NCBI RefSeq assembly: GCF_000172155.1
Contig: NZ_ABIZ01000001.1
Location: forward strand, 5,179,105-5,243,104
From: Verrucomicrobium spinosum DSM 4136 = JCM 18804
Lineage (GTDB): Bacteria; Verrucomicrobiota; Verrucomicrobiia; Verrucomicrobiales; Verrucomicrobiaceae
Reading direction: 5' to 3'
Length of the DNA: 64,000 nucleotides
Position 1 is the stretch's first letter. Every line of letters starts with the position of its first letter. This document shows, piece by piece, positions 1 to 64,000 of the stretch. A model generated the notes under the pieces. The model did not search any database and was not told the DNA's origin. It saw only the letters and a program-made list of their open reading frames with translations. The position numbers were made by a program, and so were the translations under genes.

Positions 1-912
1 TCCCCTCCTGCCGCTTTCCATATAAGCCTTCGGGGGCAGACCCAGCTCCCGGCTGAAGGCAATGCTGAATCCGCTGGCTGATTCATAGCCGACGGCGAGC
101 GCGGTTTCTCCGACGGTCAGCTCTCCCCGGCTTAGCAGATCCTTGGCCAGGGCAAGACGCCACTGCAGCAGATACCTCAGGGGCGTGACCGTCATCACCC
201 GCAGGAAGTGCTCGGCAAACGAGGAGCGCGACATCGAGGCTTCGCGAGCCAGCGTGGCGAGCGTCCACGGATGGTCCGGATGGGTGTGAATGGCTTGCAA
301 GGCGGCGGCAAGCCGGGGATTCCGCAGGCCTGCCAGCAATCCCGTCGGGGCCACTTCCTCCGGAACGGATCGCAGAGACTCCACCAACAGGACTTCCACC
401 AGACGACTTAACACAAGCGACTGGCCAGGACGGGTCGTAAGAGCTTCCCGCTTGATCAGCTCCACCAGAGCCGTGACCCCCTCCGCAGCCGGGTCCCCGG
501 CGCGCAGATGCAGCATCCTGGGCAGCAGCCCCGTGAGCACCGAAGAGTTGGCGGGATCAAATTGGAAATAACCTCCCAACAGACTCGCCGTGGGCTCTGC
601 TTCGGGATCGCCATGAATGGCCACCTCCACCTGCTGCCCGGAGGGAACGGGCTCAAGCAACTTGGGCCGAACCTTCGGGTCACTGGCCAGGGTGAAGCGG
701 GGCGTCGCCGGAAAGAGCACAAAGTCCCCGGTGCCCAGCATCTGCGCGGGCTCGCCATCCGCCGCCAGCCAGCAGGCCCCCTTCAGTACGAGGGCATAAC
801 TAGGATGCCCAAACGCGGAGTAGCGTACACCCCAGCGGCCCGCGCCGTGCACGAGCTTGGCGGCGACAGCCTGGGGTTTGAGGAGGGTGACGATGGCGGA
901 AAGGGCATCCAT
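1..912 (-). CDS. AraC-family transcriptional regulator with N-terminal cupin (partial, C-terminus off window)
   Basis: The reading frame is open for 304 codons from ATG at 912 to the left edge, so the last residues lie outside the window. The N-terminal ~190 residues look like the cupin-type sensor found in AraC regulators that control oxidoreductases. The C-terminal part holds two helix-turn-helix units and ends in the characteristic AraC signature (GYES, SGFS, then FSRELGLPP). It should be a cytoplasmic DNA-binding regulator. It is divergent from an SDR oxidoreductase gene across a 99-bp gap with two inverted repeats, which suggests it controls that gene, itself, or both. The effector is unknown. 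Confidence 0.85.
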   Translation of the reverse strand, partial: MDALSAIVTLLKPQAVAAKLVHGAGRWGVRYSAFGHPSYALVLKGACWLAADGEPAQMLGTGDFVLFPATPRFTLASDPKVRPKLLEPVPSGQQVEVAIHGDPEAEPTASLLGGYFQFDPANSSVLTGLLPRMLHLRAGDPAAEGVTALVELIKREALTTRPGQSLVLSRLVEVLLVESLRSVPEEVAPTGLLAGLRNPRLAAALQAIHTHPDHPWTLATLAREASMSRSSFAEHFLRVMTVTPLRYLLQWRLALAKDLLSRGELTVGETALAVGYESASGFSIAFSRELGLPPKAYMESGRRG

Positions 913-933
913 CTGGACGATCTACAATGCAAA

Positions 934-998
934 GTGGACTCCGCATTATAGAAAGTCCACCCCACCTTTGCTAATTTGGTTCCGTTAATCAAACCAAA
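934..998. promoter_or_regulatory. Two inverted repeats between the divergent AraC and SDR genes
   Basis: GTGGACT at 934-940 is mirrored by AGTCCAC at 954-960, with 20 bp between arm centres, about two helical turns. TTTGGTT at 975-981 is mirrored by AACCAAA at 992-998. Both are perfect and lie in the short space between two divergent start codons. Operator function is an inference from position and symmetry. Confidence 0.5.
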
Positions 999-1011
999 AC
1001 TGCAAACCAAT

Positions 1012-1860
1012 ATGCCCTCCACGATTCTCATCACTGGCTGCTCCTCTGGCTTCGGCAAAGCAAGCGCCTCCCTCTTCCTCGCCCGCGGCTGGAACGTCAT
1101 CGCCACCATGCGCACGCCGCAACCGGGTCTGTTTGAAGAGAGCGACCGGCTCCTGATCCTGCCGCTGGATGTGACGCAGCCAGCCACCCTCACCCACGCT
1201 ATCGAGGCGGGCATCGCACGATTCGGCAAGATCGATGTCTTCGTCAACAACGCTGGCATTGGCTACTTTGGCGCGCACGAGGCGGTGTCGGATCAGGCGA
1301 TCCGACAGCTCTTTGAAACCAACACCTTCGGCGTGATGGCGGCCAACCGCGCCATCATTCCCCACATGCGCGAGCGCGGAGCCGGAACGATCATCAATGT
1401 GACCTCCAGCGTCGGCATCGCGCCGATGCCACTGGTGGCCGCCTACACTGCCAGCAAGTATGCCATCGAGGGCTTCTCCGAATCGCTGGCCTACGAGGCC
1501 GGCATGCTCGGCATCCGGGTGAAGATCGTGCAGCCCGGACTGGCCCCCACCACGCATTTTTCCGCGAACTCCGGCGCTCTGGGCGACTATCCCGTTCCCC
1601 CTGCCTATGCCGGGCATGCTGCACGTTATTTTCAATCCATGCAGGAGTATCCGACGAACTACACGACGGAAGACGACGTGGCAAATGTGGTGTATGCTAC
1701 AGCCACCGATGGCACAGACAAGCTCCGCTATCCCGCCGGGGACGACAGCGTGATGCTGGCCGAGCTCAGGGCTGCTTTGCCAGAACAGGAATTTATTGGC
1801 AGGATTCGCTGCATGACTGCGAGCGAGCCCGGGAAAATTGAGGCTTCCAGCGAGGAATGA
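1012..1860 (+). CDS. Short-chain dehydrogenase/reductase (classical SDR)
   Basis: This 282-residue protein has the classical SDR layout: cofactor motif TGCSSGFG at residues 8-15, NNAG at 79-82, a catalytic serine at 132/133 and YTASK with Tyr145 and Lys149. The length fits the classical family plus a C-terminal substrate cap. I chose the ATG at 1012; the frame extends upstream to a TTG at 976, but that codon lies inside an inverted repeat and the added residues do not resemble an SDR start. It is divergent from the AraC regulator, its probable controller. The substrate cannot be named; an aliphatic or aromatic alcohol/ketone would be typical. Confidence 0.88.
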   Translation: MPSTILITGCSSGFGKASASLFLARGWNVIATMRTPQPGLFEESDRLLILPLDVTQPATLTHAIEAGIARFGKIDVFVNNAGIGYFGAHEAVSDQAIRQLFETNTFGVMAANRAIIPHMRERGAGTIINVTSSVGIAPMPLVAAYTASKYAIEGFSESLAYEAGMLGIRVKIVQPGLAPTTHFSANSGALGDYPVPPAYAGHAARYFQSMQEYPTNYTTEDDVANVVYATATDGTDKLRYPAGDDSVMLAELRAALPEQEFIGRIRCMTASEPGKIEASSEE

Positions 1861-1936
1861 GTCTCGATAGAGTGGTCAGCACACCGTTAGGCGTCCCATG
1901 CACCATCCCTCCGCTGCCTGAGCCGACGGGGATCGT

Positions 1937-1973
1937 CGGACTACTCCTGTGGCGTCGCCGCGGGAGTAGTCCG
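1937..1973. repeat. Perfect hairpin of the dispersed 'tagtccg' repeat family in gap 1861-2205
   Basis: An 11-bp perfect inverted repeat (CGGACTACTCC at 1937-1947, GGAGTAGTCCG at 1963-1973) encloses a 15-nt loop. The core TAGTCCG recurs in other intergenic regions of this window (near 10648, 25364, 27391, 27486, 34473 and 51301). The rest of the 345-bp gap shows no coding sequence. No T-run follows, so it is more likely a REP-like element than a terminator. Confidence 0.6.
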
Positions 1974-2205
1974 GATGTGCCAATGAAGCGGTGCCCCTTC
2001 TCAGAGCATCTCCGTTCCAATTTCACCACCAGCATTTCCCTTTCGCGCTAAGCTAGCGCCCGCCAGCGGTGCATCCCGTGCTGTCATCTCCCGCCTTTCC
2101 ACCCCCAATTTTCTCCGACAGCGTGACCAAAGACGCCCAACTCTGCCCGCCCAAACGTATCCCGGCAGACCAACTCAGTGCAGCCAGTCTCACCCCACCC
2201 ACCTC

Positions 2206-3216
2206 ATGAGCACCATCAACGCCTACGCCGCCACGACAGCCAAAGCCCCGCTGGAACCGTTCTCCTTTGACGCCGGGGAACTCGGTGCCGAGGAGGTCGA
2301 GATCAAGGTCACCCACTGTGGGATCTGCCATTCGGACCTCTCCATGCTGGACAACGACTGGGGCATGACAAGGTTTCCTTTCGTCCCCGGCCATGAAGCG
2401 GTGGGCACCGTCACCGCGCTGGGCTCCGGGGCCAAGGGGTTGAAGATCGGGCAGCATGTAGGCATTGGCTGGTCCGCCTACAGTTGCCTCTCGTGCCACG
2501 AATGCCTCTCTGGGCGTCACAACCTCTGCGCGAAGTCCCAGGGCACCATCGTGGGACGCCACGGTGGCTTTGCCGACAAACTCCGGGCGCAGTGGACCTG
2601 GGTTCGCCCTCTGCCAGCGGGGCTGGACATGGCCACCACGGGCCCGCTGCTCTGCGGGGGCATCACCGTGTTCTCACCCTTCTTCGAGTACGCCATCCCT
2701 GCGACTGCCCGGGTGGGCATCATCGGCATCGGCGGTTTGGGGCACATGGCTCTCCAGTTCGCGAACAAGTGGGGCTGTGAAGTGCACGCCTTCACCACCA
2801 GCGAGAGCAAGGAGGAGGAGGCCCGCAAGCTGGGGGCTCACCACGTGCACAACACCAAAAACCCGGGCGCTTTGAGAAAGATCGCCGGCAGCCTGGATCT
2901 CATCATCTCCACCATCAACGTGCCCCTGGATCTGCACAGCCTGCTGGGCACCCTGGCCCCCACCGGACGACTGCACGTGGTCGGCGCGGTGGTACAGCCC
3001 ATGCCCCTGCGTGCCATGGACCTCATCTCCGGCCTGAAGTCTGTCTCCGGCTCCCCCACCGGCAGCCCGACCGTCATCGATGCCATGCTGAACTTCAGCG
3101 CCCGCCACGCCATCGCCCCCATCACAGAGACCTATCCCATGAGCCAGGTGAATGATGCCCTGGAGCACCTCCGCTCTGGGAAGGCGCGGTACCGTATAGT
3201 GCTTGTGAACGAGTAA
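2206..3216 (+). CDS. ahr: Zinc-dependent NADPH aldehyde reductase / alcohol dehydrogenase (Ahr/YjgB type)
   Basis: This 336-residue medium-chain dehydrogenase/reductase belongs to the cinnamyl-alcohol-dehydrogenase-like branch and closely follows E. coli Ahr (YjgB) in motif order. The catalytic zinc ligands are Cys41 (in GICHSD), His63 (in PGHE) and Cys150 (in LLCGG). The structural zinc ligands are Cys94, Cys97, Cys100 and Cys108. The Rossmann motif GIGGLG is at 174-179. Known members reduce a broad range of aldehydes to alcohols in the cytoplasm using NADPH. The gene appears to be transcribed alone. Confidence 0.85.
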   Translation: MSTINAYAATTAKAPLEPFSFDAGELGAEEVEIKVTHCGICHSDLSMLDNDWGMTRFPFVPGHEAVGTVTALGSGAKGLKIGQHVGIGWSAYSCLSCHECLSGRHNLCAKSQGTIVGRHGGFADKLRAQWTWVRPLPAGLDMATTGPLLCGGITVFSPFFEYAIPATARVGIIGIGGLGHMALQFANKWGCEVHAFTTSESKEEEARKLGAHHVHNTKNPGALRKIAGSLDLIISTINVPLDLHSLLGTLAPTGRLHVVGAVVQPMPLRAMDLISGLKSVSGSPTGSPTVIDAMLNFSARHAIAPITETYPMSQVNDALEHLRSGKARYRIVLVNE

Positions 3217-3218
3217 AA

Positions 3219-3371
3219 CCAACCACAGAGGGAAACAAAACTTCAAAATTCACATCCCAAACTTCAAGAACGGCGTCTTGATCGCTCCTGATCCCATCTT
3301 GTTAATCTCTCAAAAAATCTTGTTAATCCTGTCTGAGGAAGCCTCTGTGCCCTCTGTGTCTCTGTGGTAAA
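3219..3371. repeat. Dispersed intergenic element with 'accacagag/ctctgtggt' ends
   Basis: The gap between two genes starts with ACCACAGAG and ends with CTCTGTGGT, giving inverted termini about 150 bp apart. Inside are 'ctctgtgccctctgtgtc' and two copies of 'atcttgttaatc'. The phrase 'ttaatcctgtct' recurs near 12711 and 14406. Elements of this style are common in intergenic DNA of Verrucomicrobiota and Planctomycetota. No coding capacity is seen. Confidence 0.55.
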
Positions 3372-3400
3372 TTCCTAGTTCCCCCTACCCCTGACGCTCC

Positions 3401-5107
3401 ATGCTGACCGCCCACGACGAAGAAGAGGACGAGCGCTTCTACCGCGACACGGAGAGCACCGCCTTCCCCAAGCTGAGTGATCACCAGCTCACCCTGCTGG
3501 AGCCGCTCGGCTCACGCCGCATCGTCCGCCGTGGGGAGGTGATCTTCCCCGCTGGGGCGCGGGATTTCCCCATGGTGGTCGTCATCCAAGGCGAGCTGGA
3601 GGCCTATGAGACGCGGGAGGACGTAGAGCAAATCCTGGCCTGCCCAGGGCCGCGAGACTTCGTGGGAGAGGTCTCCATGCTCAATGGCACCTCATCCATC
3701 GCCGCGGTGCGGGGAAAAGCGGATGAGACGGAGATCCTGGAGATCCCTGCGATCAAACTGCGCAAGGCTCTGGCGGAACTCCCCGGAGTGGGTGAGCCGG
3801 TGGTGCAGGCCTTCATGATGCGGCGGCAGCGGCTGCGGCGGGACCGGGAGCTGGCGGGCCTGCGCATCCTCGCCCACCCAGGCTGTCAGGGTGCACGGCG
3901 CATCGATGATTTCCTGGACAAGAACCACATCCCGCACCGCCTCATCGATTCCACCACACTGGAGTGCCGCACCCTGTGCGAGCGCCTGGGCGTGACCGAT
4001 GGCGACCTGCCGGCCCTGATCGCCAGTGACGGCTCCATTTCACGAAACCCCGCCATCTTCGATGTCGCCCGTATAGCCGGGCTCCTGCGTCCCCTGTGCT
4101 CGGACGGGCGCGAGGAAATATTCTGCGACCTCGCCATCGTGGGGGCCGGTCCCGCGGGGCTGGCCGCCGCCGTGAATGCGGCCTCTGAAGGCCTCAGCAC
4201 CGTGGTGCTGGAGAGCTTTGCCCCCGGCGGACAGGCTGGCTCCTCCTCCCTCATCGAGAATTTCTTTGGCTTCCCCACCGGCATCAGCGGCGGAGACCTC
4301 ACCTACCGCGCACAGCTCCAGGCCTTCCGCTTCGGAGCCAAGTTCTCCACCCCCTCCCGGGTGCTTTCCTTGAACTTTCCCGGAGGCGAGCATGGAGCCG
4401 CCCTGGAGATCGAGGGCAGCCCCACCACGCTCCGGACCCGGTGCGTCATCGTCTCCAGCGGAGCCCAGTACAACAAGCTTGGTGCCGAGGGGCTGGAGGA
4501 CTTTGAGGGCCTGGGCGTCTTCTATGCCGCGACCGTCATGGAGGCCCAGTTCTGCCGCGGCGGCACCGCCGTCGTCGCCGGAGCGGGCAACTCCGCAGGC
4601 CAGGCCGCCATGTTCATGTCGGAACACGCGGCCAAGGTGTACCTGGTGATCCGCGGGGATGACCTGACCAAAAACATGTCCAGCTACCTGTCCAGCCGCG
4701 TCGAGACCAAGCCCAACATCGAGATCCTCCGGCAGACCGAGATTCGGAAACTGTCCGGCTCAGGTCGCCTGGAGAGCATCCAGATCGAAAACACCCGCAC
4801 CGGCGAGCGCCGCACGGTGGAGACCACGGCTGTCTTCTCCATGATCGGTGCCCGCCCCTGCACGAGCTGGCTCCCTCCTGAGATCCTTCTGGACGAGAAG
4901 GGCTTCATCCTCACGGGGGCCGCCATCGCCCACGCCCACGCCTGGCAGGCCGCGGGCCGGGCTCCCTACCCCTTCGAGACGAGCCGCCCCGGCATCTTCG
5001 CCGCGGGCGATGTGCGCTCCGGCTCCGTCAAGCGCTGCGGGGCCGCCGTGGGAGAAGGCAGCATGGCGATCGAAAACGTCCACCAGGTTTTAGGTACCTA
5101 CACCTGA
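3401..5107 (+). CDS. Cyclic-nucleotide-binding domain fused to thioredoxin-reductase-like FAD/NAD(P) oxidoreductase
   Basis: The 568-residue protein has three parts. Residues ~25-145 form a CRP-like cyclic-nucleotide-binding domain. Residues ~150-225 resemble a thioredoxin-fold segment with a single cysteine. Residues ~240-568 form a thioredoxin-reductase-type flavoprotein. The FAD motif GAGPAG is near residue 247 and the second Rossmann motif GAGNSAG near 393. The redox-active CxxC that precedes the second motif in true thioredoxin reductases is absent; the site reads FYAATVMEAQFC. It probably oxidises a pyridine nucleotide under allosteric control of the N-terminal domain, but it should not reduce thioredoxin by the classical route. 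Such fusions are known in other bacteria without a settled function. Confidence 0.8.
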   Translation: MLTAHDEEEDERFYRDTESTAFPKLSDHQLTLLEPLGSRRIVRRGEVIFPAGARDFPMVVVIQGELEAYETREDVEQILACPGPRDFVGEVSMLNGTSSIAAVRGKADETEILEIPAIKLRKALAELPGVGEPVVQAFMMRRQRLRRDRELAGLRILAHPGCQGARRIDDFLDKNHIPHRLIDSTTLECRTLCERLGVTDGDLPALIASDGSISRNPAIFDVARIAGLLRPLCSDGREEIFCDLAIVGAGPAGLAAAVNAASEGLSTVVLESFAPGGQAGSSSLIENFFGFPTGISGGDLTYRAQLQAFRFGAKFSTPSRVLSLNFPGGEHGAALEIEGSPTTLRTRCVIVSSGAQYNKLGAEGLEDFEGLGVFYAATVMEAQFCRGGTAVVAGAGNSAGQAAMFMSEHAAKVYLVIRGDDLTKNMSSYLSSRVETKPNIEILRQTEIRKLSGSGRLESIQIENTRTGERRTVETTAVFSMIGARPCTSWLPPEILLDEKGFILTGAAIAHAHAWQAAGRAPYPFETSRPGIFAAGDVRSGSVKRCGAAVGEGSMAIENVHQVLGTYT

Positions 5108-5209
5108 CTTGATCGCTGCACTGCGGCCTGAATCCCCTGGTCCCCCATCCCAACCGGGGCAAGAAAGCGAAACACTCGCGCCACCCCGCCGCATCCCTGC
5201 CAAGGGAGC

Positions 5210-5842
5210 CTACTCCGTTTTCGCAACGGGCACTGCCTGCTGGTAGCTTCCAGACGACCTCAACTGCACTTCATGTTCGGAACGGATCTCCGCCCCCACC
5301 GCGACGCTGTAGGTGCCGGAGTCGTAGGCAACTCCGATGATTTGGGTGGCGGAGGGATAAACGTCTTTGGCACGCACAATGCGATCCCGCACGCCGTCTG
5401 GCCCACCCACGCTAAATGACTCCACCTGGACCTTCACGAACGGTCTTCCTTCCGCGTCGCTGCTGATGGTTGGAGTGAGACGGGTGAAAACAAACTCTCC
5501 AGGCGCAGCCTCAAAAACGTCAGCCACCACCGGTTCGCCAGAGATGACCTTTCGATCCATGTTGTAACTTCGCCCCGCAGCCTCCGTCCTGAAGGTGCGC
5601 GAGTAGGCCCTCAACTCCTCATCCGAAAGACTCGACCAGTCAAAACCAGAGCCCGCCGATTCCAGCCCGTCCCGCAGGCCGGGCGAGGAAGGCTTCACGC
5701 TGGTGGTGAGCGCGGGTGAAACCGGGGGCGACGGTTTACGGATGGGCCCCTCCTCCACCCGATGCCGCCACCCAACCCACAGTGCCAGCATCAGCATGAC
5801 GGAAACCATCACGATGGCAGCGGGAAGGGAGCGGCTTTTCAT
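5210..5842 (-). CDS. Membrane-anchored periplasmic protein of unknown function
   Basis: This 210-residue protein has one N-terminal hydrophobic segment (residues ~7-25), then a Pro/Ser-rich linker (~30-60) and a polar domain with alternating beta-like stretches. It is probably tethered to the inner membrane with the C-terminal domain in the periplasm. I recognise no family. It lies third in a minus-strand series behind an SCP2-like gene and an acyltransferase gene, with gaps of 43 and 114 bp, so co-transcription is possible but not shown. Confidence 0.6.
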   Translation of the reverse strand: MKSRSLPAAIVMVSVMLMLALWVGWRHRVEEGPIRKPSPPVSPALTTSVKPSSPGLRDGLESAGSGFDWSSLSDEELRAYSRTFRTEAAGRSYNMDRKVISGEPVVADVFEAAPGEFVFTRLTPTISSDAEGRPFVKVQVESFSVGGPDGVRDRIVRAKDVYPSATQIIGVAYDSGTYSVAVGAEIRSEHEVQLRSSGSYQQAVPVAKTE

Positions 5843-5956
5843 ATCACACTACACAGCCAAGGCTGTTCTATTTGGCATTCCCGCGCTGCCACTGTCAATT
5901 TTCAAAATCGCGCGCACCGTAGAACGCTCAAGCATGAGCGCCCCGGCATGGCCCGC

Positions 5957-6313
5957 TCACGCCGCGCCCAGCGCCTGCCCCAGCTTCATCGCCACGGTCA
6001 TGTCGCCCTTCACCTTCAGCGTGCCCATCATGAAAGCCATGCGGGGATTGAGCCTGCCCGCCAGCAGAGAGACAAAGTCCTGATCCTTCATCGCGAACGT
6101 GCAGGTCCCCTCCTCCTCTGCAGGACGCACCCCCGCCGAGCCGGGGCGGAAGTCCACCAGCCATGACCCGCCCTGCGGCCCGGAGAGATCAAAGCGGAAC
6201 GTCGCATTCACCAGCGCCTGGAGTTCCGGGCTCCCCGTCTTCTCCGCCACTCTCGTGTTGAAAAGCTCTGCTGGAGTGTTGCTGGTGGAGGAGTCATCGG
6301 AATGGCTGGACAT
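5957..6313 (-). CDS. SCP2-type sterol/lipid-carrier domain protein
   Basis: The 118-residue sequence matches the single-domain SCP2 fold: a central beta segment (FRFDLSG, SWLVDF), a 'CTFAMKDQDFVSLLAGRLNP' stretch and the terminal FMMGTLKVKGDMTVAMKL helix typical of the family. Such proteins bind fatty acids, acyl-CoA or other hydrophobic ligands in the cytoplasm. It starts 43 bp downstream of the acyltransferase gene, which would fit a lipid-related unit. The exact ligand is unknown. Confidence 0.8.
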   Translation of the reverse strand: MSSHSDDSSTSNTPAELFNTRVAEKTGSPELQALVNATFRFDLSGPQGGSWLVDFRPGSAGVRPAEEEGTCTFAMKDQDFVSLLAGRLNPRMAFMMGTLKVKGDMTVAMKLGQALGAA

Positions 6314-6356
6314 GCCGTTTTATCGAGCGGCTCTGCCCATCCTTCAAGCAGGAAAG

Positions 6357-8069
6357 CTACGTGGGGCGTTGCGTGGCGACCTCCCCGCCGCATCCTTCCA
6401 CGCCCCCGGCGGGCTCACCTTTTGGCTGAGCGGTCATGAACCAGTTGCCCACACGGTTGGAGAAGTTCACACTCGGCCAGTCCACCCAACGCGTGAGCAA
6501 GTCTGAGAGCCACAGCGTCGCGATCACACATACCGCCAGCCCCAGCGTGGAGGCAGCCACGGGACCCAAGCCCAACTTCATGAAAATGACCGCGACGCCC
6601 TGCCCCACGGTGTGGAGAGTCAACGCGTGCACGACATAGAGCGCGAATGAGCGCTCGCCCAACCAAACCAGGGGTCGCCAGGAGAGCAGGCCGATCGCAC
6701 CTGGGGAATAGAGGGCAAGCCCGACTGCCAAGGTCGCCGCAAGGTGGAGAGGCCACACCCCGAGTGAGGGATACCATGCGAGCCATGACCCTGAGAGATC
6801 CCGGGACATGTGCACCGACCCAATGGTGACCACCACCGCCAGAACCAGCAGAGCCACGCCGCCCCCCAGGCGAAAATCCGGGCGGCGCAGGGAGTGCGCA
6901 GCCAGGAAGAGCCCCGCCATGAAGTCCACCATAAACTCCTGCGGCCAAACAAACATCATCACCCCAAGCACCGCCGCCCAAACGAGTTCGCGCCGAGCCA
7001 TCGACATCGTGCAGGCAATCAGGCCAAAGAGCGCAATCGATCCGACCAGCTCCAGCCGAACCGTCCAAAGCGGTGCGTTGAACCCCTGCCCCAAAAATGC
7101 CGCCTCCCACAACATGCTCTTGAAAGTCATCGGGACCATTCCGATGGTGAACATTGCAGATTCAAAGTGGGAGAGATCATTAAAATGGCCTGCGGAAAAG
7201 CCGCCTGAGGTATAGAGGAAAAATGAAGCCACTGTCGTGATGAATGGCAGCGGCAACAGTCTGAAATATCGCTTCGCAGTGGCTTTCGCCACCAGCTCAT
7301 AGGAGGCCTTTTTCAGCAGGGGCCGGGCCAGGACGAATCCGCTCAACACCCAAAAGATATACACCATGAACTCCCCATTGAGCACCACCGAAAAAGGCGG
7401 GGTCATGATCCAGTCTGCCACCGCTGGCACTGGGTACTCGGTGTTCTCCTTTCCCAACGTGAACCAGGATCCTGGATACATCACCACTGTAGCATGGAAC
7501 AGAAACACGCACATCGCCGCCACGCCCCGCAGGGAATCCAGGGCATGCAGACGATTTGCCAGTGACAAAGGGGCCCCTGCGGCCCGCCCCTTTCCCATAT
7601 GCTGCATCAGCGTCAACATGCCTATAAGCAGAAACGCCGAACCGCCCAGGTGGGCCGCACGCATGAAAGCCGCAGGGAGATCCAGCGCCAGGATCACCTC
7701 CCCGCTTCTGGAGGACAGCAACTCCCGGAGAGAGCCGTTGAGATAAAGCATGTTACCCTCCCTCACGCGATAAGCAGGCTCGGAGGCACGTGACAACTCC
7801 TCCACGGCCCCCACTTCAATCGCCCGCTTTCCTGAAACCCACACGCCCGGTTCAAGCCCATACCGTTTTTTCCCAAACTCCTTTTTGGAAAGCCGGGTGA
7901 ACACCGCCCCGGACACCTTCCCTTCACGAAACTCCTCAAGAGTCAAAGGGCGCCCTTTCAACGGGTTCAAAAGCAAAGATATCCCTGCCAGTATTGAGGA
8001 AATGACCAGCAGTGCAAGGAGGCCATAGCGGACTGCGCGTGACGATTCGAATCCGCGGGGGAAAATCAT
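6357..8069 (-). CDS. Acyltransferase family 3 (OafA/YrhL type) integral membrane protein with extra N-terminal domain
   Basis: The 570-residue protein starts with a transmembrane helix (residues ~13-32), followed by a ~110-residue soluble region unlike the core family. A second hydrophobic segment then leads into the acyltransferase-3 domain of about ten helices from ~190. Family marks are 'LDSLRGVAAMCVFLFHA' with the conserved histidine and 'FWVLSGFVLARPL'. Members transfer acyl groups from acyl-CoA to cell-surface glycans or lipids at the inner membrane. The N-terminal soluble region probably lies outside the cytoplasm and is unusual; its role is unknown. Confidence 0.82.
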   Translation of the reverse strand: MIFPRGFESSRAVRYGLLALLVISSILAGISLLLNPLKGRPLTLEEFREGKVSGAVFTRLSKKEFGKKRYGLEPGVWVSGKRAIEVGAVEELSRASEPAYRVREGNMLYLNGSLRELLSSRSGEVILALDLPAAFMRAAHLGGSAFLLIGMLTLMQHMGKGRAAGAPLSLANRLHALDSLRGVAAMCVFLFHATVVMYPGSWFTLGKENTEYPVPAVADWIMTPPFSVVLNGEFMVYIFWVLSGFVLARPLLKKASYELVAKATAKRYFRLLPLPFITTVASFFLYTSGGFSAGHFNDLSHFESAMFTIGMVPMTFKSMLWEAAFLGQGFNAPLWTVRLELVGSIALFGLIACTMSMARRELVWAAVLGVMMFVWPQEFMVDFMAGLFLAAHSLRRPDFRLGGGVALLVLAVVVTIGSVHMSRDLSGSWLAWYPSLGVWPLHLAATLAVGLALYSPGAIGLLSWRPLVWLGERSFALYVVHALTLHTVGQGVAVIFMKLGLGPVAASTLGLAVCVIATLWLSDLLTRWVDWPSVNFSNRVGNWFMTAQPKGEPAGGVEGCGGEVATQRPT

Positions 8070-8403
8070 GTTTTCGCGTACCGCGTCCGCCTAGAAGGAA
8101 CAACCTGAAAATGCTACCAGGAACTACTTTTTTCCCTTAACTGGCTCCTGCTGGTGATCCAGGCCATCCGGCCATGAGGTACACGCTGTAACGCAAAATC
8201 ACAGCGAGCAGCGTCTCAGAACGCAGAGTCACCTTCTTTCCATTGGCAGCAGTTTAGGAGGGGGTGCGCCCGCAGCTCTGCCGCCCAACCTTCCATGCCA
8301 CGCAGATGAGTGAAGATTTATTCCTCGTATGACGTAATCTCCCTTTCCTGCCCTCCCGCTCCAGCCCCCCTTTTTACACTCTCTCCCTTCAGCTCCCCAT
8401 TTC
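8070..8403. other. Intergenic gap without recognisable gene
   Basis: This 334-bp gap separates the divergent acyltransferase and SGNH hydrolase genes and must hold both promoters. I see no convincing reading frame, tRNA, palindrome or dispersed repeat in it. Confidence 0.5.
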
Positions 8404-9705
8404 ATGAACCTCATCCGCCGCTCCTTCATCACCGGCTGCACCGCCACACTGCTGACCCTGCCGTATCTTTCCGCCCAAGAATCGCCCCCGGTTCTGCGCG
8501 ATGCGGCCGAGGTCACTCCGCGCGGCGGTCTGCCCAACGTGCTGGCCAAGCTACAGGCCGGGCAAGCAGTGAAGGTGGGCTACCTGGGAGGCAGCATCAC
8601 TGCCGCCCCCGGCTGGCGGGTGAAGTCTCTCAAGTGGCTCCAGGATAAGTTCCCCACCGCCAAGCTCTCAGAGATCAACGCCGCCATCGGGGGCACGGGG
8701 TCTGACCTCGGCGTCTTCCGCGTGCAGCGGGACGTGCTGGATCACAAGCCGGATCTGTTGTTCGTGGAGTTCGCCGTGAACGATGGCGGAGCTGACCCAG
8801 CCCGCATTCAGAAGTGCATGGAGGGCATCGTCCGCCAGACCTGGAAGGTCGATCCCGCCACGGACATTTGTTTTGTGTACACCCTGAGCGAGCCCTTCCT
8901 AAATGATCTGAAGGCTGGCAAGGCCTCCCGTTCCGTCACCGCCATGGAAGGCGTGGCCGACCACTACCAGATCCCCAGCATCCACCTCGGCATCGGCGTG
9001 GCCAGCCTGGAGAAAGAGGGCAAACTCACCTTCAAAGGTGAGAAGCCCACTGCGCCAGCCAAACCGGGCGATCCGATCCTGTTCTCCGGCGACGGCGTGC
9101 ATCCCCATGTAGAGACCGGCCATGAGCTCTATCTCCAGACCATCATCCGCGCCTGGCCAGCCATTGCCGAAAAGGGCGCTGGAGCCAAGCCGCATGCACT
9201 GACAGCTCCGCTGCGAGCAGACAACTGGGAGAAGGCCAAGCTCGTGCCTGTAACTCAGGACATGCTGAAAGGCAGTTGGACAAAGATCGACATGCCCACC
9301 CACCCCATCGGCAAAGGCTATCAACAACGCCTCCCTGGCATGTGGAAGGCCACTGGTCCCGACGCCGTGCTGGAGTTCGAGTTCGAGGGCTCACACGTCG
9401 CCGGTTATGACCTCGTGGGCCCAGACGGCGGCCTGCTGGAAGTGACCGTGGATGCCCAGCCCCCGAAAAAACTGGCCCGCATCGATGCCCACTGCACCTA
9501 CCACCGCCTGGCCACCTCCCTGCTGCTCACCGGTGCCCCCGAAGGCCGCCACCACGTGAGAGCCCAGCTCCTGGCCGAGGCCCCAGACAAGCGCAAAATC
9601 CTCTTCCCGAAGAATGTCCCGGACATGGAGAAGAACCCGGCAAAGTATCAGGACAACGTCTGGCATCTGGGTGGGTTGCTGCTGCTGGGGGATTTGGTGA
9701 AATAA
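8404..9705 (+). CDS. Exported SGNH/GDSL-family hydrolase (probable carbohydrate esterase)
   Basis: This 433-residue protein starts with a Tat-like signal (RRSFITG, then a hydrophobic stretch ending near 'LSAQ'). SGNH blocks are visible: GGSIT with nucleophile Ser64, a GGTGS block, the VND block with Asn, and DGVHPH giving the Asp-x-x-His pair near residues 230-233. After the catalytic domain comes a ~150-residue beta-rich C-terminal region. Members remove acetyl or other ester groups from polysaccharides outside the cytoplasm. The substrate cannot be read from sequence. Confidence 0.83.
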   Translation: MNLIRRSFITGCTATLLTLPYLSAQESPPVLRDAAEVTPRGGLPNVLAKLQAGQAVKVGYLGGSITAAPGWRVKSLKWLQDKFPTAKLSEINAAIGGTGSDLGVFRVQRDVLDHKPDLLFVEFAVNDGGADPARIQKCMEGIVRQTWKVDPATDICFVYTLSEPFLNDLKAGKASRSVTAMEGVADHYQIPSIHLGIGVASLEKEGKLTFKGEKPTAPAKPGDPILFSGDGVHPHVETGHELYLQTIIRAWPAIAEKGAGAKPHALTAPLRADNWEKAKLVPVTQDMLKGSWTKIDMPTHPIGKGYQQRLPGMWKATGPDAVLEFEFEGSHVAGYDLVGPDGGLLEVTVDAQPPKKLARIDAHCTYHRLATSLLLTGAPEGRHHVRAQLLAEAPDKRKILFPKNVPDMEKNPAKYQDNVWHLGGLLLLGDLVK

Positions 9706-9753
9706 ATGCAGAGAAGGCAGAAGTAAAAAGTTGAGAGTGAAAAGTGACAAGTG

Positions 9754-9864
9754 CTGAGCGACTCCAGCGGCGCTCAGCCGCCTAAACCGCTGCGCGGGAG
9801 ACGCCAGACTGGAAGACAAAAGACTCAAGACTTGAGTTCTGACCATGCGAAGTCGCTGTAGGCG
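9754..9864. repeat. Dispersed 'agactggaagac' repeat, left flank of the intron
   Basis: After a GCTGAGCG/CGCTCAGC hairpin (9754-9779) comes a repeat with 'agactggaagacaaaagac', the palindrome ACTCAAG-a-CTTGAGT and 'gaccatgcgaagtcgct'. Close copies lie near 22880-22930 and 34395-34465. It ends at 'gtaggcg' (9858-9864), where the group II intron interrupts it. Confidence 0.7.
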
Positions 9865-9938
9865 ATGAGGTAGGGGCAGCGCATTGGTTTGCGCCGCCCC
9901 CTCCCAAACCGGACAGGCAGTTTTCCCGCATCCGGCTT
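9865..9938 (-). ncRNA. Group II intron domains V and VI
   Basis: Domain V spans 9938-9906. The outer 8-bp helix AAGCCGGA/TCCGGTTT contains the AGC catalytic-triad position, followed by a bulged inner helix around a GAAAA loop. Domain VI spans 9905-9865 and has an 11-bp stem (GGGGCGGCGCA/TGCGCTGCCCC, one G-U pair), a loop AACCAA, an unpaired CTA with the candidate branch-point adenosine at -7, and a closing GAGG/CCTC helix. Domain V is 33 nt instead of the usual 34, and its lower bulge reads CTG. Confidence 0.78.
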
Positions 9939-10647
9939 TCCCGTTGGTGCACTTTCAGGCTCTGCCCTTGCGGGCCTCTCTGCCCGACCTGACTTCCCGA
10001 CGGGGGGCTCCGCAGGTCCGGTCCCTCCCATCTCGATCTGCGATCTGTGTTCTCAGGCGGACGTTCGCTCCCTTGGTCGGGGCAGGACGCTTGTCCCTGG
10101 CGGTGGCTAGCCCTTTGGGAAATCCGCCAGTGGTTGAGCCCCTCAGGCCGTTGAACGCTCTCACCCACCTGCCGCCCTTGGCTCCACCTGAGTTAACCGG
10201 CTTCATCGCTACTATGACGGCTCTGACTCCTGTCAGGGACCTCGCGGCCTCCTGTCCTGACAGGTTTGCCTTCGCTTCGCTCGCCCTTCGGGCAGCCTTC
10301 GGCTGGCGATCTCCGCTTCGCTCCGGTTCCTGTGTTCACTGCAACTCCCTTGCCCAACATACCACCACCAACCACCCTCACCATCTCCCCCACCGCCTCC
10401 GTGTCTCGCGTCGGGGAAATCACAAGGCTCATGGTCATGGCCCTGTCATAGCTTCGCCACTGACTAGCAGGCTCGCCGATAAATGCTGGCCGAATCGTGT
10501 TCACTTTCGTTGCGGTCTGTTGGATTCTTTCCATTGCTCCCCACCCCGCCTCACGGCGACGCAGTTATTTCAAGTTCTCAGTCAACTACCGGGCCCCGAC
10601 TGGCTGAAGTCTCCCACTCCAGAGGGTTTTGCAGCTTCACAGCGCAC
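9865..10647 (-). mobile_element. ORF-less group II intron, 783 nt, inserted in a dispersed repeat
   Basis: Read on the minus strand, the element starts with GTGCG (10647-10643), the group II 5' consensus. It ends with a domain V-like hairpin, a domain VI hairpin with a bulged A seven nucleotides from the end, and terminal AT. No reverse-transcriptase frame is present: the minus-strand ORFs here are short and lack RT motifs. Both boundaries are confirmed by empty-site sequence. 'aggcg' directly joined to 'tagtccggttgt' occurs at 27386 and 51296, whereas here the intron separates them. A candidate EBS1, TAGTC (10466-10462, intron position ~182), can pair with GACTA at the end of the 5' exon. 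Splicing or mobility would need a maturase encoded elsewhere. Confidence 0.8.
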
Positions 10648-10699
10648 TAGTCCGGTTGTCCCAACCGGCTCAGTCGCCGCACGGACGCACGACCAATCC
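10648..10699. repeat. Right flank of the interrupted dispersed repeat ('tagtccggttgt' family)
   Basis: The hairpin CCGGTTG-tcc-CAACCGG is followed by 'ctcagtcgccgcacggacg' and 'cacgaccaatcc'. Near-identical sequence occurs at 51301-51352 and a shorter version at 27391-27420. In those copies it follows 'aggcg' directly, which shows the uninterrupted state of the intron target. Confidence 0.75.
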
Positions 10700-10708
10700 C
10701 CCAGCCTT

Positions 10709-10848
10709 CCACTCCATCACTCCATCACTCCATCACTCCATCACTCCATCACTCCATCACTCCATCACTCCATCACTCCATCACTCCATCACTCCATCAC
10801 TCCATCACTCCATCACTCCATCACTCCATCACTCCATCACTCCATCAC
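10709..10848. repeat. Octamer tandem array, (CCATCACT) about 17 copies
   Basis: Sixteen perfect CCATCACT units from 10714 and a last partial unit end at 10848. The array runs into the 3' end of the ECF sigma gene: its stop codon (10845-10847, minus strand) lies within the last unit. Long perfect octamer arrays mutate by slippage, so the copy number probably varies between strains and may be hard to assemble. Confidence 0.95.
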
Positions 10849-12125
10849 GCGCCGCCCACCCCCTCCGCTTTCTTGAACAAATGCGCGCGCATGCCGGGGT
10901 CATCCGTCAATCCCGCCGCCCGCAGGCAGGCCTCACGTGCCTCCCCTGTCCGTTCCAGGATCTCCAGCACGTGCCCGCGGGCCGCCCAGTAGGGCTGATA
11001 GTCCGCCACACGTGCCTCAGGCAAAAGGTCCAGCGCCTCCAAGCCAGCCTCCGCCTTGCCCACTTGGGCGAGAGCGACAGCCCGGCCCACCATCGCCCCA
11101 ATGCTTGGCGTGATCTGCACCAGCCCCTCATACAACAGCAGGATTTCACTCCAGTCCAAGTTACCCGTATCCGCACGGCTGGCGTGGATGGACTGAATGG
11201 CCGCCTCCAGTTGATAGCGACCCAGTTTCCTGAAACTCGATGCTCGCCGCAACAACTCCTCCGCCTCGGTCATGAGCGGTCGCGACCAAAGGGAGGTGTC
11301 CTGCTCATCGAGCGGCACAAAGTTCCCCTCCACATCATACCGCGCGGCACGGCGCGCCTCGCAGTGCAGCATGAGAGCCAGCAGTCCCAGCGCTTCGGGC
11401 TCCTGCGGCATGAACTGCACCAGGGTGCGCCCCAGATGAATCGCCTCCCGTGCCAGCCCATGCTGGGTGGCCCCGGCTTCCAACACATTTTCCCAGCCGG
11501 TCGTGTACGCCGCATAGATGGCATCCAGCACAAAGGACAGGCGCCCCTCCCACTCCGGTGGCTCCGGCACCCGGAAGGCAATCCCCGCATCGCGGATCTT
11601 GTTCTTGGCTCGAACCAACCGCTGCCCCATGGCAGTGGGAGAAACGAGAAACGCTGAGGCAATCCGTGCCGCATCCACTCCCAGCACCACCTGCAGCATC
11701 AACGGTGTCCGCACTGCCGGATCGATCGCAGGATGGCCGCAGACGAAGAGCAGCTTGAGACGTTCATCCGGGAAGGGACCGCCAGTGTCCGCCACCGTGC
11801 GCACTTCCTCCGCCAGTTGTTGCAAGTGGGCCTCGGAGTTCTGCTTCACCCGCTGATGCCGGATCTCATCTGTGATCCGGTTGCCCGCCACCCGCAGCAG
11901 CCACGCCTCCGGCTTCTGGGGCACCCCATCGCGCGGCCAGCGCTCCAGAGCCGTGGCCAGCGCCTCACTCAGGGCATCCTCGGCCCCCGCCACATCACGG
12001 GTGCGTGCTGCCAGATACGCCAGCAGCCGGCCATAGGACTGCCGCACGAGGGCATCGATGGTTCGATGAGTCTCCTCATCGAGCGCTCCTGGCATTGCGG
12101 CAGGTGCTGGATCAGACACGTCCAT
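10845..12125 (-). CDS. ECF sigma factor with long C-terminal extension (ECF42-like)
   Basis: This 426-residue protein has sigma region 2 at ~25-95 (YGRLLAYLAARTRDVAGAED, then EAWLLRVAGNRI) and region 4 at ~130-190. After these comes a ~220-residue helical C-terminal domain with TPR-like spacing. The 'ERLKLLFVCGHPAID' stretch between regions 2 and 4 is typical of this class. ECF42 members characteristically lack an anti-sigma factor, depend on the C-terminal domain, and sit beside DGPF/YCII-like genes. That is the arrangement here: the partner ends 21 bp upstream. It should direct RNA polymerase to a small regulon that includes the partner gene. Confidence 0.85.
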   Translation of the reverse strand: MDVSDPAPAAMPGALDEETHRTIDALVRQSYGRLLAYLAARTRDVAGAEDALSEALATALERWPRDGVPQKPEAWLLRVAGNRITDEIRHQRVKQNSEAHLQQLAEEVRTVADTGGPFPDERLKLLFVCGHPAIDPAVRTPLMLQVVLGVDAARIASAFLVSPTAMGQRLVRAKNKIRDAGIAFRVPEPPEWEGRLSFVLDAIYAAYTTGWENVLEAGATQHGLAREAIHLGRTLVQFMPQEPEALGLLALMLHCEARRAARYDVEGNFVPLDEQDTSLWSRPLMTEAEELLRRASSFRKLGRYQLEAAIQSIHASRADTGNLDWSEILLLYEGLVQITPSIGAMVGRAVALAQVGKAEAGLEALDLLPEARVADYQPYWAARGHVLEILERTGEAREACLRAAGLTDDPGMRAHLFKKAEGVGGA

Positions 12126-12146
12126 GGCCCGTGGTGATACGCGTGC

Positions 12147-12521
12147 TCAAGCAGGCCTGGCCGCCGGGCCTCCGACAGAGAAATGCGAGCCCAGGAGCGG
12201 CCGCACCTCCACCGAAGTGAAGGCCGCCGCCGGATGACGCGCCGCCCACTCCAACGCCGTGTCCAGATCCGGCACATCAATGATGCCAAAGCCCGCCAGG
12301 AACTCCTTGGACTCTGCATAGGGCCCATCATGCACCTGACGCTGGCCATCCCGCACCCGCACGGTCGTGGCTGCCAGAGGCGATTCCAGCCCAGCGCCCC
12401 CCACAAAGATGCCCGCCGCCTGCAGCGCCTGGCCATAGGCCCGTCCCGCGGCCAGCACGGCCGCGTCATCGCGACGGTCAAAGACTTCCTGAGATTGATG
12501 AACCAGCAGAGCGTATTTCAT
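12147..12521 (-). CDS. DGPF/YCII-related domain protein, partner of the ECF42 sigma factor
   Basis: The start is placed at the ATG at 12521 (MKYALLVHQS), giving 124 residues; an upstream in-frame start at 12563 adds 14 residues that do not fit the family. The hallmark motif reads DGPYAESKE at residues 65-73. The ferredoxin-like YCII fold is expected, and the protein should be cytoplasmic. Genes of this family accompany ECF42 sigma factors, and here it precedes one by 21 bp on the same strand. Its biochemical role is not established. Confidence 0.85.
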   Translation of the reverse strand: MKYALLVHQSQEVFDRRDDAAVLAAGRAYGQALQAAGIFVGGAGLESPLAATTVRVRDGQRQVHDGPYAESKEFLAGFGIIDVPDLDTALEWAARHPAAAFTSVEVRPLLGSHFSVGGPAARPA

Positions 12522-12621
12522 GAGGTGTTGCGGTAGAGCTTGTGTGCAGGCGGACCAGTTCATCTGACCGCGCTACACAGGGATGACGAGCCGCCCCACC
12601 CCATTTCGACAATTGCAGAAA

Positions 12622-12741
12622 AAGAAGAGCATCTATCCTCACACAAAGGCACGAAGGCACAAAGAAAATGCCGCCCGTCCGGCCACAACCGCCCCTTCCC
12701 CCTCCCTCTTGTCAATCCTGTCTCAATAAGAGCCTCCTGAC
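12622..12741. repeat. Intergenic short dispersed repeats
   Basis: The gap between the DGPF and epimerase genes holds 'cacaaaggcacgaaggcac', a style of repeat common near gene ends in this phylum. It also holds 'cttgtcaatcctgtctca', a variant of the 'ttaatcctgtct' phrase seen at 3329 and 14406. Small ORFs predicted across it are repeat-derived. Confidence 0.5.
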
Positions 12742-12753
12742 CAGCCCACATCG

Positions 12754-13692
12754 CTACGCCTTCAAACAAGTGGCAATCCCCTCGTCATACGAGGTCTTGT
12801 GGTACCCACCCAAGAGTTCCCGCAAGGCAGAGTCATCCACGATCAGCGGGTCCGTCAGAAGGTAGTGCATCTCCACCAGTTCCCGCAGGATGGGATTGAA
12901 CCAACCCATCATGCGGAGCATCAGCTTGCCCGCCACCATCAGCTTTGGTTTTCCCCTGCCCGCCAGAGCAAAGGCTTTTTCCGCGAACTCCCGTTGCGTG
13001 ATGACGCCTGCGCCACCCAGATTCCAGGTGCGACCATACGCCCCGGGATTACGTGCAAGCTTCATCACCACCGGCCCAACGTCTGGCACGAACACAAACT
13101 CATGCGGCTTGTCAATCGGCCCCAGCATCTGCGCCCGGCCTCCGGATACGATCGCCTTGAAGATCCCGTCCAGATAGCTGCGCTCCACCCGTGGCCCATA
13201 AAAGTCGGGTAGCCGCATAAGGGTCGTCTGGATCTGCCCGGAGCGTCCCGCCTCCATCAGGATATCCTCCTGCTCCTTTCTCATGCGCCCCTTGTAGGTG
13301 TGGGGTTCACGCGGGTGAATCTCATTCACCCGGTCCGTCTGAGGGCGGCCAAAGGGGTAGAGCGTGCCAATCAGGACCACCCGCTTCACCCCGGCCTCGA
13401 TCGCTCCGGCGAGCGTCTGGCGCATGATCTGGGGATGCAGGTGAAACTGATCATAGGGCACCCCTACCATCGTGATGAGCGTTTCCACCCCTTCCGCCGC
13501 AGCCACCACCGAGGCAGGGTCGTCTGGGTTCCACGTACGAATCTCCGCCAGAGGATCCGCTCCGTAGGTCCTTTGCAAAGACGTCGCATCTCTGCCCACC
13601 ACCCTGTAGCGGACGCCCGCGTCTCGCAGTGCAGCGGCTATTGACGCGCCAATGGGTCCCGTAGCACCAAACAAGGCAAATTCAGTCTTCAT
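12754..13692 (-). CDS. NAD(P)-dependent epimerase/reductase-like protein (extended SDR / NmrA-like)
   Basis: The 312-residue protein has an N-terminal dinucleotide-binding motif, GATGPIG at residues 9-15, and the overall pattern of atypical extended SDRs: 'ALRDAGVRYRVVGRD', 'VKRVVLIGTLYPFG', then 'RLPDFYGPR'. The classical YxxxK is not evident, so catalysis by the standard SDR mechanism is uncertain. It is divergent from a TetR regulator over a 77-bp gap with two tandem operator-like palindromes, so it is the likely target of that repressor. The ligand is unknown. Confidence 0.78.
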   Translation of the reverse strand: MKTEFALFGATGPIGASIAAALRDAGVRYRVVGRDATSLQRTYGADPLAEIRTWNPDDPASVVAAAEGVETLITMVGVPYDQFHLHPQIMRQTLAGAIEAGVKRVVLIGTLYPFGRPQTDRVNEIHPREPHTYKGRMRKEQEDILMEAGRSGQIQTTLMRLPDFYGPRVERSYLDGIFKAIVSGGRAQMLGPIDKPHEFVFVPDVGPVVMKLARNPGAYGRTWNLGGAGVITQREFAEKAFALAGRGKPKLMVAGKLMLRMMGWFNPILRELVEMHYLLTDPLIVDDSALRELLGGYHKTSYDEGIATCLKA

Positions 13693-13701
13693 AAGGTTAT
13701 A

Positions 13702-13728
13702 TTAACATCGTTAAGTTAACACCGTTAA
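13702..13728. promoter_or_regulatory. Tandem TTAAC-N3-GTTAA palindromes (probable TetR operators)
   Basis: Two 13-bp palindromes, TTAACATCGTTAA (13702-13714) and TTAACACCGTTAA (13716-13728), are separated by one base. They begin 10 bp upstream of the epimerase start and lie ~42 bp upstream of the TetR start. A further ATGTC-aaac-GACAT palindrome lies at about 13747-13760. Near-identical palindromes between a TetR gene and a divergent gene are the usual form of an autoregulatory operator; binding is inferred. Confidence 0.75.
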
Positions 13729-13769
13729 TTACATCTCGACAGTCCGATGTCAAACGACATATTTCAACC

Positions 13770-14408
13770 ATGAGCCGCCCACCCCGCAGCGCCCAGGCCA
13801 CCACCGATCTCAAGGACCACATCCTCAGCGCCTCGCGCACCATCCTGGTCAACGAAGGCTATGAGGCCCTCAGCATGAGACGCCTCGCCCGGGAAATCGG
13901 CTACTCTGCGACCGCCCTCTACCTCTACTTCGAGAATCGGGAGGCCATCGTCGCCGAACTCGGCCGCCGCGGCCTTGAGGACCTGGAAAAGCTCATGCTC
14001 CCCGCATTGACCCTCCCCCCAAAGGACGCCCTGCGCGAGCTCGCCCGTCAGTACCTGCACTTCAGCACCGGGCAGCCCGAATCCTACCGCGTCATCTTCA
14101 TGCAGGACAGCGCCCTGGCGGACGCCATGTTCCGCAGCCAGCCCGGCAAGGACGCAGGCGGCGCGGGCCAGCGCGTCTTCGGCATGATCCAGTCCCAGTT
14201 TAAGCAACTGGTTTCAGGAAAGGACTCCGCACAACATCATGCCGAGGTCTTCTGGACGTCTCTGCACGGCATCGTCTCCCTCAAGCTCACCTGCGAAAAG
14301 TTCCTGCAAACCCCTGCGACAGACTTGGCCGCCATCGCCATCGAGGCACTGCTGGAACGAGTGGCACCGGCTTCCAGACGGATTCAGGCCGAGCAGAGCG
14401 ATGGTTAA
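13770..14408 (+). CDS. TetR/AcrR-family transcriptional repressor
   Basis: The 212-residue protein has a TetR helix-turn-helix domain at ~12-60 (ASRTILVNEGYEALSMRRLA, then YSATALYLYFENREAI) and a helical ligand-binding C-terminal domain. It should dimerise on palindromic operators; two such sites lie just upstream, shared with the divergent epimerase gene. The stop codon overlaps the convergent menE stop by two bases, and the final codons fall in the dispersed 'gttaatcctgtct' phrase. The inducer is unknown. Confidence 0.88.
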   Translation: MSRPPRSAQATTDLKDHILSASRTILVNEGYEALSMRRLAREIGYSATALYLYFENREAIVAELGRRGLEDLEKLMLPALTLPPKDALRELARQYLHFSTGQPESYRVIFMQDSALADAMFRSQPGKDAGGAGQRVFGMIQSQFKQLVSGKDSAQHHAEVFWTSLHGIVSLKLTCEKFLQTPATDLAAIAIEALLERVAPASRRIQAEQSDG

Positions 14409-15559
14409 TCCTGTCTCAGTAAAGCTTCCAGCCCCACACGATCCACCTTCCCCAATCCGGTTCGAGGAATTGCCGCAACACCTCGCACCCCGCTCAGTCG
14501 CTGATATCCCGGCACCCCCTCATTGAACTGCGCCCGCAACGTCTCCAAGGCAGCTTTGCTCATCTCCCCCACCAGCACCAGCCGCGTTTCCTGCCGGTCA
14601 TCAGCTATCGGCCAGATCACGCATGAGGCAGGAGCAAGCCCTTCCTCCAGGTAGATCTTCTCAAGCCGGGCCTGCAACTCGGGCAGACTCACGAGTTCGC
14701 CCAACACTTTCACAAACGAAGCCTCGCGCCCGAGGAAACGGAGAAACTGTCGCGTGCCATGATGCCAGATCTGCACGCGATCCCGCGTGGCCAGTCCGGC
14801 ATCCGGATCAATCGGCTCCCATTGCCAGGCCCCATCACGAAGGACCATGTACCCCTTGGCCAGAGCGCTGCCGCGCACGTGGAGCCGGTCCGTCTGATCT
14901 GTACCAAGCTGCCAGCAGGGCAGGACCTGCAGTGATTCTGGATCAAAGCCCGTCCTCAGGTGCTCCAGCGGCTCGGTGGCAATCTGGGAGGCCGTCTCGG
15001 TCATGCCAAAGCTCTGCAATACCGGCCAGCCCAACTCCAAAGCCCGCAACGCCACCTCCCGGTTCATGCCCCCGCCGCCCACGACGATGGCCCGCAGCGA
15101 CTCCGGCGCGGGAAGCCGGGCCGCCACCAGATCATACACCTGCGTCGGCACCAGAGATACCAGAGTGACCTGCTCCCTCGCACACTGGTCAGCAAACCGG
15201 CCTGCATCCCACTTCCCCTCTAGAAAAGTCCACGCAGCACGGCTCAAATGGCAACGAGCCAGGATGGAGCAGCCTCCCACATGGTGCGTGGGCAGGGCGA
15301 TGAGCCAACGGTCTTGAGATGTGGACTCAAGGTGCTCATTCACTGCCTGCGCTGAGATGAGCATCCCTTCCCGAGAAAGGCCCACCCACTTGGGCACGCC
15401 TTCGCTCCCGGAGGTTTTGAAATAACACAAGCCCGCCGTATCTGCCCGCGCCTGCGTCATCTCCTCCAGACCGTCCGGAGCCATCTCCCCTGGAGCCAGC
15501 GCCAGATGCAACCTTGTCGATTGCCAGAAGGCGTCGTTTTCCTGAGGGGTGTGCTGCAT
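14405..15559 (-). CDS. menE: o-Succinylbenzoate-CoA ligase (MenE)
   Basis: The 384-residue AMP-binding enzyme carries the phosphate loop TSGSEG at residues 49-54, SFGMTETAS in the nucleotide-binding core, and a C-terminal GKVDR-type lysine segment. Context makes it MenE: it activates o-succinylbenzoate with ATP and CoA, the step before MenB. It is shorter than many homologues because the N-terminal subdomain is reduced. It lies last in the menB-menA-menC-menE order on the minus strand, 30 bp after menC. The last codons coincide with the dispersed 'ttaatcctgtctca' repeat phrase, so the C-terminal tail may have been written by the repeat. Confidence 0.85.
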   Translation of the reverse strand: MQHTPQENDAFWQSTRLHLALAPGEMAPDGLEEMTQARADTAGLCYFKTSGSEGVPKWVGLSREGMLISAQAVNEHLESTSQDRWLIALPTHHVGGCSILARCHLSRAAWTFLEGKWDAGRFADQCAREQVTLVSLVPTQVYDLVAARLPAPESLRAIVVGGGGMNREVALRALELGWPVLQSFGMTETASQIATEPLEHLRTGFDPESLQVLPCWQLGTDQTDRLHVRGSALAKGYMVLRDGAWQWEPIDPDAGLATRDRVQIWHHGTRQFLRFLGREASFVKVLGELVSLPELQARLEKIYLEEGLAPASCVIWPIADDRQETRLVLVGEMSKAALETLRAQFNEGVPGYQRLSGVRGVAAIPRTGLGKVDRVGLEALLRQD

Positions 15560-15589
15560 GTCCGTCGTCGGTGCCGGAAGGGTTCGCCC

Positions 15590-16552
15590 CTACAACTTCA
15601 GCCAGGCCAGCTTGTCCAGCACCTCATTGAAGCCCAGGCCGGTGCCCGCACGATCCACTGCCAGCACTCCGCCCACCGCACTCAGCCGCTCAAAAAAAGA
15701 ATCCCTGGCAAAGAGATGATCCGTGGCCAGGCCACACAGATCCATGCGCCCACCGATCTCCTGCCACGCCAGGGCAGCCTCATACGCGGCAAAGCTCTGG
15801 CCAATGGCATGGTCCATGGCGGAGGTCATCACCACCCTCACCCGCTCCGGCACGCCGTCCAGCATCTCCCGCCACTCGCGACGCCCGGGCTTGAGCACCG
15901 CCACGTTAAAGCCCTCATCCGCACCGCGCAGAGCTTTGTCCAGAGCCAGATCCACCGCATAGCGTCGCTGCATATCCTCCCAGGACTCGGGGTCGTACGG
16001 AAAGGGATCTTCCACAAAGTCGAGCCGCGCTCTCACACGCGGGGACATCCACTCCATGAAGTTGCGAAACTGATGGGGCTCCAGGCAGGAGTTAAAGTCC
16101 GCGCGCAGCTTCACCCCGGCATCCCCAGCCTTGGCGGCAAAGCTGTCCAGCCAGCGCAGCACCTCCCCCACGTTGTTCCAGCCCTTGGTCTTGATCGCCC
16201 CCCACCCCTCTGCCACGACGCGGCGCATCTGCGGCTCACTGGGCTGGTTTTGATCCCAAGAGTAATGACACGGCGGAATCTCCAGCCCTGCAAACAAGCT
16301 GACACCCGCCCGCCGCGCCGCGCCATCCACTGCCGCCATGCGCAGAGCACGCTCGATCACCTTTGAGGTGCCGCCGTCTCTCAGCAGGTCCAGTTGATCC
16401 TTGATCGGCGGATCGCCGAATTCCGGCCAGGGGTGCAGGCAGCCCACCCCGCCGTCCACCATGATGAGCACCCCGTGAAACTCCCGCCGCTGCGACACCG
16501 CATTCAGCGCACCGCGGGAGTACAGCGTGTACGGATGAATGTAGTAGGACAT
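15590..16552 (-). CDS. menC: o-Succinylbenzoate synthase (MenC)
   Basis: This 320-residue enolase-superfamily enzyme dehydrates SHCHC to o-succinylbenzoate in menaquinone synthesis. Expected active-site residues are visible: the KxK pair Lys121/Lys123, metal ligands Asp152, Glu181 and Asp205, and the opposite-face Lys221 (VLKPG). The N-terminal capping domain is compact. It lies between menA and menE, which supports the MenC role over other muconate-lactonising-like activities. Confidence 0.85.
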   Translation of the reverse strand: MSYYIHPYTLYSRGALNAVSQRREFHGVLIMVDGGVGCLHPWPEFGDPPIKDQLDLLRDGGTSKVIERALRMAAVDGAARRAGVSLFAGLEIPPCHYSWDQNQPSEPQMRRVVAEGWGAIKTKGWNNVGEVLRWLDSFAAKAGDAGVKLRADFNSCLEPHQFRNFMEWMSPRVRARLDFVEDPFPYDPESWEDMQRRYAVDLALDKALRGADEGFNVAVLKPGRREWREMLDGVPERVRVVMTSAMDHAIGQSFAAYEAALAWQEIGGRMDLCGLATDHLFARDSFFERLSAVGGVLAVDRAGTGLGFNEVLDKLAWLKL

Positions 16553-16561
16553 AGAGGTGGA

Positions 16562-16625
16562 AAGTTGAGACGGGCTTCGCCCTGGTTGAGACGCTACGCT
16601 GGTTTAGACACTTCGTTGGTTGAGG
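16562..16625. repeat. Short degenerate tandem repeat between menA and menC
   Basis: Four successive copies start with 'gttgaga' or 'gtttaga', spaced 17-21 bp apart, with small inverted cores such as GGGC-ttc-GCCC. The unit is too irregular for a satellite and may be a short run of a dispersed repeat. It lies in the only larger gap (75 bp) inside the men cluster. Confidence 0.55.
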
Positions 16626-16627
16626 GA

Positions 16628-17509
16628 TTAGCCCCAGATCAATGCGGCGATGAAGGTGAAGGAGAAGGCCAGGAGGGAGGCCCCGGCCATGGCGAGGAAT
16701 TTGTTGTAGCGGGGAGAAGGTTCTGTCTTCCAAATCGCAGTGGACAGGGCGGCGGCGGCAAGGAATGCGATGGCAAAGGGAGCCCACCGCACGGCAGGTG
16801 TCTGCCAGTAAAAGCAGAGTGCCAGGGTGATGAGGTAGAGCAGCGTGATCTCCACCCGCGCGAAGGTTTTGCCAAAGCGCACCGCCAGCGTCTTCTTGCC
16901 CGTCTTGGTGTCCTCCTCTATGTCCCGCAGGTTGTTGATGGCAATAAGCACGGTGGAGAGACAGCCGATCTGCAGACCCGCCACGAGCGCCTCCACATGC
17001 CACTGACTACTCTGCACAAACGCGGAGCCCGTCACGGCAATGAGGCCGAAGAACAACACTACGAAGAGCTCCCCCAGGCCGCGATAGGCCAGCGGCACGG
17101 GTCCACCTGTGTAGCCGTAGCAGAACCACAAGGAGGGAATGCCTATGGCCAGAATGGGCCAGCCGCACTGCCAGATGAGCGCCGCGCCCTGCACGCTGGC
17201 GATCACCAGAAAGAGCACCGCCGCCTTCATCACCGCGCCGGCGGACATCATGCCAGACGCGGTGATGCGCACGGGCCCCAGGCGCTCCTGCGTGTCGCTC
17301 CCCTTCATCGCATCCACGGCATCGTTGAAGAAGTTCGTGGCGATTTGCAGGCAGATGCAGCTGCCCAGCGTGGCCAGCATGAGCCACACGCAGAACTCCC
17401 CGCTGAGCTTCCAGCCCAGCGCGGAGCCCACCAGCACAGGGGCCACGGCGGCCCCCAGCGTCTTGGGACGGGCCGCCAGGATCCAGGGTTTGATCTGTCC
17501 GGCGATCAT
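16628..17509 (-). CDS. menA: 1,4-Dihydroxy-2-naphthoate polyprenyltransferase (MenA)
   Basis: The 293-residue UbiA-superfamily membrane protein has about eight to nine hydrophobic helices. The first Asp-rich site is NFFNDAVDAMKG (Asn62, Asp63, Asp66) and the second is NNLRDIEEDTKTGKKTL (Asp196, Asp200); both bind Mg-diphosphate. It prenylates DHNA in the inner membrane to form demethylmenaquinone. It starts 32 bp after the menB stop on the same strand, consistent with an operon. Confidence 0.9.
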   Translation of the reverse strand: MIAGQIKPWILAARPKTLGAAVAPVLVGSALGWKLSGEFCVWLMLATLGSCICLQIATNFFNDAVDAMKGSDTQERLGPVRITASGMMSAGAVMKAAVLFLVIASVQGAALIWQCGWPILAIGIPSLWFCYGYTGGPVPLAYRGLGELFVVLFFGLIAVTGSAFVQSSQWHVEALVAGLQIGCLSTVLIAINNLRDIEEDTKTGKKTLAVRFGKTFARVEITLLYLITLALCFYWQTPAVRWAPFAIAFLAAAALSTAIWKTEPSPRYNKFLAMAGASLLAFSFTFIAALIWG

Positions 17510-17541
17510 GATGCAGGCACTGAGTTAGATCTTGAACCGCA

Positions 17542-18354
17542 TCACGGCACGCGGGGGAACTTGGAGAAGTCCGGCTTGCGTTTTTCCACAAACGCATTTT
17601 TGCCCTCCTTCGCCTCCTCACTCATGTAGTAGAGCAGCGTCGCATTCCCCGCCAGATCCAGCAGGCCCATCTGGCCATCGCAGTCTGCATTGAGTGCCGA
17701 CTTCAGGCAGCGCAGGGCCAGCGGCGAGTGTGCCAGGATTTCCCGGCACCATTTCACCGTCTCCTCCTCCAGTTCCGCCAGGGGCACCACATGGTTCACC
17801 AGGCCCATGTCCAGCGCCTGCTGCGCATCATACTGGCGGCACAGGTACCAGATCTCACGCGCCTTCTTCTGCCCCACGATGCGGGCCAGGTAGCTGCTGC
17901 CCAGACCGCCGTCGAACGAGCCCACCTTCGGCCCCGTCTGGCCAAACCGGGCGTTGTCCGCGGCAATGGTCAAATCACACACCACGTGCAGCACATGACC
18001 GCCGCCGATGGCGTAGCCCGCCACCATGGCGATCACCGGCTTGGGAATGCCGCGAATCTTCTTCTGCAGGTCCAGCACGTTCAGGCGCGGCACGCCATCG
18101 CTGCCCACATAGCCCGCGTGACCACGCACCTTCTGGTCTCCACCGGAGCAGAAGGCATCCGGCCCCTCACCCGTGAGGATGATCACCCCCACTTCAGGAT
18201 CCTCATGCGCCACGTCAAAGGCATTGAGCAGTTCATGAACCGTCAGCGGACGGAACGCATTGCGCACCTCCGGCCGGTTGATCGTGATTTTCGCGATGCC
18301 GTCGCTGGACTTCTCCAGCTTGATGTCCTGGTATTCTTTAACGGAGGTCCACAT
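17542..18354 (-). CDS. menB: 1,4-Dihydroxy-2-naphthoyl-CoA synthase (MenB)
   Basis: This 270-residue crotonase-fold enzyme cyclises o-succinylbenzoyl-CoA. Typical MenB marks are SGGD (70-73), the oxyanion-hole helix GYAIGGGH (113-120), [13 protein letters not shown] (138-150) and a C-terminal [14 protein letters not shown]. It is first in the four-gene men cluster on the minus strand. The remaining classical pathway genes (menF, menD, menH) are not in this window. Confidence 0.93.
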
Positions 18355-18497
18355 GGTCAGGGTCGGTTGTCAGGAAGGGTGTCGAGGTCGTAGATCGGGA
18401 AGAAACGCTTTAGCGCAGCTTGGCGGGGAAGCATCCCGTTTCGCAGATTTTGTACGCCTGGAGGTCACCAGACGCCTCGTCATCCGCTCCGGAGCCC

Positions 18498-18782
18498 TCA
18501 ACAGCTTCCCGATCCCTCTGCTAAGTGCCCGTCCTCGGTGCGGGCCACCGCATACTGAACCCGCATCGCGTCAAGAAACTCCGAGAGAGGCCGTCCCCCT
18601 CCCGAAAGCGCCGTTGCGATCCCTCGCTTGATGGCGACAACAGCTTCCCAATCCTCCATGCAGGCTGACTGATCTAGGGTGCCTTTCCCGTGGTTATCCA
18701 AGAGTGCAGCGTAGTCCGGAGGATGCATAGCAAAGGATCGCAGCGCACCGAGCCTGCTCAAGTCAATTCTCCACCACTCCAC
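18498..18782 (-). CDS. Small hypothetical protein directly downstream of mnmA
   Basis: A 94-codon frame with a GTG start directly abuts the mnmA stop codon on the same strand. The composition looks protein-like (DYAALLDNHGKG, MEDWEAVVAIKRGIA), but I recognise no family, and an internal ATG would give about 76 residues. Translational coupling to mnmA is possible. It could also be a chance frame. Confidence 0.4.
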   Translation of the reverse strand: MEWWRIDLSRLGALRSFAMHPPDYAALLDNHGKGTLDQSACMEDWEAVVAIKRGIATALSGGGRPLSEFLDAMRVQYAVARTEDGHLAEGSGSC

Positions 18783-19880
18783 CTACTCATACCCAATCGA
18801 CTCAAACACCGCCCCACCCAGCAGCTGATCCCCGTCATACAGCGCACAGATCTGCCCGGGTGTGAGCGCCCGCTGGGGCTCATCGTACACCAGCTCTGCG
18901 GCCCAGCCGTCTTCCCTCTCAAAAGGCGTGTACATCGCCATCCCCGCCGGGCAGCGATAGCGCGGCTGGGCGTTCAGCCGCCGTGGCACCAGAAGGTCCG
19001 GCCCCGTCGTGGAAATCTGCGTCAGAATCGCCTTTCGCGCCCAGAGCAGCGGGGTATCCGCCTGCTCAATCGCCACCACCAGCTCATTTGCGGCGGGCCG
19101 CTTCGCCACCACCACATAGGCCTGCTTGTACAGATTGGACGGCACCCGCAGCCCCTTGCGCTGGCCCAGGGTGTAGAGATGCAGACCGCGATGCTCGCCC
19201 AGCACCTTGCCTTCCAGATTCACAATGTTCCCGGGATTGTCCGGCACGAAGGTCCTTAGGAAGTCCTCCATCTTCACCTCACCGATGAAGCAGATCCCCT
19301 GGCTGTCCTTCTTCTCCGCCGTCTTCAGACCCAGTCGGGATGCCTCCACCCGCACCTCCGCCTTGGGCAGGTGGCCGATGGGGAAGCGAGCAATCTCCAC
19401 CTGCTCCGGTCGCATCATGGCCAGGAAGTAGGTCTGGTCCTTGTTGCCATCCACGCCGCGTCGCACGATCGGGTGCGCCCCCGGCTCCGCAGGCAGCTCC
19501 CAGCGGGCATAGTGCCCGGTGGCGATGGCATCATAGCCGTGATCCTTGGCCCACTCCCAGAGCACGCCGAATTTCATCTCCCGGTTGCACATCACATCCG
19601 GGTTGGGCGTGATCCCTTCCTGATACCCGGCCAGGAGGTACTTCACCACCTTCTCCCGGTACTCCCTCATCAGATTCACCACGCGGAACTCGATCCCGAG
19701 CTGGTCCGCCACCGCACGGGCATCCTCGATGTCCTCCTGCCAGGGGCAGTGGCCGATGATGTTCTCCTCATTGATCCAGTTCTTCATGTACGCCCCGGAC
19801 ACATCATGCCCCTCGCGGACGAGCAGGGCGGCGGCGACACTGCTGTCCACGCCTCCAGACAGCGCGGCTAGGATCTTCAT
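18783..19880 (-). CDS. mnmA: tRNA-specific 2-thiouridylase MnmA
   Basis: Using the ATG at 19880 gives 365 residues, the usual length; a frame extension to 20051 adds 57 residues unlike the family. The PP-loop SGGVDSS is at residues 8-14. The catalytic cysteines are Cys98 (MCNREMKFG) and Cys197 (QGICFIGE). The enzyme activates U34 of Lys, Glu and Gln tRNAs with ATP and inserts sulfur. It is divergent from a small membrane protein gene. Confidence 0.95.
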
Positions 19881-20056
19881 GGGAATCAGTTCGGTAAGGG
19901 AAAGGTACGCCCGATTTCCCACGCCGGGCGGGGAAAAACGGACCCGCGTAGTCGCTTGCCCTTCGCCCCCTGTCAATCCCCAACCACCAGGTCGGGTGCG
20001 ACCTCTCGTCACGTTTTCCCTCTTCCCTTTTCCCTGTCTAGAGGCTACCAACTCCC

Positions 20057-20782
20057 ATGTCTCAAGCTCAGAAAGAACCTACCGGCCCCTTCAGCCCGTT
20101 CTACGGTTGTGCCATTCTCATCATCGCCATTTGCACCTTCGGCGGGATCGTCGGCTGGACCCTCTACAGCGGCTACCGGCAGGACAAGGAGATCAGCCAG
20201 TTCACCATCGACAACGCCCCCCCTCTGCCTACTCCCACGCCCAGCGAGGAACAAAGAGCCGCCCTCCTCACCAAGCTGGACTCCTTTGAAGACGCAGCGT
20301 CCAATGGCAAAGCCGTTCCCCTCCTCCTCAGTGTAGAGGAGCTCAACACCTTGATCGTGATCGCAGGGGAAAAGGAAGTGGCCGACTACCGAGGCATCGC
20401 CCTCTTCACCAGCATCGATCCCCAGGCCCAGCTCCTCATGGCCGACCTCTGCTGGCAGATCAACCGTCTCCCGGGCAGCGACGGTCCCAAGCGCTACCTT
20501 GTGGGTAAGAGCGGCTTCAAACCCGTCATTGAAAACAACGCCCTGGATCTGCACATGGAGACGCTCACCGTGCCAGGCAAGGAGGTCAGCCAAGGCTTCT
20601 TCCTCCATCTCAAGACCATCCCCTGGCTCAATGTCGCCAAGCTCAAGCCTCACGTAAAAGCGGTGCTGGAGAAGGTGACCAGCGTCGAGTTCAGCCCCGA
20701 TGGCTCCTCCATCATCCTGCACTCCACGGCCGGCACCGGGGTCACTCCACCAGCTTCTCCGACAAAAGCAACAGCTCCGTAA
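20057..20782 (+). CDS. Single-pass membrane protein of unknown function
   Basis: The 241-residue protein has one transmembrane helix at residues ~16-38 ([20 protein letters not shown]), a Pro/Thr-rich linker, and a C-terminal soluble domain probably facing the periplasm. The C-terminal part ([24 protein letters not shown]) resembles lipid-exposed beta domains of unknown-function Verrucomicrobiota proteins, but I cannot name the family. It lies between mnmA (divergent) and the ClpP-like protease gene. Confidence 0.65.
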
Positions 20783-20833
20783 CTTTGGGATGGGCAAGTG
20801 GCTGCGGGACGCTACAATCGTGGCCCGTTAGCT

Positions 20834-20849
20834 TGGCACGTGTACTGCT
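20834..20849 (+). promoter_or_regulatory. Sigma-54 (-24/-12) promoter candidate upstream of the ClpP-like protease
   Basis: TGGCACG-TGTA-CTGCT matches the sigma-54 consensus TGGCACG-N4-TTGCW at all specified positions but one, with exactly 10 bp between GG and GC. Transcription would start near 20861, giving a leader of about 70 nt before the ATG at 20933. Confidence 0.6.
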
Positions 20850-20932
20850 TTTCAAAATAATTGTCACCGTGGCTAATCGCAATGATTGCCACGGGAAACA
20901 GAAAAGCAGTGTGCGTCAACCCCACCTTGCCC

Positions 20933-22270
20933 ATGCATACGACGATCCGTCTTGCCGCCTTGTTGTTGCTCGTGATTGCGGGTTCCTCCGCCCGGGCAGA
21001 AGCCCTGAACGCCGGACTGCCGGCGGAAGACCTGCTCGAACTGCAAGCGCAGCAGTGCGAGGAAAAAACAACCGCACCAGCACCCTCGCTTGATGCGCTG
21101 AAGGCGGAGGTCGGCCGCCTCACGGTCGAGAAGGAGAAACTCTCCACCGAGCTCGCCCTGGCCCAGGCCGCGGTGGAGAAGGAGCTCAGCCCCTCCAAGC
21201 TCAACACCCTGCGTCTTCAAGCCCAGCTCGCCGAGCTGAAGGCAAAGCAGGATCTGGCAGAGTATCAGGAAAAACTCGCCGAGGAAAAAGCTCTGGAGGA
21301 GGACAAACGCACCCTCGACCGCGCCCTGCTGAAAAGCAGCATCGCCAAGGCCGAGGTCGAGACGGAACTCGCCGAGATCCGCCGCATCGAAAATGCCACG
21401 CAGAAGGAGATCGCCCGGATCAACTCCGGCATCGCCCTGGAAAAAGAGGAGGAAGAGGCCCGCAACTACGCGATGTCTGACCCCGTGTATCTCACCGAGC
21501 CCCTGCAGGGTCGCAAGCTGGTCATGTCAGACCGGCGCATCGCCCTGAACGGGCCCATCAGCATGCGCACGGCGGACAACGTCATTGCTCGCATCAACTA
21601 TTTCAACAACCGCGATGCCAAGCTGCCGATCTTCCTCGTCATCGATGACAGCCCCGGTGGCTCTGTCATGGCAGGTTACAAGATCGTCAAAGCCATGCAG
21701 GGCAGCCAGGCCCCCGTGCATGTGGTGGTGAAGTCCTTCGCCGCCAGCATGGCCGCCTGCATCGCCACCGTGGCCAAGCACTCCTACGCTTACTCGAACA
21801 CGGTCATCCTCCACCACCAGATCCACTCCTTTGCCGGGGGCAATCTCACTCAGCAACAAGAGTGGCTCAAGGAGATGGAAGAATGGTGGCGCCGTCTGGC
21901 TGACCCCGTGGCGGTCAAGATGGGCATCTCCCGCGAAGAACTCATCAAGCAAATGTATGCCCACGCCTCCAGCGGCGACTGGAGCGAGTTCGGCGACAAC
22001 GCCCAGAAGCTGAAGTGGGTGGACCACATTGTGGATGAGATCCAGGAGACGGGCACCATCAAGAGCCCCGACGTCGCCCCCAAAGCCCCCGGATCCGGCA
22101 GTGTCAGCGCAGACGATGGCATGGAAGCCAGCGCGCACGGCTCCGGCCCGGTGGCAGAGCTCAAGGCCCAGGTGGACGAGAAAGGCCGCCCCTACATGTC
22201 CCTGCCCCGCCTGAATCCCCGCGATTGTTATTGGCTTTACAATCCAGATGGGTATTTTCGGGCACCGTGA
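20933..22270 (+). CDS. Exported ClpP-like serine protease with N-terminal coiled coil
   Basis: The ATG at 20933 gives 445 residues beginning with a clear signal peptide (TIRLAALLLLVIAGSSARA). Residues ~50-175 are Glu/Lys/Leu-rich and probably form a long coiled coil. From ~195 a ClpP/crotonase-like domain follows: DSPGG (239-243), nucleophile Ser272 in FAASMAA, general base His295 in LHHQ, and a candidate Asp349. ClpP itself is cytoplasmic and lacks a signal peptide, so this is probably a periplasmic membrane-associated peptidase of the ClpP/SppA type. The C-terminal ~70 residues are Pro/Gly-rich. A sigma-54-like promoter lies 84 bp upstream. Confidence 0.8.
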   Translation: MHTTIRLAALLLLVIAGSSARAEALNAGLPAEDLLELQAQQCEEKTTAPAPSLDALKAEVGRLTVEKEKLSTELALAQAAVEKELSPSKLNTLRLQAQLAELKAKQDLAEYQEKLAEEKALEEDKRTLDRALLKSSIAKAEVETELAEIRRIENATQKEIARINSGIALEKEEEEARNYAMSDPVYLTEPLQGRKLVMSDRRIALNGPISMRTADNVIARINYFNNRDAKLPIFLVIDDSPGGSVMAGYKIVKAMQGSQAPVHVVVKSFAASMAACIATVAKHSYAYSNTVILHHQIHSFAGGNLTQQQEWLKEMEEWWRRLADPVAVKMGISREELIKQMYAHASSGDWSEFGDNAQKLKWVDHIVDEIQETGTIKSPDVAPKAPGSGSVSADDGMEASAHGSGPVAELKAQVDEKGRPYMSLPRLNPRDCYWLYNPDGYFRAP

Positions 22271-22335
22271 GGTAAGTCCGCCCACCCTTTTCCCAGGGTG
22301 GTCCCGCCTCCGGCAGCCTTTCCCAACCCGACTGC

Positions 22336-22872
22336 ATGGAGAATCCCTGGACCACCCTGTCCACCCGCGAGGTGTATCACAATCCCTGGATCCGCATTCG
22401 TGAGGACCAGGTGATCAATCCCTCCGGCGGCCCCGGCATTTATGGTGTGGTCGAGTTCAAGAATCGCGCCGTCGGTGTCATCCCCATTGATGAGCAGGGC
22501 TACACCTGGCTCGTCGGCCAGTACCGCTACTGCCACGAGAGCTACGAGTGGGAGATCCCGGAAGGCGGCTGCCCCGCCCATGAGGAATTGATCGACTGCG
22601 CCAGACGCGAACTGCTGGAGGAAACCGGCATCATCGCCCAGAGCTACGAGCTCATCCTGGACGGCATGCAGCTCTCCAACTCCACCACCAACGAGGTCGC
22701 CTACATCTACACCGCCCGCGGCCTCTCCTTCACCGAGGCCGCCCCGGAGGATACGGAGAAGATCGACGTAAAGAGAATCCCCCTGGAGGAAGCCATCGAG
22801 ATGGCCCGCAACGGCACCATCCGGGACGGCATGTCCGTCATGGGCCTCCTCTGGCTCGGGAGTCAACCGTAG
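22336..22872 (+). CDS. NUDIX hydrolase (ADP-ribose pyrophosphatase-like)
   Basis: The 178-residue protein carries a complete NUDIX box: Gly-x5-Glu-x7-Arg-Glu-Leu-x-Glu-Glu-x-Gly-Ile, read as GGCPAHEE...RELLEETGI. The preceding EFKNRAVGVIPID strand and YEWEIPEGG loop are typical of ADP-ribose or ADP-sugar pyrophosphatases. It would hydrolyse a nucleoside diphosphate linked to another moiety in the cytoplasm, using Mg. It begins 65 bp after the protease gene. Confidence 0.87.
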   Translation: MENPWTTLSTREVYHNPWIRIREDQVINPSGGPGIYGVVEFKNRAVGVIPIDEQGYTWLVGQYRYCHESYEWEIPEGGCPAHEELIDCARRELLEETGIIAQSYELILDGMQLSNSTTNEVAYIYTARGLSFTEAAPEDTEKIDVKRIPLEEAIEMARNGTIRDGMSVMGLLWLGSQP

Positions 22873-23170
22873 CCCCGCTGCGCGGGGAGACACAAGACTG
22901 GAAGACTCCAGACACAAGACTTGAGCGTCGCCTGGGATGACCGCGCCTTCGCTGGCGACAAGTTGATCCCCGAAGGGGATTTTTAGCACAGCCCAGTGGT
23001 TGGACGAGCCTCAAGCGAGTCAACCCTGGGTACCTCCGAGGAGGAGGATCAGGTGGGAAGGCCAGTAGCATCCGCTTTCTCCCCACCGCCATCAACACCT
23101 CCATGTCGCACGAATGCCCCTCCAACCAAACCCCTGGGAACGGTCAACCCCCAAAAACTTCACCCAGCAT
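22873..23170. repeat. Intergenic gap with the 'agactggaagac' dispersed repeat
   Basis: 'gctgcgcggggagacacaag' and 'actggaagactccagac' at about 22878-22925 match the copies at 9800 and 34395. No convincing gene is seen in the gap up to the rplI promoter. Confidence 0.6.
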
Positions 23171-23198
23171 TTGACAGCCTTTCCTAGCTGGGTATCCT
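23171..23198 (+). promoter_or_regulatory. Sigma-70-type promoter of rplI
   Basis: TTGACA at 23171-23176 is a perfect -35 box. TATCCT at 23193-23198 fits a -10 box with a 16-bp spacer. Transcription would start about 25 nt before the rplI ATG. Confidence 0.6.
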
Positions 23199-23229
23199 CC
23201 CTGCCCCACTCTACCCAACCAGCAATCGT

Positions 23230-23724
23230 ATGCCCACCGTTGATATCATTTTGAAGGAGAAAATCGCCAATCTCGGTGCCGAGGGCGACGTTGTGAAAGT
23301 GAAAGGCGGATTCGCCCGCAACTTCCTGATCCCGCAGGGCAAGGCCTATGCTGCCAACAAGGGCAACCTCCGCCAGTTGGACTCCCTCAAGAAGGTCCGC
23401 GCGGAGCGTGAGGCCAAAGAGATCGAAGAAGCTGAGAAGATCTCCACCAAGCTCAAGCGCCTGAAGCTCAAGCTCACGCTTGCAACCGGCCAGGCTGGCA
23501 AGGCTTTCGGCTCCATCACCACCATCGACATCCAGAAGGCCGTTGCCGAGAGCGCTGCCAAAGTGGAACTCGACCGTCACCAGATTGAGCTCGAGAAGCC
23601 CATCAAGAGCACCGGCACCTTCGAAGTGCCCGTCAAGCTTCACGCTCAAGTCAACTGCTTCCTCAAGATCACCGTCACCGCTGCTGACGGCACTGAAGTC
23701 GAAGCTGAAGAGACTGAGGAATAA
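23230..23724 (+). CDS. rplI: Ribosomal protein bL9
   Basis: The 164-residue sequence has the L9 N-terminal domain (VDIILKEKIANLGAEGDVVK, then VKGGFARNFLIPQGKA), the long connecting helix and the C-terminal RNA-binding domain. It is about 15 residues longer than typical L9, mainly through an acidic Glu-rich tail. It binds 23S rRNA near the L1 stalk. A promoter lies just upstream and a strong terminator just downstream, so it appears monocistronic here. Confidence 0.97.
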   Translation: MPTVDIILKEKIANLGAEGDVVKVKGGFARNFLIPQGKAYAANKGNLRQLDSLKKVRAEREAKEIEEAEKISTKLKRLKLKLTLATGQAGKAFGSITTIDIQKAVAESAAKVELDRHQIELEKPIKSTGTFEVPVKLHAQVNCFLKITVTAADGTEVEAEETEE

Positions 23725-23767
23725 GCGAGGGCTTTTCCAGCTGCCTCCGTTTACCTGCTGTTTTTTG

Positions 23768-23802
23768 GACCCCGCACAGATATCTGTGCGGGGTCTCTTT
23801 TT
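23768..23802 (+). terminator. Rho-independent terminator after rplI
   Basis: A perfect 28-bp palindrome (GACCCCGCACAGAT at 23768-23781 and its complement at 23782-23795) is followed by 'tcttttt'. Stem strength and T-run are both good. Confidence 0.9.
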
Positions 23803-23880
23803 CTCTGTGTTGTTCACATAAATTCACAGCGTTTCCTTCTCGCTCGTCCATTGATTTTCGATTAGCATCGTCCCCGCCCC

Positions 23881-25365
23881 ATGCCAGAGCCCGCCTCCAA
23901 CGTCACCCCGTTTGACCCGGCAGCCGCCAATGCCCCGGCGCTGCAAAAAGGAGGCCAAGGCAAAAAGAAGGGAGAGGTTGATCCCCTAAGTGACATCAAC
24001 CGCGCCATGCCCTTCAGCGATGACGCGGAGAAAGGCGTGCTCTCCTGCTTCCTGCAGAACCCGACGGACCTCATCAACGATGCGCTGACGACCCTCCCGG
24101 TCGAAGCCTTCTACCACCCTGCCAACCGCCTCATCTATGAGGTGCTGCGAGAGTTCAACAACGACGGTCGCCCGATCGACCTCGTCTCCCTGTCGCACTA
24201 CCTGATCGACAAGGGCCTCATCGACAAGATCGGCGGGCCCGCCACTCTCGCGGATCTTTACTCCTTCGTCCCCACCCCGGCGCACTACGAGTACTACAAA
24301 GGCATCCTGCACGACAAGCACCTGCTGCGTCGTATCATCAGCGCCTGCACGGAGAGCATTCAAAACGCCTACGAGTACCAGGAGGACGTCCCCCTCTTGC
24401 TCGACCGCGTGGAGCAGCGCATGCTGAGCGTCCGTGAGGACACAGAGTCGCGCGATACCATCAAGCCCCTGCGTCAGCACATCATGGAGGCCGTGGATAC
24501 CATTGAGCACCTCCTGCTCAACCCCGGCCAGATGAACGGCCTCTCCACCGGCTACCGGAAGCTCGACCAGCTCAGCACCGGCTTGCAAGGCGGGGAGCTT
24601 TTCGTCATCGCCGCCCGTCCCTCCATGGGCAAGACCTCATTCTGCATGAACATCGTCGAGTATGTGGCGGTGGAACTGCAGCGCCCCGTGGCCTTCTTCA
24701 GCCTGGAAATGAGCGCCTCCGTGCTGGTCCAGCGCCTCATTGCCGGCCGCGCCGGCGTGAACATGAGCAAGCTCAAGAGCGGCCTGCTCAACCGTGAGCA
24801 GATGCGCGCCGTCACCACCGCGTGTGGCCAGCTTCAAAAGTCAGAGATCTTCATCGATGAAACACCCGGCCTGGACATCATGGAGTTCCGCGCCAAGGCC
24901 CGCCGCTTGAAGAAGCAGCACAACATCGGCCTGATCACCATCGACTACCTCCAGCTCATGACCTCCGGGTCCAAGCGAGCCAAGGAGAACCGGCAGATTG
25001 AAATCGCAGAAATCTCCGCCGGCCTCAAAGGCGTGGCCAAGGAACTGGACCTGCCCATCATCGTGCTCGCCCAGCTCAACCGGGCCGTGGAGCAGCGCAA
25101 AGGCGGCCGCCCCATGTTGAGCGACCTTCGTGAATCCGGCTCCATCGAGCAGGACGCCGACATGGTCGGCCTCCTCACCCGTGACGATTACGCCGGCAGC
25201 AAGACCGAAGTCGGCACCGAGGAGGAAGAAGAAGCCAAAAAAGGCAAAGCCGTCCTCATCATGGCCAAAAACCGTAACGGCCCCACCGATGACGTCCCGC
25301 TGAGGTTCATCGCGGAGTACATGAAATTCCTCGAACGCGAGCCCGATCCGGATGAGGGGCAGTAG
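23881..25365 (+). CDS. dnaB: Replicative DNA helicase DnaB
   Basis: The 494-residue protein has the DnaB N-terminal helical domain (DDAEKGVLSCFLQNP, LPVEAFYHPANRLIYE) and the RecA-like C-terminal helicase domain. The Walker A is ARPSMGKTS near residue 245, followed by FFSLEMSA, a Walker B-like LITIDYLQLM, and SDLRESGSIEQDAD. It unwinds DNA as a hexamer at the replication fork. The first ~40 residues are a poorly conserved Pro/Lys-rich extension. It follows rplI across a terminator, a common bacterial gene order. Confidence 0.97.
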   Translation: MPEPASNVTPFDPAAANAPALQKGGQGKKKGEVDPLSDINRAMPFSDDAEKGVLSCFLQNPTDLINDALTTLPVEAFYHPANRLIYEVLREFNNDGRPIDLVSLSHYLIDKGLIDKIGGPATLADLYSFVPTPAHYEYYKGILHDKHLLRRIISACTESIQNAYEYQEDVPLLLDRVEQRMLSVREDTESRDTIKPLRQHIMEAVDTIEHLLLNPGQMNGLSTGYRKLDQLSTGLQGGELFVIAARPSMGKTSFCMNIVEYVAVELQRPVAFFSLEMSASVLVQRLIAGRAGVNMSKLKSGLLNREQMRAVTTACGQLQKSEIFIDETPGLDIMEFRAKARRLKKQHNIGLITIDYLQLMTSGSKRAKENRQIEIAEISAGLKGVAKELDLPIIVLAQLNRAVEQRKGGRPMLSDLRESGSIEQDADMVGLLTRDDYAGSKTEVGTEEEEEAKKGKAVLIMAKNRNGPTDDVPLRFIAEYMKFLEREPDPDEGQ

Positions 25366-25432
25366 TCCGGTGCGTCAGTAGTCCGGTGCGTCAGTGGGCA
25401 GTGCGTCAGTGGGCAGTGCGTCAGTGGTCAAG
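25362..25432. repeat. Tandem 15-16 bp repeats after dnaB
   Basis: Two copies of 'gtagtccggtgcgtca' are followed by two of 'gtgggcagtgcgtca' and a degenerate fifth unit; 'gggcagtgcgtcag' recurs at about 25563. The first unit contains the TAGTCCGG core of the dispersed hairpin family. The array starts at the dnaB stop codon region. Confidence 0.8.
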
Positions 25433-26168
25433 GTGTTGGGGCTGGATGATAGTGGGGACGTGGCGTCAGCTTGCGGGAGTTGGTGGTTCAGCCTCCTTCA
25501 CTACCGCTGCACCGTAGCACCTCCCTCTCTGCTGACCGAGGAAACAACGGCGGCATGTAATGGGGCAGTGCGTCAGATTGGGGCGGCTTGGGAGTGGCGG
25601 GGGTATGGCGGATGTGTTTCGAGGTCTCCAGCAGGGCGGTGTGGGTCCCCCTCTCGTCGGCTGAGGTCCGCGCCGGGGTTGGAGTACCGCTTTCAAGCGG
25701 AATCACCCCTCACACGTCCCATGACGTCCGCCCCCATCCAGCCGGGAGATCGAGTCTCACCGCGAGCACCTCAACAACTCTGCGACTCCTGATTCGATCA
25801 CGTATACTCCAACCCTGCTGCGGAGCCGGGGCAGTGATTTGATCGGGCCGGTTGGGGCGTGAACGCTGGCGGCAGCGTAGCGCAGATTGCCAATCTGCTG
25901 TGCCGCCGATTGGCAATCGGCAATCGGCATTCGGCGCTGGAGGGGTTGGCCGTCATCCAGCCTGGAAGCGCCGTCAGGGGACGATTGTCACGGACCGGCA
26001 CCGGAATCCCCTCACTCCCTTTGCTGGCACCCCGCCCTCTGATTTGCCATCGCATCCCGCTTGCAAGATCTTGTGACTACGGCGTCACTGTGGCAGACCG
26101 AGGGCCCATCCCCTCCCCCGCGCTCCGGGCCACTAGTTTACTGAATTACCGATTTACTGAATCACCGA
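25433..26168. repeat. Long repeat-mosaic gap between dnaB and nagZ
   Basis: This non-coding stretch contains CCGCTT-tc-AAGCGG near 25690. A palindromic block at about 25880-25935 is built from 'gcgcagattgccaatctgc' and 'gccgattggcaatcggc'. Just before nagZ are two tandem 16-mers, 'tttactgaattaccga' and 'tttactgaatcaccga' (about 26137-26168). The 'tagcgcagattgccaatctg' type block is a familiar REP-like element of this phylum. I see no real gene; frames crossing it are repeat-derived. Confidence 0.6.
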
Positions 26169-26170
26169 AA

Positions 26171-27283
26171 ATGTCCGCTCACGCCAACACCCTCGGCCAG
26201 CTACTCCTTACCGGCATCCCTGGTCCAGAACTCGACTCCGAAACGGCCGCCCGCCTCAAGAAACTCCAGCCCGGCGGCTTCATCCTCTTCAGCCGCAACC
26301 TTCAGGACGCCACCCAGCTCCGCAAACTCTGCGATGACCTCCGGGACCTGAGCGACATCGAGCCCATCATCACCATCGACCAGGAAGGCGGCCGCGTCTC
26401 CCGCTTGCGCTACATCGGTCAGGAGCCGCCGAACGCCCAGCAGCTCCGCCAGAAGGGCGATCCCCTCCTCATCAAACGCCACGGCCAGCTCACCGGCAGA
26501 CTGCTCCGCCTTTTCGGGATCAACCTCGACCTCTGCCCCGTGCTGGACATCAGCTACGACGACACTGCCGACAACTCCCTGAAAGGCCGCTGCTACGGCA
26601 CCGACCCCCAGCAGGTGGTGGACAATGCCGGCACCTTCAATCGCGCCATGCGCAAGGAAGGCGTCCTGAGCTGCGCCAAGCACTTCCCCGGCTACGGCCC
26701 TGCCGAGTGCGACCCCCACGAGTTCCTGCCCATCATCGAGAAGACAGCCGAACAACTCGAGAAGGAGGAACTCCTCCCCTACCGCACCCTCCTGCCCGAG
26801 CTGGACAGCGTGATGGTCTGCCACGCCAACTACCGCGCCTACGATCCCCAGAACGAGCGCTGGCCCGCCTCCCTCTCCCACAACATCGTGCAGAAGCTCC
26901 TGCGCGACCAGCTTGGGTTCGATGGCCTGGCCATGACGGATGACCTGGACATGGGTGCCATCCTTAATGAAGTGACCTTCGAGCAAGCCATTCAGGAAGC
27001 CGTGAAGGCCGGAAATGACATGGTCATGATCTGCCACCGCCTGGAGATGGTGGAAGAAGCCCGCCGCCACCTGGAAGGTGTGCCCGATCCGATTCTGCAC
27101 GACGCCCTCATCCGCCTGGAGAAGACCAAGAAGAAGCTCGCCTTCCCCGACAAATTCAGCCTCGAGAAATTCGCCGCCATCAACGACGACATCTGGAAGC
27201 TCCGCGTGGACACGCTGGGTGAGGAGGGTGCCAAGAACCTCAGCGTGGAAGACGGCAAACGATCCCCTGTAGAGCTGTATTGA
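26171..27283 (+). CDS. nagZ: Beta-N-acetylhexosaminidase, GH3 (NagZ-like)
   Basis: The ATG at 26171 gives 370 residues. The GH3 signature is present: KHFPGYG from Lys170, then DPH at 181-183 supplying the Asp/His pair unique to NagZ-type enzymes, and MTDDLDMG with nucleophile Asp257. IDQEGGRVSRL near residue 75 is also typical. NagZ removes GlcNAc from muropeptides during cell-wall recycling. No export signal is evident, consistent with cytoplasmic action. The sequence has Tyr and Pro where many homologues have His and Ser (KHFPGHG...DSH). Confidence 0.87.
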   Translation: MSAHANTLGQLLLTGIPGPELDSETAARLKKLQPGGFILFSRNLQDATQLRKLCDDLRDLSDIEPIITIDQEGGRVSRLRYIGQEPPNAQQLRQKGDPLLIKRHGQLTGRLLRLFGINLDLCPVLDISYDDTADNSLKGRCYGTDPQQVVDNAGTFNRAMRKEGVLSCAKHFPGYGPAECDPHEFLPIIEKTAEQLEKEELLPYRTLLPELDSVMVCHANYRAYDPQNERWPASLSHNIVQKLLRDQLGFDGLAMTDDLDMGAILNEVTFEQAIQEAVKAGNDMVMICHRLEMVEEARRHLEGVPDPILHDALIRLEKTKKKLAFPDKFSLEKFAAINDDIWKLRVDTLGEEGAKNLSVEDGKRSPVELY

Positions 27284-27388
27284 TTTAGCTCCGATTTCAA
27301 GAGCCCTCACCAGCCGTCGCCCTTTCATCGGGGCCGCGGCTTATTATTTCCTAGATCGCAATGGATCACCCCACAACGTCGCCACAGG

Positions 27389-27525
27389 CGTAGTCCGGTT
27401 GTCCCAACTGGCTCAGTCAACGGAGGGACCAAGCGCACAAACACCACCGTCTCCACCGACCACCCACGACGCCTCCGACGGGGACCGTCGGACTACTCCC
27501 GCAGTGTCGCCACGATGTCCCCCAC
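27389..27525. repeat. Uninterrupted copy of the intron target repeat and a second 'tagtccg' hairpin arm
   Basis: 'aggcg' at 27386-27390 runs directly into 'tagtccggttgtcccaac', the sequence split by the group II intron at 9865-10647. Further on, 'gaccgtcggactactcccgc' at about 27482 matches the hairpin arm at 1934. The 242-bp gap holds no gene. Confidence 0.65.
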
Positions 27526-29064
27526 CTATCTCACAAACTCTTTCGCCGCCCGCAGCCGCGCCACATCCTCTTTGTCCGCAGGGGTGAGCCCCATCCCCTC
27601 CGCCTTCTCCAGCCACTTCATGGCCTCCTCCACTCTACCCGCGGAGCCGTAGGCGGCCACCAGCACCAGGATCTGGCTGGGATCCTTCCAGCCCGAGCCC
27701 TCACAGGCCCTGGTGGCGTGCTGTACTGCAGAGCTCGCATCTCCCACTTGCAGCGCCATCAGCGCCTTCACGCGGTGGGCCTCCGCGAGGTCGGGGTTCA
27801 GCTTGAGCGCCGAGGCCACATCCGCCTCCGCGCCCACGTTGTTTCCTAGTTTAAAGCGCGCCATCGCCCTTGTGGCGTAGCCCATGCCGAAATTGGGGTC
27901 ACACTCCAGGGCCTTTGTACAGTCGGCTTCTGACCTGGCGTAGTCATTGTTGTTCCCGTTCAGCCAGGCCCTGCGGAAATAACTTCCTGCGCTTCTGGGC
28001 GCCAGCGCGACATAGCGGTCGGCCGTTTTCATGGCGTTGTCGAGCTCCAGAGTCGCCCCGTACGCATACGCCAGCATGTCCAGCGTGGTCAGATCATTCG
28101 GAATGAGCTTGATCGCGCCCAGCAGTTCCTTCTTGGCCAGCTCATATTCCCCGCGCTGCTGATACACCAGCGCCTTCCCGGTATAGGCCCGGCCCAAGAT
28201 GTCTTTGTTGTCCAGCCCCAGCGCAATCGCCTGCGAAAAGTCCGCCAGCGCCTCATCCTGTTTGCTGCCAGTCTTGGCGCGGGTGACTCCCCTTTGCAAG
28301 TATCCCTGGCTGTCATTGGGATCCAGTTCGATCAGTCTGGTGAACACCTCCTCGGCACGATCTAGTTTGGACCTTCTACCGTACAAGTTCCCCAGCAACC
28401 ACCACGCCTCCCGATCAAGAGGCTGCACTTTCACCACCACTTCCAGGTCACTGATCGCCGCGTCATGCTCGTTGATCTCGGCATACAGATTTGCCCGGTT
28501 GTAGAGAGCCCCCACATTCGTGGGATTGAGCTTGGTCACCTGTGTGTAGTCAGCGATCGCGCCCTCATATTGCTTGCGGGCATGGCGAATCTTCGCCCGC
28601 AGCGCATAGCCGCCGTCCAGGTCAGGCATCGCCGTCAGAGCCCGGTTGGCATCCGCGAGCGCCTCATCCAGCTTCCCTTTACGGAACAGGATGTTGCCCC
28701 GCACCACATAGCCATCCGGATTCTTGGGCTGCAGCTTGATCGCCGCCTGCGCATCCGCCAGCGCCAGATCCAGCTTGCCCTGCCGGAAATAAACGTTTGC
28801 CCTCTCCAGTCTGGGACGCACTTCTCCCGGTGCGTAGCCGATGCATTTGGTAAACTCATCCGCGGCCACACTCAGATCGCCCCTCTCAATAGCCTCCTTG
28901 CCCTTCAGCGCGGCCTCAAAGTAGGGCGACTGCTGGGCTGAGAGCGGAGACATTCCCACCAGGAAAGCCAGCGAGGTCACCACCGCGCAATGGCCCGCCC
29001 TGAATCGCCAACCCGTGGTCGCCGCAGATCCTGCTTTCTGACGACGCTTGCTTGCGTATGCCAT
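27526..29064 (-). CDS. Exported tetratricopeptide-repeat protein
   Basis: The 512-residue protein has an N-terminal positively charged stretch and hydrophobic segment ending near 'SPLSAQQ', consistent with a signal peptide. About a dozen consecutive 34-residue TPR units follow (for example RANVYFRQGKLDLALADAQA and RGNILFRKGKLDEALADANR). TPR arrays scaffold protein-protein contacts; here probably in the periplasm or at the membrane. No catalytic domain is visible and the partner is unknown. Confidence 0.87.
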   Translation of the reverse strand: MAYASKRRQKAGSAATTGWRFRAGHCAVVTSLAFLVGMSPLSAQQSPYFEAALKGKEAIERGDLSVAADEFTKCIGYAPGEVRPRLERANVYFRQGKLDLALADAQAAIKLQPKNPDGYVVRGNILFRKGKLDEALADANRALTAMPDLDGGYALRAKIRHARKQYEGAIADYTQVTKLNPTNVGALYNRANLYAEINEHDAAISDLEVVVKVQPLDREAWWLLGNLYGRRSKLDRAEEVFTRLIELDPNDSQGYLQRGVTRAKTGSKQDEALADFSQAIALGLDNKDILGRAYTGKALVYQQRGEYELAKKELLGAIKLIPNDLTTLDMLAYAYGATLELDNAMKTADRYVALAPRSAGSYFRRAWLNGNNNDYARSEADCTKALECDPNFGMGYATRAMARFKLGNNVGAEADVASALKLNPDLAEAHRVKALMALQVGDASSAVQHATRACEGSGWKDPSQILVLVAAYGSAGRVEEAMKWLEKAEGMGLTPADKEDVARLRAAKEFVR

Positions 29065-29233
29065 ACAACAACCTCACTCCCGCTTTCCTCATGTCAACAC
29101 CCGTCAATTGCCCCGGATTTCCACCCTACCCCAATCCTCGCCTTGCTAATGCCACCGCTTCGTGGCAAAACGCTCACAGTCAATCTTTCCACCCCCGCCA
29201 ACAGCCCTCAGGCCAGCGGCCCCCCATCCATCC

Positions 29234-29938
29234 ATGCTCCCCGTCGTCCAGCAACTCCTCGTCCTGCAAGACCGCGACCAGCGCATCCGCAACCTGAGCA
29301 AGGATCTCAAGGACATCCCGAACCTCCAGAAGCGCGCCCATCTCCGTCTGGCCGATGATGAAGCCGCCGTCGCCGAGGCTCTGGGCAAGGTCCGGGAGGT
29401 GGAACTCAAGATCAAGAATCTCGAGCTGGACATCCAGACCCGGAAAAACACCATCGTCCGACTCAAGGACCAGCAGTTTGCCACGCGGAAGAACGAAGAG
29501 TTCCGCGCCATGGGCAACGAGATCGAACGCTATGGCAAGGAGGTCTTCAATCTGGAAGACCAGGAGCTGGAGTTGATGGAGCAACTGGAGACAGTGAAAC
29601 CTGCCCTCTCAGAAGCACAACAGAGGCTCAACGCCACCAAGGCCAGCGTGCAGGAGGAGATCCACGAACTGGGCGAGCGCGCCAAGGCGATCGAGGTGCG
29701 ACTGGGGGACCTTCGTGCAGAGCGGCTCAATCTCGCCGGCCCCATCGAACCCGGAGCCCTCGCCACCTACGACCGCCTCATCAAAAGCAAGGGCGATGCC
29801 GCCGTGGTGCTCGTAGAAGGCGGTGCCTGCAAGGGTTGCCACGTCAAGGTGATCTCCGGCACGCTCAACTCTCTGCGCGCCGACACGGAGATCACCCACT
29901 GCGAGCAGTGCGGACGCATCTTATACCTTGAAGGCTGA
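29234..29938 (+). CDS. Coiled-coil protein with C4 zinc ribbon (DUF164/CdsZ-like)
   Basis: With the ATG at 29234 the protein has 234 residues. Residues ~10-170 form a long antiparallel coiled coil, and the C-terminus carries two CxxC pairs, CKGC and CEQC, in the zf-RING_7-type ribbon (GACKGCHVKV ... HCEQCGRILYL). Family members are conserved across bacteria; proposed roles involve nucleic-acid binding, but function is not settled. It is divergent from the TPR protein gene and 30 bp upstream of the MFS transporter gene. Confidence 0.83.
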   Translation: MLPVVQQLLVLQDRDQRIRNLSKDLKDIPNLQKRAHLRLADDEAAVAEALGKVREVELKIKNLELDIQTRKNTIVRLKDQQFATRKNEEFRAMGNEIERYGKEVFNLEDQELELMEQLETVKPALSEAQQRLNATKASVQEEIHELGERAKAIEVRLGDLRAERLNLAGPIEPGALATYDRLIKSKGDAAVVLVEGGACKGCHVKVISGTLNSLRADTEITHCEQCGRILYLEG

Positions 29939-29968
29939 GTGACCTAACGCTCTGATCCCGTCGGTGCC

Positions 29969-31267
29969 GTGAAGAGCCTTGCCTCCCAACCGAATCTCCG
30001 ACGGAACTTCTGGATGCACTGTCTGGAAGGCGGGCTTTACATGTCCGGCACGGCCTTTCTGGGTCCGGAGACCGTTCTGCCCGCCATGGTGCACTCTCTG
30101 GGCGGAAGCAATCAGTTGACCGCCCTCATGCCCGTGCTACTGCCCGCAGCCTACGCTCTGCCTGGCCTCTTTGTGGCCCCGCTGGTAGAGCGGCTGGGGA
30201 GGCTCAAGCCCTTTGTCGTTTTCTTTGGCATTCTCCAGCGGCTGCCTTACCTGCTGACCGGTCTCTTCATGCTGCTGGCCCCGCAGGCGTCGGCCATTAT
30301 TCTCACCCTCGTGGTGCTCACCCCGGTGGTTTCAGGCGTGGTGGGTGGCGTGGGCGTGAATGCCTGGATGGAGTGGGTCACCCGGCTGATCCCCCAGCAC
30401 CTCCGGGCCTCCGGCTGGGCCATCCGCTACCTCATCCAGGGCATTATCGGCCTTGCGGCGGGCCCAGTCATCCATTGGGTCTTCACCCACCAACCTGGGG
30501 CTCACGGGTATTCCACGCTGCACCTCATCTGCTTTGGCTTCCTCGCCCTGTCCCTCGCGGCCCAGCTGGGTATTCGGGACGAGGCACCAGCCCCTACCCC
30601 AGCGCAGGCAAAGAAGCCCCCCCTCCCTTTGCGCTACGGACCTTATCTCACCGCACTGCCGGGCATGCTGCGCTCCCAGCCGCAGCTCATCCGGCTGGTG
30701 CTCGCCCGTTTCACCGGCATGGGTTACCTCATGCTCGCCGGGTTCATGAGCATCCACGCTCTGGAGGTGACCCAACAGCCCCAGGCCGCCATCGGCCACT
30801 TTGTCCTGGCCAATATGATTGGCTCTCTCTTTGGCAACGTCTTCGCCGGCTGGTGGGGCAATCGCCATGGGGGCAAGGTGATCATGCTCCTCTCCCGCTG
30901 CCTCTGTCTGGCTCTCTGCTTGTGCCTCCCGTTCATCTCCAGCTTCCCGGCCTTCCTGGCAGTGTTCTTCGTCTGGGGCTTCGGCCTCTTTGTGGACAAG
31001 GTGGGCGACCTTACCTTCAGCGCGGAGCTTTGCCCTTTCGAGCGGCGTCCCACCTTCCAGGCCATGCTCGCCTTCTTCCAAATGGTCAGCCTGCTGGGCT
31101 CCGTCACGCTGGGTGGCTGGGTGTACACCCAGACCGGCAGCTTCCAGTCCCTCACGCTCATGTGCGGACTCTTCGCCACCGTGTCCATTCTCATTCTCCA
31201 TTCCATCCCCGAGGTGCGGAAGAAACACCTGCCGCCCGTAATGGGTGAGAACCCGCCCATGGGGTGA
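29969..31267 (+). CDS. MFS transporter
   Basis: The 432-residue integral membrane protein has about twelve hydrophobic segments, with an inner loop between helices 6 and 7 rich in Pro/Ala/Lys (DEAPAPTPAQAKKP). LVERLGRLKP between helices 2 and 3 resembles the MFS loop motif. The GTG at 29969 is the frame start; an ATG at 30014 would shorten the N-terminus by 15 residues. The substrate cannot be assigned. A possible link to the following SMP-30 gene (69 bp away) would fit sugar-acid import. Confidence 0.75.
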   Translation: MKSLASQPNLRRNFWMHCLEGGLYMSGTAFLGPETVLPAMVHSLGGSNQLTALMPVLLPAAYALPGLFVAPLVERLGRLKPFVVFFGILQRLPYLLTGLFMLLAPQASAIILTLVVLTPVVSGVVGGVGVNAWMEWVTRLIPQHLRASGWAIRYLIQGIIGLAAGPVIHWVFTHQPGAHGYSTLHLICFGFLALSLAAQLGIRDEAPAPTPAQAKKPPLPLRYGPYLTALPGMLRSQPQLIRLVLARFTGMGYLMLAGFMSIHALEVTQQPQAAIGHFVLANMIGSLFGNVFAGWWGNRHGGKVIMLLSRCLCLALCLCLPFISSFPAFLAVFFVWGFGLFVDKVGDLTFSAELCPFERRPTFQAMLAFFQMVSLLGSVTLGGWVYTQTGSFQSLTLMCGLFATVSILILHSIPEVRKKHLPPVMGENPPMG

Positions 31268-31335
31268 CCGGCGCGCGATTGAAATTCAGAATTCTGCGAT
31301 TCCAATCACAACCACCCGTGCTAACGGAAACCCCA

Positions 31336-32193
31336 ATGTCCATTCCCACTCCCGAACCTGTAGGCACACACATCTCCATCTGGGGCGAAGGCTCGCTCTG
31401 GGATCGCGACTCGCTCCTCTACGTGGATATCGAGGCGCACAAGATCCTCCGCTTCGACCCGAAAACGGGCACGGAAAAGATCTGGGATGTGGGTGAGCGC
31501 GTCGGCACCGTGGTCCCCCGAGCCAAGGGTGGCCTCGTTTTTGGCGGGGACAAGGGCATCTCCTTCCTGGATGAAGCCACCGGTGCGGTCACCCTGCTCG
31601 TGGACCCAGAACCCCACCTGCCCCACAACCGCTTCAACGACGGCAAATGCGACCCCGCAGGTCGCTTCTGGGCAGGCACCATGCCCACCGATGTGAAGGC
31701 TCCCAAGGCCTCCTTGTACTGCCTCTACCCCGATCACACGATCACCAACAAGTTCAGCCCGGTCACCGTCTCCAACGGCATCGTCTGGACCCGTGATCAA
31801 AGCACGATGTACTACATCGACACCCCGCGGCGCAACGTCCTCGCCTTCGACTTTGAAGTCTCCACGGGCGTGATTTCCAACGAACGCATCGTCATCGACA
31901 CCGCCCAATGGAATGCCTCCCCAGATGGCATGACCATCGACAGCGAAGACCGCCTCTGGGTGGCCTTCTGCCACGGGGCTGCCGTGCGCTGCTTTGACCC
32001 GAAGACCGCCAAGGTCGAGGCCGAGATCGCTCTGCCCTGCATCGAGGTCACCTCCTGCGCCTTTGGTGGCGACGACTTGGGCGACCTCTACATCACCACC
32101 GGCAAGGCCAAGATCGAGGAACCCCTCGCTGGTCGGCTCTTTGTGACCCGCCCTGGCGCCAAAGGCGTCCCGGCCGTGCCCTTTGCAGGCTGA
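31336..32193 (+). CDS. SMP-30/gluconolactonase/regucalcin-family protein
   Basis: The ATG at 31336 gives 285 residues forming a six-bladed beta-propeller. Expected metal ligands are visible: Glu in GEGSLW near residue 18, Asn in RFNDGKCDP near 98, and Asp in SPDGMTID near 197. The family hydrolyses sugar lactones such as gluconolactone or L-arabinonolactone, producing sugar acids. No signal peptide is seen. It follows the MFS gene on the same strand, suggesting a sugar (acid) uptake and processing pair. Confidence 0.85.
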   Translation: MSIPTPEPVGTHISIWGEGSLWDRDSLLYVDIEAHKILRFDPKTGTEKIWDVGERVGTVVPRAKGGLVFGGDKGISFLDEATGAVTLLVDPEPHLPHNRFNDGKCDPAGRFWAGTMPTDVKAPKASLYCLYPDHTITNKFSPVTVSNGIVWTRDQSTMYYIDTPRRNVLAFDFEVSTGVISNERIVIDTAQWNASPDGMTIDSEDRLWVAFCHGAAVRCFDPKTAKVEAEIALPCIEVTSCAFGGDDLGDLYITTGKAKIEEPLAGRLFVTRPGAKGVPAVPFAG

Positions 32194-32356
32194 GAACCTG
32201 TTGGGAAAATCTCTTTCCCTTCATTAAACCTGCCACCCTGGATATTTATATCCAAAAAGGGTTCCCAGACTTACGTCACTCCCGGTTCGAGGTGCTTCCC
32301 GCAAACCAAGAACCGGGAGCTTGCCATCCGCGCTTCTCCCGCCACATGATGGCACC

Positions 32357-34243
<1,887 letters not shown>

Positions 34244-34255
34244 TCTGAGATGAGG

Positions 34256-34385
34256 GAGAGGCCCCTACGGCCACACCAGGCTTGTTCCCGGGGTACAGGC
34301 GGCGGGGGTTCCCAGCCCCGATCACCCATCAAACGTCCCACGACCCTCTTCCCACTCCGCCCACCCCACAGACCGCGGGGCCGGG
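34256..34385. repeat. 143-bp-family repeat, single copy (locus A)
   Basis: 'ggcgggggttcccagccccg', 'atcaaacgtcccacga', 'cactccgcccaccccacag' and 'accgcggggccggg' match the repeat unit arrayed at 44470-44770 and 62160-62630. It directly precedes a copy of the 'agactggaagac' repeat. Confidence 0.75.
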
Positions 34386-34389
34386 GACT

Positions 34390-34650
34390 CCAACCCGCTG
34401 CGCGGGAGACACAAGACTGGAAGACAAAAGACTCAAGACTTGAGTCCTGACCATGCGAGGTCGCTACGGCCGTAGTCCGCTTGTCCCAGCCCCGCTCACC
34501 GGCCAAGCGTCCCATGAAGCAGACCACACTGGGCACGCCCTCCCCCTGCGCCAGCCCTCATGTCTGGCGCGCCAGCCCTCATGTCTGGCGTCTGGCGTCT
34601 TCATGTCTGGCGTCTGGCGTCTTCATGTCTGGTGTCCCCCCTTCTCCTTC
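34390..34650. repeat. Repeat mosaic: 'agactggaagac' copy, chimeric 'tagtccg' copy and a 'catgtctggcg' array
   Basis: At 34395-34465 lies the best match to the left flank of the intron-bearing repeat. At 34473 'tagtccgcttgtcccagcc' passes into 'ccgctcaccggccaagcgtc', which belongs to the 143-bp family, so two repeats are joined. At about 34558-34645 a 22-bp unit, 'tcttcatgtctggcgtctgg' plus 'cg', occurs two to three times; 'catgtctggcgtct' recurs at 62653. No gene is visible. Confidence 0.7.
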
Positions 34651-37600
34651 TCAACCCCGCCGCCGACGCCGACGCATCACCATTGCCAGCACCCCGGCCA
34701 CCAACAACAACGCCCTACCAGGCTCAGGTGCCACGATCATGATGATCCCGTTTGAGGCGAACTGCGACACATCGTAATACAGCGAACCATTGGCCAGCGT
34801 GGGCAAATACAGATCACCCCCGCCAGCACCGCCGGACCGGAAGTTCTGCCCCACGTCAAACCCGCTGCCGCCCAGCGCCCCAATCCAGTCCATCAGATCC
34901 AGAATGGTCCCCGCCACCGGGTCGTAGCCCGTGGTGAAATCAACCGTGAACGTCGTGCTGCCATCCATGGAGAGCTGCCCTTCGATATCGAGGAAATCGT
35001 GATCATAGCGATTGCCAGCGCTCGCGTAGCCATCCCAGGTGCCCAGGTTGTTGTTGATATAGGTGTTGTAGGCTCCTGAACCCACCTCCAGCGCCGCGAA
35101 TGCGTTGTCCACGGCCATGTTCACCCCGCCCACCTGGAACGCGAAGGCACCCGCGCGAGCGTCAAGATTGCCCTTCACCGCCAGCGTGCCCAGATTGGTC
35201 AGGTCTCCCGGTGTCACCGCACTGCCCTGCAGGTCCCCTGGCCGCATCGTGCCCTGCAGCACGTGGGTGGTCGTATTCGCAGGCGTCACGGTGTCGCGCA
35301 CGCCTTGCACCGTACCCGTTCCAGCCACAGTGGCCCCGCTCTTCACCCACAGCACACTGGTGGTCGCCCCCGTTCCCGTATCGCCCACGGCGCGCGTGGT
35401 CTTGCTCCCGCCGCCCCCCACCTGCAGAGTTCCGGTGTCCACCGTGGTGCCACCTGTATAGCTGTTGTCCAGCGTCAGCGTGGCATTCCCCGCACCGGCT
35501 TTCACCAGGGAAAGGCGGGCGGCCGGATCCGCGTCTTCCGTCTCATATATCGTCCCCGCAGGCGTGCCATCGCGGAAGTAGGCATCCCAGTTTGCATGGG
35601 TGGTCTGGGTGATCGTCAGCGTCCCCGCCACATGCGAGGCGTTTTCAATGACTTCCGTGGACCCCGCCCCGGTCTCGCCGGTGGTGGTGAGGTTGCCAAT
35701 CGTAACGGCATTGCCCCCCACCTGCAGAGTGCTGTTGAAGCGAAGCGTCACGTTGTTGGAGGCACTGGCAGCCAGGGTGTTCCCCAGTCTTACGACATGC
35801 ATCTTGTTCACATCGCTGGTCGCGTTTCCAATCGTCAGAGCCCCAGTCCACCCGGTGTTGACCCCATTCAGCTCGAAGTGCCCCCGACGTTGGTCCGCCG
35901 CCGTCCCCGTTCCCATCGATGTCGTGAGATTCTTCGCACCACTGAACTCGCCGTTGAAGCGGGCATAGGAAACACGCAATCCGCCGCCCACCACGGAGAT
36001 CTGCATTTCAGAGGCCAGAATCAGATCACTCTGCAACGTGATGTCGCCATTGAAGTCATAGATGTCCGTATCCGTGGGAGTGGAATCGTTGCCCACCGCA
36101 ATCCGGTTGCCACCCGTACCATTCACCACGAAGTCGTGATCCTCCACCAGCCAGTGGTTGTTGAACTCATTCACGGAAAGACGCCGGTAGCTGCCGGAGC
36201 CTTCGATGCGGATGGGTGCCGCAAAGTTGGACCCTGTGTTCTGCCCCTGCCCGCGGGCGGAGAGAGTACCCTCCCTGATGGTGATCGCACCGGTGTAAAG
36301 AGCATTGTTCCCCAGCATCACCAGGCTGCCGCCACCAGTTTTCACCAGATCACCCGTCCCGGAGAGATACCCCGAGCTGGCAAGGTCCAGTTGGGCACCG
36401 GTCGCGATGTTGAAGGTCGCCGTCCCCAGGATTTCTGTCACACCGATGAGGCCGAGCCGGCCCCCTGTCACCTTCAGAGTCGAGTTGTTTTCCAGCCGCA
36501 CCCATTCCTCGATGCTGGGAATGCCGGTGTTGCCGTTCCGAAAGAACTCCAGCGTAGCGCCATCGCGCACCACGGTCGCGTCCATCCAGGAATCATTGGA
36601 ACCCAGGGCCGTAAAGGTGCCCACAGCCGTATTGCCGGGAATGAACACCCGCAGGGTTCCCTCCCGCACATCCGTAAGGCCACGGTAGGTGTTGGTCGTG
36701 GCCGTGGTGCTGGTCGAGTTGTCGATCACCAGCATGCCGCTGCCCGTCTTGATCAGATCACCCACGCCCACGCTATTGGTGTTGGCCGCGTTGACGATGC
36801 CGCCCGTGCTCGCATTGGTCTCCGTATAGATGAAGTTCCCCTCCGAGGCGATCACGCCTGAAAGCGTGGTCGTACCCGTGGTCACATCAAACCGCCCGCC
36901 ATCTCCCCCCAACGTGATGGCCCGGGCCGTCGTCAGATCCGCCGTCGTCCGCAGCGCACCGCCATTGAGGTACAGCGCGTTCGCGGAGTTCCCCAGATTG
37001 CTGTCCTGGTTCACGGAGACCACCCCGCCCACCAGATGCACCGTGCCGGTGAACGTCTTGGCCCCGCTGAGAGTGGTGACCCCAGTCCCGGCATGTGTGA
37101 AGGAGACAGCGCCCGCAATGTCAGCGCTGATGGTCGTTCCACCCGTACCGTAGTTGTGAACGATGAAGTCCTGGCTGTTCCCGCTGGCGAGACTGCCATT
37201 GGCAAACGTCAGGGCCGCACTGTGCCCAGACCCGATCAGCACTCCGCCCTCCGTCAGGGTCAGGGTGTTCCCGCCCAGATCCACAGAGGTCACGGCCGAG
37301 TCATTGATGCGCAGGCTGTTCGACTGAGTTTCGCCACTCAGAGAGGCGTTGAGGGTCAGATCGGTGTTCAGTCCGGTGCCAAATGTATTCAGTTCCCCAC
37401 CGGTGTGCGCGTAGCCCGCCACGTTTCCTGAACCATTGATGTAAGCCCACTGGGTGGCAGTGTTGTTGGCCGTACCAAAGGTGGCCCACCCACCCAAACG
37501 CACGCTGCGAGGACCCGCCGCACCGCGAGTTAGGCTGATCACGGAGGTGCCAGCGCCCGAGGTGACAAAGTTGAGCGTGCCTCCTGTCCGCCGATCCACC

Positions 37601-40600
37601 GTCGCTGCGGTGATGCCCGCCAGGGCGAGAGTGACATTGCCGCCCGTGATGGTGTCCACGCTGACCTCCGAGCCCCCGGCCCGCACCGTCAGGTTGCCCG
37701 TCATCTTCTCAGCAATCGTACCGGCACTGGACTTGATCAGACGCACGTCCCCACCTGCGGTGGTGAACTGAGCACCGTCCAATGACTGCACCTTCACGTT
37801 GTTGATCGTGCCGTAGTCCAGCAGCAGCGTGCCGCCCAGAGCATACACCCCGCCGTCCACGTCGTTGTTCGTCCCCGTCTTTCCGGAGAGACGCACCGTG
37901 CCACGCCCCACCTTGGTGATCGCGCCCACTTCATTCGTGAGGCCAAACCCGGTGTCCTCCATGATCTCCATGCGGATGTTTACCTCCCCACCCGCTGCCG
38001 CATAGAAGCGAACATCGCGGAAGTAGTCTGCCACGTTGGCCGTACTCGCATCGTCGGAAGTTCTCGGGTTGATGTCCAGCCGCTGCGTCCCGTCACCGAA
38101 GGTCACCACCCCTGATTCATTCTCCCCACCCAACACCACGTTGGTCACCGTGGTGTTGTTTCCGTTACCGATGGTGAGGGCCGCAGTGGCGGTCGTGCCG
38201 CGATAGAAGGTCTGCCCGTCCTTGGTCAGCATCAGCGCCACTTCGCTGCCCGTGCCGGAGCCCTCGATCATGATGGTGCGGTCCGTGCCGTTGGCGCTGG
38301 TGGAAAAGAAGTTCCCCGTCCCCTCATACCGCATGTAGCCCTGGCGCAGGTAGAGGAATCCCGCCAGCTCCATCGCCTTGCCCACATTCAGCGTGAGGTC
38401 CGCGGCATTCATTTCAAACCGCAGGCGGTCATCCCGCGTCGCAGTGGCACCTGTCGCAATGTCCTTCACCGTGCCGAGCAGGTTCACCACGCCCGCACCG
38501 CTGCCGTCGAAGGCGACTCTCCGCGTGTAGCTACCGTCATTCCCCTGGTAGGTGCTGTCCGTCACCGGAGCATCCTCCTTGCCGTACACATCCCCGTAGA
38601 TGGTCAGCGCCGCGTTGTTGGACACCTGCAGATAGCTGGGAGTGCTGGAGTTGCCTCCTAGTCCCACATTGCCCACGATCACATCACCATCCCAGGTGTT
38701 GTGCCCGGCGTTGGACTTGAACCCCACCGTCGCAGAGCCGTTGGATACTCCCAGCACCACATCCCGGCCCTTCACATTGATCCCGTTGGTCAGCTGTAGC
38801 AGGTTCGTGCCAGCGGTACCGTTCACATACACCGTGCCACTGCCCCCCAGGCCCAGATCATTGCGCACCTGCAGGATGCCTTCGTTCACATACACATCGC
38901 CAGTGAAGGTGTTGCGCCCCGTCAGGTTCAGAGCCCCATTCCCCAGCTTGCTCAGCCCAGCTGTGCCGGTAATGGAGGACTCAATGTTCAGCGTCCCCGT
39001 GGTGACACGGATCATCGCCTCCCGGCCCGAGAAATCCAGCGCACTGCGCAGCCCGAGAATGTTGCTGTTCCCATTGGCAATCAGCATCCCGGAGCCTTCG
39101 GTCACCGTCGGGTTCGCATCCGCACCTGCGGCATGCCCACCCAGATAGAGGGTCTTGTTCGCTCCGATGAGGGTGTTCCCGGCCGTGATCTTCAGCGCAT
39201 TGTAGGCCGTGTTGGCACTCAGGGTGGTATTGGCTGACTGCTGGGCCACGTGTTCCCCAATCTGCCCACTCGTCAATACCGCGTACTCACCAGAGGTCAG
39301 TGGGCGCAAGTAATCATACCCGCCCACAGTTTCCAATGTCATGAACTCCGTCCCCGTGGTGGTCGAGGTGGACACACTTCCAAACGCTCCAATGTACAGA
39401 TCACGATCCGTGCCAGTGCCACCCGCACCCGAAAGCTCAGCCGCAGAGATCGCCCCCGTGGTAACGCGGAAATAAACGACATCATTGGCACCTGAATTCA
39501 CCGTACCAAAGCCTGTGGCGTTCTCACCAAAGAACACCACCTGCGATCCCGCCGAACGAGAGAGGTCAGACACCGTCAATCCGGTGACATTGGCACCCGC
39601 CGCACTGTCAGAAGAGAGGCGAATGTGGCTCACCCCGTTGGCAATGGATACCGCTCCCAGCTCCTCCGTCACTGCCGCTGTCGTCAGACCATACAAGGAA
39701 AGAACGCCTCCCCGTAGTGAGATGGAGGCCGCATTGTTGACACGGTTCAGGTTCGCCGCCGCCCCAAAGCCATTGGAGGCGGTCCGGCTGTCGAGACGCA
39801 GTTCACCAAAGCCGTCAATGATGATGCTCGAGGTGTTCGCCAACGCACCGTTCGCGCCGATCAACTGCAGGATCCCCCGGGAGACCGTGGTGCTGCCCGT
39901 GTAGGTGCTGGCACCGGCCAAGATCTGCGTACCGGTACTGGCTTTCACCAGCGTCAGGGCACCAAGGCCATCTTCCATGATGCCACCGTAGGTGCCACCC
40001 CCACCGCCCTCATTGATTCGCAACGTCACCGCTCCCGCCACGGCGGAAGTGATCACCCCAGAGGCCACTCCGCTCCCGGAGCTCAGCGCATCCAGACCTT
40101 CACTCTTGCCATTGAGGTCAAATTTGCCGTCCACCAACAGGTCGGTCTGATAGAAGATCTGGTCACCGCCCGTGCCCGTGATGCGCATCTCCGTGCCCGC
40201 ACCAATGCTGGAGACAGCATTGCCTCCCAGGGCGTGCACAGAAGCGGAGGAGTTCTTTGCCAGGAACACCACCGTCGCTGAACCGGCGGCCGTCGCGAAA
40301 CGCCCATTGCCATTGTCCGAGGTTCCGCCGATCACGACCGTGCCCCCGCCCGTAAGCGTCACCACAAATGAGGTGCTCCCAGACACGGCGGAGGTCGTGA
40401 GCGTCCGTCCGGTCTTCACATTCCAGGTTTGATCGCCCGATGCGACATTCAACGTCATCACGCCAGATCCGTTGTTGGCAAACGTCAGATCCTGGGTAGC
40501 CGCCGACATGTCGATGGTGGTCGCCCCGCCCGTCCCGATCAGGTCGATGACCCGGCTTGAGTTGTTGACCGCACGGATGGTGACCGCCCCGGACGGGTCA

Positions 40601-40872
40601 ATCACAGTGATCTTGCCCAGATCCAACCCACTCGTCAGATCCATGGTCGTGAGCAAGTTCGTCGGGTTGGTTGCCGTGGCGTCAAACTGGACCGTGCTTC
40701 GGGTGCCGGAGGTCACATCAGCAGGCACGCCTCCCTGCCAGTTGCCGACGGTGCTCCATGAACTCCCACTCGCTCCAGACCACACACTGGTGGTGGCTTG
40801 GGCGGTCAGTTTTTGTGAAGCGGTGAGACCTAGAAAAAAGAGCGCGAGGAGGGGTTTCGGCAGAGGAGGCAT
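34651..40872 (-). CDS. Giant autotransporter-type beta-strand-repeat surface protein with PEP-CTERM tail
   Basis: The 2,073-residue protein begins with a signal peptide (LLALFFLGLTASQKLTAQA) and a 'VWSGASGSSWSTVGNWQGG' start that is typical of autotransporter-associated beta-strand-repeat proteins. Many repeats of the kind 'GAGTLTLSGANTYTGGTTV' follow; examples here are LTGRNTFTGDVYVNEGILQV and NNALYTGAITIREGTL. A right-handed beta-helix is expected. The C-terminus reads VAPEPGRALLLVAGVLAMV followed by an arginine-rich end, a PEP-CTERM sorting signal cleaved by an exosortase-type enzyme. It is probably a surface or matrix adhesin. No classical autotransporter barrel is present. Confidence 0.9.
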   Translation of the reverse strand: MPPLPKPLLALFFLGLTASQKLTAQATTSVWSGASGSSWSTVGNWQGGVPADVTSGTRSTVQFDATATNPTNLLTTMDLTSGLDLGKITVIDPSGAVTIRAVNNSSRVIDLIGTGGATTIDMSAATQDLTFANNGSGVMTLNVASGDQTWNVKTGRTLTTSAVSGSTSFVVTLTGGGTVVIGGTSDNGNGRFATAAGSATVVFLAKNSSASVHALGGNAVSSIGAGTEMRITGTGGDQIFYQTDLLVDGKFDLNGKSEGLDALSSGSGVASGVITSAVAGAVTLRINEGGGGGTYGGIMEDGLGALTLVKASTGTQILAGASTYTGSTTVSRGILQLIGANGALANTSSIIIDGFGELRLDSRTASNGFGAAANLNRVNNAASISLRGGVLSLYGLTTAAVTEELGAVSIANGVSHIRLSSDSAAGANVTGLTVSDLSRSAGSQVVFFGENATGFGTVNSGANDVVYFRVTTGAISAAELSGAGGTGTDRDLYIGAFGSVSTSTTTGTEFMTLETVGGYDYLRPLTSGEYAVLTSGQIGEHVAQQSANTTLSANTAYNALKITAGNTLIGANKTLYLGGHAAGADANPTVTEGSGMLIANGNSNILGLRSALDFSGREAMIRVTTGTLNIESSITGTAGLSKLGNGALNLTGRNTFTGDVYVNEGILQVRNDLGLGGSGTVYVNGTAGTNLLQLTNGINVKGRDVVLGVSNGSATVGFKSNAGHNTWDGDVIVGNVGLGGNSSTPSYLQVSNNAALTIYGDVYGKEDAPVTDSTYQGNDGSYTRRVAFDGSGAGVVNLLGTVKDIATGATATRDDRLRFEMNAADLTLNVGKAMELAGFLYLRQGYMRYEGTGNFFSTSANGTDRTIMIEGSGTGSEVALMLTKDGQTFYRGTTATAALTIGNGNNTTVTNVVLGGENESGVVTFGDGTQRLDINPRTSDDASTANVADYFRDVRFYAAAGGEVNIRMEIMEDTGFGLTNEVGAITKVGRGTVRLSGKTGTNNDVDGGVYALGGTLLLDYGTINNVKVQSLDGAQFTTAGGDVRLIKSSAGTIAEKMTGNLTVRAGGSEVSVDTITGGNVTLALAGITAATVDRRTGGTLNFVTSGAGTSVISLTRGAAGPRSVRLGGWATFGTANNTATQWAYINGSGNVAGYAHTGGELNTFGTGLNTDLTLNASLSGETQSNSLRINDSAVTSVDLGGNTLTLTEGGVLIGSGHSAALTFANGSLASGNSQDFIVHNYGTGGTTISADIAGAVSFTHAGTGVTTLSGAKTFTGTVHLVGGVVSVNQDSNLGNSANALYLNGGALRTTADLTTARAITLGGDGGRFDVTTGTTTLSGVIASEGNFIYTETNASTGGIVNAANTNSVGVGDLIKTGSGMLVIDNSTSTTATTNTYRGLTDVREGTLRVFIPGNTAVGTFTALGSNDSWMDATVVRDGATLEFFRNGNTGIPSIEEWVRLENNSTLKVTGGRLGLIGVTEILGTATFNIATGAQLDLASSGYLSGTGDLVKTGGGSLVMLGNNALYTGAITIREGTLSARGQGQNTGSNFAAPIRIEGSGSYRRLSVNEFNNHWLVEDHDFVVNGTGGNRIAVGNDSTPTDTDIYDFNGDITLQSDLILASEMQISVVGGGLRVSYARFNGEFSGAKNLTTSMGTGTAADQRRGHFELNGVNTGWTGALTIGNATSDVNKMHVVRLGNTLAASASNNVTLRFNSTLQVGGNAVTIGNLTTTGETGAGSTEVIENASHVAGTLTITQTTHANWDAYFRDGTPAGTIYETEDADPAARLSLVKAGAGNATLTLDNSYTGGTTVDTGTLQVGGGGSKTTRAVGDTGTGATTSVLWVKSGATVAGTGTVQGVRDTVTPANTTTHVLQGTMRPGDLQGSAVTPGDLTNLGTLAVKGNLDARAGAFAFQVGGVNMAVDNAFAALEVGSGAYNTYINNNLGTWDGYASAGNRYDHDFLDIEGQLSMDGSTTFTVDFTTGYDPVAGTILDLMDWIGALGGSGFDVGQNFRSGGAGGGDLYLPTLANGSLYYDVSQFASNGIIMIVAPEPGRALLLVAGVLAMVMRRRRRRG

Positions 40873-41139
40873 TGACGAAAAGTGCTAAAAGGGGGCGAAA
40901 ACTTACCAAAACCGGGGTGCAGGTCCATACTTTTCGCATCCCGACCAAGGATTCGGCGCAGCCCCCCTCAACTTTTGGTTTAGGGGCACACCTTCCTTGC
41001 CCGCCCTTGCCAGCAGGGTGTAGAAGAATGTCTGCCGCCTCGAAGAATCCGGTGACACCCCGTCACAAATCCTTGAACTTTTACCTGCACCCCCTGTCTC
41101 ACCAGACGAGACTCCCGCAACCTCAACTACTTCACGATC

Positions 41140-42213
41140 ATGGGCCTGATGGATTATTTTAAAGGACAGTTCCTCGAAATCATCGAGTGGACCGACGACT
41201 CTCGCGACACCCTGTCCTTCCGCTTTGTCGATGAGGACAAGGAGATCAAGAACGGTGCCCAGCTCATCGTGCGGGAGTCACAGGTGGCGCAGTTCGTTTA
41301 CCTCGGCCAGTTCGGAGACACGTTCGAACCCGGCAAGCACACTCTGGTCACGGACAACATTCCCATCCTGAGCACGCTCAAGGGATGGAAGTACGGCTTC
41401 AATTCGCCATTCAAGGCGGACGTTTATTTCGTCAACACCCGCCTCTTCACCGGCAACAAGTGGGGTACCAGCAACCCCATCATGATGCGGGACCAGGACT
41501 TCGGCATCGTCCGGGCCCGGGCCTTTGGCACCTTTGACTTCCGCATCGTCGATCCCAAACTCTTCCTCAAAGAAGTGGCCGGCTCCGACCACCACTTCCG
41601 TCTCGACGAATTCGCCGACACCATGCGATCCCGCATTGTCAGCGTGTTCAGCGACGCCCTCGCTTCCGCCAAGATCCCCGTGCTGGATCTGGCCACCCGC
41701 TACACAGATCTGGGCGATGCCCTGCTGCCGCTGATCAACCCCACCCTCCAGGCCAAATACGGCATTGAGTTCCCCAGCTTTATCCTGGAGAACGTGAGCG
41801 TTCCGCCGGAAGTGGAGGCCGCGATCGACAAACGCAGCAGCATGAGCGCGATCGGCAATCTCAACGACTACGTGAAGTTCCAGATGGCCGAAGGCATGGC
41901 CAAGGGCGGTGGTGCTGGCGCTCCGGCCGAGATGGCCATGGGCTTCGCCATGGCCCAGGAGATGATGAAGAACACCAATCTCTCCCAGGGAGGTGGCAGC
42001 ACTCCGCCCCCGCTCCCCGGCGGAGCTCCCGCAGCCTCAGCGGCTCCAGCCCTGAATGTGGACGTGCTCACCCCCGCTCAGGTGGCTCAGGTACTGGGAG
42101 TCACAGAGGAGGACGTCATCGCCAGCATCGACTCCGGCGACCTCAAAGGCAAAAAGATTGGTAGCGCCTACCGCATCACCCGCGCCGCGCTGGATGACTT
42201 CCTGAAACACTAG
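41140..42213 (+). CDS. SPFH-domain protein (YdjI-like) with C-terminal excisionase-type HTH
   Basis: The 357-residue protein has an N-terminal SPFH/virion-core-like domain (~5-245; MGLMDYFKGQFLEIIEW start, VYFVNTR, FGTFDFRI). A Gly/Ala/Pro-rich linker (~250-305) leads to a ~50-residue helix-turn-helix of the MerR/excisionase kind (LTPAQVAQVLGVTEEDV, then ITRAALDDFLKH). B. subtilis YdjI-type proteins share the first domain and often end in zinc ribbons or GYF-like modules; the HTH end is less usual. The following gene encodes a zinc-ribbon membrane protein, a frequent partner, which suggests membrane-stress or membrane-organisation work. Confidence 0.8.
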   Translation: MGLMDYFKGQFLEIIEWTDDSRDTLSFRFVDEDKEIKNGAQLIVRESQVAQFVYLGQFGDTFEPGKHTLVTDNIPILSTLKGWKYGFNSPFKADVYFVNTRLFTGNKWGTSNPIMMRDQDFGIVRARAFGTFDFRIVDPKLFLKEVAGSDHHFRLDEFADTMRSRIVSVFSDALASAKIPVLDLATRYTDLGDALLPLINPTLQAKYGIEFPSFILENVSVPPEVEAAIDKRSSMSAIGNLNDYVKFQMAEGMAKGGGAGAPAEMAMGFAMAQEMMKNTNLSQGGGSTPPPLPGGAPAASAAPALNVDVLTPAQVAQVLGVTEEDVIASIDSGDLKGKKIGSAYRITRAALDDFLKH

Positions 42214-42329
42214 GATCCAGCCCTCACGGTGCATCTGGGTTTTTGCCCGCTCTCTGGACCGCCTGCTGCGTGCATCTCGCGCGCGGTATGGCGGTTCTTT
42301 GATGCCACAGCCTCAGCGACCTGACTCCC

Positions 42330-43406
42330 ATGTCTTCAGACCTCACTGCTATCAACAAGTTCTCCTGCCCGGCCTGTGGTGCCGAGGCCGTGTGGAACCC
42401 CGGCAAAAAGGCACTTATATGCCCGTACTGCGGCACCGAATCCCCGGCCGAAATCAAGGCCGACGGCAGCCTCGTCGCCGAGGGCGACCTCATCGAAGCC
42501 CTTCGCAACCTCTCAGATGAGGACCGTGGCTGGGCCGCCGAGCGCAAAACCGTGCGCTGCCAGAGTTGCAACGCCATCTCCGTCTTCGATGAAAAGCGAG
42601 TGGCTCAACGCTGCGACTTCTGCGGCTCACCCGCCCTCATGGCGGTGGATGACATTAAAGCCCCCATCCGCCCCTCGGGCCTGCTTCCATTCGACGTCGC
42701 CGAGTCCACGGTGCGCGAGCAGATCCGCCAGTGGTATGGCAGTCACTGGTTCGCCCCCAACAACCTGAAGGGCAAGGCCATGACGGACACGGTTCACGGA
42801 GTTTACCTGCCCTACTGGACCTTTGACGCCCAGGTGGCCGCCCAATGGGAGGCAGAGGCCGGCTTCTACTACTATGTGCGCAACTCCAAGGGCGAATCCG
42901 AGCGCCGCGTCCGCTGGGAGCATGCCAGCGGGGCCCTGGATCACTTCTTCGATGACACGCTCGTCCCGGCCTCCAGCGGGGTTCATGAAAAACTCCTCCA
43001 TCAGCTGGAGCCCTTCCCCACCACCACCGGGATCAAGCCCTATGATCCGGGCTACCTCTCCGGCTGGGTGGTGGAGCAGTACCAGATTGACCTCATCGGG
43101 GCGGCCCAGTCCTCCCGTGCCCGCATGGACTCTGCCGTACGCGGCATGTGCTCCTCCCAGGTGCCCGGGGACACCCAGCGCAACCTCCAGGTTCAAGCCG
43201 ACTACTCCGCCCAGACCTTCAAGCACATCCTGCTGCCCGTCTGGCTGCTCGTGTACACTTACGGCACGAAAAGCTACCAGGTCACCGTGAACGGCTCCAC
43301 CGGCAAGATCGCCGGGGAATACCCGATCAGCTGGATCAAAGTCGCCCTGGTCACCCTGCTGGGCCTCATCGTGCTGTTCATCATCATGTACTTCAACAGC
43401 AAGTAG
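42330..43406 (+). CDS. Zinc-ribbon membrane protein, partner of the SPFH protein (YdjG-like)
   Basis: This 358-residue protein begins with two zinc ribbons: CPAC...CPYC near residues 13-33 and CQSC...CDFC near 77-98. A beta-rich middle domain follows, and a single C-terminal transmembrane helix (VALVTLLGLIVLFIIMYF) ends the protein. Similar primosome-like zinc-ribbon proteins accompany SPFH proteins in Bacillus (the ydj cluster). It is tail-anchored, so the ribbons should lie in the cytoplasm. A strong terminator follows, so the pair forms a compact unit with the gene at 41140. Confidence 0.78.
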   Translation: MSSDLTAINKFSCPACGAEAVWNPGKKALICPYCGTESPAEIKADGSLVAEGDLIEALRNLSDEDRGWAAERKTVRCQSCNAISVFDEKRVAQRCDFCGSPALMAVDDIKAPIRPSGLLPFDVAESTVREQIRQWYGSHWFAPNNLKGKAMTDTVHGVYLPYWTFDAQVAAQWEAEAGFYYYVRNSKGESERRVRWEHASGALDHFFDDTLVPASSGVHEKLLHQLEPFPTTTGIKPYDPGYLSGWVVEQYQIDLIGAAQSSRARMDSAVRGMCSSQVPGDTQRNLQVQADYSAQTFKHILLPVWLLVYTYGTKSYQVTVNGSTGKIAGEYPISWIKVALVTLLGLIVLFIIMYFNSK

Positions 43407-43439
43407 GCCGGACCTCACAGCTTCAGCCCCCTCCCGCCA

Positions 43440-43477
43440 CCCATGCAGCCGGCTCCGCGCCCTGCATGGGTTTTTTT
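43440..43477 (+). terminator. Rho-independent terminator of the SPFH/zinc-ribbon unit
   Basis: CCCATGCAG at 43440-43448 pairs with CTGCATGGG at 43462-43470 around a 13-nt loop, and seven T residues follow. Confidence 0.88.
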
Positions 43478-43582
43478 CGCCGCATGTCCCGTCGTTACAA
43501 GTTATTTCCCCCACCTTTCAACCGTCCTGCATTTGTCCGCAAATGGAATGACAAAAACGTGCATACAAAAATAACTCAACAT

Positions 43583-43611
43583 TTGACACAAGCATGAGTT
43601 CAACTTATCAA
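43583..43611 (+). promoter_or_regulatory. Sigma-70-type promoter of the gene at 43660
   Basis: TTGACA at 43583-43588 and TATCAA at 43606-43611 are separated by 17 bp. The local sequence is unusually AT-rich for this genome. The leader would be about 42 nt. Confidence 0.65.
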
Positions 43612-43659
43612 ACAACCTCACCTTCCCGGTGAGAATATCGCACCAAATCCCCCTCTTCC

Positions 43660-44340
43660 ATGTATATCCCCACTTCCGTCCGGCTTTTGCTGGCGGGTGC
43701 CTTGCTGTATGCCGGCACCTACGTCGCCCTCCGTGCCACCAGCCGCGTCGTGCTGTATGACGGCCGCGTTCTTCTCGGTTCCTGGACTGCCGGCCCATCT
43801 CTTTTGGATCCCAGCATTTCAGACGAGTACTTTCAAGTCTCCAGCTTTAGCGGAGGCTTCTTTGCTCCCCTGGCTGCTGTGGACGGAGCCATCAACAGCT
43901 CCCTGCCTTTCAATGACAAGGCAGGAGTCACCCCGCTGCGGGGCAAGCTCTCCAAGAAAGAAGCAGAGCGTCAGCTTTCAGACAAACCCGATGGCTGGTC
44001 GGTTGTCAGCGGCTGGTATGAGCACCAGGAGAAAGATCACCACGAGAGCTATCACGTGGTGTTGAAGACATCCACAGACCCCGTCGCTTCGGACGGGCAG
44101 TTGAACGATTTGGCCTACAAGCTCTCCAAAGGCAGCTCCCCCGGCGGACCGCCTGTGGTGGAGAAACTTCCCAACTCCCAATCGATCGACGTTCACACCT
44201 TCAGCACCGACTCCAATGTCTTCCGCGGTGCCGGAAATGAGGGTCACTGGGCTGAGATTGTAGTCGATGACGGCCAACTCCTGGCTCTCGTAAGCTGGGG
44301 CCGCAGTGTCCCATCTGAAGAGCAGGCCGCCGCGCGCTAG
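43660..44340 (+). CDS. Membrane-anchored or exported protein of unknown function
   Basis: The 226-residue protein starts with a hydrophobic segment (VRLLLAGALLYAGTYVAL) that may be a signal anchor. The remainder is soluble, without cysteines or a family motif I recognise. It has its own promoter and is followed by a hairpin terminator, so it is a single-gene unit. No function is assigned. Confidence 0.65.
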   Translation: MYIPTSVRLLLAGALLYAGTYVALRATSRVVLYDGRVLLGSWTAGPSLLDPSISDEYFQVSSFSGGFFAPLAAVDGAINSSLPFNDKAGVTPLRGKLSKKEAERQLSDKPDGWSVVSGWYEHQEKDHHESYHVVLKTSTDPVASDGQLNDLAYKLSKGSSPGGPPVVEKLPNSQSIDVHTFSTDSNVFRGAGNEGHWAEIVVDDGQLLALVSWGRSVPSEEQAAAR

Positions 44341-44381
44341 CACAGGCACCGCCCCCACTTACTAACTCTTGCATCCATCTT

Positions 44382-44426
44382 GGGGATGTCGCGTCCAGCA
44401 TCTGGCTGGCACCCGACATCCCCTTT
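44382..44426 (+). terminator. Hairpin terminator after the gene at 43660
   Basis: GGGGATGTCG (44382-44391) pairs perfectly with CGACATCCCC (44414-44423). Only a short T-run ('ttt') follows, so it may terminate weakly. Confidence 0.6.
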
Positions 44427-44467
44427 GCATTTCGCACTCATGAAATGAGGCGGGGTTTTGACATGCT

Positions 44468-44770
44468 TTTTTACTCTGCGGCCACCTGACCTTGAAGCTT
44501 GTTCGTGAGTAAAGGAGGCGGGGGTTCCCAGCCCCGCTCACCCACCAAGCGTCCCACGATCCCCTTCCCCCTCCGCCCATCCCACAGACCGCGGGGCCGG
44601 AGCCCCCCCTCCTCTACTCTGCGGCCACCTGACCTTGAAGCTTGTTCGTGAGTAAAGGAGGCGGGGGTTCCCAGCCCCGCTCACCCACCAAGCGTACCAC
44701 GATTCCCTTCCCCCCCTCCGCCCACACCACAGACCACGGGGGGGAGACCCCGCCTCCTTTACTCCCCTGC
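44468..44770. repeat. 143-bp tandem repeat, two copies (locus B)
   Basis: The block 'gaggcgggggttcccagccc' starts at 44515 and again at 44658, exactly 143 bp apart. The shared spacer is 'ctctgcggccacctgacc' plus 'ttgaagcttgttcgtgagta'. The unit begins with GGAGGCGGGG and ends with CCCCGCCTCC, so its ends form an inverted pair. Short frames predicted here are repeat-derived. The rest of the 595-bp gap holds the importer promoter. Confidence 0.9.
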
Positions 44771-44845
44771 CAACTGTCGCAGCCCGCAACACCTGCCACA
44801 GAAGAAACAAACACCCCTCACCCTCCTCCGCCTCACAACCTCCAC

Positions 44846-44857
44846 AATGTGCACATT
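44846..44857. promoter_or_regulatory. 12-bp palindrome upstream of the sigma-54-like promoter
   Basis: AATGTGCACATT is a perfect palindrome about 28 bp upstream of the -24 element. It could be an activator or repressor site for the ABC importer; this is inferred from symmetry and position. Confidence 0.4.
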
Positions 44858-44884
44858 TTCAACACATTAACCCAACTCTGATCA

Positions 44885-44900
44885 TGGCACGGGGGCTGCA
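44885..44900 (+). promoter_or_regulatory. Sigma-54 (-24/-12) promoter candidate of the BMP-type ABC importer
   Basis: TGGCACG-GGGG-CTGCA matches the consensus at all specified positions but one (C for the first T of TTGCW), with the correct GG-to-GC spacing. A start site near 44912 would give a 24-nt leader to the ATG at 44936. Confidence 0.65.
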
Positions 44901-44935
44901 ACTGCGCGGGCCTGCCTAGCGTCGTCATCTCACCC

Positions 44936-46093
44936 ATGAAGCGACTCCAGCGCCCCTCACTTGCTCACCTGCCTCCCACCATGAGACGACTCCTGCATCT
45001 GCTCCCCATCCGCACCGCCGCCGCCATCACCCTCCTGGCCACCGCTGGCCCCTCCCTTGCCGAGACCGTCATGGGGTTTATCTATGTCGGCCCCAAGGAC
45101 GACTACGGCTACAATCAGGCCCATGCCGAAGGCGGTGCCGGCGTCGGCAAGGTGCCGGGCGTGAAAGTCGTGGAGGAGGCCAGCGTCCCGGAAACCAACG
45201 CCGTTCAGGAAACCATGCTGAACATGATAAACATCGACGGGGCCTCCGTGTTGTTTCCCACATCCTTCGGCTACTTCGACCCTCACATCCTCAAGGTTGC
45301 CAAGGAGGCCCCTGAGGTGCAGTTCCTCCACTGCGGCGGGCTCTATGATGAAAAAAAGCATCCCAAAAATGTCGGCAGCTACTTTGGCTGGATCTATGAA
45401 GCCCAGTATGTGAACGGCATCGTCGCTGCTCACGCCTCCAAGTCCGGCAAGCTGGGCTTCATCGCCGCGAAGCCCATCCCGCAGGTGCTCATGAACATCA
45501 ACGCGTTTGCTCTGGGTGCCCGTAAGGTCAATCCCAAGGCCACGGTTAAAGTCGTCTTCACCGGAGACTGGGCCATGCCGGTCAAGGAAGCCGATGCCGC
45601 CAACAGCCTCATTGACCAGGGCATCGATGTCCTCACCTGCCATGTGGACAGTCCCAAGGTGGTCACCCAGACCGCCGAACGCCGCGGAGCCCACGTCTGC
45701 GGCTACCATGCCAATGCTGCCGCCCTCGCCCCCAAAGGCTACCTGACCGGAGCAGAATGGGATTGGAGCAGCGTTTATTCCAAGTACGCGAAAATGATCC
45801 AGGAGGGCAAATCCCTCATGAATGGCGGCATCCCCCATCTGATCCGTGGCGGCTTCAAAGAAGGCTTCATCAAGATGTCACCCTATGGTCCCGCCGTGTC
45901 GGAGGCCGCCAAGACAGATGCCGATGCCGCCAAAGCGGCCTTCATGGCTGGCACCCTTGAGGTCTTCACTGGCGAACTCAAGGACAACGAGGGCAACGTC
46001 AAAGTCCCCGCGGGCGGTGCTCTGAAGCGGGACGATCCCGCCATCGAATCCATGAGCTGGCTGGTCGAAGGCGTACTGGGCAGCACCAAGTAA
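44936..46093 (+). CDS. BMP/PnrA-family substrate-binding protein of an ABC importer
   Basis: The protein has 385 residues from 44936 (an ATG at 44981 would give 370). A signal peptide ends near 'AGPSLAET'. The mature part has the BMP fold: GFIYVGPKDDYGYNQAHAEG at the start, then VLFPTSFGYFDPH, VGSYFGWIYEAQYVNGIVAA and KLGFIAAKPIPQV. Characterised family members bind purine nucleosides. It is first in a four-gene operon encoding binding protein, two permeases and an ATPase, behind a sigma-54-like promoter. It works in the periplasm. Ligand choice (nucleoside or another small molecule) is inferred from family and operon. Confidence 0.87.
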   Translation: MKRLQRPSLAHLPPTMRRLLHLLPIRTAAAITLLATAGPSLAETVMGFIYVGPKDDYGYNQAHAEGGAGVGKVPGVKVVEEASVPETNAVQETMLNMINIDGASVLFPTSFGYFDPHILKVAKEAPEVQFLHCGGLYDEKKHPKNVGSYFGWIYEAQYVNGIVAAHASKSGKLGFIAAKPIPQVLMNINAFALGARKVNPKATVKVVFTGDWAMPVKEADAANSLIDQGIDVLTCHVDSPKVVTQTAERRGAHVCGYHANAAALAPKGYLTGAEWDWSSVYSKYAKMIQEGKSLMNGGIPHLIRGGFKEGFIKMSPYGPAVSEAAKTDADAAKAAFMAGTLEVFTGELKDNEGNVKVPAGGALKRDDPAIESMSWLVEGVLGSTK

Positions 46094-46117
46094 GTGGGTC
46101 CGTTGCTTCCCTGATCG

Positions 46118-47245
46118 ATGGCCGAGCTCTCTGCCACTCCCTCTGTCCAGCCCGGCGCTCCCGGGCTGGCCCCTCTGCCCGCCAGTCCCCGGCTGCGTCC
46201 CGCCTGGGGTCCGGCGTTTGAGGCCATCCTCATCCCTCTGGGGGCAGTCACCCTGGCGCTGGTCCTGTTTGGTCTTTTCTGCAAAGCGCAGGGTCAGGAC
46301 CCCCTTAAGGTGTACTCCAGCATCTACAAGGCCTCCTTTGGCAGTTGGTTCGCTTTTCAGAACACCCTGATGCGGACCGCCCCGCTGATGCTCACGGCTC
46401 TGTGTACGGCTCTGCCAGCGCGCCTGGGCATGGTCGTCATTGGCAATGAAGGAGCCCTTGTCATGGGCGGCATCGGAGCGGTCATTGCCGGTCTCGCCGT
46501 CCCGGCGTGGCCACCCGCTCTGGCCCTCAGTTTCATGGCCCTTTCCGGCATGATCTGGGGTGGTCTCTGGATCTCCCTCTCCGCCGGTCTGCGCCAGTAT
46601 CGCGGGGTGAACGAGACCATCAGCAGCCTGCTGCTGAACTACATCTCCATCGCCATTCTCAACCATCTGGTGAACGGGCCCATGAAGGACCCCACCAGCC
46701 TGAACAAGCCCTCCACCTTCCCGATTGCGGAGGAGATCATGCTCGGCCGCATCACCTTTGGAGATTTCACCATGCGAGTCCACTGGGGCCTGGCCTACGG
46801 GCTTTTGGCCTGTGTGATCCTGTGGTTTCTCATGCAGCGCACCACCTTCGGCTACCAGACCCGGTTTATAGGAGCCAACCCCAAGGCGGCACGCCTTGGA
46901 GGGCTCCCCGTCAATCGCACCACACTCATCACCTGCTTTCTGGCGGGTGGCTGTGCGGGTGTGGCCGGTATGGTGGAGGTCGCCGCCGTCCACGGCCGGG
47001 CCAATGAATCCCTCGCGGCCGGCTTTGGCTACGCAGGCATCCTGGTGGCCTTCGTCGCCCGGTTTCATCCCCTGGCCATCGTCCCCGTCTCCCTGCTGCT
47101 GGGCGGCATCCTCGCCAGCTCCGGCATCCTGCAACGCGCCCACAAGCTGCCTGATTCCACGTCCCTGGTCTTCCAGGGCCTCGTGTTCCTGGTCATCCTG
47201 TTCAGCGACTCTCTGTACGGCAGGTTCAAGATCTTCAAACCTTGA
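46118..47245 (+). CDS. ABC importer permease, nucleoside type (NupP-like)
   Basis: The 375-residue integral membrane protein belongs to the BPD_transp_2 family, with about ten helices. Family marks include PLMLTALCTALPARLGMVVIG and the cytoplasmic 'GANPKAARLGGL' loop that couples to the ATPase. It starts 24 bp after the binding-protein gene and forms the translocation pore with the next gene product. Confidence 0.87.
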   Translation: MAELSATPSVQPGAPGLAPLPASPRLRPAWGPAFEAILIPLGAVTLALVLFGLFCKAQGQDPLKVYSSIYKASFGSWFAFQNTLMRTAPLMLTALCTALPARLGMVVIGNEGALVMGGIGAVIAGLAVPAWPPALALSFMALSGMIWGGLWISLSAGLRQYRGVNETISSLLLNYISIAILNHLVNGPMKDPTSLNKPSTFPIAEEIMLGRITFGDFTMRVHWGLAYGLLACVILWFLMQRTTFGYQTRFIGANPKAARLGGLPVNRTTLITCFLAGGCAGVAGMVEVAAVHGRANESLAAGFGYAGILVAFVARFHPLAIVPVSLLLGGILASSGILQRAHKLPDSTSLVFQGLVFLVILFSDSLYGRFKIFKP

Positions 47246-47263
47246 TTTCCTAAATCCCACGTC

Positions 47264-48178
47264 ATGGATTCATTCTGGCTTGTCACCATGGCCATCCTGT
47301 CCGGAGCGGTGCGGGGAGGCACGCCCTTCCTCTTTGTCAGTCTGGGAGAATGCCTCACAGAGAAAAGCGGCAAGATCAACCTGGGCCAGGAAGGCTCCCT
47401 CCTGACCGGTGCCATGACCGCCTATGCCGTCTCCTATCACTCCGGGTCACCCTGGTACGGAGTGCTGGCTGCCATGGGAGTGGGCATGCTGCTGGGGCTT
47501 CTCTTCGCCTGGCTTTCGCAATTGCCTCGAACCAATGACATTGCCGTCGGCATCGCCCTCATGCTCTTTGGCAGCGGCATCGCCTTCTTCTTTGGCAAAC
47601 CTTACATCCAGCCCAGCGCCCCGCTTCTGCCCGGTATTCCCCTCGGAGCCTGGAGCAGTTCATCCCAGATCCAGGCCGCCCTCCGCATCTGCCCTCTCTT
47701 CTTTCTCGGGCTTCTCACCGCCTTCTTCCTGGGGTGGTTCCTCCGCAGCACCCGATGGGGCTTGCAGATCCGTGCTGCGGGCGACCAACCCTCCGCCGCC
47801 CGGGCCTTGGGCATCTCCCTCAGGGCCGCCCGCACCTGGGCGGCCATGGCTGGCAGCGGTCTGGCTGCTATCGGCGGCTCCTACCTGTCCCTCTATTATC
47901 CCGGAGCCTGGACCGAGGCCATCTCCGGTGGCCAGGGGCTCATGGCCGTCGCCCTCGTCATCTTTGCCCGCTGGGATCCCAAGATGTGCCTTGTGGCCTC
48001 GCTGCTCTTCGGCGGGGCTCAGTCCGTGGGCCCCGCGCTCCAGGCCGCCGGCATCCAGACCGGTTATTACCTTTGGAATGCCTCCCCCTACGTCCTGACG
48101 CTGATCGTCATGGTCATCACCTGTTCCACGAAGAAATCACTCGCTGGTGCCCCGGGCGCCCTCGCCACGGGTGAGTAA
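47264..48178 (+). CDS. ABC importer permease, nucleoside type (NupQ-like)
   Basis: The 304-residue second permease of the BPD_transp_2 family has GGTPFLFVSLGECLTEKSGK near the N-terminus and the coupling loop 'AAGDQPSAARALGIS'. It begins 18 bp after the first permease gene and 17 bp before the ATPase gene, so the four genes form one operon. Confidence 0.87.
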   Translation: MDSFWLVTMAILSGAVRGGTPFLFVSLGECLTEKSGKINLGQEGSLLTGAMTAYAVSYHSGSPWYGVLAAMGVGMLLGLLFAWLSQLPRTNDIAVGIALMLFGSGIAFFFGKPYIQPSAPLLPGIPLGAWSSSSQIQAALRICPLFFLGLLTAFFLGWFLRSTRWGLQIRAAGDQPSAARALGISLRAARTWAAMAGSGLAAIGGSYLSLYYPGAWTEAISGGQGLMAVALVIFARWDPKMCLVASLLFGGAQSVGPALQAAGIQTGYYLWNASPYVLTLIVMVITCSTKKSLAGAPGALATGE

Positions 48179-48195
48179 TTTTTCCCGCTCCTGTC

Positions 48196-49764
48196 ATGAC
48201 TCTCATCCCACCGGAAAACTTGGAGAAGTTCACCCAGGCCCCGGCTTCGCTTGAGCTTTATCGTATCACCAAGAAGTTTGGCGACTTCACCGCCGCCGAT
48301 GAAATCTCCCTCACCGTGCCACCGGGCACCGTTCACGCCCTGCTGGGTGAGAACGGCGCGGGCAAGAGCACCCTGGTGAAGTGCGTCATGGGCTTTCACC
48401 CGGCCACCTCTGGTGAGATCATGGTGGGCGGTCATGTCCGAGAGGTCCAGCACCCTTCGGATGCGAGGAAATATGGCATCGGCATGGTGTACCAGCACTT
48501 CACCTTGGTGCCCAGCATGACCGTCACAGAGAATCTGGTGCTCTCCCGGCCAGACGTGCCTGCCGCCGTGAACTGGAAAAAGGAAACTGCCCGTCTGGAG
48601 GAGTTCATGGCCACAGAGGCCCCATTCAAGGTGCCGCTCCACAAGCGCGCCTCCGAGCTTGCCGCCGGGGAAAAGCAAAAGACCGAGATCCTCAAGCAAC
48701 TCTACCTGAAGAGCCGCATCCTCATCCTGGATGAACCCACCTCCGTCCTCACCCCCGCTGAGGCCACTGAGGTGCTCGCCCTGCTGCGTCAGATGACCGT
48801 GGCAGGAAAGCTGAGCATCATCATCATCACGCATAAATTCCGCGAGGTCTTTTCCTTCGCAGACGACGTCACCGTACTGCGTCGGGGCAGACTGGCTGGC
48901 CAGGGTAAGGTCAGAGAACTGGATCGTGACGCCCTGGCAGCCATGATGATGGGCGATGCCTCCGAAGCAAAACCTGCTCCGTCTGCACCGCAAGCGACAA
49001 CTCCCGCCACCAGCCGACGCACCGCACTCCGGGTCAAGCAACTCTCGGTTCTAGGTGACAATGGACTCATCGCTGTGAAGGAAGTCTCCTTTGAACTCGG
49101 CGAGGGCGAGGTGCTCGGCATTGCCGGGGTGGCCGGAAACGGTCAGCGGGAACTCATGGAGGTGCTCGGCGGCCAGCGCCCAGCCGCCTCAGGCTCTCTG
49201 GAGGCCCATGGCCAGCCCTACCAAGGCACCCGCCGGGACATTCTCGCTCACCAGTTTCACACCTTGCCGGAGGAGCCGCTCCGCAACGCCTGCGCCCCCA
49301 TGCTCAGCGTGGCAGAAAACATCGCCCTGCGCACCTTTGACCAGCCTCCTCAAGCACGGTGGAAATGGCTTCTCAACTTCCGCGCCGTCCGCAAATCAGC
49401 CTTGCCACTCATCGAGGACTATTCCATCAAGACCCGCGGGCCTGACACCCCCATTCGCGATCTCTCCGGCGGCAACGTCCAGCGAGCCATCCTGGCCCGG
49501 GAACTCTCCACCCGTCCCCTCAAGATCCTCGTCGTCTCCGAGCCCTGCTTCGGGCTCGATTTCGCGGCAACAGACTTCGTACACCAAAAGATCACCGAAG
49601 CCCGCGACCGCGGGGTCGCCGTCCTCGTCGTCAGTTCCGACCTCGATGAACTCCTCAAAATCACCGACCGCCTCCTCGTCATGAGCGGCGGCCAGATCAC
49701 TTACGAGACCCCCACCGCCACCGCCGACTTGGCCGTGATCGGCACCCACATGGCAGGGCACTGA
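48196..49764 (+). CDS. ABC importer ATPase with two fused nucleotide-binding domains (NupO-like)
   Basis: The 522-residue protein has two ABC domains. The first has Walker A GENGAGKST near residue 51 and a Walker B LILDEPTSVLTP; its signature is atypical (ELAAGEKQ). The second has a degenerate Walker A (GVAGNGQRE) and an intact LSGGNVQR near residue 420, with VSEPCFGLD in place of the usual DEPTRGLD. One functional and one degenerate site is usual for the nucleoside and sugar importers of this class. It is the last gene of the operon. Confidence 0.88.
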   Translation: MTLIPPENLEKFTQAPASLELYRITKKFGDFTAADEISLTVPPGTVHALLGENGAGKSTLVKCVMGFHPATSGEIMVGGHVREVQHPSDARKYGIGMVYQHFTLVPSMTVTENLVLSRPDVPAAVNWKKETARLEEFMATEAPFKVPLHKRASELAAGEKQKTEILKQLYLKSRILILDEPTSVLTPAEATEVLALLRQMTVAGKLSIIIITHKFREVFSFADDVTVLRRGRLAGQGKVRELDRDALAAMMMGDASEAKPAPSAPQATTPATSRRTALRVKQLSVLGDNGLIAVKEVSFELGEGEVLGIAGVAGNGQRELMEVLGGQRPAASGSLEAHGQPYQGTRRDILAHQFHTLPEEPLRNACAPMLSVAENIALRTFDQPPQARWKWLLNFRAVRKSALPLIEDYSIKTRGPDTPIRDLSGGNVQRAILARELSTRPLKILVVSEPCFGLDFAATDFVHQKITEARDRGVAVLVVSSDLDELLKITDRLLVMSGGQITYETPTATADLAVIGTHMAGH

Positions 49765-49807
49765 GAAGCCCTTAAACTTCCCGTGCCTAGAAAGTGCACA
49801 ATGCCCG

Positions 49808-50590
49808 CTATCGGGGCCGATATCCCAATTGCCAGCCAGCGTTTTTCAGTCGCTTCACTTCTGGATGGTCGTCCTCATCCTTCATGTGCACTGGCCTGCA
49901 GAAGATACTGATAAAGTTATAACAGAGGAATCCAGCAAGGAAGCCTATGACAGTTGCGCCCAAAGGCCCCTCACCCCCCATGTTCCAACCCACGCCGATT
50001 CCAATCAGCAAACCTGCGCCCCAGACGGTGAGACCCGCGCGTTTTACCATTGATTCGTGTCCCTTGCACTTCGCACATCGCGCTGCGGCGACGCTAATTC
50101 GTTTAAAATCCACCCGTCCATATTCCTTCACGATATCACCGCACATGTAAATCGAGCGTGCGCAGGTTGGGTCTGCAGGCTCTGTGCCGCAAAAAAAGCA
50201 CGTCGACTGATTCCGCTTGCTGGCCAGATGATCCATCGCTTCCTGAATCCTTGCCGCACCAGCATCACTCGTTGTTAGCTTGCTCGCTGTAGCCAGGGCC
50301 TCTTCTGCAACGACCAAGTCTTGACCTGTTTGCAAACAATGGTTCGCCAGCATGTACAACCCTATGGAGACCATCTCCGACAGCTCATCTGCTGCGTCGG
50401 AATCCGCACCAAACTTTGCCATCAGCTCCGGCATTCTGGGCAAGACCGATCCCTTGATCTTTCCCCATTTTGCTCTCGTCACCTCACGGCTCTGAAGAAT
50501 CGCCTCAAGCGCGTTGATGAGGGGAGCAGTTTCCCGTTCAAAGGTTGCCTGGGCGTCTTGGGCACCGCCCTGCGTGGAAGGATGGTTCAT
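49808..50590 (-). CDS. Zinc-ribbon membrane protein, module copy 2
   Basis: This 260-residue protein has a helical N-terminal region (~25-125), a CFFCG...CAKC zinc-ribbon pair (~132-180), two transmembrane helices separated by a short Gly-rich turn (~186-235), and a conserved tail 'HPEVKRLKNAGWQLG'. It is paralogous to the protein encoded at 51380-52177. Its start codon overlaps the stop of the upstream GYF-like gene by four bases (ATGA), implying translational coupling. I know no named family; cytoplasmic zinc ribbon and two helices suggest a membrane adaptor. Confidence 0.7.
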   Translation of the reverse strand: MNHPSTQGGAQDAQATFERETAPLINALEAILQSREVTRAKWGKIKGSVLPRMPELMAKFGADSDAADELSEMVSIGLYMLANHCLQTGQDLVVAEEALATASKLTTSDAGAARIQEAMDHLASKRNQSTCFFCGTEPADPTCARSIYMCGDIVKEYGRVDFKRISVAAARCAKCKGHESMVKRAGLTVWGAGLLIGIGVGWNMGGEGPLGATVIGFLAGFLCYNFISIFCRPVHMKDEDDHPEVKRLKNAGWQLGYRPR

Positions 50591-51045
50591 ACTCGGTCGA
50601 AACGGGTGTCGTCAGTCGTCAATGCCGGACCGCATGGCCCACGATGAGCTTGTGTGCCAATGGCCCACAACGCATCCGAAGTCGGTGTGAGGCTTGCCCT
50701 TCTCCCACCATTTTTGTCATCATTTAGCCACAGCAGCTTGAAGCAGGCTCCCACGGCCATCATGATGACGATCAAGACAATCGCCCCCTTCCAGCATCTG
50801 GGAAGACCCATTTGTCCGGCCGAGTGGGGTTTCTTGATCTCCTTTAGCCTGGCCATAGAAGAGACGACAGGCTTCCATTCATTGGAACTCGATTCCCTGA
50901 CCAAGACGCCACCGGGAAACACACCTGCCAGCACCATCCCCTCCACAAAGTTCATGCCGAAGGGGCCCTGTTCCTTGCCGTCATGTTGGACGAAGTACTT
51001 CGGCGAACCAGGTTGGGGAACTGATTTGTTTATGTTGATCGACAC
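50587..51045 (-). CDS. GYF-like domain membrane protein, module copy 2
   Basis: The 152-residue protein has an N-terminal GYF_2-like domain (residues ~15-65; YFVQHDGKEQGPFGMNFVEG, then EWKPV), a linker and one transmembrane helix (WKGAIVLIVIMMAVGACF). The C-terminal ~45 residues are polar. It is paralogous over the N-terminal half to the protein at 52225-52959. GYF-like domains bind proline-rich or protein tails, so the domain may recruit a partner to the membrane. It is first in a coupled pair with the zinc-ribbon gene. Confidence 0.68.
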   Translation of the reverse strand: MSININKSVPQPGSPKYFVQHDGKEQGPFGMNFVEGMVLAGVFPGGVLVRESSSNEWKPVVSSMARLKEIKKPHSAGQMGLPRCWKGAIVLIVIMMAVGACFKLLWLNDDKNGGRRASLTPTSDALWAIGTQAHRGPCGPALTTDDTRFDRV

Positions 51046-51379
51046 TTGGAAATATTTTCATCCACATACTATCCCATGGAACAATGTCAACCCCTGCAAC
51101 TCCTTTGGATATAGAATCCGTCAACACGATCCACCCAACCAAGACTCTCACGACACCATCGGGTCAGTAGAGTTTCGTGACCGCGGAACCAATGCACTTA
51201 CCACCGGTTGGCTTGCCGTCCGTTTCCATGTCTCCACACCATCTCTTCGCTGCCTGACCGGATGACACATCCGGGCTATTCCCCAACAACTCAGCAGGCG
51301 TAGTCCGGTTGTTCCAACCGGCTCAGCCGCCGCACGAACGCACGACCGATCCACCGGCAGCCGTCTTCCACCCCCTCGA
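51046..51379. repeat. Gap between the two modules: uninterrupted intron-target repeat
   Basis: 'caggcgtagtccggttgt' begins near 51295 and continues to 'cgcacgaccgatcc' (51352). It matches the right flank of the intron-split repeat without the intron. On the minus strand upstream of the GYF-like gene, TTGACA near 51090 and an 'aaatattt' box near 51052 are shared with the region upstream of module copy 1. No gene is seen. Confidence 0.65.
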
Positions 51380-52177
51380 TCAAGTATCCTTACCCTCCGG
51401 TTCAGGAGGAGAACCACATAGCCACCCGGTATCGAGGCGCTCTTTGACGAGGGGATGCTCGGGATCACCCTGATCAATCGAGTCCATGATCGCCGCGATC
51501 AAGAAGAACATGCCAAAGCCGACAAGCCCACCGCAAATTCCACCGAGAAAGAAGCCTCCGCCGCCATAGGTATTCCCGCTAAACACTCCCACGACCAGGG
51601 CCACCAAGGGAACCACGATCAAGGTAACGGCGGAGGATTGATCCTTGTTCTTGCAGGGCTCGCATCGCGGCACGGGGATCGTTGTCGTTTCGTAGTCGAG
51701 CACTCCATTCCCTCCTCCAGCTTTTTTGCGATACATCTCCACCTCACGCGCACTCGGAAGATGCGAGTTCGCTCCGCAAGACCAGCACAATTCCTTTTTG
51801 TCCGAAGAAGCAAGCGCAGCCAGGCCGCCCTCGATCAACTGCACCCCCTCATCACTAATGACCAGTTTCCGGGCAATCCTCAGCGCTGCGATCGCCGTCA
51901 CACCATCTTGCTCCGCTTTGTACACGCGGGTGGCAAACATGGTTAACCCAATCGACGTTCTATCCATGAACTCCCGGGCAATCGGTGCATTGGGTTTTTG
52001 AGCCGCGATCAAGGCAGGAAGCTGCGGCAGGATGACGGACTTGATGTGTTCAAATCGTTGGGTGCCCTTTTCGTTGGAGTCCAGCACCTCTTTCCATTGC
52101 GCGAACATTGGCGCAGCCATGGCCTCGCCAAGATTCCACTCTTCCACTTCGTCATTCCCTGATTGCAAAGTGCTCAT
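51380..52177 (-). CDS. Zinc-ribbon membrane protein, module copy 1
   Basis: The 265-residue paralogue of the protein at 49808-50590 has the same order: helical N-terminal part, CWSCG...CEPC zinc ribbon (~132-182), two transmembrane helices with a Gly-rich turn (~190-240) and a tail 'HPLVKERLDTGWLCG'. Sequence identity to copy 2 is modest, so the duplication is old. It follows the GYF-like gene at 52225 by 47 bp. Function unknown. Confidence 0.7.
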   Translation of the reverse strand: MSTLQSGNDEVEEWNLGEAMAAPMFAQWKEVLDSNEKGTQRFEHIKSVILPQLPALIAAQKPNAPIAREFMDRTSIGLTMFATRVYKAEQDGVTAIAALRIARKLVISDEGVQLIEGGLAALASSDKKELCWSCGANSHLPSAREVEMYRKKAGGGNGVLDYETTTIPVPRCEPCKNKDQSSAVTLIVVPLVALVVGVFSGNTYGGGGFFLGGICGGLVGFGMFFLIAAIMDSIDQGDPEHPLVKERLDTGWLCGSPPEPEGKDT

Positions 52178-52224
52178 GTATACCTGGATAGAAATTTGAA
52201 CTACGCGTTCACCTGACCAACTCG

Positions 52225-52959
52225 CTAGCGAATAGGCCTCCCCACGCGCTCCAGCTCCTTGTTGAACGCAGGAGCCTCAACTTCGAAAACCCGCAATTCA
52301 CTCTCCAACTCGGCGTCCAGCTTCTTAGTTAGGGCTACCAGTTGGTTGTAGGCATCGACAGCAGCCGTATCAGAGGGACTTAGGGACTTCTTCTTCAAGT
52401 CAACCTCATCCTGAGTCGCCTTCAGCTTCTTCGCCTTCTCCTCGATCGTACGCTCCATGGTGTTCAAACGCATCTTCACTTGATACAAGCGATTGTAGTC
52501 CTCGCGGGACAGTCGATAGGATCGGCCAGTGGCGTCGGTATAGACGTCTTCCCCTGGAGTGGGGACATTGCTTGAAGAAGCAGGCGTCGCAGAGCGGGAC
52601 ACCTTAATCCGGTCCTTCTCCGGAATGTCCGCCGGACTACTCTTGTCTGCCACCAGGATGCCAAGCCCGATGATGGCCAGGATGAGAACAATCCCCAGCG
52701 GCCACGCACTCCTGCGTTTTCGGTAGGTGACCGCAGGCACTTTGCTTCCCACGCCCGCCCTCAGATCTGGCTCGGACGGCAGTGGCTGCCAATCAGCACC
52801 TTCACTTATTCCCTGGAACTCCACGCCTTGGGGAAAGACTCCGGCCAATACCATACCCTCGATGAAGTTCATCGTGAACGGCCCTTGAACACCTCCTGGC
52901 AGTTTCACCCGAAAGAGTGAAGCCCCAGCCTCGTGATCCTTGCCCAAATTGATTGCCAC
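52225..52959 (-). CDS. GYF-like domain membrane protein with C-terminal coiled coil, module copy 1
   Basis: The 244-residue protein has an N-terminal GYF_2-like domain (GGVQGPFTMNFIEGMVLAGV, then DWQPL), one transmembrane helix near 85-103 (WPLGIVLILAIIGLGILV) and a long C-terminal coiled coil (~155-240) absent from copy 2. The shared 'GPF-MNF-EGMVLAGVFP' core shows common descent with the protein at 50587-51045. The GYF-like domain should face the cytoplasm and the coiled coil the periplasm. Function unknown. Confidence 0.68.
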   Translation of the reverse strand: MAINLGKDHEAGASLFRVKLPGGVQGPFTMNFIEGMVLAGVFPQGVEFQGISEGADWQPLPSEPDLRAGVGSKVPAVTYRKRRSAWPLGIVLILAIIGLGILVADKSSPADIPEKDRIKVSRSATPASSSNVPTPGEDVYTDATGRSYRLSREDYNRLYQVKMRLNTMERTIEEKAKKLKATQDEVDLKKKSLSPSDTAAVDAYNQLVALTKKLDAELESELRVFEVEAPAFNKELERVGRPIR

Positions 52960-53068
52960 TGGAAAAATATTTCAACCAGTTACCACGTACACTTTCCCCG
53001 TCAATCCCGGTTTGGAAAAAATCGCGACACCCCAAAAGCTCGACGAGCCACTCTCAACCTTTCCTCGC

Positions 53069-53107
53069 CCCACTGAAAACTGAAAACTGAAAACTGAAAC
53101 TGAAAAA
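53069..53107. repeat. Short ACTGAAA tandem repeat
   Basis: Five successive 'actgaaa' or 'actgaaaa' units lie at the 3' end of the following minus-strand gene. This is a common style of small intergenic repeat in this phylum. Confidence 0.8.
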
Positions 53108-53110
53108 TCC

Positions 53111-53959
53111 CTACGGCTTCACCGACCCCGCCTCCGGCTTCGGCACCTCCGGCTCGAACTCCAACAATTTCTGATGGGTGGCGAGCGCCTTCCGGGCCTG
53201 CGCGAAAAACTCGCTCAGATCCTCAGTCTTCTTCTCCTTCACCGCGAGGTTGAGGTCGTGCAGAGCCTTGGTGAAGTTCAGGTCCACCGCGTCCATTTGC
53301 TTTTGCGCCGCCTTGTAGGCCGTGTTGAACTTGGCACTTGCCTCCTGAAACCCACGCCGCTCCCCTTCCGTGCGGTAGAACTCCCGCTCCTGCTCCCGGA
53401 ACTCCCTGCTGAACATCCGCTTCCAAAACGCGTTCTTCATGTCCGGCGTCTCCACGCTGGCACTGGCCCGTTTGGAGAGGTAGGCCTCCAGCTCGGTAAA
53501 CTCCTGAAACGGCTTTTGATATTGCTTCTGCAAATAGCCCAGCCCGGTGGCAATGACCGCCAGGCGCTGGTTCTCGGCTTTTGAGACTTCCTGCCCCGCC
53601 TTCACCTTCTGTTCCAGGGTGTTGAGGTAGTCCAGAGTCTTCTTGCTCCCGTCCAGGATATCCCCAAATTGCTCAAATGCCCCGCTCATCCGCTGGCGCT
53701 CCTCCTTCCGCAGATTGTCCAGCCTGCCCTCCCAGTCTGCGTTGATCGCCAGGATGGCCTCATCATGCTCCTTGGAACGCGCCGTCAGCTCCACACGATG
53801 CCGGTCCGCCTGGGCTTTCAACTCACTCAGCTTGATCGCCTCTGCCTGCTGCAGGGACTTTTGGGCCTGCCAGAGCTTTTCCTTGGTCTGCCATACCCAG
53901 GCACCCATGCCCGCCACAGCCAGCAGCATGACCACAAACAGTGCTCGAAATTGATTCAT
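53111..53959 (-). CDS. Membrane-anchored coiled-coil protein of unknown function
   Basis: The 282-residue protein has an N-terminal transmembrane helix (residues ~5-24, FRALFVVMLLAVAGMGAWVW) and is otherwise highly charged and helical, with coiled-coil segments at ~28-95 and ~215-265. The soluble part is probably periplasmic. It lacks recognisable domains. It is divergent from the oxidoreductase gene at 54062. Confidence 0.65.
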   Translation of the reverse strand: MNQFRALFVVMLLAVAGMGAWVWQTKEKLWQAQKSLQQAEAIKLSELKAQADRHRVELTARSKEHDEAILAINADWEGRLDNLRKEERQRMSGAFEQFGDILDGSKKTLDYLNTLEQKVKAGQEVSKAENQRLAVIATGLGYLQKQYQKPFQEFTELEAYLSKRASASVETPDMKNAFWKRMFSREFREQEREFYRTEGERRGFQEASAKFNTAYKAAQKQMDAVDLNFTKALHDLNLAVKEKKTEDLSEFFAQARKALATHQKLLEFEPEVPKPEAGSVKP

Positions 53960-54061
53960 GGGAAAACCTCAGTCAGCCGTCCTCACACGCAAGACAAATG
54001 TTTCAGCATGAGCCGGCTTTGTCGCTGCAAGAACTCGTCGGGGCCTCGCGTGATGGCCTTC

Positions 54062-55438
54062 ATGACCACACCGCACACCGCCACCTCACGTCGCCGGTTC
54101 CTCCAGTCTGGCGCAGCCGCAGCCGCCACCTTTGGCTTCCCCACGATCGTCCCTTCCAGCGTCTTTGGGCAGAATGCTCCGTCCAACCGCATCACCATGG
54201 CGGTCATCGGCTGGGGCATGATGGGGCCGAGCAACGCCAAGAGCTTCCTCAACGAGACCGACTGCCAGATCGTGGCCGCGTGCGACCTTGACAAAGGACG
54301 CCTGGATGCAGCGCTGAAGACCATCAACGAAACCTACAAAAATCAGGATTGCAGAGCCTATCATGACTATCGGGAAGTGATGGCCCGCAAGGACATCGAC
54401 ACCGTCATGCTGGCCGTACCCGACCACTGGCATGCCCTCACCGCCATCGAGGCCGCCAAAAACGGCAAAGACATCTACGGTGAAAAGCCCCTGGCCCGAA
54501 CCATTCACGAGCAACAGGCCATCGTGAAAGCCGTACAGGCCAACAACCGCATCTGGCAGACTGGCTCCTGGCAGCGCTCACGCGACGACTTCCGCATCGC
54601 GGCCGAGGTCGTCCGCAACGGTCTCATCGGCAGGATCACCAGTGTAGAGGTGGGACTGCCCTCCGGACACAACGACTTCGCCAAGACTGGGGACAAAACC
54701 CAGATCACCCCACCCCCCGCTGACCTGGACTATGAAATGTGGATCGGCCCCGCCCAGATGGAGCCCTACATCGAGGCCCGGGTGCACAAGAACTGGCGCT
54801 GGAACTACAACATCGGCGGCGGCCAGCTTCTAGACTGGATCGGCCACCACTGCGACATCGCCCACTGGGGCATGGATTGCGACAACACCGGCCCAAACGA
54901 GGTGATCCCGATCGGTGCTGATTTCCCGCCCAAAGATGCCGTGTGGAACACCGCCACCCGGTACCGCGCCGAGGCAAAGTACGCCAACGGCATCACCATG
55001 ACCATTGCCGGCGGTCATCCAGACATCCGCAGCGGCACCAAATGGATCGGCACCGACGGCTGGGTGTGGGTGGACCGGAGTGGGTACGATGCCTCCAAGG
55101 ACGAACTGCGGCGGAAAATCCAGAAACGCGACAAGGATGGCAAGGTGGTGGAGGCCTACGCAGCCCCCAAGCTGGGAGAGGACATCATCAAGTCCCCCCT
55201 CTACCGCTCCCCCGGCCATCACCGGAATTTCCTGGACTGCGTCAAGTCGCGCCAGCCCACCATCACGCCAGTCACCACCGCCCACCACAGCGCCATCCCA
55301 GGGCACCTGGCCCTGATCGCCTTGATGGAGAATCGCCCCCTGAAATGGGATCCCGCCGCTGAGCAGCTCCTAAATGACTCCGCGGCTGCGAAACTTCTTG
55401 GCCGTGAGTATCGCACCCCCTGGAAACTTCCCGCTTAA
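54062..55438 (+). CDS. Tat-exported Gfo/Idh/MocA-family oxidoreductase
   Basis: The ATG at 54062 gives 458 residues with a Tat signal (TSRRRFLQSGAAAAATFGFP). The ATG at 54053 is an alternative. The NAD(P)-binding domain shows VIGWGMMGPSN, and the family EKP catalytic motif appears in DIYGEKPLA. The C-terminal domain has 'HKNWRWNYNIGGGQLLDW' with candidate catalytic His/Asp (DWIGHHCDIAHW). Exported members of this subfamily are abundant in Verrucomicrobiota and Planctomycetota and act on sugars or glycosides with tightly bound cofactor. The substrate is unknown. Confidence 0.88.
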   Translation: MTTPHTATSRRRFLQSGAAAAATFGFPTIVPSSVFGQNAPSNRITMAVIGWGMMGPSNAKSFLNETDCQIVAACDLDKGRLDAALKTINETYKNQDCRAYHDYREVMARKDIDTVMLAVPDHWHALTAIEAAKNGKDIYGEKPLARTIHEQQAIVKAVQANNRIWQTGSWQRSRDDFRIAAEVVRNGLIGRITSVEVGLPSGHNDFAKTGDKTQITPPPADLDYEMWIGPAQMEPYIEARVHKNWRWNYNIGGGQLLDWIGHHCDIAHWGMDCDNTGPNEVIPIGADFPPKDAVWNTATRYRAEAKYANGITMTIAGGHPDIRSGTKWIGTDGWVWVDRSGYDASKDELRRKIQKRDKDGKVVEAYAAPKLGEDIIKSPLYRSPGHHRNFLDCVKSRQPTITPVTTAHHSAIPGHLALIALMENRPLKWDPAAEQLLNDSAAAKLLGREYRTPWKLPA

Positions 55439-55574
55439 AGTTCCTCATCTGCGGGCACCCGGGGACAGCATCCGCCCGTATAAATCTCGTTGATGATAGA
55501 AACCAAACAAATGAGACACGTATAAGAAAAACTTATCTTGCCAGAAGGCAAATAACTCTTTAGCCTACTTCGGC

Positions 55575-56117
55575 ATGACCTCCTCTCCGGTCATCTATCT
55601 TTCCGCGCCTACGCGGGACCTGGACAGCGCCCGCCGTCAAGTGGCGGAGTTGCTGGCCAAGCGGGGATGTCGGGTGCTGCTGCCAGTGATCAGCCCCAAT
55701 GGTGCAGGCGCAGAGGAGGTGCAGCAACAGATCCAGGCGGCAGACATGGTCATACAAATCATCGGCTACCAGACCACCCCTTTTCTGCAGGGCCTCCCCC
55801 CTTCACGGGAGCAGATCTACCTCCACGCCCTGGAGGGAAACCTCGCCTCCAGGTTCCACAAGCCCATCCATCCCATCTTCCTTACAGAGGAGTACCCCAC
55901 CGATGCGACAGAGGACCAGGATGACGCCGAGCTCAGTGAGCGCCATCGATACTGGCGCGAGTTCATGCGATCTGACCATCTCCTCTACATCCCCGCCAAC
56001 GAATCGGAACTGAAGAGCCACATTCAGAAGCTCCATCTCGGCCCGTTTCACCCCAGCGCCGTGATGTCCGCCCACGGAGCCAAATCAGAGTCTCCGTCTC
56101 TGAGCCTTCACCCATGA
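55575..56117 (+). CDS. DUF4062-like domain protein (stand-alone)
   Basis: The 180-residue protein starts with VIYLSAPTRDLDSARRQVAE, then ADMVIQIIGYQ and a 'SREQIYLHALEG...KPIHPIFL' region. This pattern resembles DUF4062/TIR-like domains that usually form the N-terminus of STAND NTPases or TPR receptors. Here no NTPase or TPR follows: the frame ends and only ~130 bp of non-coding sequence remain before the next, convergent gene. It could be a free adaptor or the remains of a longer receptor. The upstream 137 bp are AT-rich with small hairpins (ATAAG/CTTAT, TTGCC/GGCAA). Confidence 0.6.
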   Translation: MTSSPVIYLSAPTRDLDSARRQVAELLAKRGCRVLLPVISPNGAGAEEVQQQIQAADMVIQIIGYQTTPFLQGLPPSREQIYLHALEGNLASRFHKPIHPIFLTEEYPTDATEDQDDAELSERHRYWREFMRSDHLLYIPANESELKSHIQKLHLGPFHPSAVMSAHGAKSESPSLSLHP

Positions 56118-56249
56118 AGGGACCAAGTCTCATGGGGCACTTGAGCGCACCCCGTGCACCGACCTACAGGCAAGCCCCCCCTCGGCAAAGATCCGAGGGT
56201 TAATGCCCCACAATCAGGCAAACCGGGCCCCTCCATTTCCGGGCCAGAC

Positions 56250-56597
56250 TCACGCCATCACCTTCTTCACAAAACAGGCTTTCAAACCGATCGAGATGCC
56301 ATCCATCTTGCAGGAGATCTCGTGGTCACCGTCCACCAGACGGATGGGCTTTGATTTGGTGCCCACTTTCAGCACCTCTGACGACCCCTTCAGTTTCAGG
56401 TCCTTGATCATGGCGACAATATCCCCGTCCGCCAGCACGTTGCCATAGGCATCTTTAACGACCCGTTCTGCATCCGGAACATCTGCCTCAAGATCCGCCT
56501 CCCGCGGCCATTCATGACCACAGGTCAGGCACTCCAGATGGTCGGAGTGCTCCAGGACTTCATTCATCTCGCACATGGGACAGACAGTCTTGCTCAT
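56250..56597 (-). CDS. yjdM: PhnA/YjdM-family zinc-ribbon protein
   Basis: The ATG at 56597 gives 115 residues; an upstream in-frame ATG at 56633 adds 12 residues not seen in the family. The N-terminal ribbon is CPMC...CLTC, followed by the PhnA core (VKDAYGNVLADGDIVAMIKD, DLKLKGSSEVLKVGT, ISCKMDGISIGLKACFVKKV). The family was named from phosphonate genes, but its biochemical role is not established. It ends a minus-strand group with the PP2C and kinase-like genes. Confidence 0.88.
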   Translation of the reverse strand: MSKTVCPMCEMNEVLEHSDHLECLTCGHEWPREADLEADVPDAERVVKDAYGNVLADGDIVAMIKDLKLKGSSEVLKVGTKSKPIRLVDGDHEISCKMDGISIGLKACFVKKVMA

Positions 56598-56654
56598 TAC
56601 CGACAACAGATACCATCTGGGGGATGAACACAAGCAGCTCCTGCCGCCCCGAAC

Positions 56655-57494
56655 TTACAGCATCTCCACCATCAGTGCAGTGATGTTGTCCTTCCCAGAT
56701 TCCGCCAGAGCGTTCTCCACCAGGAGCTGCGCCACGGGCAGCTCCCGCTGGGCGGGCGACGGCGTCATCACGAGGTCTTTGATCGCACGATCCCACAGCC
56801 CGTCCATGAGCCCATCTGTGCAAAACAGAAAGCGGTCCCCCGCCTGGCAGCTCACCGCGCCTACTTGAGGATCGAGCAGTTGATGCCCCGCCCCCAGCGC
56901 TTGCTGGAGCACATTCCGGCGGGGATGCGTCCTCGCCTCCCGCTCATTGATCTTGCCGGTGCGGCGGAGCCATCCCACGTGGGAGTGGTCATGGCTTACC
57001 TGTGTCATCTCCCCGTCCTTGGGGAAGTAGTAGATCCGGCTGTCCCCCAGATGACCAAAGTACATCCACCCTGGAGTGAACCAACCCAGGCTGAGGGTCG
57101 CCCCCATGCCGGCACACTCATCGTACACCCTTCCCATCCGGGTGAGTTCCGTGTGAATGTTGTCGAAAAGAAGTGTGAGAATATCGGCAAAGCCCGGCAC
57201 CAGACGCTGCGCAGAAAACTTGAAGCTCCGGGGGAGCAAACGCGTGATTTTCTCCACCGCAATCCGGCTCGCGAACTCCCCAGACTTGGCCCCGCCCATG
57301 CCATCGCTCACCGCAAAGATGAAGTCAGATTCGGCCAGGGTGGATTCTCCAATCTTCCCGAGGTAGCGCACCTCGTGGGCATCGAAGGTGAGAGCCAGAA
57401 ACGTGTCCTCGTTGTTCACGCGCACCCGGCCGCGGTGCGTCATGCCAGACCAGCGGAGGCGGAGAGGAGTGGATTCAGGAGCAGGTTCTATCAT
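56655..57494 (-). CDS. PP2C-family serine/threonine protein phosphatase
   Basis: The 279-residue protein carries the PP2C metal-site motifs: RVNNED (Asp30), VSDGMGGAKSGE (Asp64, Gly65), HLGDSR, CTDGLMD and GKDNIT. It should be a Mn/Mg-dependent cytoplasmic phosphatase that removes phosphate from Ser/Thr. Its start codon overlaps the stop of the upstream kinase-like gene by four bases, so the two are translationally coupled and probably antagonise each other on shared targets. Confidence 0.9.
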   Translation of the reverse strand: MIEPAPESTPLRLRWSGMTHRGRVRVNNEDTFLALTFDAHEVRYLGKIGESTLAESDFIFAVSDGMGGAKSGEFASRIAVEKITRLLPRSFKFSAQRLVPGFADILTLLFDNIHTELTRMGRVYDECAGMGATLSLGWFTPGWMYFGHLGDSRIYYFPKDGEMTQVSHDHSHVGWLRRTGKINEREARTHPRRNVLQQALGAGHQLLDPQVGAVSCQAGDRFLFCTDGLMDGLWDRAIKDLVMTPSPAQRELPVAQLLVENALAESGKDNITALMVEML

Positions 57495-57907
57495 GAAGAC
57501 TGAGGAAGCGCAGGAGCAGAGGCTGAGGACTCCCCATCTAGCAAGGTGGCGAACTCAAAGTCAATCACACAAAAACGACCATCAGAGGCCCGGTAGGTGA
57601 TGTTGCGCAGGAAGGCATCTTCGTGACGCACGCCGTACTGCTCCAGTTCCGCAAAGACCTCCTTCATCCGGCCTTCCGACATGCGCTCCACACGCGCCCC
57701 GCAGTTGGTGGTGACCAGTCGCAACCCCTCGGGTTCCGCCTCCAGCACGCGGGGCACAAAGTCGCACCCCCGCTCTTCCAGATACCTCAGCACCTTCACC
57801 TCATTCTCAAACCTCTCCTTCGCCAGGTGCCCGCGAAATACCTTGTGCACCCGCCCGTCATACCCGATGCGAACGCTAGCCCTGGCGGTGTCTTTGACTT
57901 CGTGCAT
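57491..57907 (-). CDS. Minimal protein-kinase-like protein coupled to the PP2C phosphatase
   Basis: In only 138 residues the protein shows kinase-fold landmarks: a candidate ATP-binding Lys22 (VHKVFRG), helix-C glutamate in FENEV, a catalytic-loop pattern His95-x-Asp97-x4-Asn102 (RHEDAFLRN) and Asp116 in VIDFEFA at the DFG position. A normal kinase domain is about 250 residues, so most of the C-lobe is missing. Similar compact forms occur among RIO/Bud32-like and aminoglycoside-phosphotransferase-like proteins. It overlaps the phosphatase gene by four bases. Whether it phosphorylates protein or a small molecule is unknown. Confidence 0.6.
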   Translation of the reverse strand: MHEVKDTARASVRIGYDGRVHKVFRGHLAKERFENEVKVLRYLEERGCDFVPRVLEAEPEGLRLVTTNCGARVERMSEGRMKEVFAELEQYGVRHEDAFLRNITYRASDGRFCVIDFEFATLLDGESSASAPALPQSS

Positions 57908-58013
57908 TGGTTCTCACCATTCCACTTTGGCATGGCGGTCGCAAGATGCAGTTGTGAAGATGTCTTCATCGACGACATAAAAGGTGCCTTTTGCATCTAT
58001 TTTTAATTGCACA

Positions 58014-58029
58014 TGGCACGGGATATGCT
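58014..58029 (+). promoter_or_regulatory. Sigma-54 (-24/-12) promoter candidate of glnII
   Basis: TGGCACG-GGAT-ATGCT matches the sigma-54 consensus at all specified positions but one, with exact GG-to-GC spacing. Transcription would start near 58041, giving an ~86-nt leader that contains a small AATTCC-tgcg-GGAATT hairpin (58066-58081). Control of glutamine synthetase by sigma-54 is well known in other bacteria. Confidence 0.72.
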
Positions 58030-58126
58030 TCATCGAAGAGCGATATCCACGGGAGCCGTCATTGGAATTCCTGCGGGAATTTGCCCTCAAGGCACAACCA
58101 ACCCTAACATCACAAGCATAAAATCC

Positions 58127-59143
58127 ATGGCCAAGTACAAACTGGAATATATCTGGCTCGACGGTTACACGCCCGTGCCGAATCTTCGCGGCAAGACTCA
58201 GATCAAAGAATACGCCAGCTTTCCAAAACTTGAAGAGCTCCCAAACTGGGGTTTCGACGGCAGCTCCACCCAGCAGGCAGAAGGCAAGAGCTCTGACTGC
58301 GTGCTCAAGCCCGTCGCCGTGTATCCCGACACCACCCGCAAGAACGGTGTGCTCGTGATGTGCGAGGTCATGCTTCCTGATGGCGTCACCCCCCACCCGA
58401 CCAACCACCGCGCCACCATTCTCGACGACGCTGGCACCTGGTTTGGCTTTGAGCAGGAATATTTCCTCTATCAGGACGGCCGCCCCCTGGGCTTCCCCGA
58501 GGACGGTTATCCCGCACCCCAGGGCCCGTACTACACGGGTGTGGGCTACAAGAACGTGGGCGATGTGGCCCGCCAGATCGTGGAAGAACACCTCGACCTC
58601 TGCCTCGACGCCGGCATCAACCACGAAGGCATCAACGCCGAAGTGGCCAAGGGCCAGTGGGAGTTCCAGGTGTTCGGCAAGGGCTCCAAGAAAGCCGCTG
58701 ACGACGTCTGGGTCGCCCGCTACCTCCTGAACCGCCTCTGTGAGAAGTATTGTGTGGACGTTGAGTACCACTGCAAGCCGATCAAGGGCGACTGGAACGG
58801 CTCCGGCATGCACTCCAACTTCTCCACCGAGTACATGCGCTCGGTGGGCGGCAAGGATTACTTTGAGGCCCTCATGGCAGCGTTCCAGAAGCACATGGAC
58901 GAGCATATCGCCGTGTACGGTCCGGACAACCACCTCCGCCTCACCGGCCTGCATGAAACGCAGTCCATCGACAAGTTCACCTACGGTCTGGCTGACCGCG
59001 GCGCGTCCATCCGCATCCCGCACAGCTTCATCAACAGCGGCTACAAGGGCTACCTCGAAGACCGCCGTCCGAACTCCCAGGGTGACCCCTACCAGATCGC
59101 TTCCCGCATCCTGAAGACGATCGCCAGCGTCCCGACTCCTTAA
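58127..59143 (+). CDS. glnII: Glutamine synthetase, type II (eukaryote-like)
   Basis: The ATG at 58127 gives 338 residues, right for GSII; an in-frame extension to 58007 would run through the sigma-54-like promoter. GSII marks: WLDGYTPVPNLRGKT at the start, NWGFDGSSTQQAEG, FGFEQEYFLY, AEVAKGQWEFQ, the NGSGMHSNFSTE ATP region and ADRGASIRIPHS. It condenses ammonium with glutamate using ATP in the cytoplasm. Type II enzymes lack the adenylylation control of type I, so control by transcription fits. A strong terminator follows. Confidence 0.95.
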   Translation: MAKYKLEYIWLDGYTPVPNLRGKTQIKEYASFPKLEELPNWGFDGSSTQQAEGKSSDCVLKPVAVYPDTTRKNGVLVMCEVMLPDGVTPHPTNHRATILDDAGTWFGFEQEYFLYQDGRPLGFPEDGYPAPQGPYYTGVGYKNVGDVARQIVEEHLDLCLDAGINHEGINAEVAKGQWEFQVFGKGSKKAADDVWVARYLLNRLCEKYCVDVEYHCKPIKGDWNGSGMHSNFSTEYMRSVGGKDYFEALMAAFQKHMDEHIAVYGPDNHLRLTGLHETQSIDKFTYGLADRGASIRIPHSFINSGYKGYLEDRRPNSQGDPYQIASRILKTIASVPTP

Positions 59144-59168
59144 TCGGATCGCGCCCCGGTTCTCCTTC

Positions 59169-59205
59169 AGCGGCGTCTCCCTTCGCGGGGTGACGCCGCT
59201 TTTTT
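59169..59205 (+). terminator. Rho-independent terminator after glnII
   Basis: AGCGGCGTC (59169-59177) pairs with GACGCCGCT (59192-59200), with an inner CCC/GGG helix around TTCGC, followed by a T-run. Confidence 0.9.
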
Positions 59206-59297
59206 GTGGATACACTGGAGTCACTACAGGCATACTCCAGAGTCTCGAAAATTCATTTGGCGGCACCTCCCCATCCTCGCCACCTTCCCCCATCTGT

Positions 59298-59978
59298 ATG
59301 GAATCCCCCTCCTCACTCTCGTCATCCTCTTGGGTCACCTTCCCCGCGCTGAACGCCCTGCCCCGATTCCGGAACGCCTTCACCCTGCGCCATCCCGAGA
59401 TTGAAGTGACCGTGGACCGCGAGGAGGCGCTCCGCCGCCTGACCAGCTGGCATCACGAAGTGGTCGCAGAACTCGGGTTCCCCGTGGCCAAGTTTGCCAC
59501 CGCCAACCAAGTGCATGGCAACCAGGTGGCGGTCGTCTCCGCCGCCAGCCCTGAAGCCGTGCCGAATACAGATGGGCTGGTCTGCAACACTCCCGGCATC
59601 ATTCTGGGCATCTATGTGGCCGACTGCGGGGCCGTGTACTTTGCCGATCCCGTCTCCGGCGCCTTTGGCATCGTCCATTCCGGGCGGAAGGGCACGGAGC
59701 TCAACATCACTGGCGAAGCCCTCGCCACCATGCAGCAGGAGTTTGGCACACGGCCGGAGAACGTCATTGTGCAGCTTTCGCCCTGCATCCGGCCACCGGT
59801 TTACGAAGTGGACTTTGCCTCCGACATCCGCCAGCAGGCCATCGCCGCCGGCGTCCGTCCGGAGAACGTGCACGATGATGGTGTCTGCACCTCCTCAGCC
59901 CCCGCTCTGTATTACAGCTATCGGGTGGAGAAGGGCAAAACGGGACGGATGCTCGCCCTGCTGGGGCGCACCGCATAA
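59298..59978 (+). CDS. pgeF: Laccase-domain protein (PgeF/YfiH family)
   Basis: The ATG at 59298 gives 226 residues. The zinc/copper-site residues of the family are present: His73 (NQVHGNQV), Cys110 (VADCGAVYFAD) and His127 (IVHSGRKG). Family members have been described as peptidoglycan editing factors with purine-nucleosidase-type activity and as multicopper polyphenol oxidases. HSGRKG replaces the more usual HAGWRG. It starts about 90 bp after the glnII terminator and may share transcription with the following alpha/beta hydrolase. Confidence 0.82.
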   Translation: MESPSSLSSSSWVTFPALNALPRFRNAFTLRHPEIEVTVDREEALRRLTSWHHEVVAELGFPVAKFATANQVHGNQVAVVSAASPEAVPNTDGLVCNTPGIILGIYVADCGAVYFADPVSGAFGIVHSGRKGTELNITGEALATMQQEFGTRPENVIVQLSPCIRPPVYEVDFASDIRQQAIAAGVRPENVHDDGVCTSSAPALYYSYRVEKGKTGRMLALLGRTA

Positions 59979-60016
59979 GAGCAGATGGGCTCATCAGCTT
60001 CTCTTCTCCACACTCT

Positions 60017-60910
60017 ATGCCTCGTCGCTGGCTTCTCCGCATCGTCGCGGCCTTCATCTTTGCCTCGCTCGCAGCAGCAGGATTCCTGCTTTGGATTGGC
60101 AGAGACCTGGCTGCACCCGCTCCGGCCAAGATCGGCCCGCCACCTGCCAGCTATCCCGCGCAATCCGTCACCCTCCCCGGCGTAGGAAAGGCCCCCGTGG
60201 CTGGCTGGCTGCTACGCGCCCCCGGCACCTCGACGGCACGCGGTTCCGTACTGCTCATGCACGGCATCCGGTCAGACCGGCAGAGCATGGTTGGCCGGGC
60301 TCGTTTCCTGTCCATGCTGGGGTACCACACTCTCTGTATTGATCTCCAGGCTCATGGAGAGAGCGCGGGCGAGCACATCACCATGGGGCACTTGGAATCT
60401 CAAAACGCCGCCGCCGCCGTCGCCTGGCTGCAGCGGGAGTTCCCCGGCACCCCCGTCGCAGTCATCGGCAGTTCCCTCGGCGGAGTCGCCGCACTGCTGG
60501 CCCGCTATGAACATCCTCCCCAGGCCATCGTGGTGGAGGCGGTCTTTGCTGATGTCCCCACTGCCGTGGCCAATCGGCTGGAAATGCGCTTCGGCACCTG
60601 GGCCCGTCCCTTGCATCCGTTGCTCACCCTCCAGGCAGAGTGGCTGCAGGGCCTGAACTTGGCAGAACTGAGCCCGGTGGCCGCCGCCCACCGCGTGCCC
60701 TGCCCGCTGCTGGTCATCCACGGAGCCAAGGACCTGCATGCCCAGATCGGGGAAGGCCGCGCCATCTATGACCATGCCCCCGGTCCCAAGGAGTTCTGGG
60801 AAATTCCCGGAGCTGCGCATGTGAACTTGCACCGCTTTGCCACTTCCGAGTATGAATCGCGGGTGGCAAGTTTCTTATCCGCCAGCCTGCCGCAGTCCAC
60901 TGCTCCATGA
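60017..60910 (+). CDS. Membrane-anchored alpha/beta hydrolase
   Basis: The 297-residue protein begins with a hydrophobic signal anchor (LLRIVAAFIFASLAAAGFLL). The alpha/beta-hydrolase core has MHG (81-83) for the oxyanion hole, the nucleophile elbow GSSLGG with Ser153, and late Asp (HGAKDLH) and His (GAAHVNL). The soluble domain should face the periplasm. It overlaps the next gene by four bases. Substrate unknown. Confidence 0.82.
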   Translation: MPRRWLLRIVAAFIFASLAAAGFLLWIGRDLAAPAPAKIGPPPASYPAQSVTLPGVGKAPVAGWLLRAPGTSTARGSVLLMHGIRSDRQSMVGRARFLSMLGYHTLCIDLQAHGESAGEHITMGHLESQNAAAAVAWLQREFPGTPVAVIGSSLGGVAALLARYEHPPQAIVVEAVFADVPTAVANRLEMRFGTWARPLHPLLTLQAEWLQGLNLAELSPVAAAHRVPCPLLVIHGAKDLHAQIGEGRAIYDHAPGPKEFWEIPGAAHVNLHRFATSEYESRVASFLSASLPQSTAP

Positions 60911-61395
60911 ATCCTGCCTCCCCGTCCGCCGCCGCACCGTCTGCATTGATCAGCATTGAGCCCGAACTGGGCTCAGACGAGGTTCAGGAACTCTTCAACC
61001 AACTGGCGCTTTCAGGCGAACGGCACTCCCCGCCGCGGAACTACCGCCCCCTCAATCTGGTGATGCGTGACGGAGATGGCATCATCCGGGGCGGGCTCCT
61101 GGGCTCCATTGCCTGGGACTGGCTGCAGATAGACCTCTTGTGGGTCGAGGAAACCTTTCGCGGACACGGTTTCGGCCGCGAGCTGCTGGAGCTGGCCGAA
61201 GCCTGTGCCATCAATGAACGCTGCCGTCATGCCCGGCTCGATTCCTTCGACTTTGGTGCCATCCCTCTCTACGAGAAACTTGGTTATGTCATCTACGGCT
61301 CCTTGGAAGGATTCCCAGCCGGGCACACGCAGTACTTTTTGCGCAAGACCCTCGGCCCACCGGTATCCCCGTCCGATGTGACCAAGGTCGTCTGA
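60907..61395 (+). CDS. GNAT-family N-acetyltransferase
   Basis: The 162-residue protein has the GNAT core: IDLLWVEETFRGHGFGRELL, with the acetyl-CoA loop RGHGFG, then ARLDSFDFGAIPLYEKLGY. It would acetylate a small molecule or protein amine in the cytoplasm. It is translationally coupled to the preceding hydrolase (ATGA overlap) and 18 bp upstream of the L,D-transpeptidase gene. Confidence 0.87.
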   Translation: MNPASPSAAAPSALISIEPELGSDEVQELFNQLALSGERHSPPRNYRPLNLVMRDGDGIIRGGLLGSIAWDWLQIDLLWVEETFRGHGFGRELLELAEACAINERCRHARLDSFDFGAIPLYEKLGYVIYGSLEGFPAGHTQYFLRKTLGPPVSPSDVTKVV

Positions 61396-61413
61396 GCTGC
61401 CCACTTTCTTGAC

Positions 61414-62058
61414 ATGAACCCCCCCGCCCTCCGCATCTTCATTCTCTGTGGCACCGCAGCCCTGCTGCTGACCGGCACCGGCTGCAGCACCTACACCAGC
61501 ACGTCCCCCACCCCCCCGGCCCAGTCGGCATTCTTGTACGGGAAGAAGAAGCTCCAGGACGTTCGCAAGCTGCCTGCCAAACTGATGGCCCTGATGCGTC
61601 GCGACGGCTCGTTCTGGGACGCCGATGACATGACCGGCGCACCCTCCATCCGCATCGATCTTGGCGAGCAGATGGTCTATTTCTACAAAGGTGGCGAACT
61701 CGCCGGCGGCTCTCCCATTTCATCCGGGAGAGAAGGCTACTCCACCCGCCCAGGGCGCTATCGCATCATTGAAAAGGACATTGATCACAAGTCCTCCATC
61801 TACGGCGACTACGAGGACTACGACGGCAACGTCATCGTGCAGAACGTGGACAACCGCAAACATCCCCGTCCAGCTGGAACCCGGTTCGAAGGGGCCAAGA
61901 TGAACTACTTCATGCGCATCTACGGCGGTGTCGGCATGCACCAGGGCTATCTCCCAGGCTACGCTGCCTCCCATGGCTGCATCCGCCTGCCAGGCAGAAT
62001 GGCGGAGAAGTTCTATGAAGCTACACCCATGGGCACACCGGTGACGATCGTGCCGTAG
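61414..62058 (+). CDS. L,D-transpeptidase (YkuD) lipoprotein
   Basis: The 214-residue precursor has a lipoprotein-type signal (LCGTAALLLTGTGC, lipid at Cys24). The YkuD catalytic motif is MHQGYLPGYAASHGC with Cys189 and nearby His. SIRIDLGEQMVYFYKGGEL starts the domain. It forms 3-3 cross-links in peptidoglycan or attaches proteins to it, from the periplasmic face. It ends the pgeF-to-transpeptidase series, in which at least two genes act on the cell wall. Confidence 0.9.
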   Translation: MNPPALRIFILCGTAALLLTGTGCSTYTSTSPTPPAQSAFLYGKKKLQDVRKLPAKLMALMRRDGSFWDADDMTGAPSIRIDLGEQMVYFYKGGELAGGSPISSGREGYSTRPGRYRIIEKDIDHKSSIYGDYEDYDGNVIVQNVDNRKHPRPAGTRFEGAKMNYFMRIYGGVGMHQGYLPGYAASHGCIRLPGRMAEKFYEATPMGTPVTIVP

Positions 62059-62154
62059 CCCGGCGGACGGAAGCAGGTTCGATCCCCCAACAACAGATCC
62101 TCCAAGGCCATGCAGACATGCGTCCGGATCGTTGACAACCAGACCTTTCTTCTG

Positions 62155-62632
62155 GCCGCTCACGCCCCAAGCGTCCCTTGAGCCCCTTCCCGCTCCGATC
62201 ACCCGCAATACCGCGGGGCCGGAGACCCCGCCTCCTTTACTCCGCGGCCAAGTCTCCTCGACACTTGTTTCTTGGTACAGGAGGCGGGGGTTCCCAGCCC
62301 CGCCCACGCCCCAAACGTCCCTCGATTCCCTCCCCGCTCCGCCCACGCCACACACTGCGGGGCCGGAGACCCGCATCCTCGACTCTGCGGCCAAGCCACC
62401 TCACCACTTGTCTCCAGGCACAGGAGGCGGGGGTTCCCAGCCCCGCTCACGCATCAAACGTCCCACGATCCCTTCCCGCTCCGCCCATCCAACAAACCGC
62501 GGGGCCGGAGACCCCGCCTCCTGTACTCCGCGGCCAAGTCACCTCACCACTTGTCTCCAGGCACAGGAGGCGGGGGTTCCCAGCCCCGCTCACGCATCAA
62601 ACGTCCCACGATCCTTGACCACAGTGGGCACG
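62155..62632. repeat. 143-bp tandem repeat array, three full starts plus partial copies (locus C)
   Basis: The block 'gaggcgggggttcccagccc' starts at 62281, 62424 and 62567, exactly 143 bp apart each time; a partial unit precedes them. Each unit contains 'aaacgtcccacgatccc', 'cgctccgcccat' and 'gcggggccggagaccccgcc'. Units share GGAGGCGGGG and CCCCGCCTCC arms able to form a long stem. The last copy breaks off at 'gatccttgaccac' near 62620. Open frames through the array come from the repeat itself. Confidence 0.92.
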
Positions 62633-62762
62633 GACAAGCCTGCGCCGGCATTCATGTCTGGCGTCTCCAGCGCAGTGGGTCGCACCCTCTCACTCAAAAC
62701 TATTTTGCTTTTTACCGTTAAATGCGGGCCGCAAGTGGAGATCACTCCATATCCACTTTCTC
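62633..62762. other. Non-coding stretch upstream of the ECF sigma gene
   Basis: It contains 'catgtctggcgtct' (62653), shared with the array near 34560, and then an AT-richer segment that must hold the sigma gene promoter. No gene is seen. Confidence 0.5.
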
Positions 62763-63296
62763 ATGTTACCTGGTGAAACAGAGCGGCATACCCGATTCCT
62801 GCGGGTCTTTACCGCGCACGAGATGGCCATCCGGGCCTACGTCCGGCGGCTGGTGCCCTCCCGTGCCGATGCGGATGACGTGATGCAGGAAGTCGCGGTG
62901 GTCCTCTGGGAGAAATTTGCCACTTTCCGCGAGAACGGTGACTTCCGCGCGTGGGCCTTTGGAATCGCCCGCTACGAGGTGCTCTCCTGGCGCAGGGACA
63001 AAGGGCGGGACCGCCTCGTGCTGGACGACGATGTCCTGGAGCGGCTGGCGGAAGAAACCGTGCAGGAAGAGCCCCGCCTGCACCTGCAGCGCCAGGCCCT
63101 GGAAGGTTGCCTGGCGAAGATGAACGCCGGCCAGCGGGACCTTCTCATGCTCGCCTACGAAGAGGGCGTCTCCATCCAGACCGTGGCCCAGCAGAGTGGA
63201 CGGACGGTGGCGGGCTTCTATCAATGGCTCCACCGGGTGCGACGCCTGCTGCTGGAGTGCATTCAACGTGGTCCCATGGGGAGGGTCTGGTCATGA
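62763..63296 (+). CDS. ECF-type RNA polymerase sigma factor (Rhodopirellula/Verrucomicrobium type)
   Basis: The 177-residue sigma factor has region 2 ([40 protein letters not shown]) and region 4 ([40 protein letters not shown]). The compact form and '[19 protein letters not shown]' match the expanded sigma family described from Rhodopirellula and Verrucomicrobium. Its stop overlaps the start of the next gene (ATGA), a FecR-like membrane protein, which is probably its regulator. Confidence 0.9.
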
Positions 63297-64000
63297 ACCG
63301 GCCCAATGACCCCTGGGATGCCCTGCTGGGCCGCTACCTGGCGGGCCAGATGAACGCGGATGACCGCCGGATGCTGAATGAGCGCCTGCGCCACGATCCG
63401 GCGGCACGACGGGATTTTGCCGAGATGCTCAACGTGGACTCCGCGCTGGCCGTGGCAGCTGCGGGCACCCGGGAGGAAAGACTGGCCAGGGCAATCAGGA
63501 ACAAACGCCTGACCTGGATTGGCGCCACCATCGCCACCGCCCTGATCCTGATCTTCACCTTGGGTTGGTGGGTGATGCAGGAGGATCGTGCGCCCTTTGC
63601 CACAGTGATCACTTCCCAGGGAACGGAATGGAGCGGCCCCACCGCGGTACGAGGAAAGATGCAACACATCCAGACTGGGGCCGTAGGCTTCCAGACGGCC
63701 ACAGGCAACCGCGTCATCGTGGAAGGTCCGGCCACGTTCCGGTTCACTTCAGCGCAGGAACTGCGGCTCGATCACGGCAGGGTCCTGGCCATGGTCTCCC
63801 CGGAGGGCAAGGGCTTCACCGTGGTGACACCTGCGGGCAAGATTGTTGACCATGGCACCGAGTTCGGTGTGGACGTGGATGCCGACGGCTCCGCAGAGGT
63901 GCAGGTGTACCTGGGGGCGGTGGTGATCACCCCCAAGCGTCAGGGCAGTCATCGCAGCCTCACCAAGGGCGAGGCCCTGACCATGCCCGGCGATGGCTCG
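63293..64000 (+). CDS. FecR-like membrane anti-sigma/regulator protein (partial, C-terminus off window)
   Basis: The visible 236 residues include a cytoplasmic N-terminal part ([20 protein letters not shown]) typical of FecR-type anti-sigma proteins, and one transmembrane helix (~74-94, [20 protein letters not shown]). A FecR-type periplasmic beta domain follows ([20 protein letters not shown], then [20 protein letters not shown]). The gene continues past the window; many homologues end in a LamG-like domain. It is coupled to the upstream ECF sigma gene. Confidence 0.87.

Follow-up and report, generated by a model that had tools for sequence, protein, structure and literature searches.

This locus raises the question of how an intron with no reverse transcriptase (RT) of its own came to interrupt a repeat of the Verrucomicrobium spinosum genome, and of what it recognizes there. 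The window analyzed is a stretch of 64,000 nucleotides, positions 5179105-5243104 of a single-contig genome of 8,220,857 bases (G000). We think it quite probable that the insertion is an RT-less mobile group II intron from an endonuclease-minus, IIC-like lineage, and that this lineage follows a DNA hairpin together with the five IBS1 bases 3' of it, a combination that would be supplied in G000 by a GTAG-type REP (...CCGGTTGGGACAACCGG-ACTA|C, the bar marking the insertion point). What speaks for this reading at the sequence level is the intact set of ribozyme domains, the exact junctions, covariation between EBS1 and IBS1, a preference for hairpins, the occupancy of REPs by relatives, and the grouping of the intron with an RT-bearing copy in the same genome.

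The intron and its boundaries

The minus-strand stretch at 9865-10647 is, by sequence, a complete ORF-less group II intron of the self-splicing type (Table 1). Its last 76 bases (9865-9940, minus strand) match the Rfam model RF00029 (Intron_gpII) with 52.2 bits (gathering threshold 40; E 2.3e-07), the sole Rfam match in the window at gathering thresholds. A sequence-only reading had already described an ORF-less 783-nt group II intron here, with coordinates, strand, GTGCG start, and AT end that all proved right, and the covariance-model search that it named as a check for domains V and VI thus came out above the cut-off. The ends GTGCG...AT, which agree with the group II pattern GTGYG/AY, lie at junctions defined by empty sites. 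When the two flanks are joined, the best empty site in the window (34491-34392) aligns without gaps over 100 bases across the junction, with 89 identical. The earlier reading had fixed both boundaries from intact targets at 27386 and 51296. Both junctions were correct, homologs have the same ends, and both targets were recovered (27429-27378 and 51358-51296); the better site at 34491-34392 had been overlooked. Across the window and the genomic loci retrieved at that stage, six distinct places (window 34 kb, L004, L006, L007, L008, and L011) span the junction and extend 78 bases or more to its 3' side. A genome search found the window intron as a single copy in G000.

Table 1. Positions of the intron, its parts, and its target copies within the window
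Feature	Position	Strand	Evidence
ORF-less group II intron, complete, 783 nt (by sequence)	9865..10647	-	Rfam RF00029; empty-site junctions; homologs with the same ends
Domain I, GTGCG 5' end	10331..10647	-	76% identity to RT-bearing copy; domain I-III consensus structure
EBS1 TAGTC, closed loop of domain I	10462..10466	-	covariation with IBS1; surrounding domain I pairs
62-nt dispersed element, linker between domains I and II	10265..10330	-	sole match in G000
Domain IV, 234 nt, without RT ORF or detectable ORF remnant	9942..10175	-	domain IV comparisons; RT search
Domain V, catalytic hairpin	9906..9941	-	RF00029; alignment and consensus fold of 17 introns; fold
Domain VI, bulged branch-point A at 9871 (-7)	9865..9905	-	RF00029; alignment and consensus fold; fold
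IBS1 GACTA, last five 5'-exon bases	10648..10652	-	covariation with EBS1
5' part of host REP, stem CCGGTTG-GGA-CAACCGG then ACTA	10648..10671	-	repeat alignment; pattern count; stem search
3' exon: REP foot base C and conserved downstream stretch	9765..9864	-	six junction-crossing places
Best intact empty target copy in window	34392..34491	-	joined-flank match
Empty REP copy	51296..51358	-	joined-flank match, only 5 bases beyond the junction
Empty REP copy	27378..27429	-	joined-flank match

The predicted ribozyme domains appear well kept. The domain V/VI stretch has a predicted folding energy of -46.7 kcal/mol (z -5.3), which none of 200 shuffles equals, and the consensus of 17 introns for these domains has 30 pairs, 10 of them with compensatory changes. 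The window intron makes 26 of the 30 pairs in the alignment, and three of the four missing ones are gaps. For domains I to III the consensus comprises 75 pairs, and 41 of them are changed in a compensatory way in one or more of 14 sequences; the window intron makes 71 of them, and RT-bearing copies of the family make 70 to 74. The bulged A that the earlier reading placed at -7 of domain VI is found at 9871. The lineage norm at the 3' end is CCTACCYCTAT with the A at -8, and the A stands at -7 here because the window intron is one base short. None of the Rfam D1-D4 models reaches threshold for this lineage, and the RT-bearing sister copy described below gives a sub-threshold match to D1D4-1 (28.3 bits).

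A REP as target

The repeat unit interrupted by the intron consists of GAGCC, a stem whose arms covary among copies (GGTTG/CAACC, GATGG/CCATC, GACGG/CCGTC), and then GGACTAC. With up to two mismatches allowed, its pattern occurs at 70 sites in G000, the intron's own included, compared to 9 for a reversed-pattern control. The opposite strand begins with GTAG ahead of the stem. GTAG-type REPs are described as stem-loops of 5-13 bp that leave a GTAG unpaired at one end, and are known in Verrucomicrobia (O. terrae) (PMC3733652). As a high-copy stem-loop with an unpaired GTAG at one end, the target repeat is, on these features, a GTAG-type REP. The intron splits it between A and C (GGACTA|C), four bases past the 7-bp stem. 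As RNA, the REP stem-loop does not stand out from shuffled sequences (z -1.6), of which 17 of 200 fold as well. The stem is followed by ACTA and not by a T-run, and the junction shows no terminator-like site of the intrinsic-terminator kind used by group IIC introns. The same REP is present in the congener G066, and in G065 with an altered foot. The neighboring gene of the locus is also present in both congeners; the sequence adjoining it differs there, and no orthologous empty site was seen.

Pairing between EBS1 and the exon was a specific proposal of the sequence-only reading, which had placed a 5-nt EBS1 at 10466-10462 facing the 5' exon end. This candidate fares well: TAGTC and GACTA form five of five pairs, and the two covary in relatives. 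Once the place of EBS1 was fixed from the window intron, 23 of 34 introns or fragments gave a readable EBS1 and exon end (nine had the region missing or unrecognized, and two had no recognizable start). Over these 23 introns, 92 of 115 positions form Watson-Crick pairs, compared to a mean of 53.9 (sd 4.7, maximum 74) in 20000 shuffles of exons among introns. If G-U pairs are allowed, 15 of the 23 pair in full. Pairing is poor in P_G043 (one of five Watson-Crick) and in P_G032 and TRG202 (two of five each). For the RT-bearing sister in G000, the stem measures 5 bp and EBS1 pairs at three of five positions. Readable EBS1 sequences fit the local repeat, for example TAGAA/TTCTA on contig 146 of G063, TAGTC/GACTA in G000, and TACGA/TCGTA in G042; on contig 165 of G063, TAGAA faces TTTTA, with one G-U pair.

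A hairpin next to the insertion point is the other common feature. Of 31 5' exons, 20 have a perfect stem that measures at least 6 bp and has its end 2-8 nt before the junction; such stems occur at 2.2% of 4000 random positions in the retrieved DNA, under a criterion that was chosen after viewing the sites and with several of the 31 junctions being copies within one genome. For stems of at least 5 bp, the figures are 24 of 31 and 6.0% of 4000 random positions. The 31 are drawn from 34 junctions, of which three without an exact 5' end were skipped, and a perfect stem is wholly absent at four of them (OLG063, OLG036, FLG193, and P_G043). The window junction has its 7-bp stem 4 nt away, as is expected of a group IIC hairpin target. 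Judged from these sites, the lineage follows a DNA hairpin plus IBS1.

Relatives, reverse transcriptases, and loss of the ORF

Matches to the intron were found in 50 of 68 genomes of the family, many of them to the 62-nt element alone, and in 64 of 386 genomes of the order. Twenty stretches were retrieved after each search, those of the order search for matches to the 5' part or middle of the intron; among the latter, L148 and L149 were without a model match, and L133, whose 5' half is unmatched, was left uncounted. A scan of named genomes gave three loci, all in Verrucomicrobia MAGs. Eight complete introns of 573-823 nt are too short for an RT: the window intron (783 nt) and those of G063 (720), G023 (713), G036 (573), G288 (618), G071 (823), G089 (about 638), and G074 (761). 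Eleven relatives are RT-sized, at about 1.87-2.0 kb (5' end exact in eight; RT frame looked at in four), and one is about 1,294 nt long. The ratio of eight to 11 is rough, as short introns survive broken assemblies better, and many further copies are cut by contig ends.

To judge from the junctions read, relatives occupy the REPs of other hosts repeatedly. In G063, nine 5' junctions (contigs 25, 26, 41, 133, 142, 146, 165, 175, and 197) share one repeat, AGCGRCGNNGGCGYCGCTTCTA|C with its close variants, and are placed at its foot; a tenth, that of the ORF-less intron on contig 40, lies outside it. This repeat has 79 pattern sites against none for the control, and at seven of the 79 the last base is G, as insertion would leave it, in place of the C of empty sites. 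All six junctions read in G029 (contigs 5, 12, 15 twice, 31, and 41) are in another repeat or its close variants, with 21 pattern sites against none for the control and four carrying the G mark. The terminal G alone is no proof of insertion, since one REP of G000 (2219887-2219911) ends in CTAG with no intron match past that base. Most introns of G063 and G029 are cut short by a contig end, and the REP-dwelling copies there may be either RT-bearing or ORF-less. Four of five junctions read in G049 share a third hairpin type, and both junctions read in G042 lie at a fourth. The sequence-only reading had taken the intergenic repeat family to serve as landing sites. That idea gains its support mainly from relatives, at the nine G063 and six G029 sites; in G000 the intron is present once, and therefore the repeat family is not repeatedly used there.

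As the earlier reading had held, no RT is encoded inside the window intron: none of the six TIGR04416 matches in G000 falls within it, and a search with a relative's RT, minus its first 100 residues, gave no significant match there (best E 6.1, on the opposite strand). The genome search which that reading proposed, for other copies and for an RT-bearing relative, returned one diverged RT-bearing sister at 1516679-1518566. It is 1,888 nt long, 76-88% identical over the matching parts, and sits outside the window intron's REP. Its RT frame is broken, with RVT_1 and GIIM in different frames and a stop within one matched stretch. Three intact RT frames with equal scores are also present in G000 (L070, L071, and L072; G000:C1 1039394, 6553812, and 7464593), and these belong to another intron type, with 39% identity over 313 residues to the lineage RT. 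The two copies of this type that were scanned match Rfam D1D4-4, and the window intron does not. A domain V match adjoins two of the three RTs; the third was without one in the genome search. The frame of the third overlaps a Y1_Tnp gene at L070:2768-3892. A further RT-like frame of 465 aa is open at L075 (G000:C1 4656856) and scores 62 bits against a group II RT model. An intact RT of the same lineage, such as the genome of a trans-mobilized intron would be expected to carry, was not found in G000, where the sole same-lineage RT is the broken one. The earlier statement that the intron is moved by a maturase elsewhere is thus not supported as a present-day fact.

The RTs of relatives match RVT_1 and GIIM, with no HNH match reported. 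Against solved structures they score 228 bits with the GsI-IIC RT and 220 with the group II RT of 7uim, compared to 155 for 6me0 and 149 for LtrA; we take the first two to be IIC. Plasmid RT relatives reach at most 49.5% identity among the 15 matches listed, none of which carries a class label. With insertion at a hairpin added to the lack of HNH and the solved-structure scores, the lineage appears to be endonuclease-minus and IIC-like, a class assigned by resemblance. The RT frames of two relatives (L076:1629-3296 and L077:1606-3273) are open far upstream, into domain I of the ribozyme, and plasmid RTs at 44% identity align to them from residue 15 on. L080 and L087 are decayed relatives whose RT regions have G+C-rich inserts with motifs that, by eye, are like those of the 62-nt element.

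Loss of the ORF would most simply have happened several times in the lineage, since ORF-less and RT-sized introns are interspersed in a tree built from the cores of 20 introns (supports given as SH-aLRT/UFBoot). The window intron and the broken RT copy from its own genome form one group (95.5/97), as do ORF-less G071 and RT-sized G163 (99.3/100) and ORF-less G074 and RT-sized G193 (99.9/100). The ORF-less introns of G063, G023, and G036 fall together (76.7/81). A single ORF-less clade was rejected, given this mixing. Global alignment (z 14.9) shows homology between the short domain IVs of G063 and G023, which points to one ORF-less form in two genera. Because ORF-less forms recur in the lineage and this homology spans genera, such forms appear to persist and spread. 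A shared ORF deletion was also considered and rejected for the window intron: in local alignment, nothing significant links its domain IV with four RT-bearing copies (p 0.19 to 0.99) or with three other ORF-less introns (p 0.44 to 0.49). Two of these show a faint global resemblance to it (z 3.8 and 4.2), which no shuffle out of 300 equaled.

Arrival of the intron and competing explanations

The linker between domains I and II carries a 62-nt element that is matched in 48 of 68 family genomes. Within the genus, the copy inside the window intron is the sole match (one in G000; none in G065, G066, or G067, the last being 76% complete). Because the element is dispersed in other genera and elsewhere unmatched in this one, its distribution suggests horizontal arrival, with the element picked up by the intron in another genus before insertion into a genus-native REP. 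In G043, part of a similar element occupies the corresponding position in a decayed relative. The element resembles the Rickettsia palindromic elements in habit. It has short inverted repeats, and copies were noted in L049, L051-L060 (except L054), and L062-L069. It folds no better than shuffles (z -0.1), and is therefore at most a putative palindrome. At 18 loci read, the longest frame over the element spans 105-770 codons, in G+C-rich DNA where frames are predicted only; in L051 and L053, from two genera, the element lies at the same place of a similar frame.

Under the preferred explanation, the intron would have lost its ORF long ago and would have arrived by horizontal transfer carrying the element from another genus. 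Splicing and reverse transcription would then have depended on a relative's RT acting in trans, with the now-broken sister as its simplest source and a driver since lost as the other candidate, and the intron would have reverse-spliced into one REP. Endonuclease-minus group II introns are described as inserting into DNA by reverse splicing and taking their primer from the replication fork (PMC4424553). Trans-mobilization of the window intron is likely on this account. Against the preferred explanation stand the unformed domain V/VI pairs, the REP stem-loop that is unexceptional as RNA, the four junctions without a perfect stem, the three introns with poor EBS1 pairing, and the short stem and partial pairing of the RT-bearing sister. 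Counting against it as well are the single copy in G000, which represents one mobility event, the broken same-lineage RT, and the base missing near the 3' end. These last three points speak for an immobile relic, in which an RT-bearing intron would have used its own RT to enter the REP and would have lost the ORF afterward at that site. We regard such a relic as unlikely: no ORF remnant was found in domain IV, the pairs of domains I to III are kept as in RT-bearing copies, EBS1 and IBS1 match perfectly at the present site, and ORF-less forms recur, including the one common to G063 and G023. A native origin seems about equally doubtful. Here the lineage would belong to the genus, the element would have entered the intron there, and its other copies would be lost or too diverged. 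The congener G067 does contain the 3' end of a related intron (79-81%), a sister copy resides in the same genome, the G+C content of the intron (0.618) is close to that of the window (0.614), and the family search scored just 13 of 24 element candidates in G000. However, a search of G000 alone scored all 26 of its candidates with the intron as sole match, the three congeners have no element match, and G065 and G066 gave no intron match in either the family or the order search.

The driver could instead be found among the RTs of the other intron type, acting in the present day. Their three frames are intact and score equally, and RTs of relaxed specificity are reported from T. elongatus (PMC2882425). 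The 39% identity between the RT types and the D1D4-4 match, seen in both scanned copies and absent from the window intron, make this improbable, more so than a relic or a native origin. Least credible of all, and highly improbable, is a REP-plus-intron unit that moves whole with the intron as its passenger. A Y1_Tnp gene is encoded in G000, and we presume it to be a RAYT, which speaks for such a unit. Transposases of this family have been linked to REPs and are thought to spread them (PMC3733652). Yet there is one intron for about 70 REP pattern sites, relatives follow hairpins of many sequences with matching EBS1, and the G000 search found no second REP-plus-intron block with identical flanks.

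Several aspects of the trans-mobilized, hairpin-following intron favored here have precedents. Group IIC introns insert at terminators and attC sites (PMC4424553, PMC8919778), and the present lineage resembles them in its RT without a recognized endonuclease domain, its insertion just 3' of a DNA hairpin, its short EBS1/IBS1, and an RT closest to IIC RTs among solved structures. It differs in that the hairpin here is a REP followed by ACTA, not a T-run, and in an IBS1 that varies by host with EBS1 following. TeI3 of Thermosynechococcus elongatus likewise combines RNA-only introns with RT-bearing relatives in one genome; its 17 introns share one common deletion with ORF remnants (PMC2882425), whereas here no remnant was found, ORF loss is scattered, and the same-lineage RT is broken. 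C.te.I1 of Clostridium tetani has been called the sole known bacterial ORF-less intron without a related IEP in its genome (PMC4424553). No intact same-lineage IEP was found in G000 either, but C.te.I1 lies in a surface-layer gene, while the window intron lies in a REP outside listed genes and a broken lineage RT is still present. REP insertion has been reported in Pseudomonas putida KT2440 for two of nine group II intron copies (PMC1525189). In contrast to that minority, host-specific repeats are occupied here at several sites and in several genera, with EBS1 matching where readable. The main text of the GTAG-REP paper (PMC3733652) has no word beginning with "intron" by term search. The literature searched, which most subscription journals fall outside, yielded no intron lineage whose EBS1 follows the host REP. 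Against published work, insertion of IIC introns at hairpins, trans-mobilized ORF-less introns, and occasional REP insertion are known; what appears new is host-specific REP occupation at several sites in several genera, with EBS1 matching where readable.

We give an even chance to a broader reading, in which this Verrucomicrobiota group II lineage specializes in REPs. The hairpin would provide general recognition, EBS1 would be rewritten for the REP foot of each new host, and RT-less forms would arise repeatedly, persist, and cross genera. REPs would then offer a retroelement and its RNA-only parasites a landing platform that is renewable and differs from host to host. An intron whose target is another repeat family links REPs and retroelements, which are usually studied apart. 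It also makes testable how a retroelement changes target on a change of host, because EBS1 can be exchanged independently of the REP foot.

Two other repeat arrangements were seen in the window. At about 1900-2010, two units ending in GGACTAC stand face to face, one of them a REP pattern match. Between the intron's REP and the neighboring gene, positions 10710-10848 form a perfect 8-bp tandem array (unit CACTCCAT, 17.4 copies).
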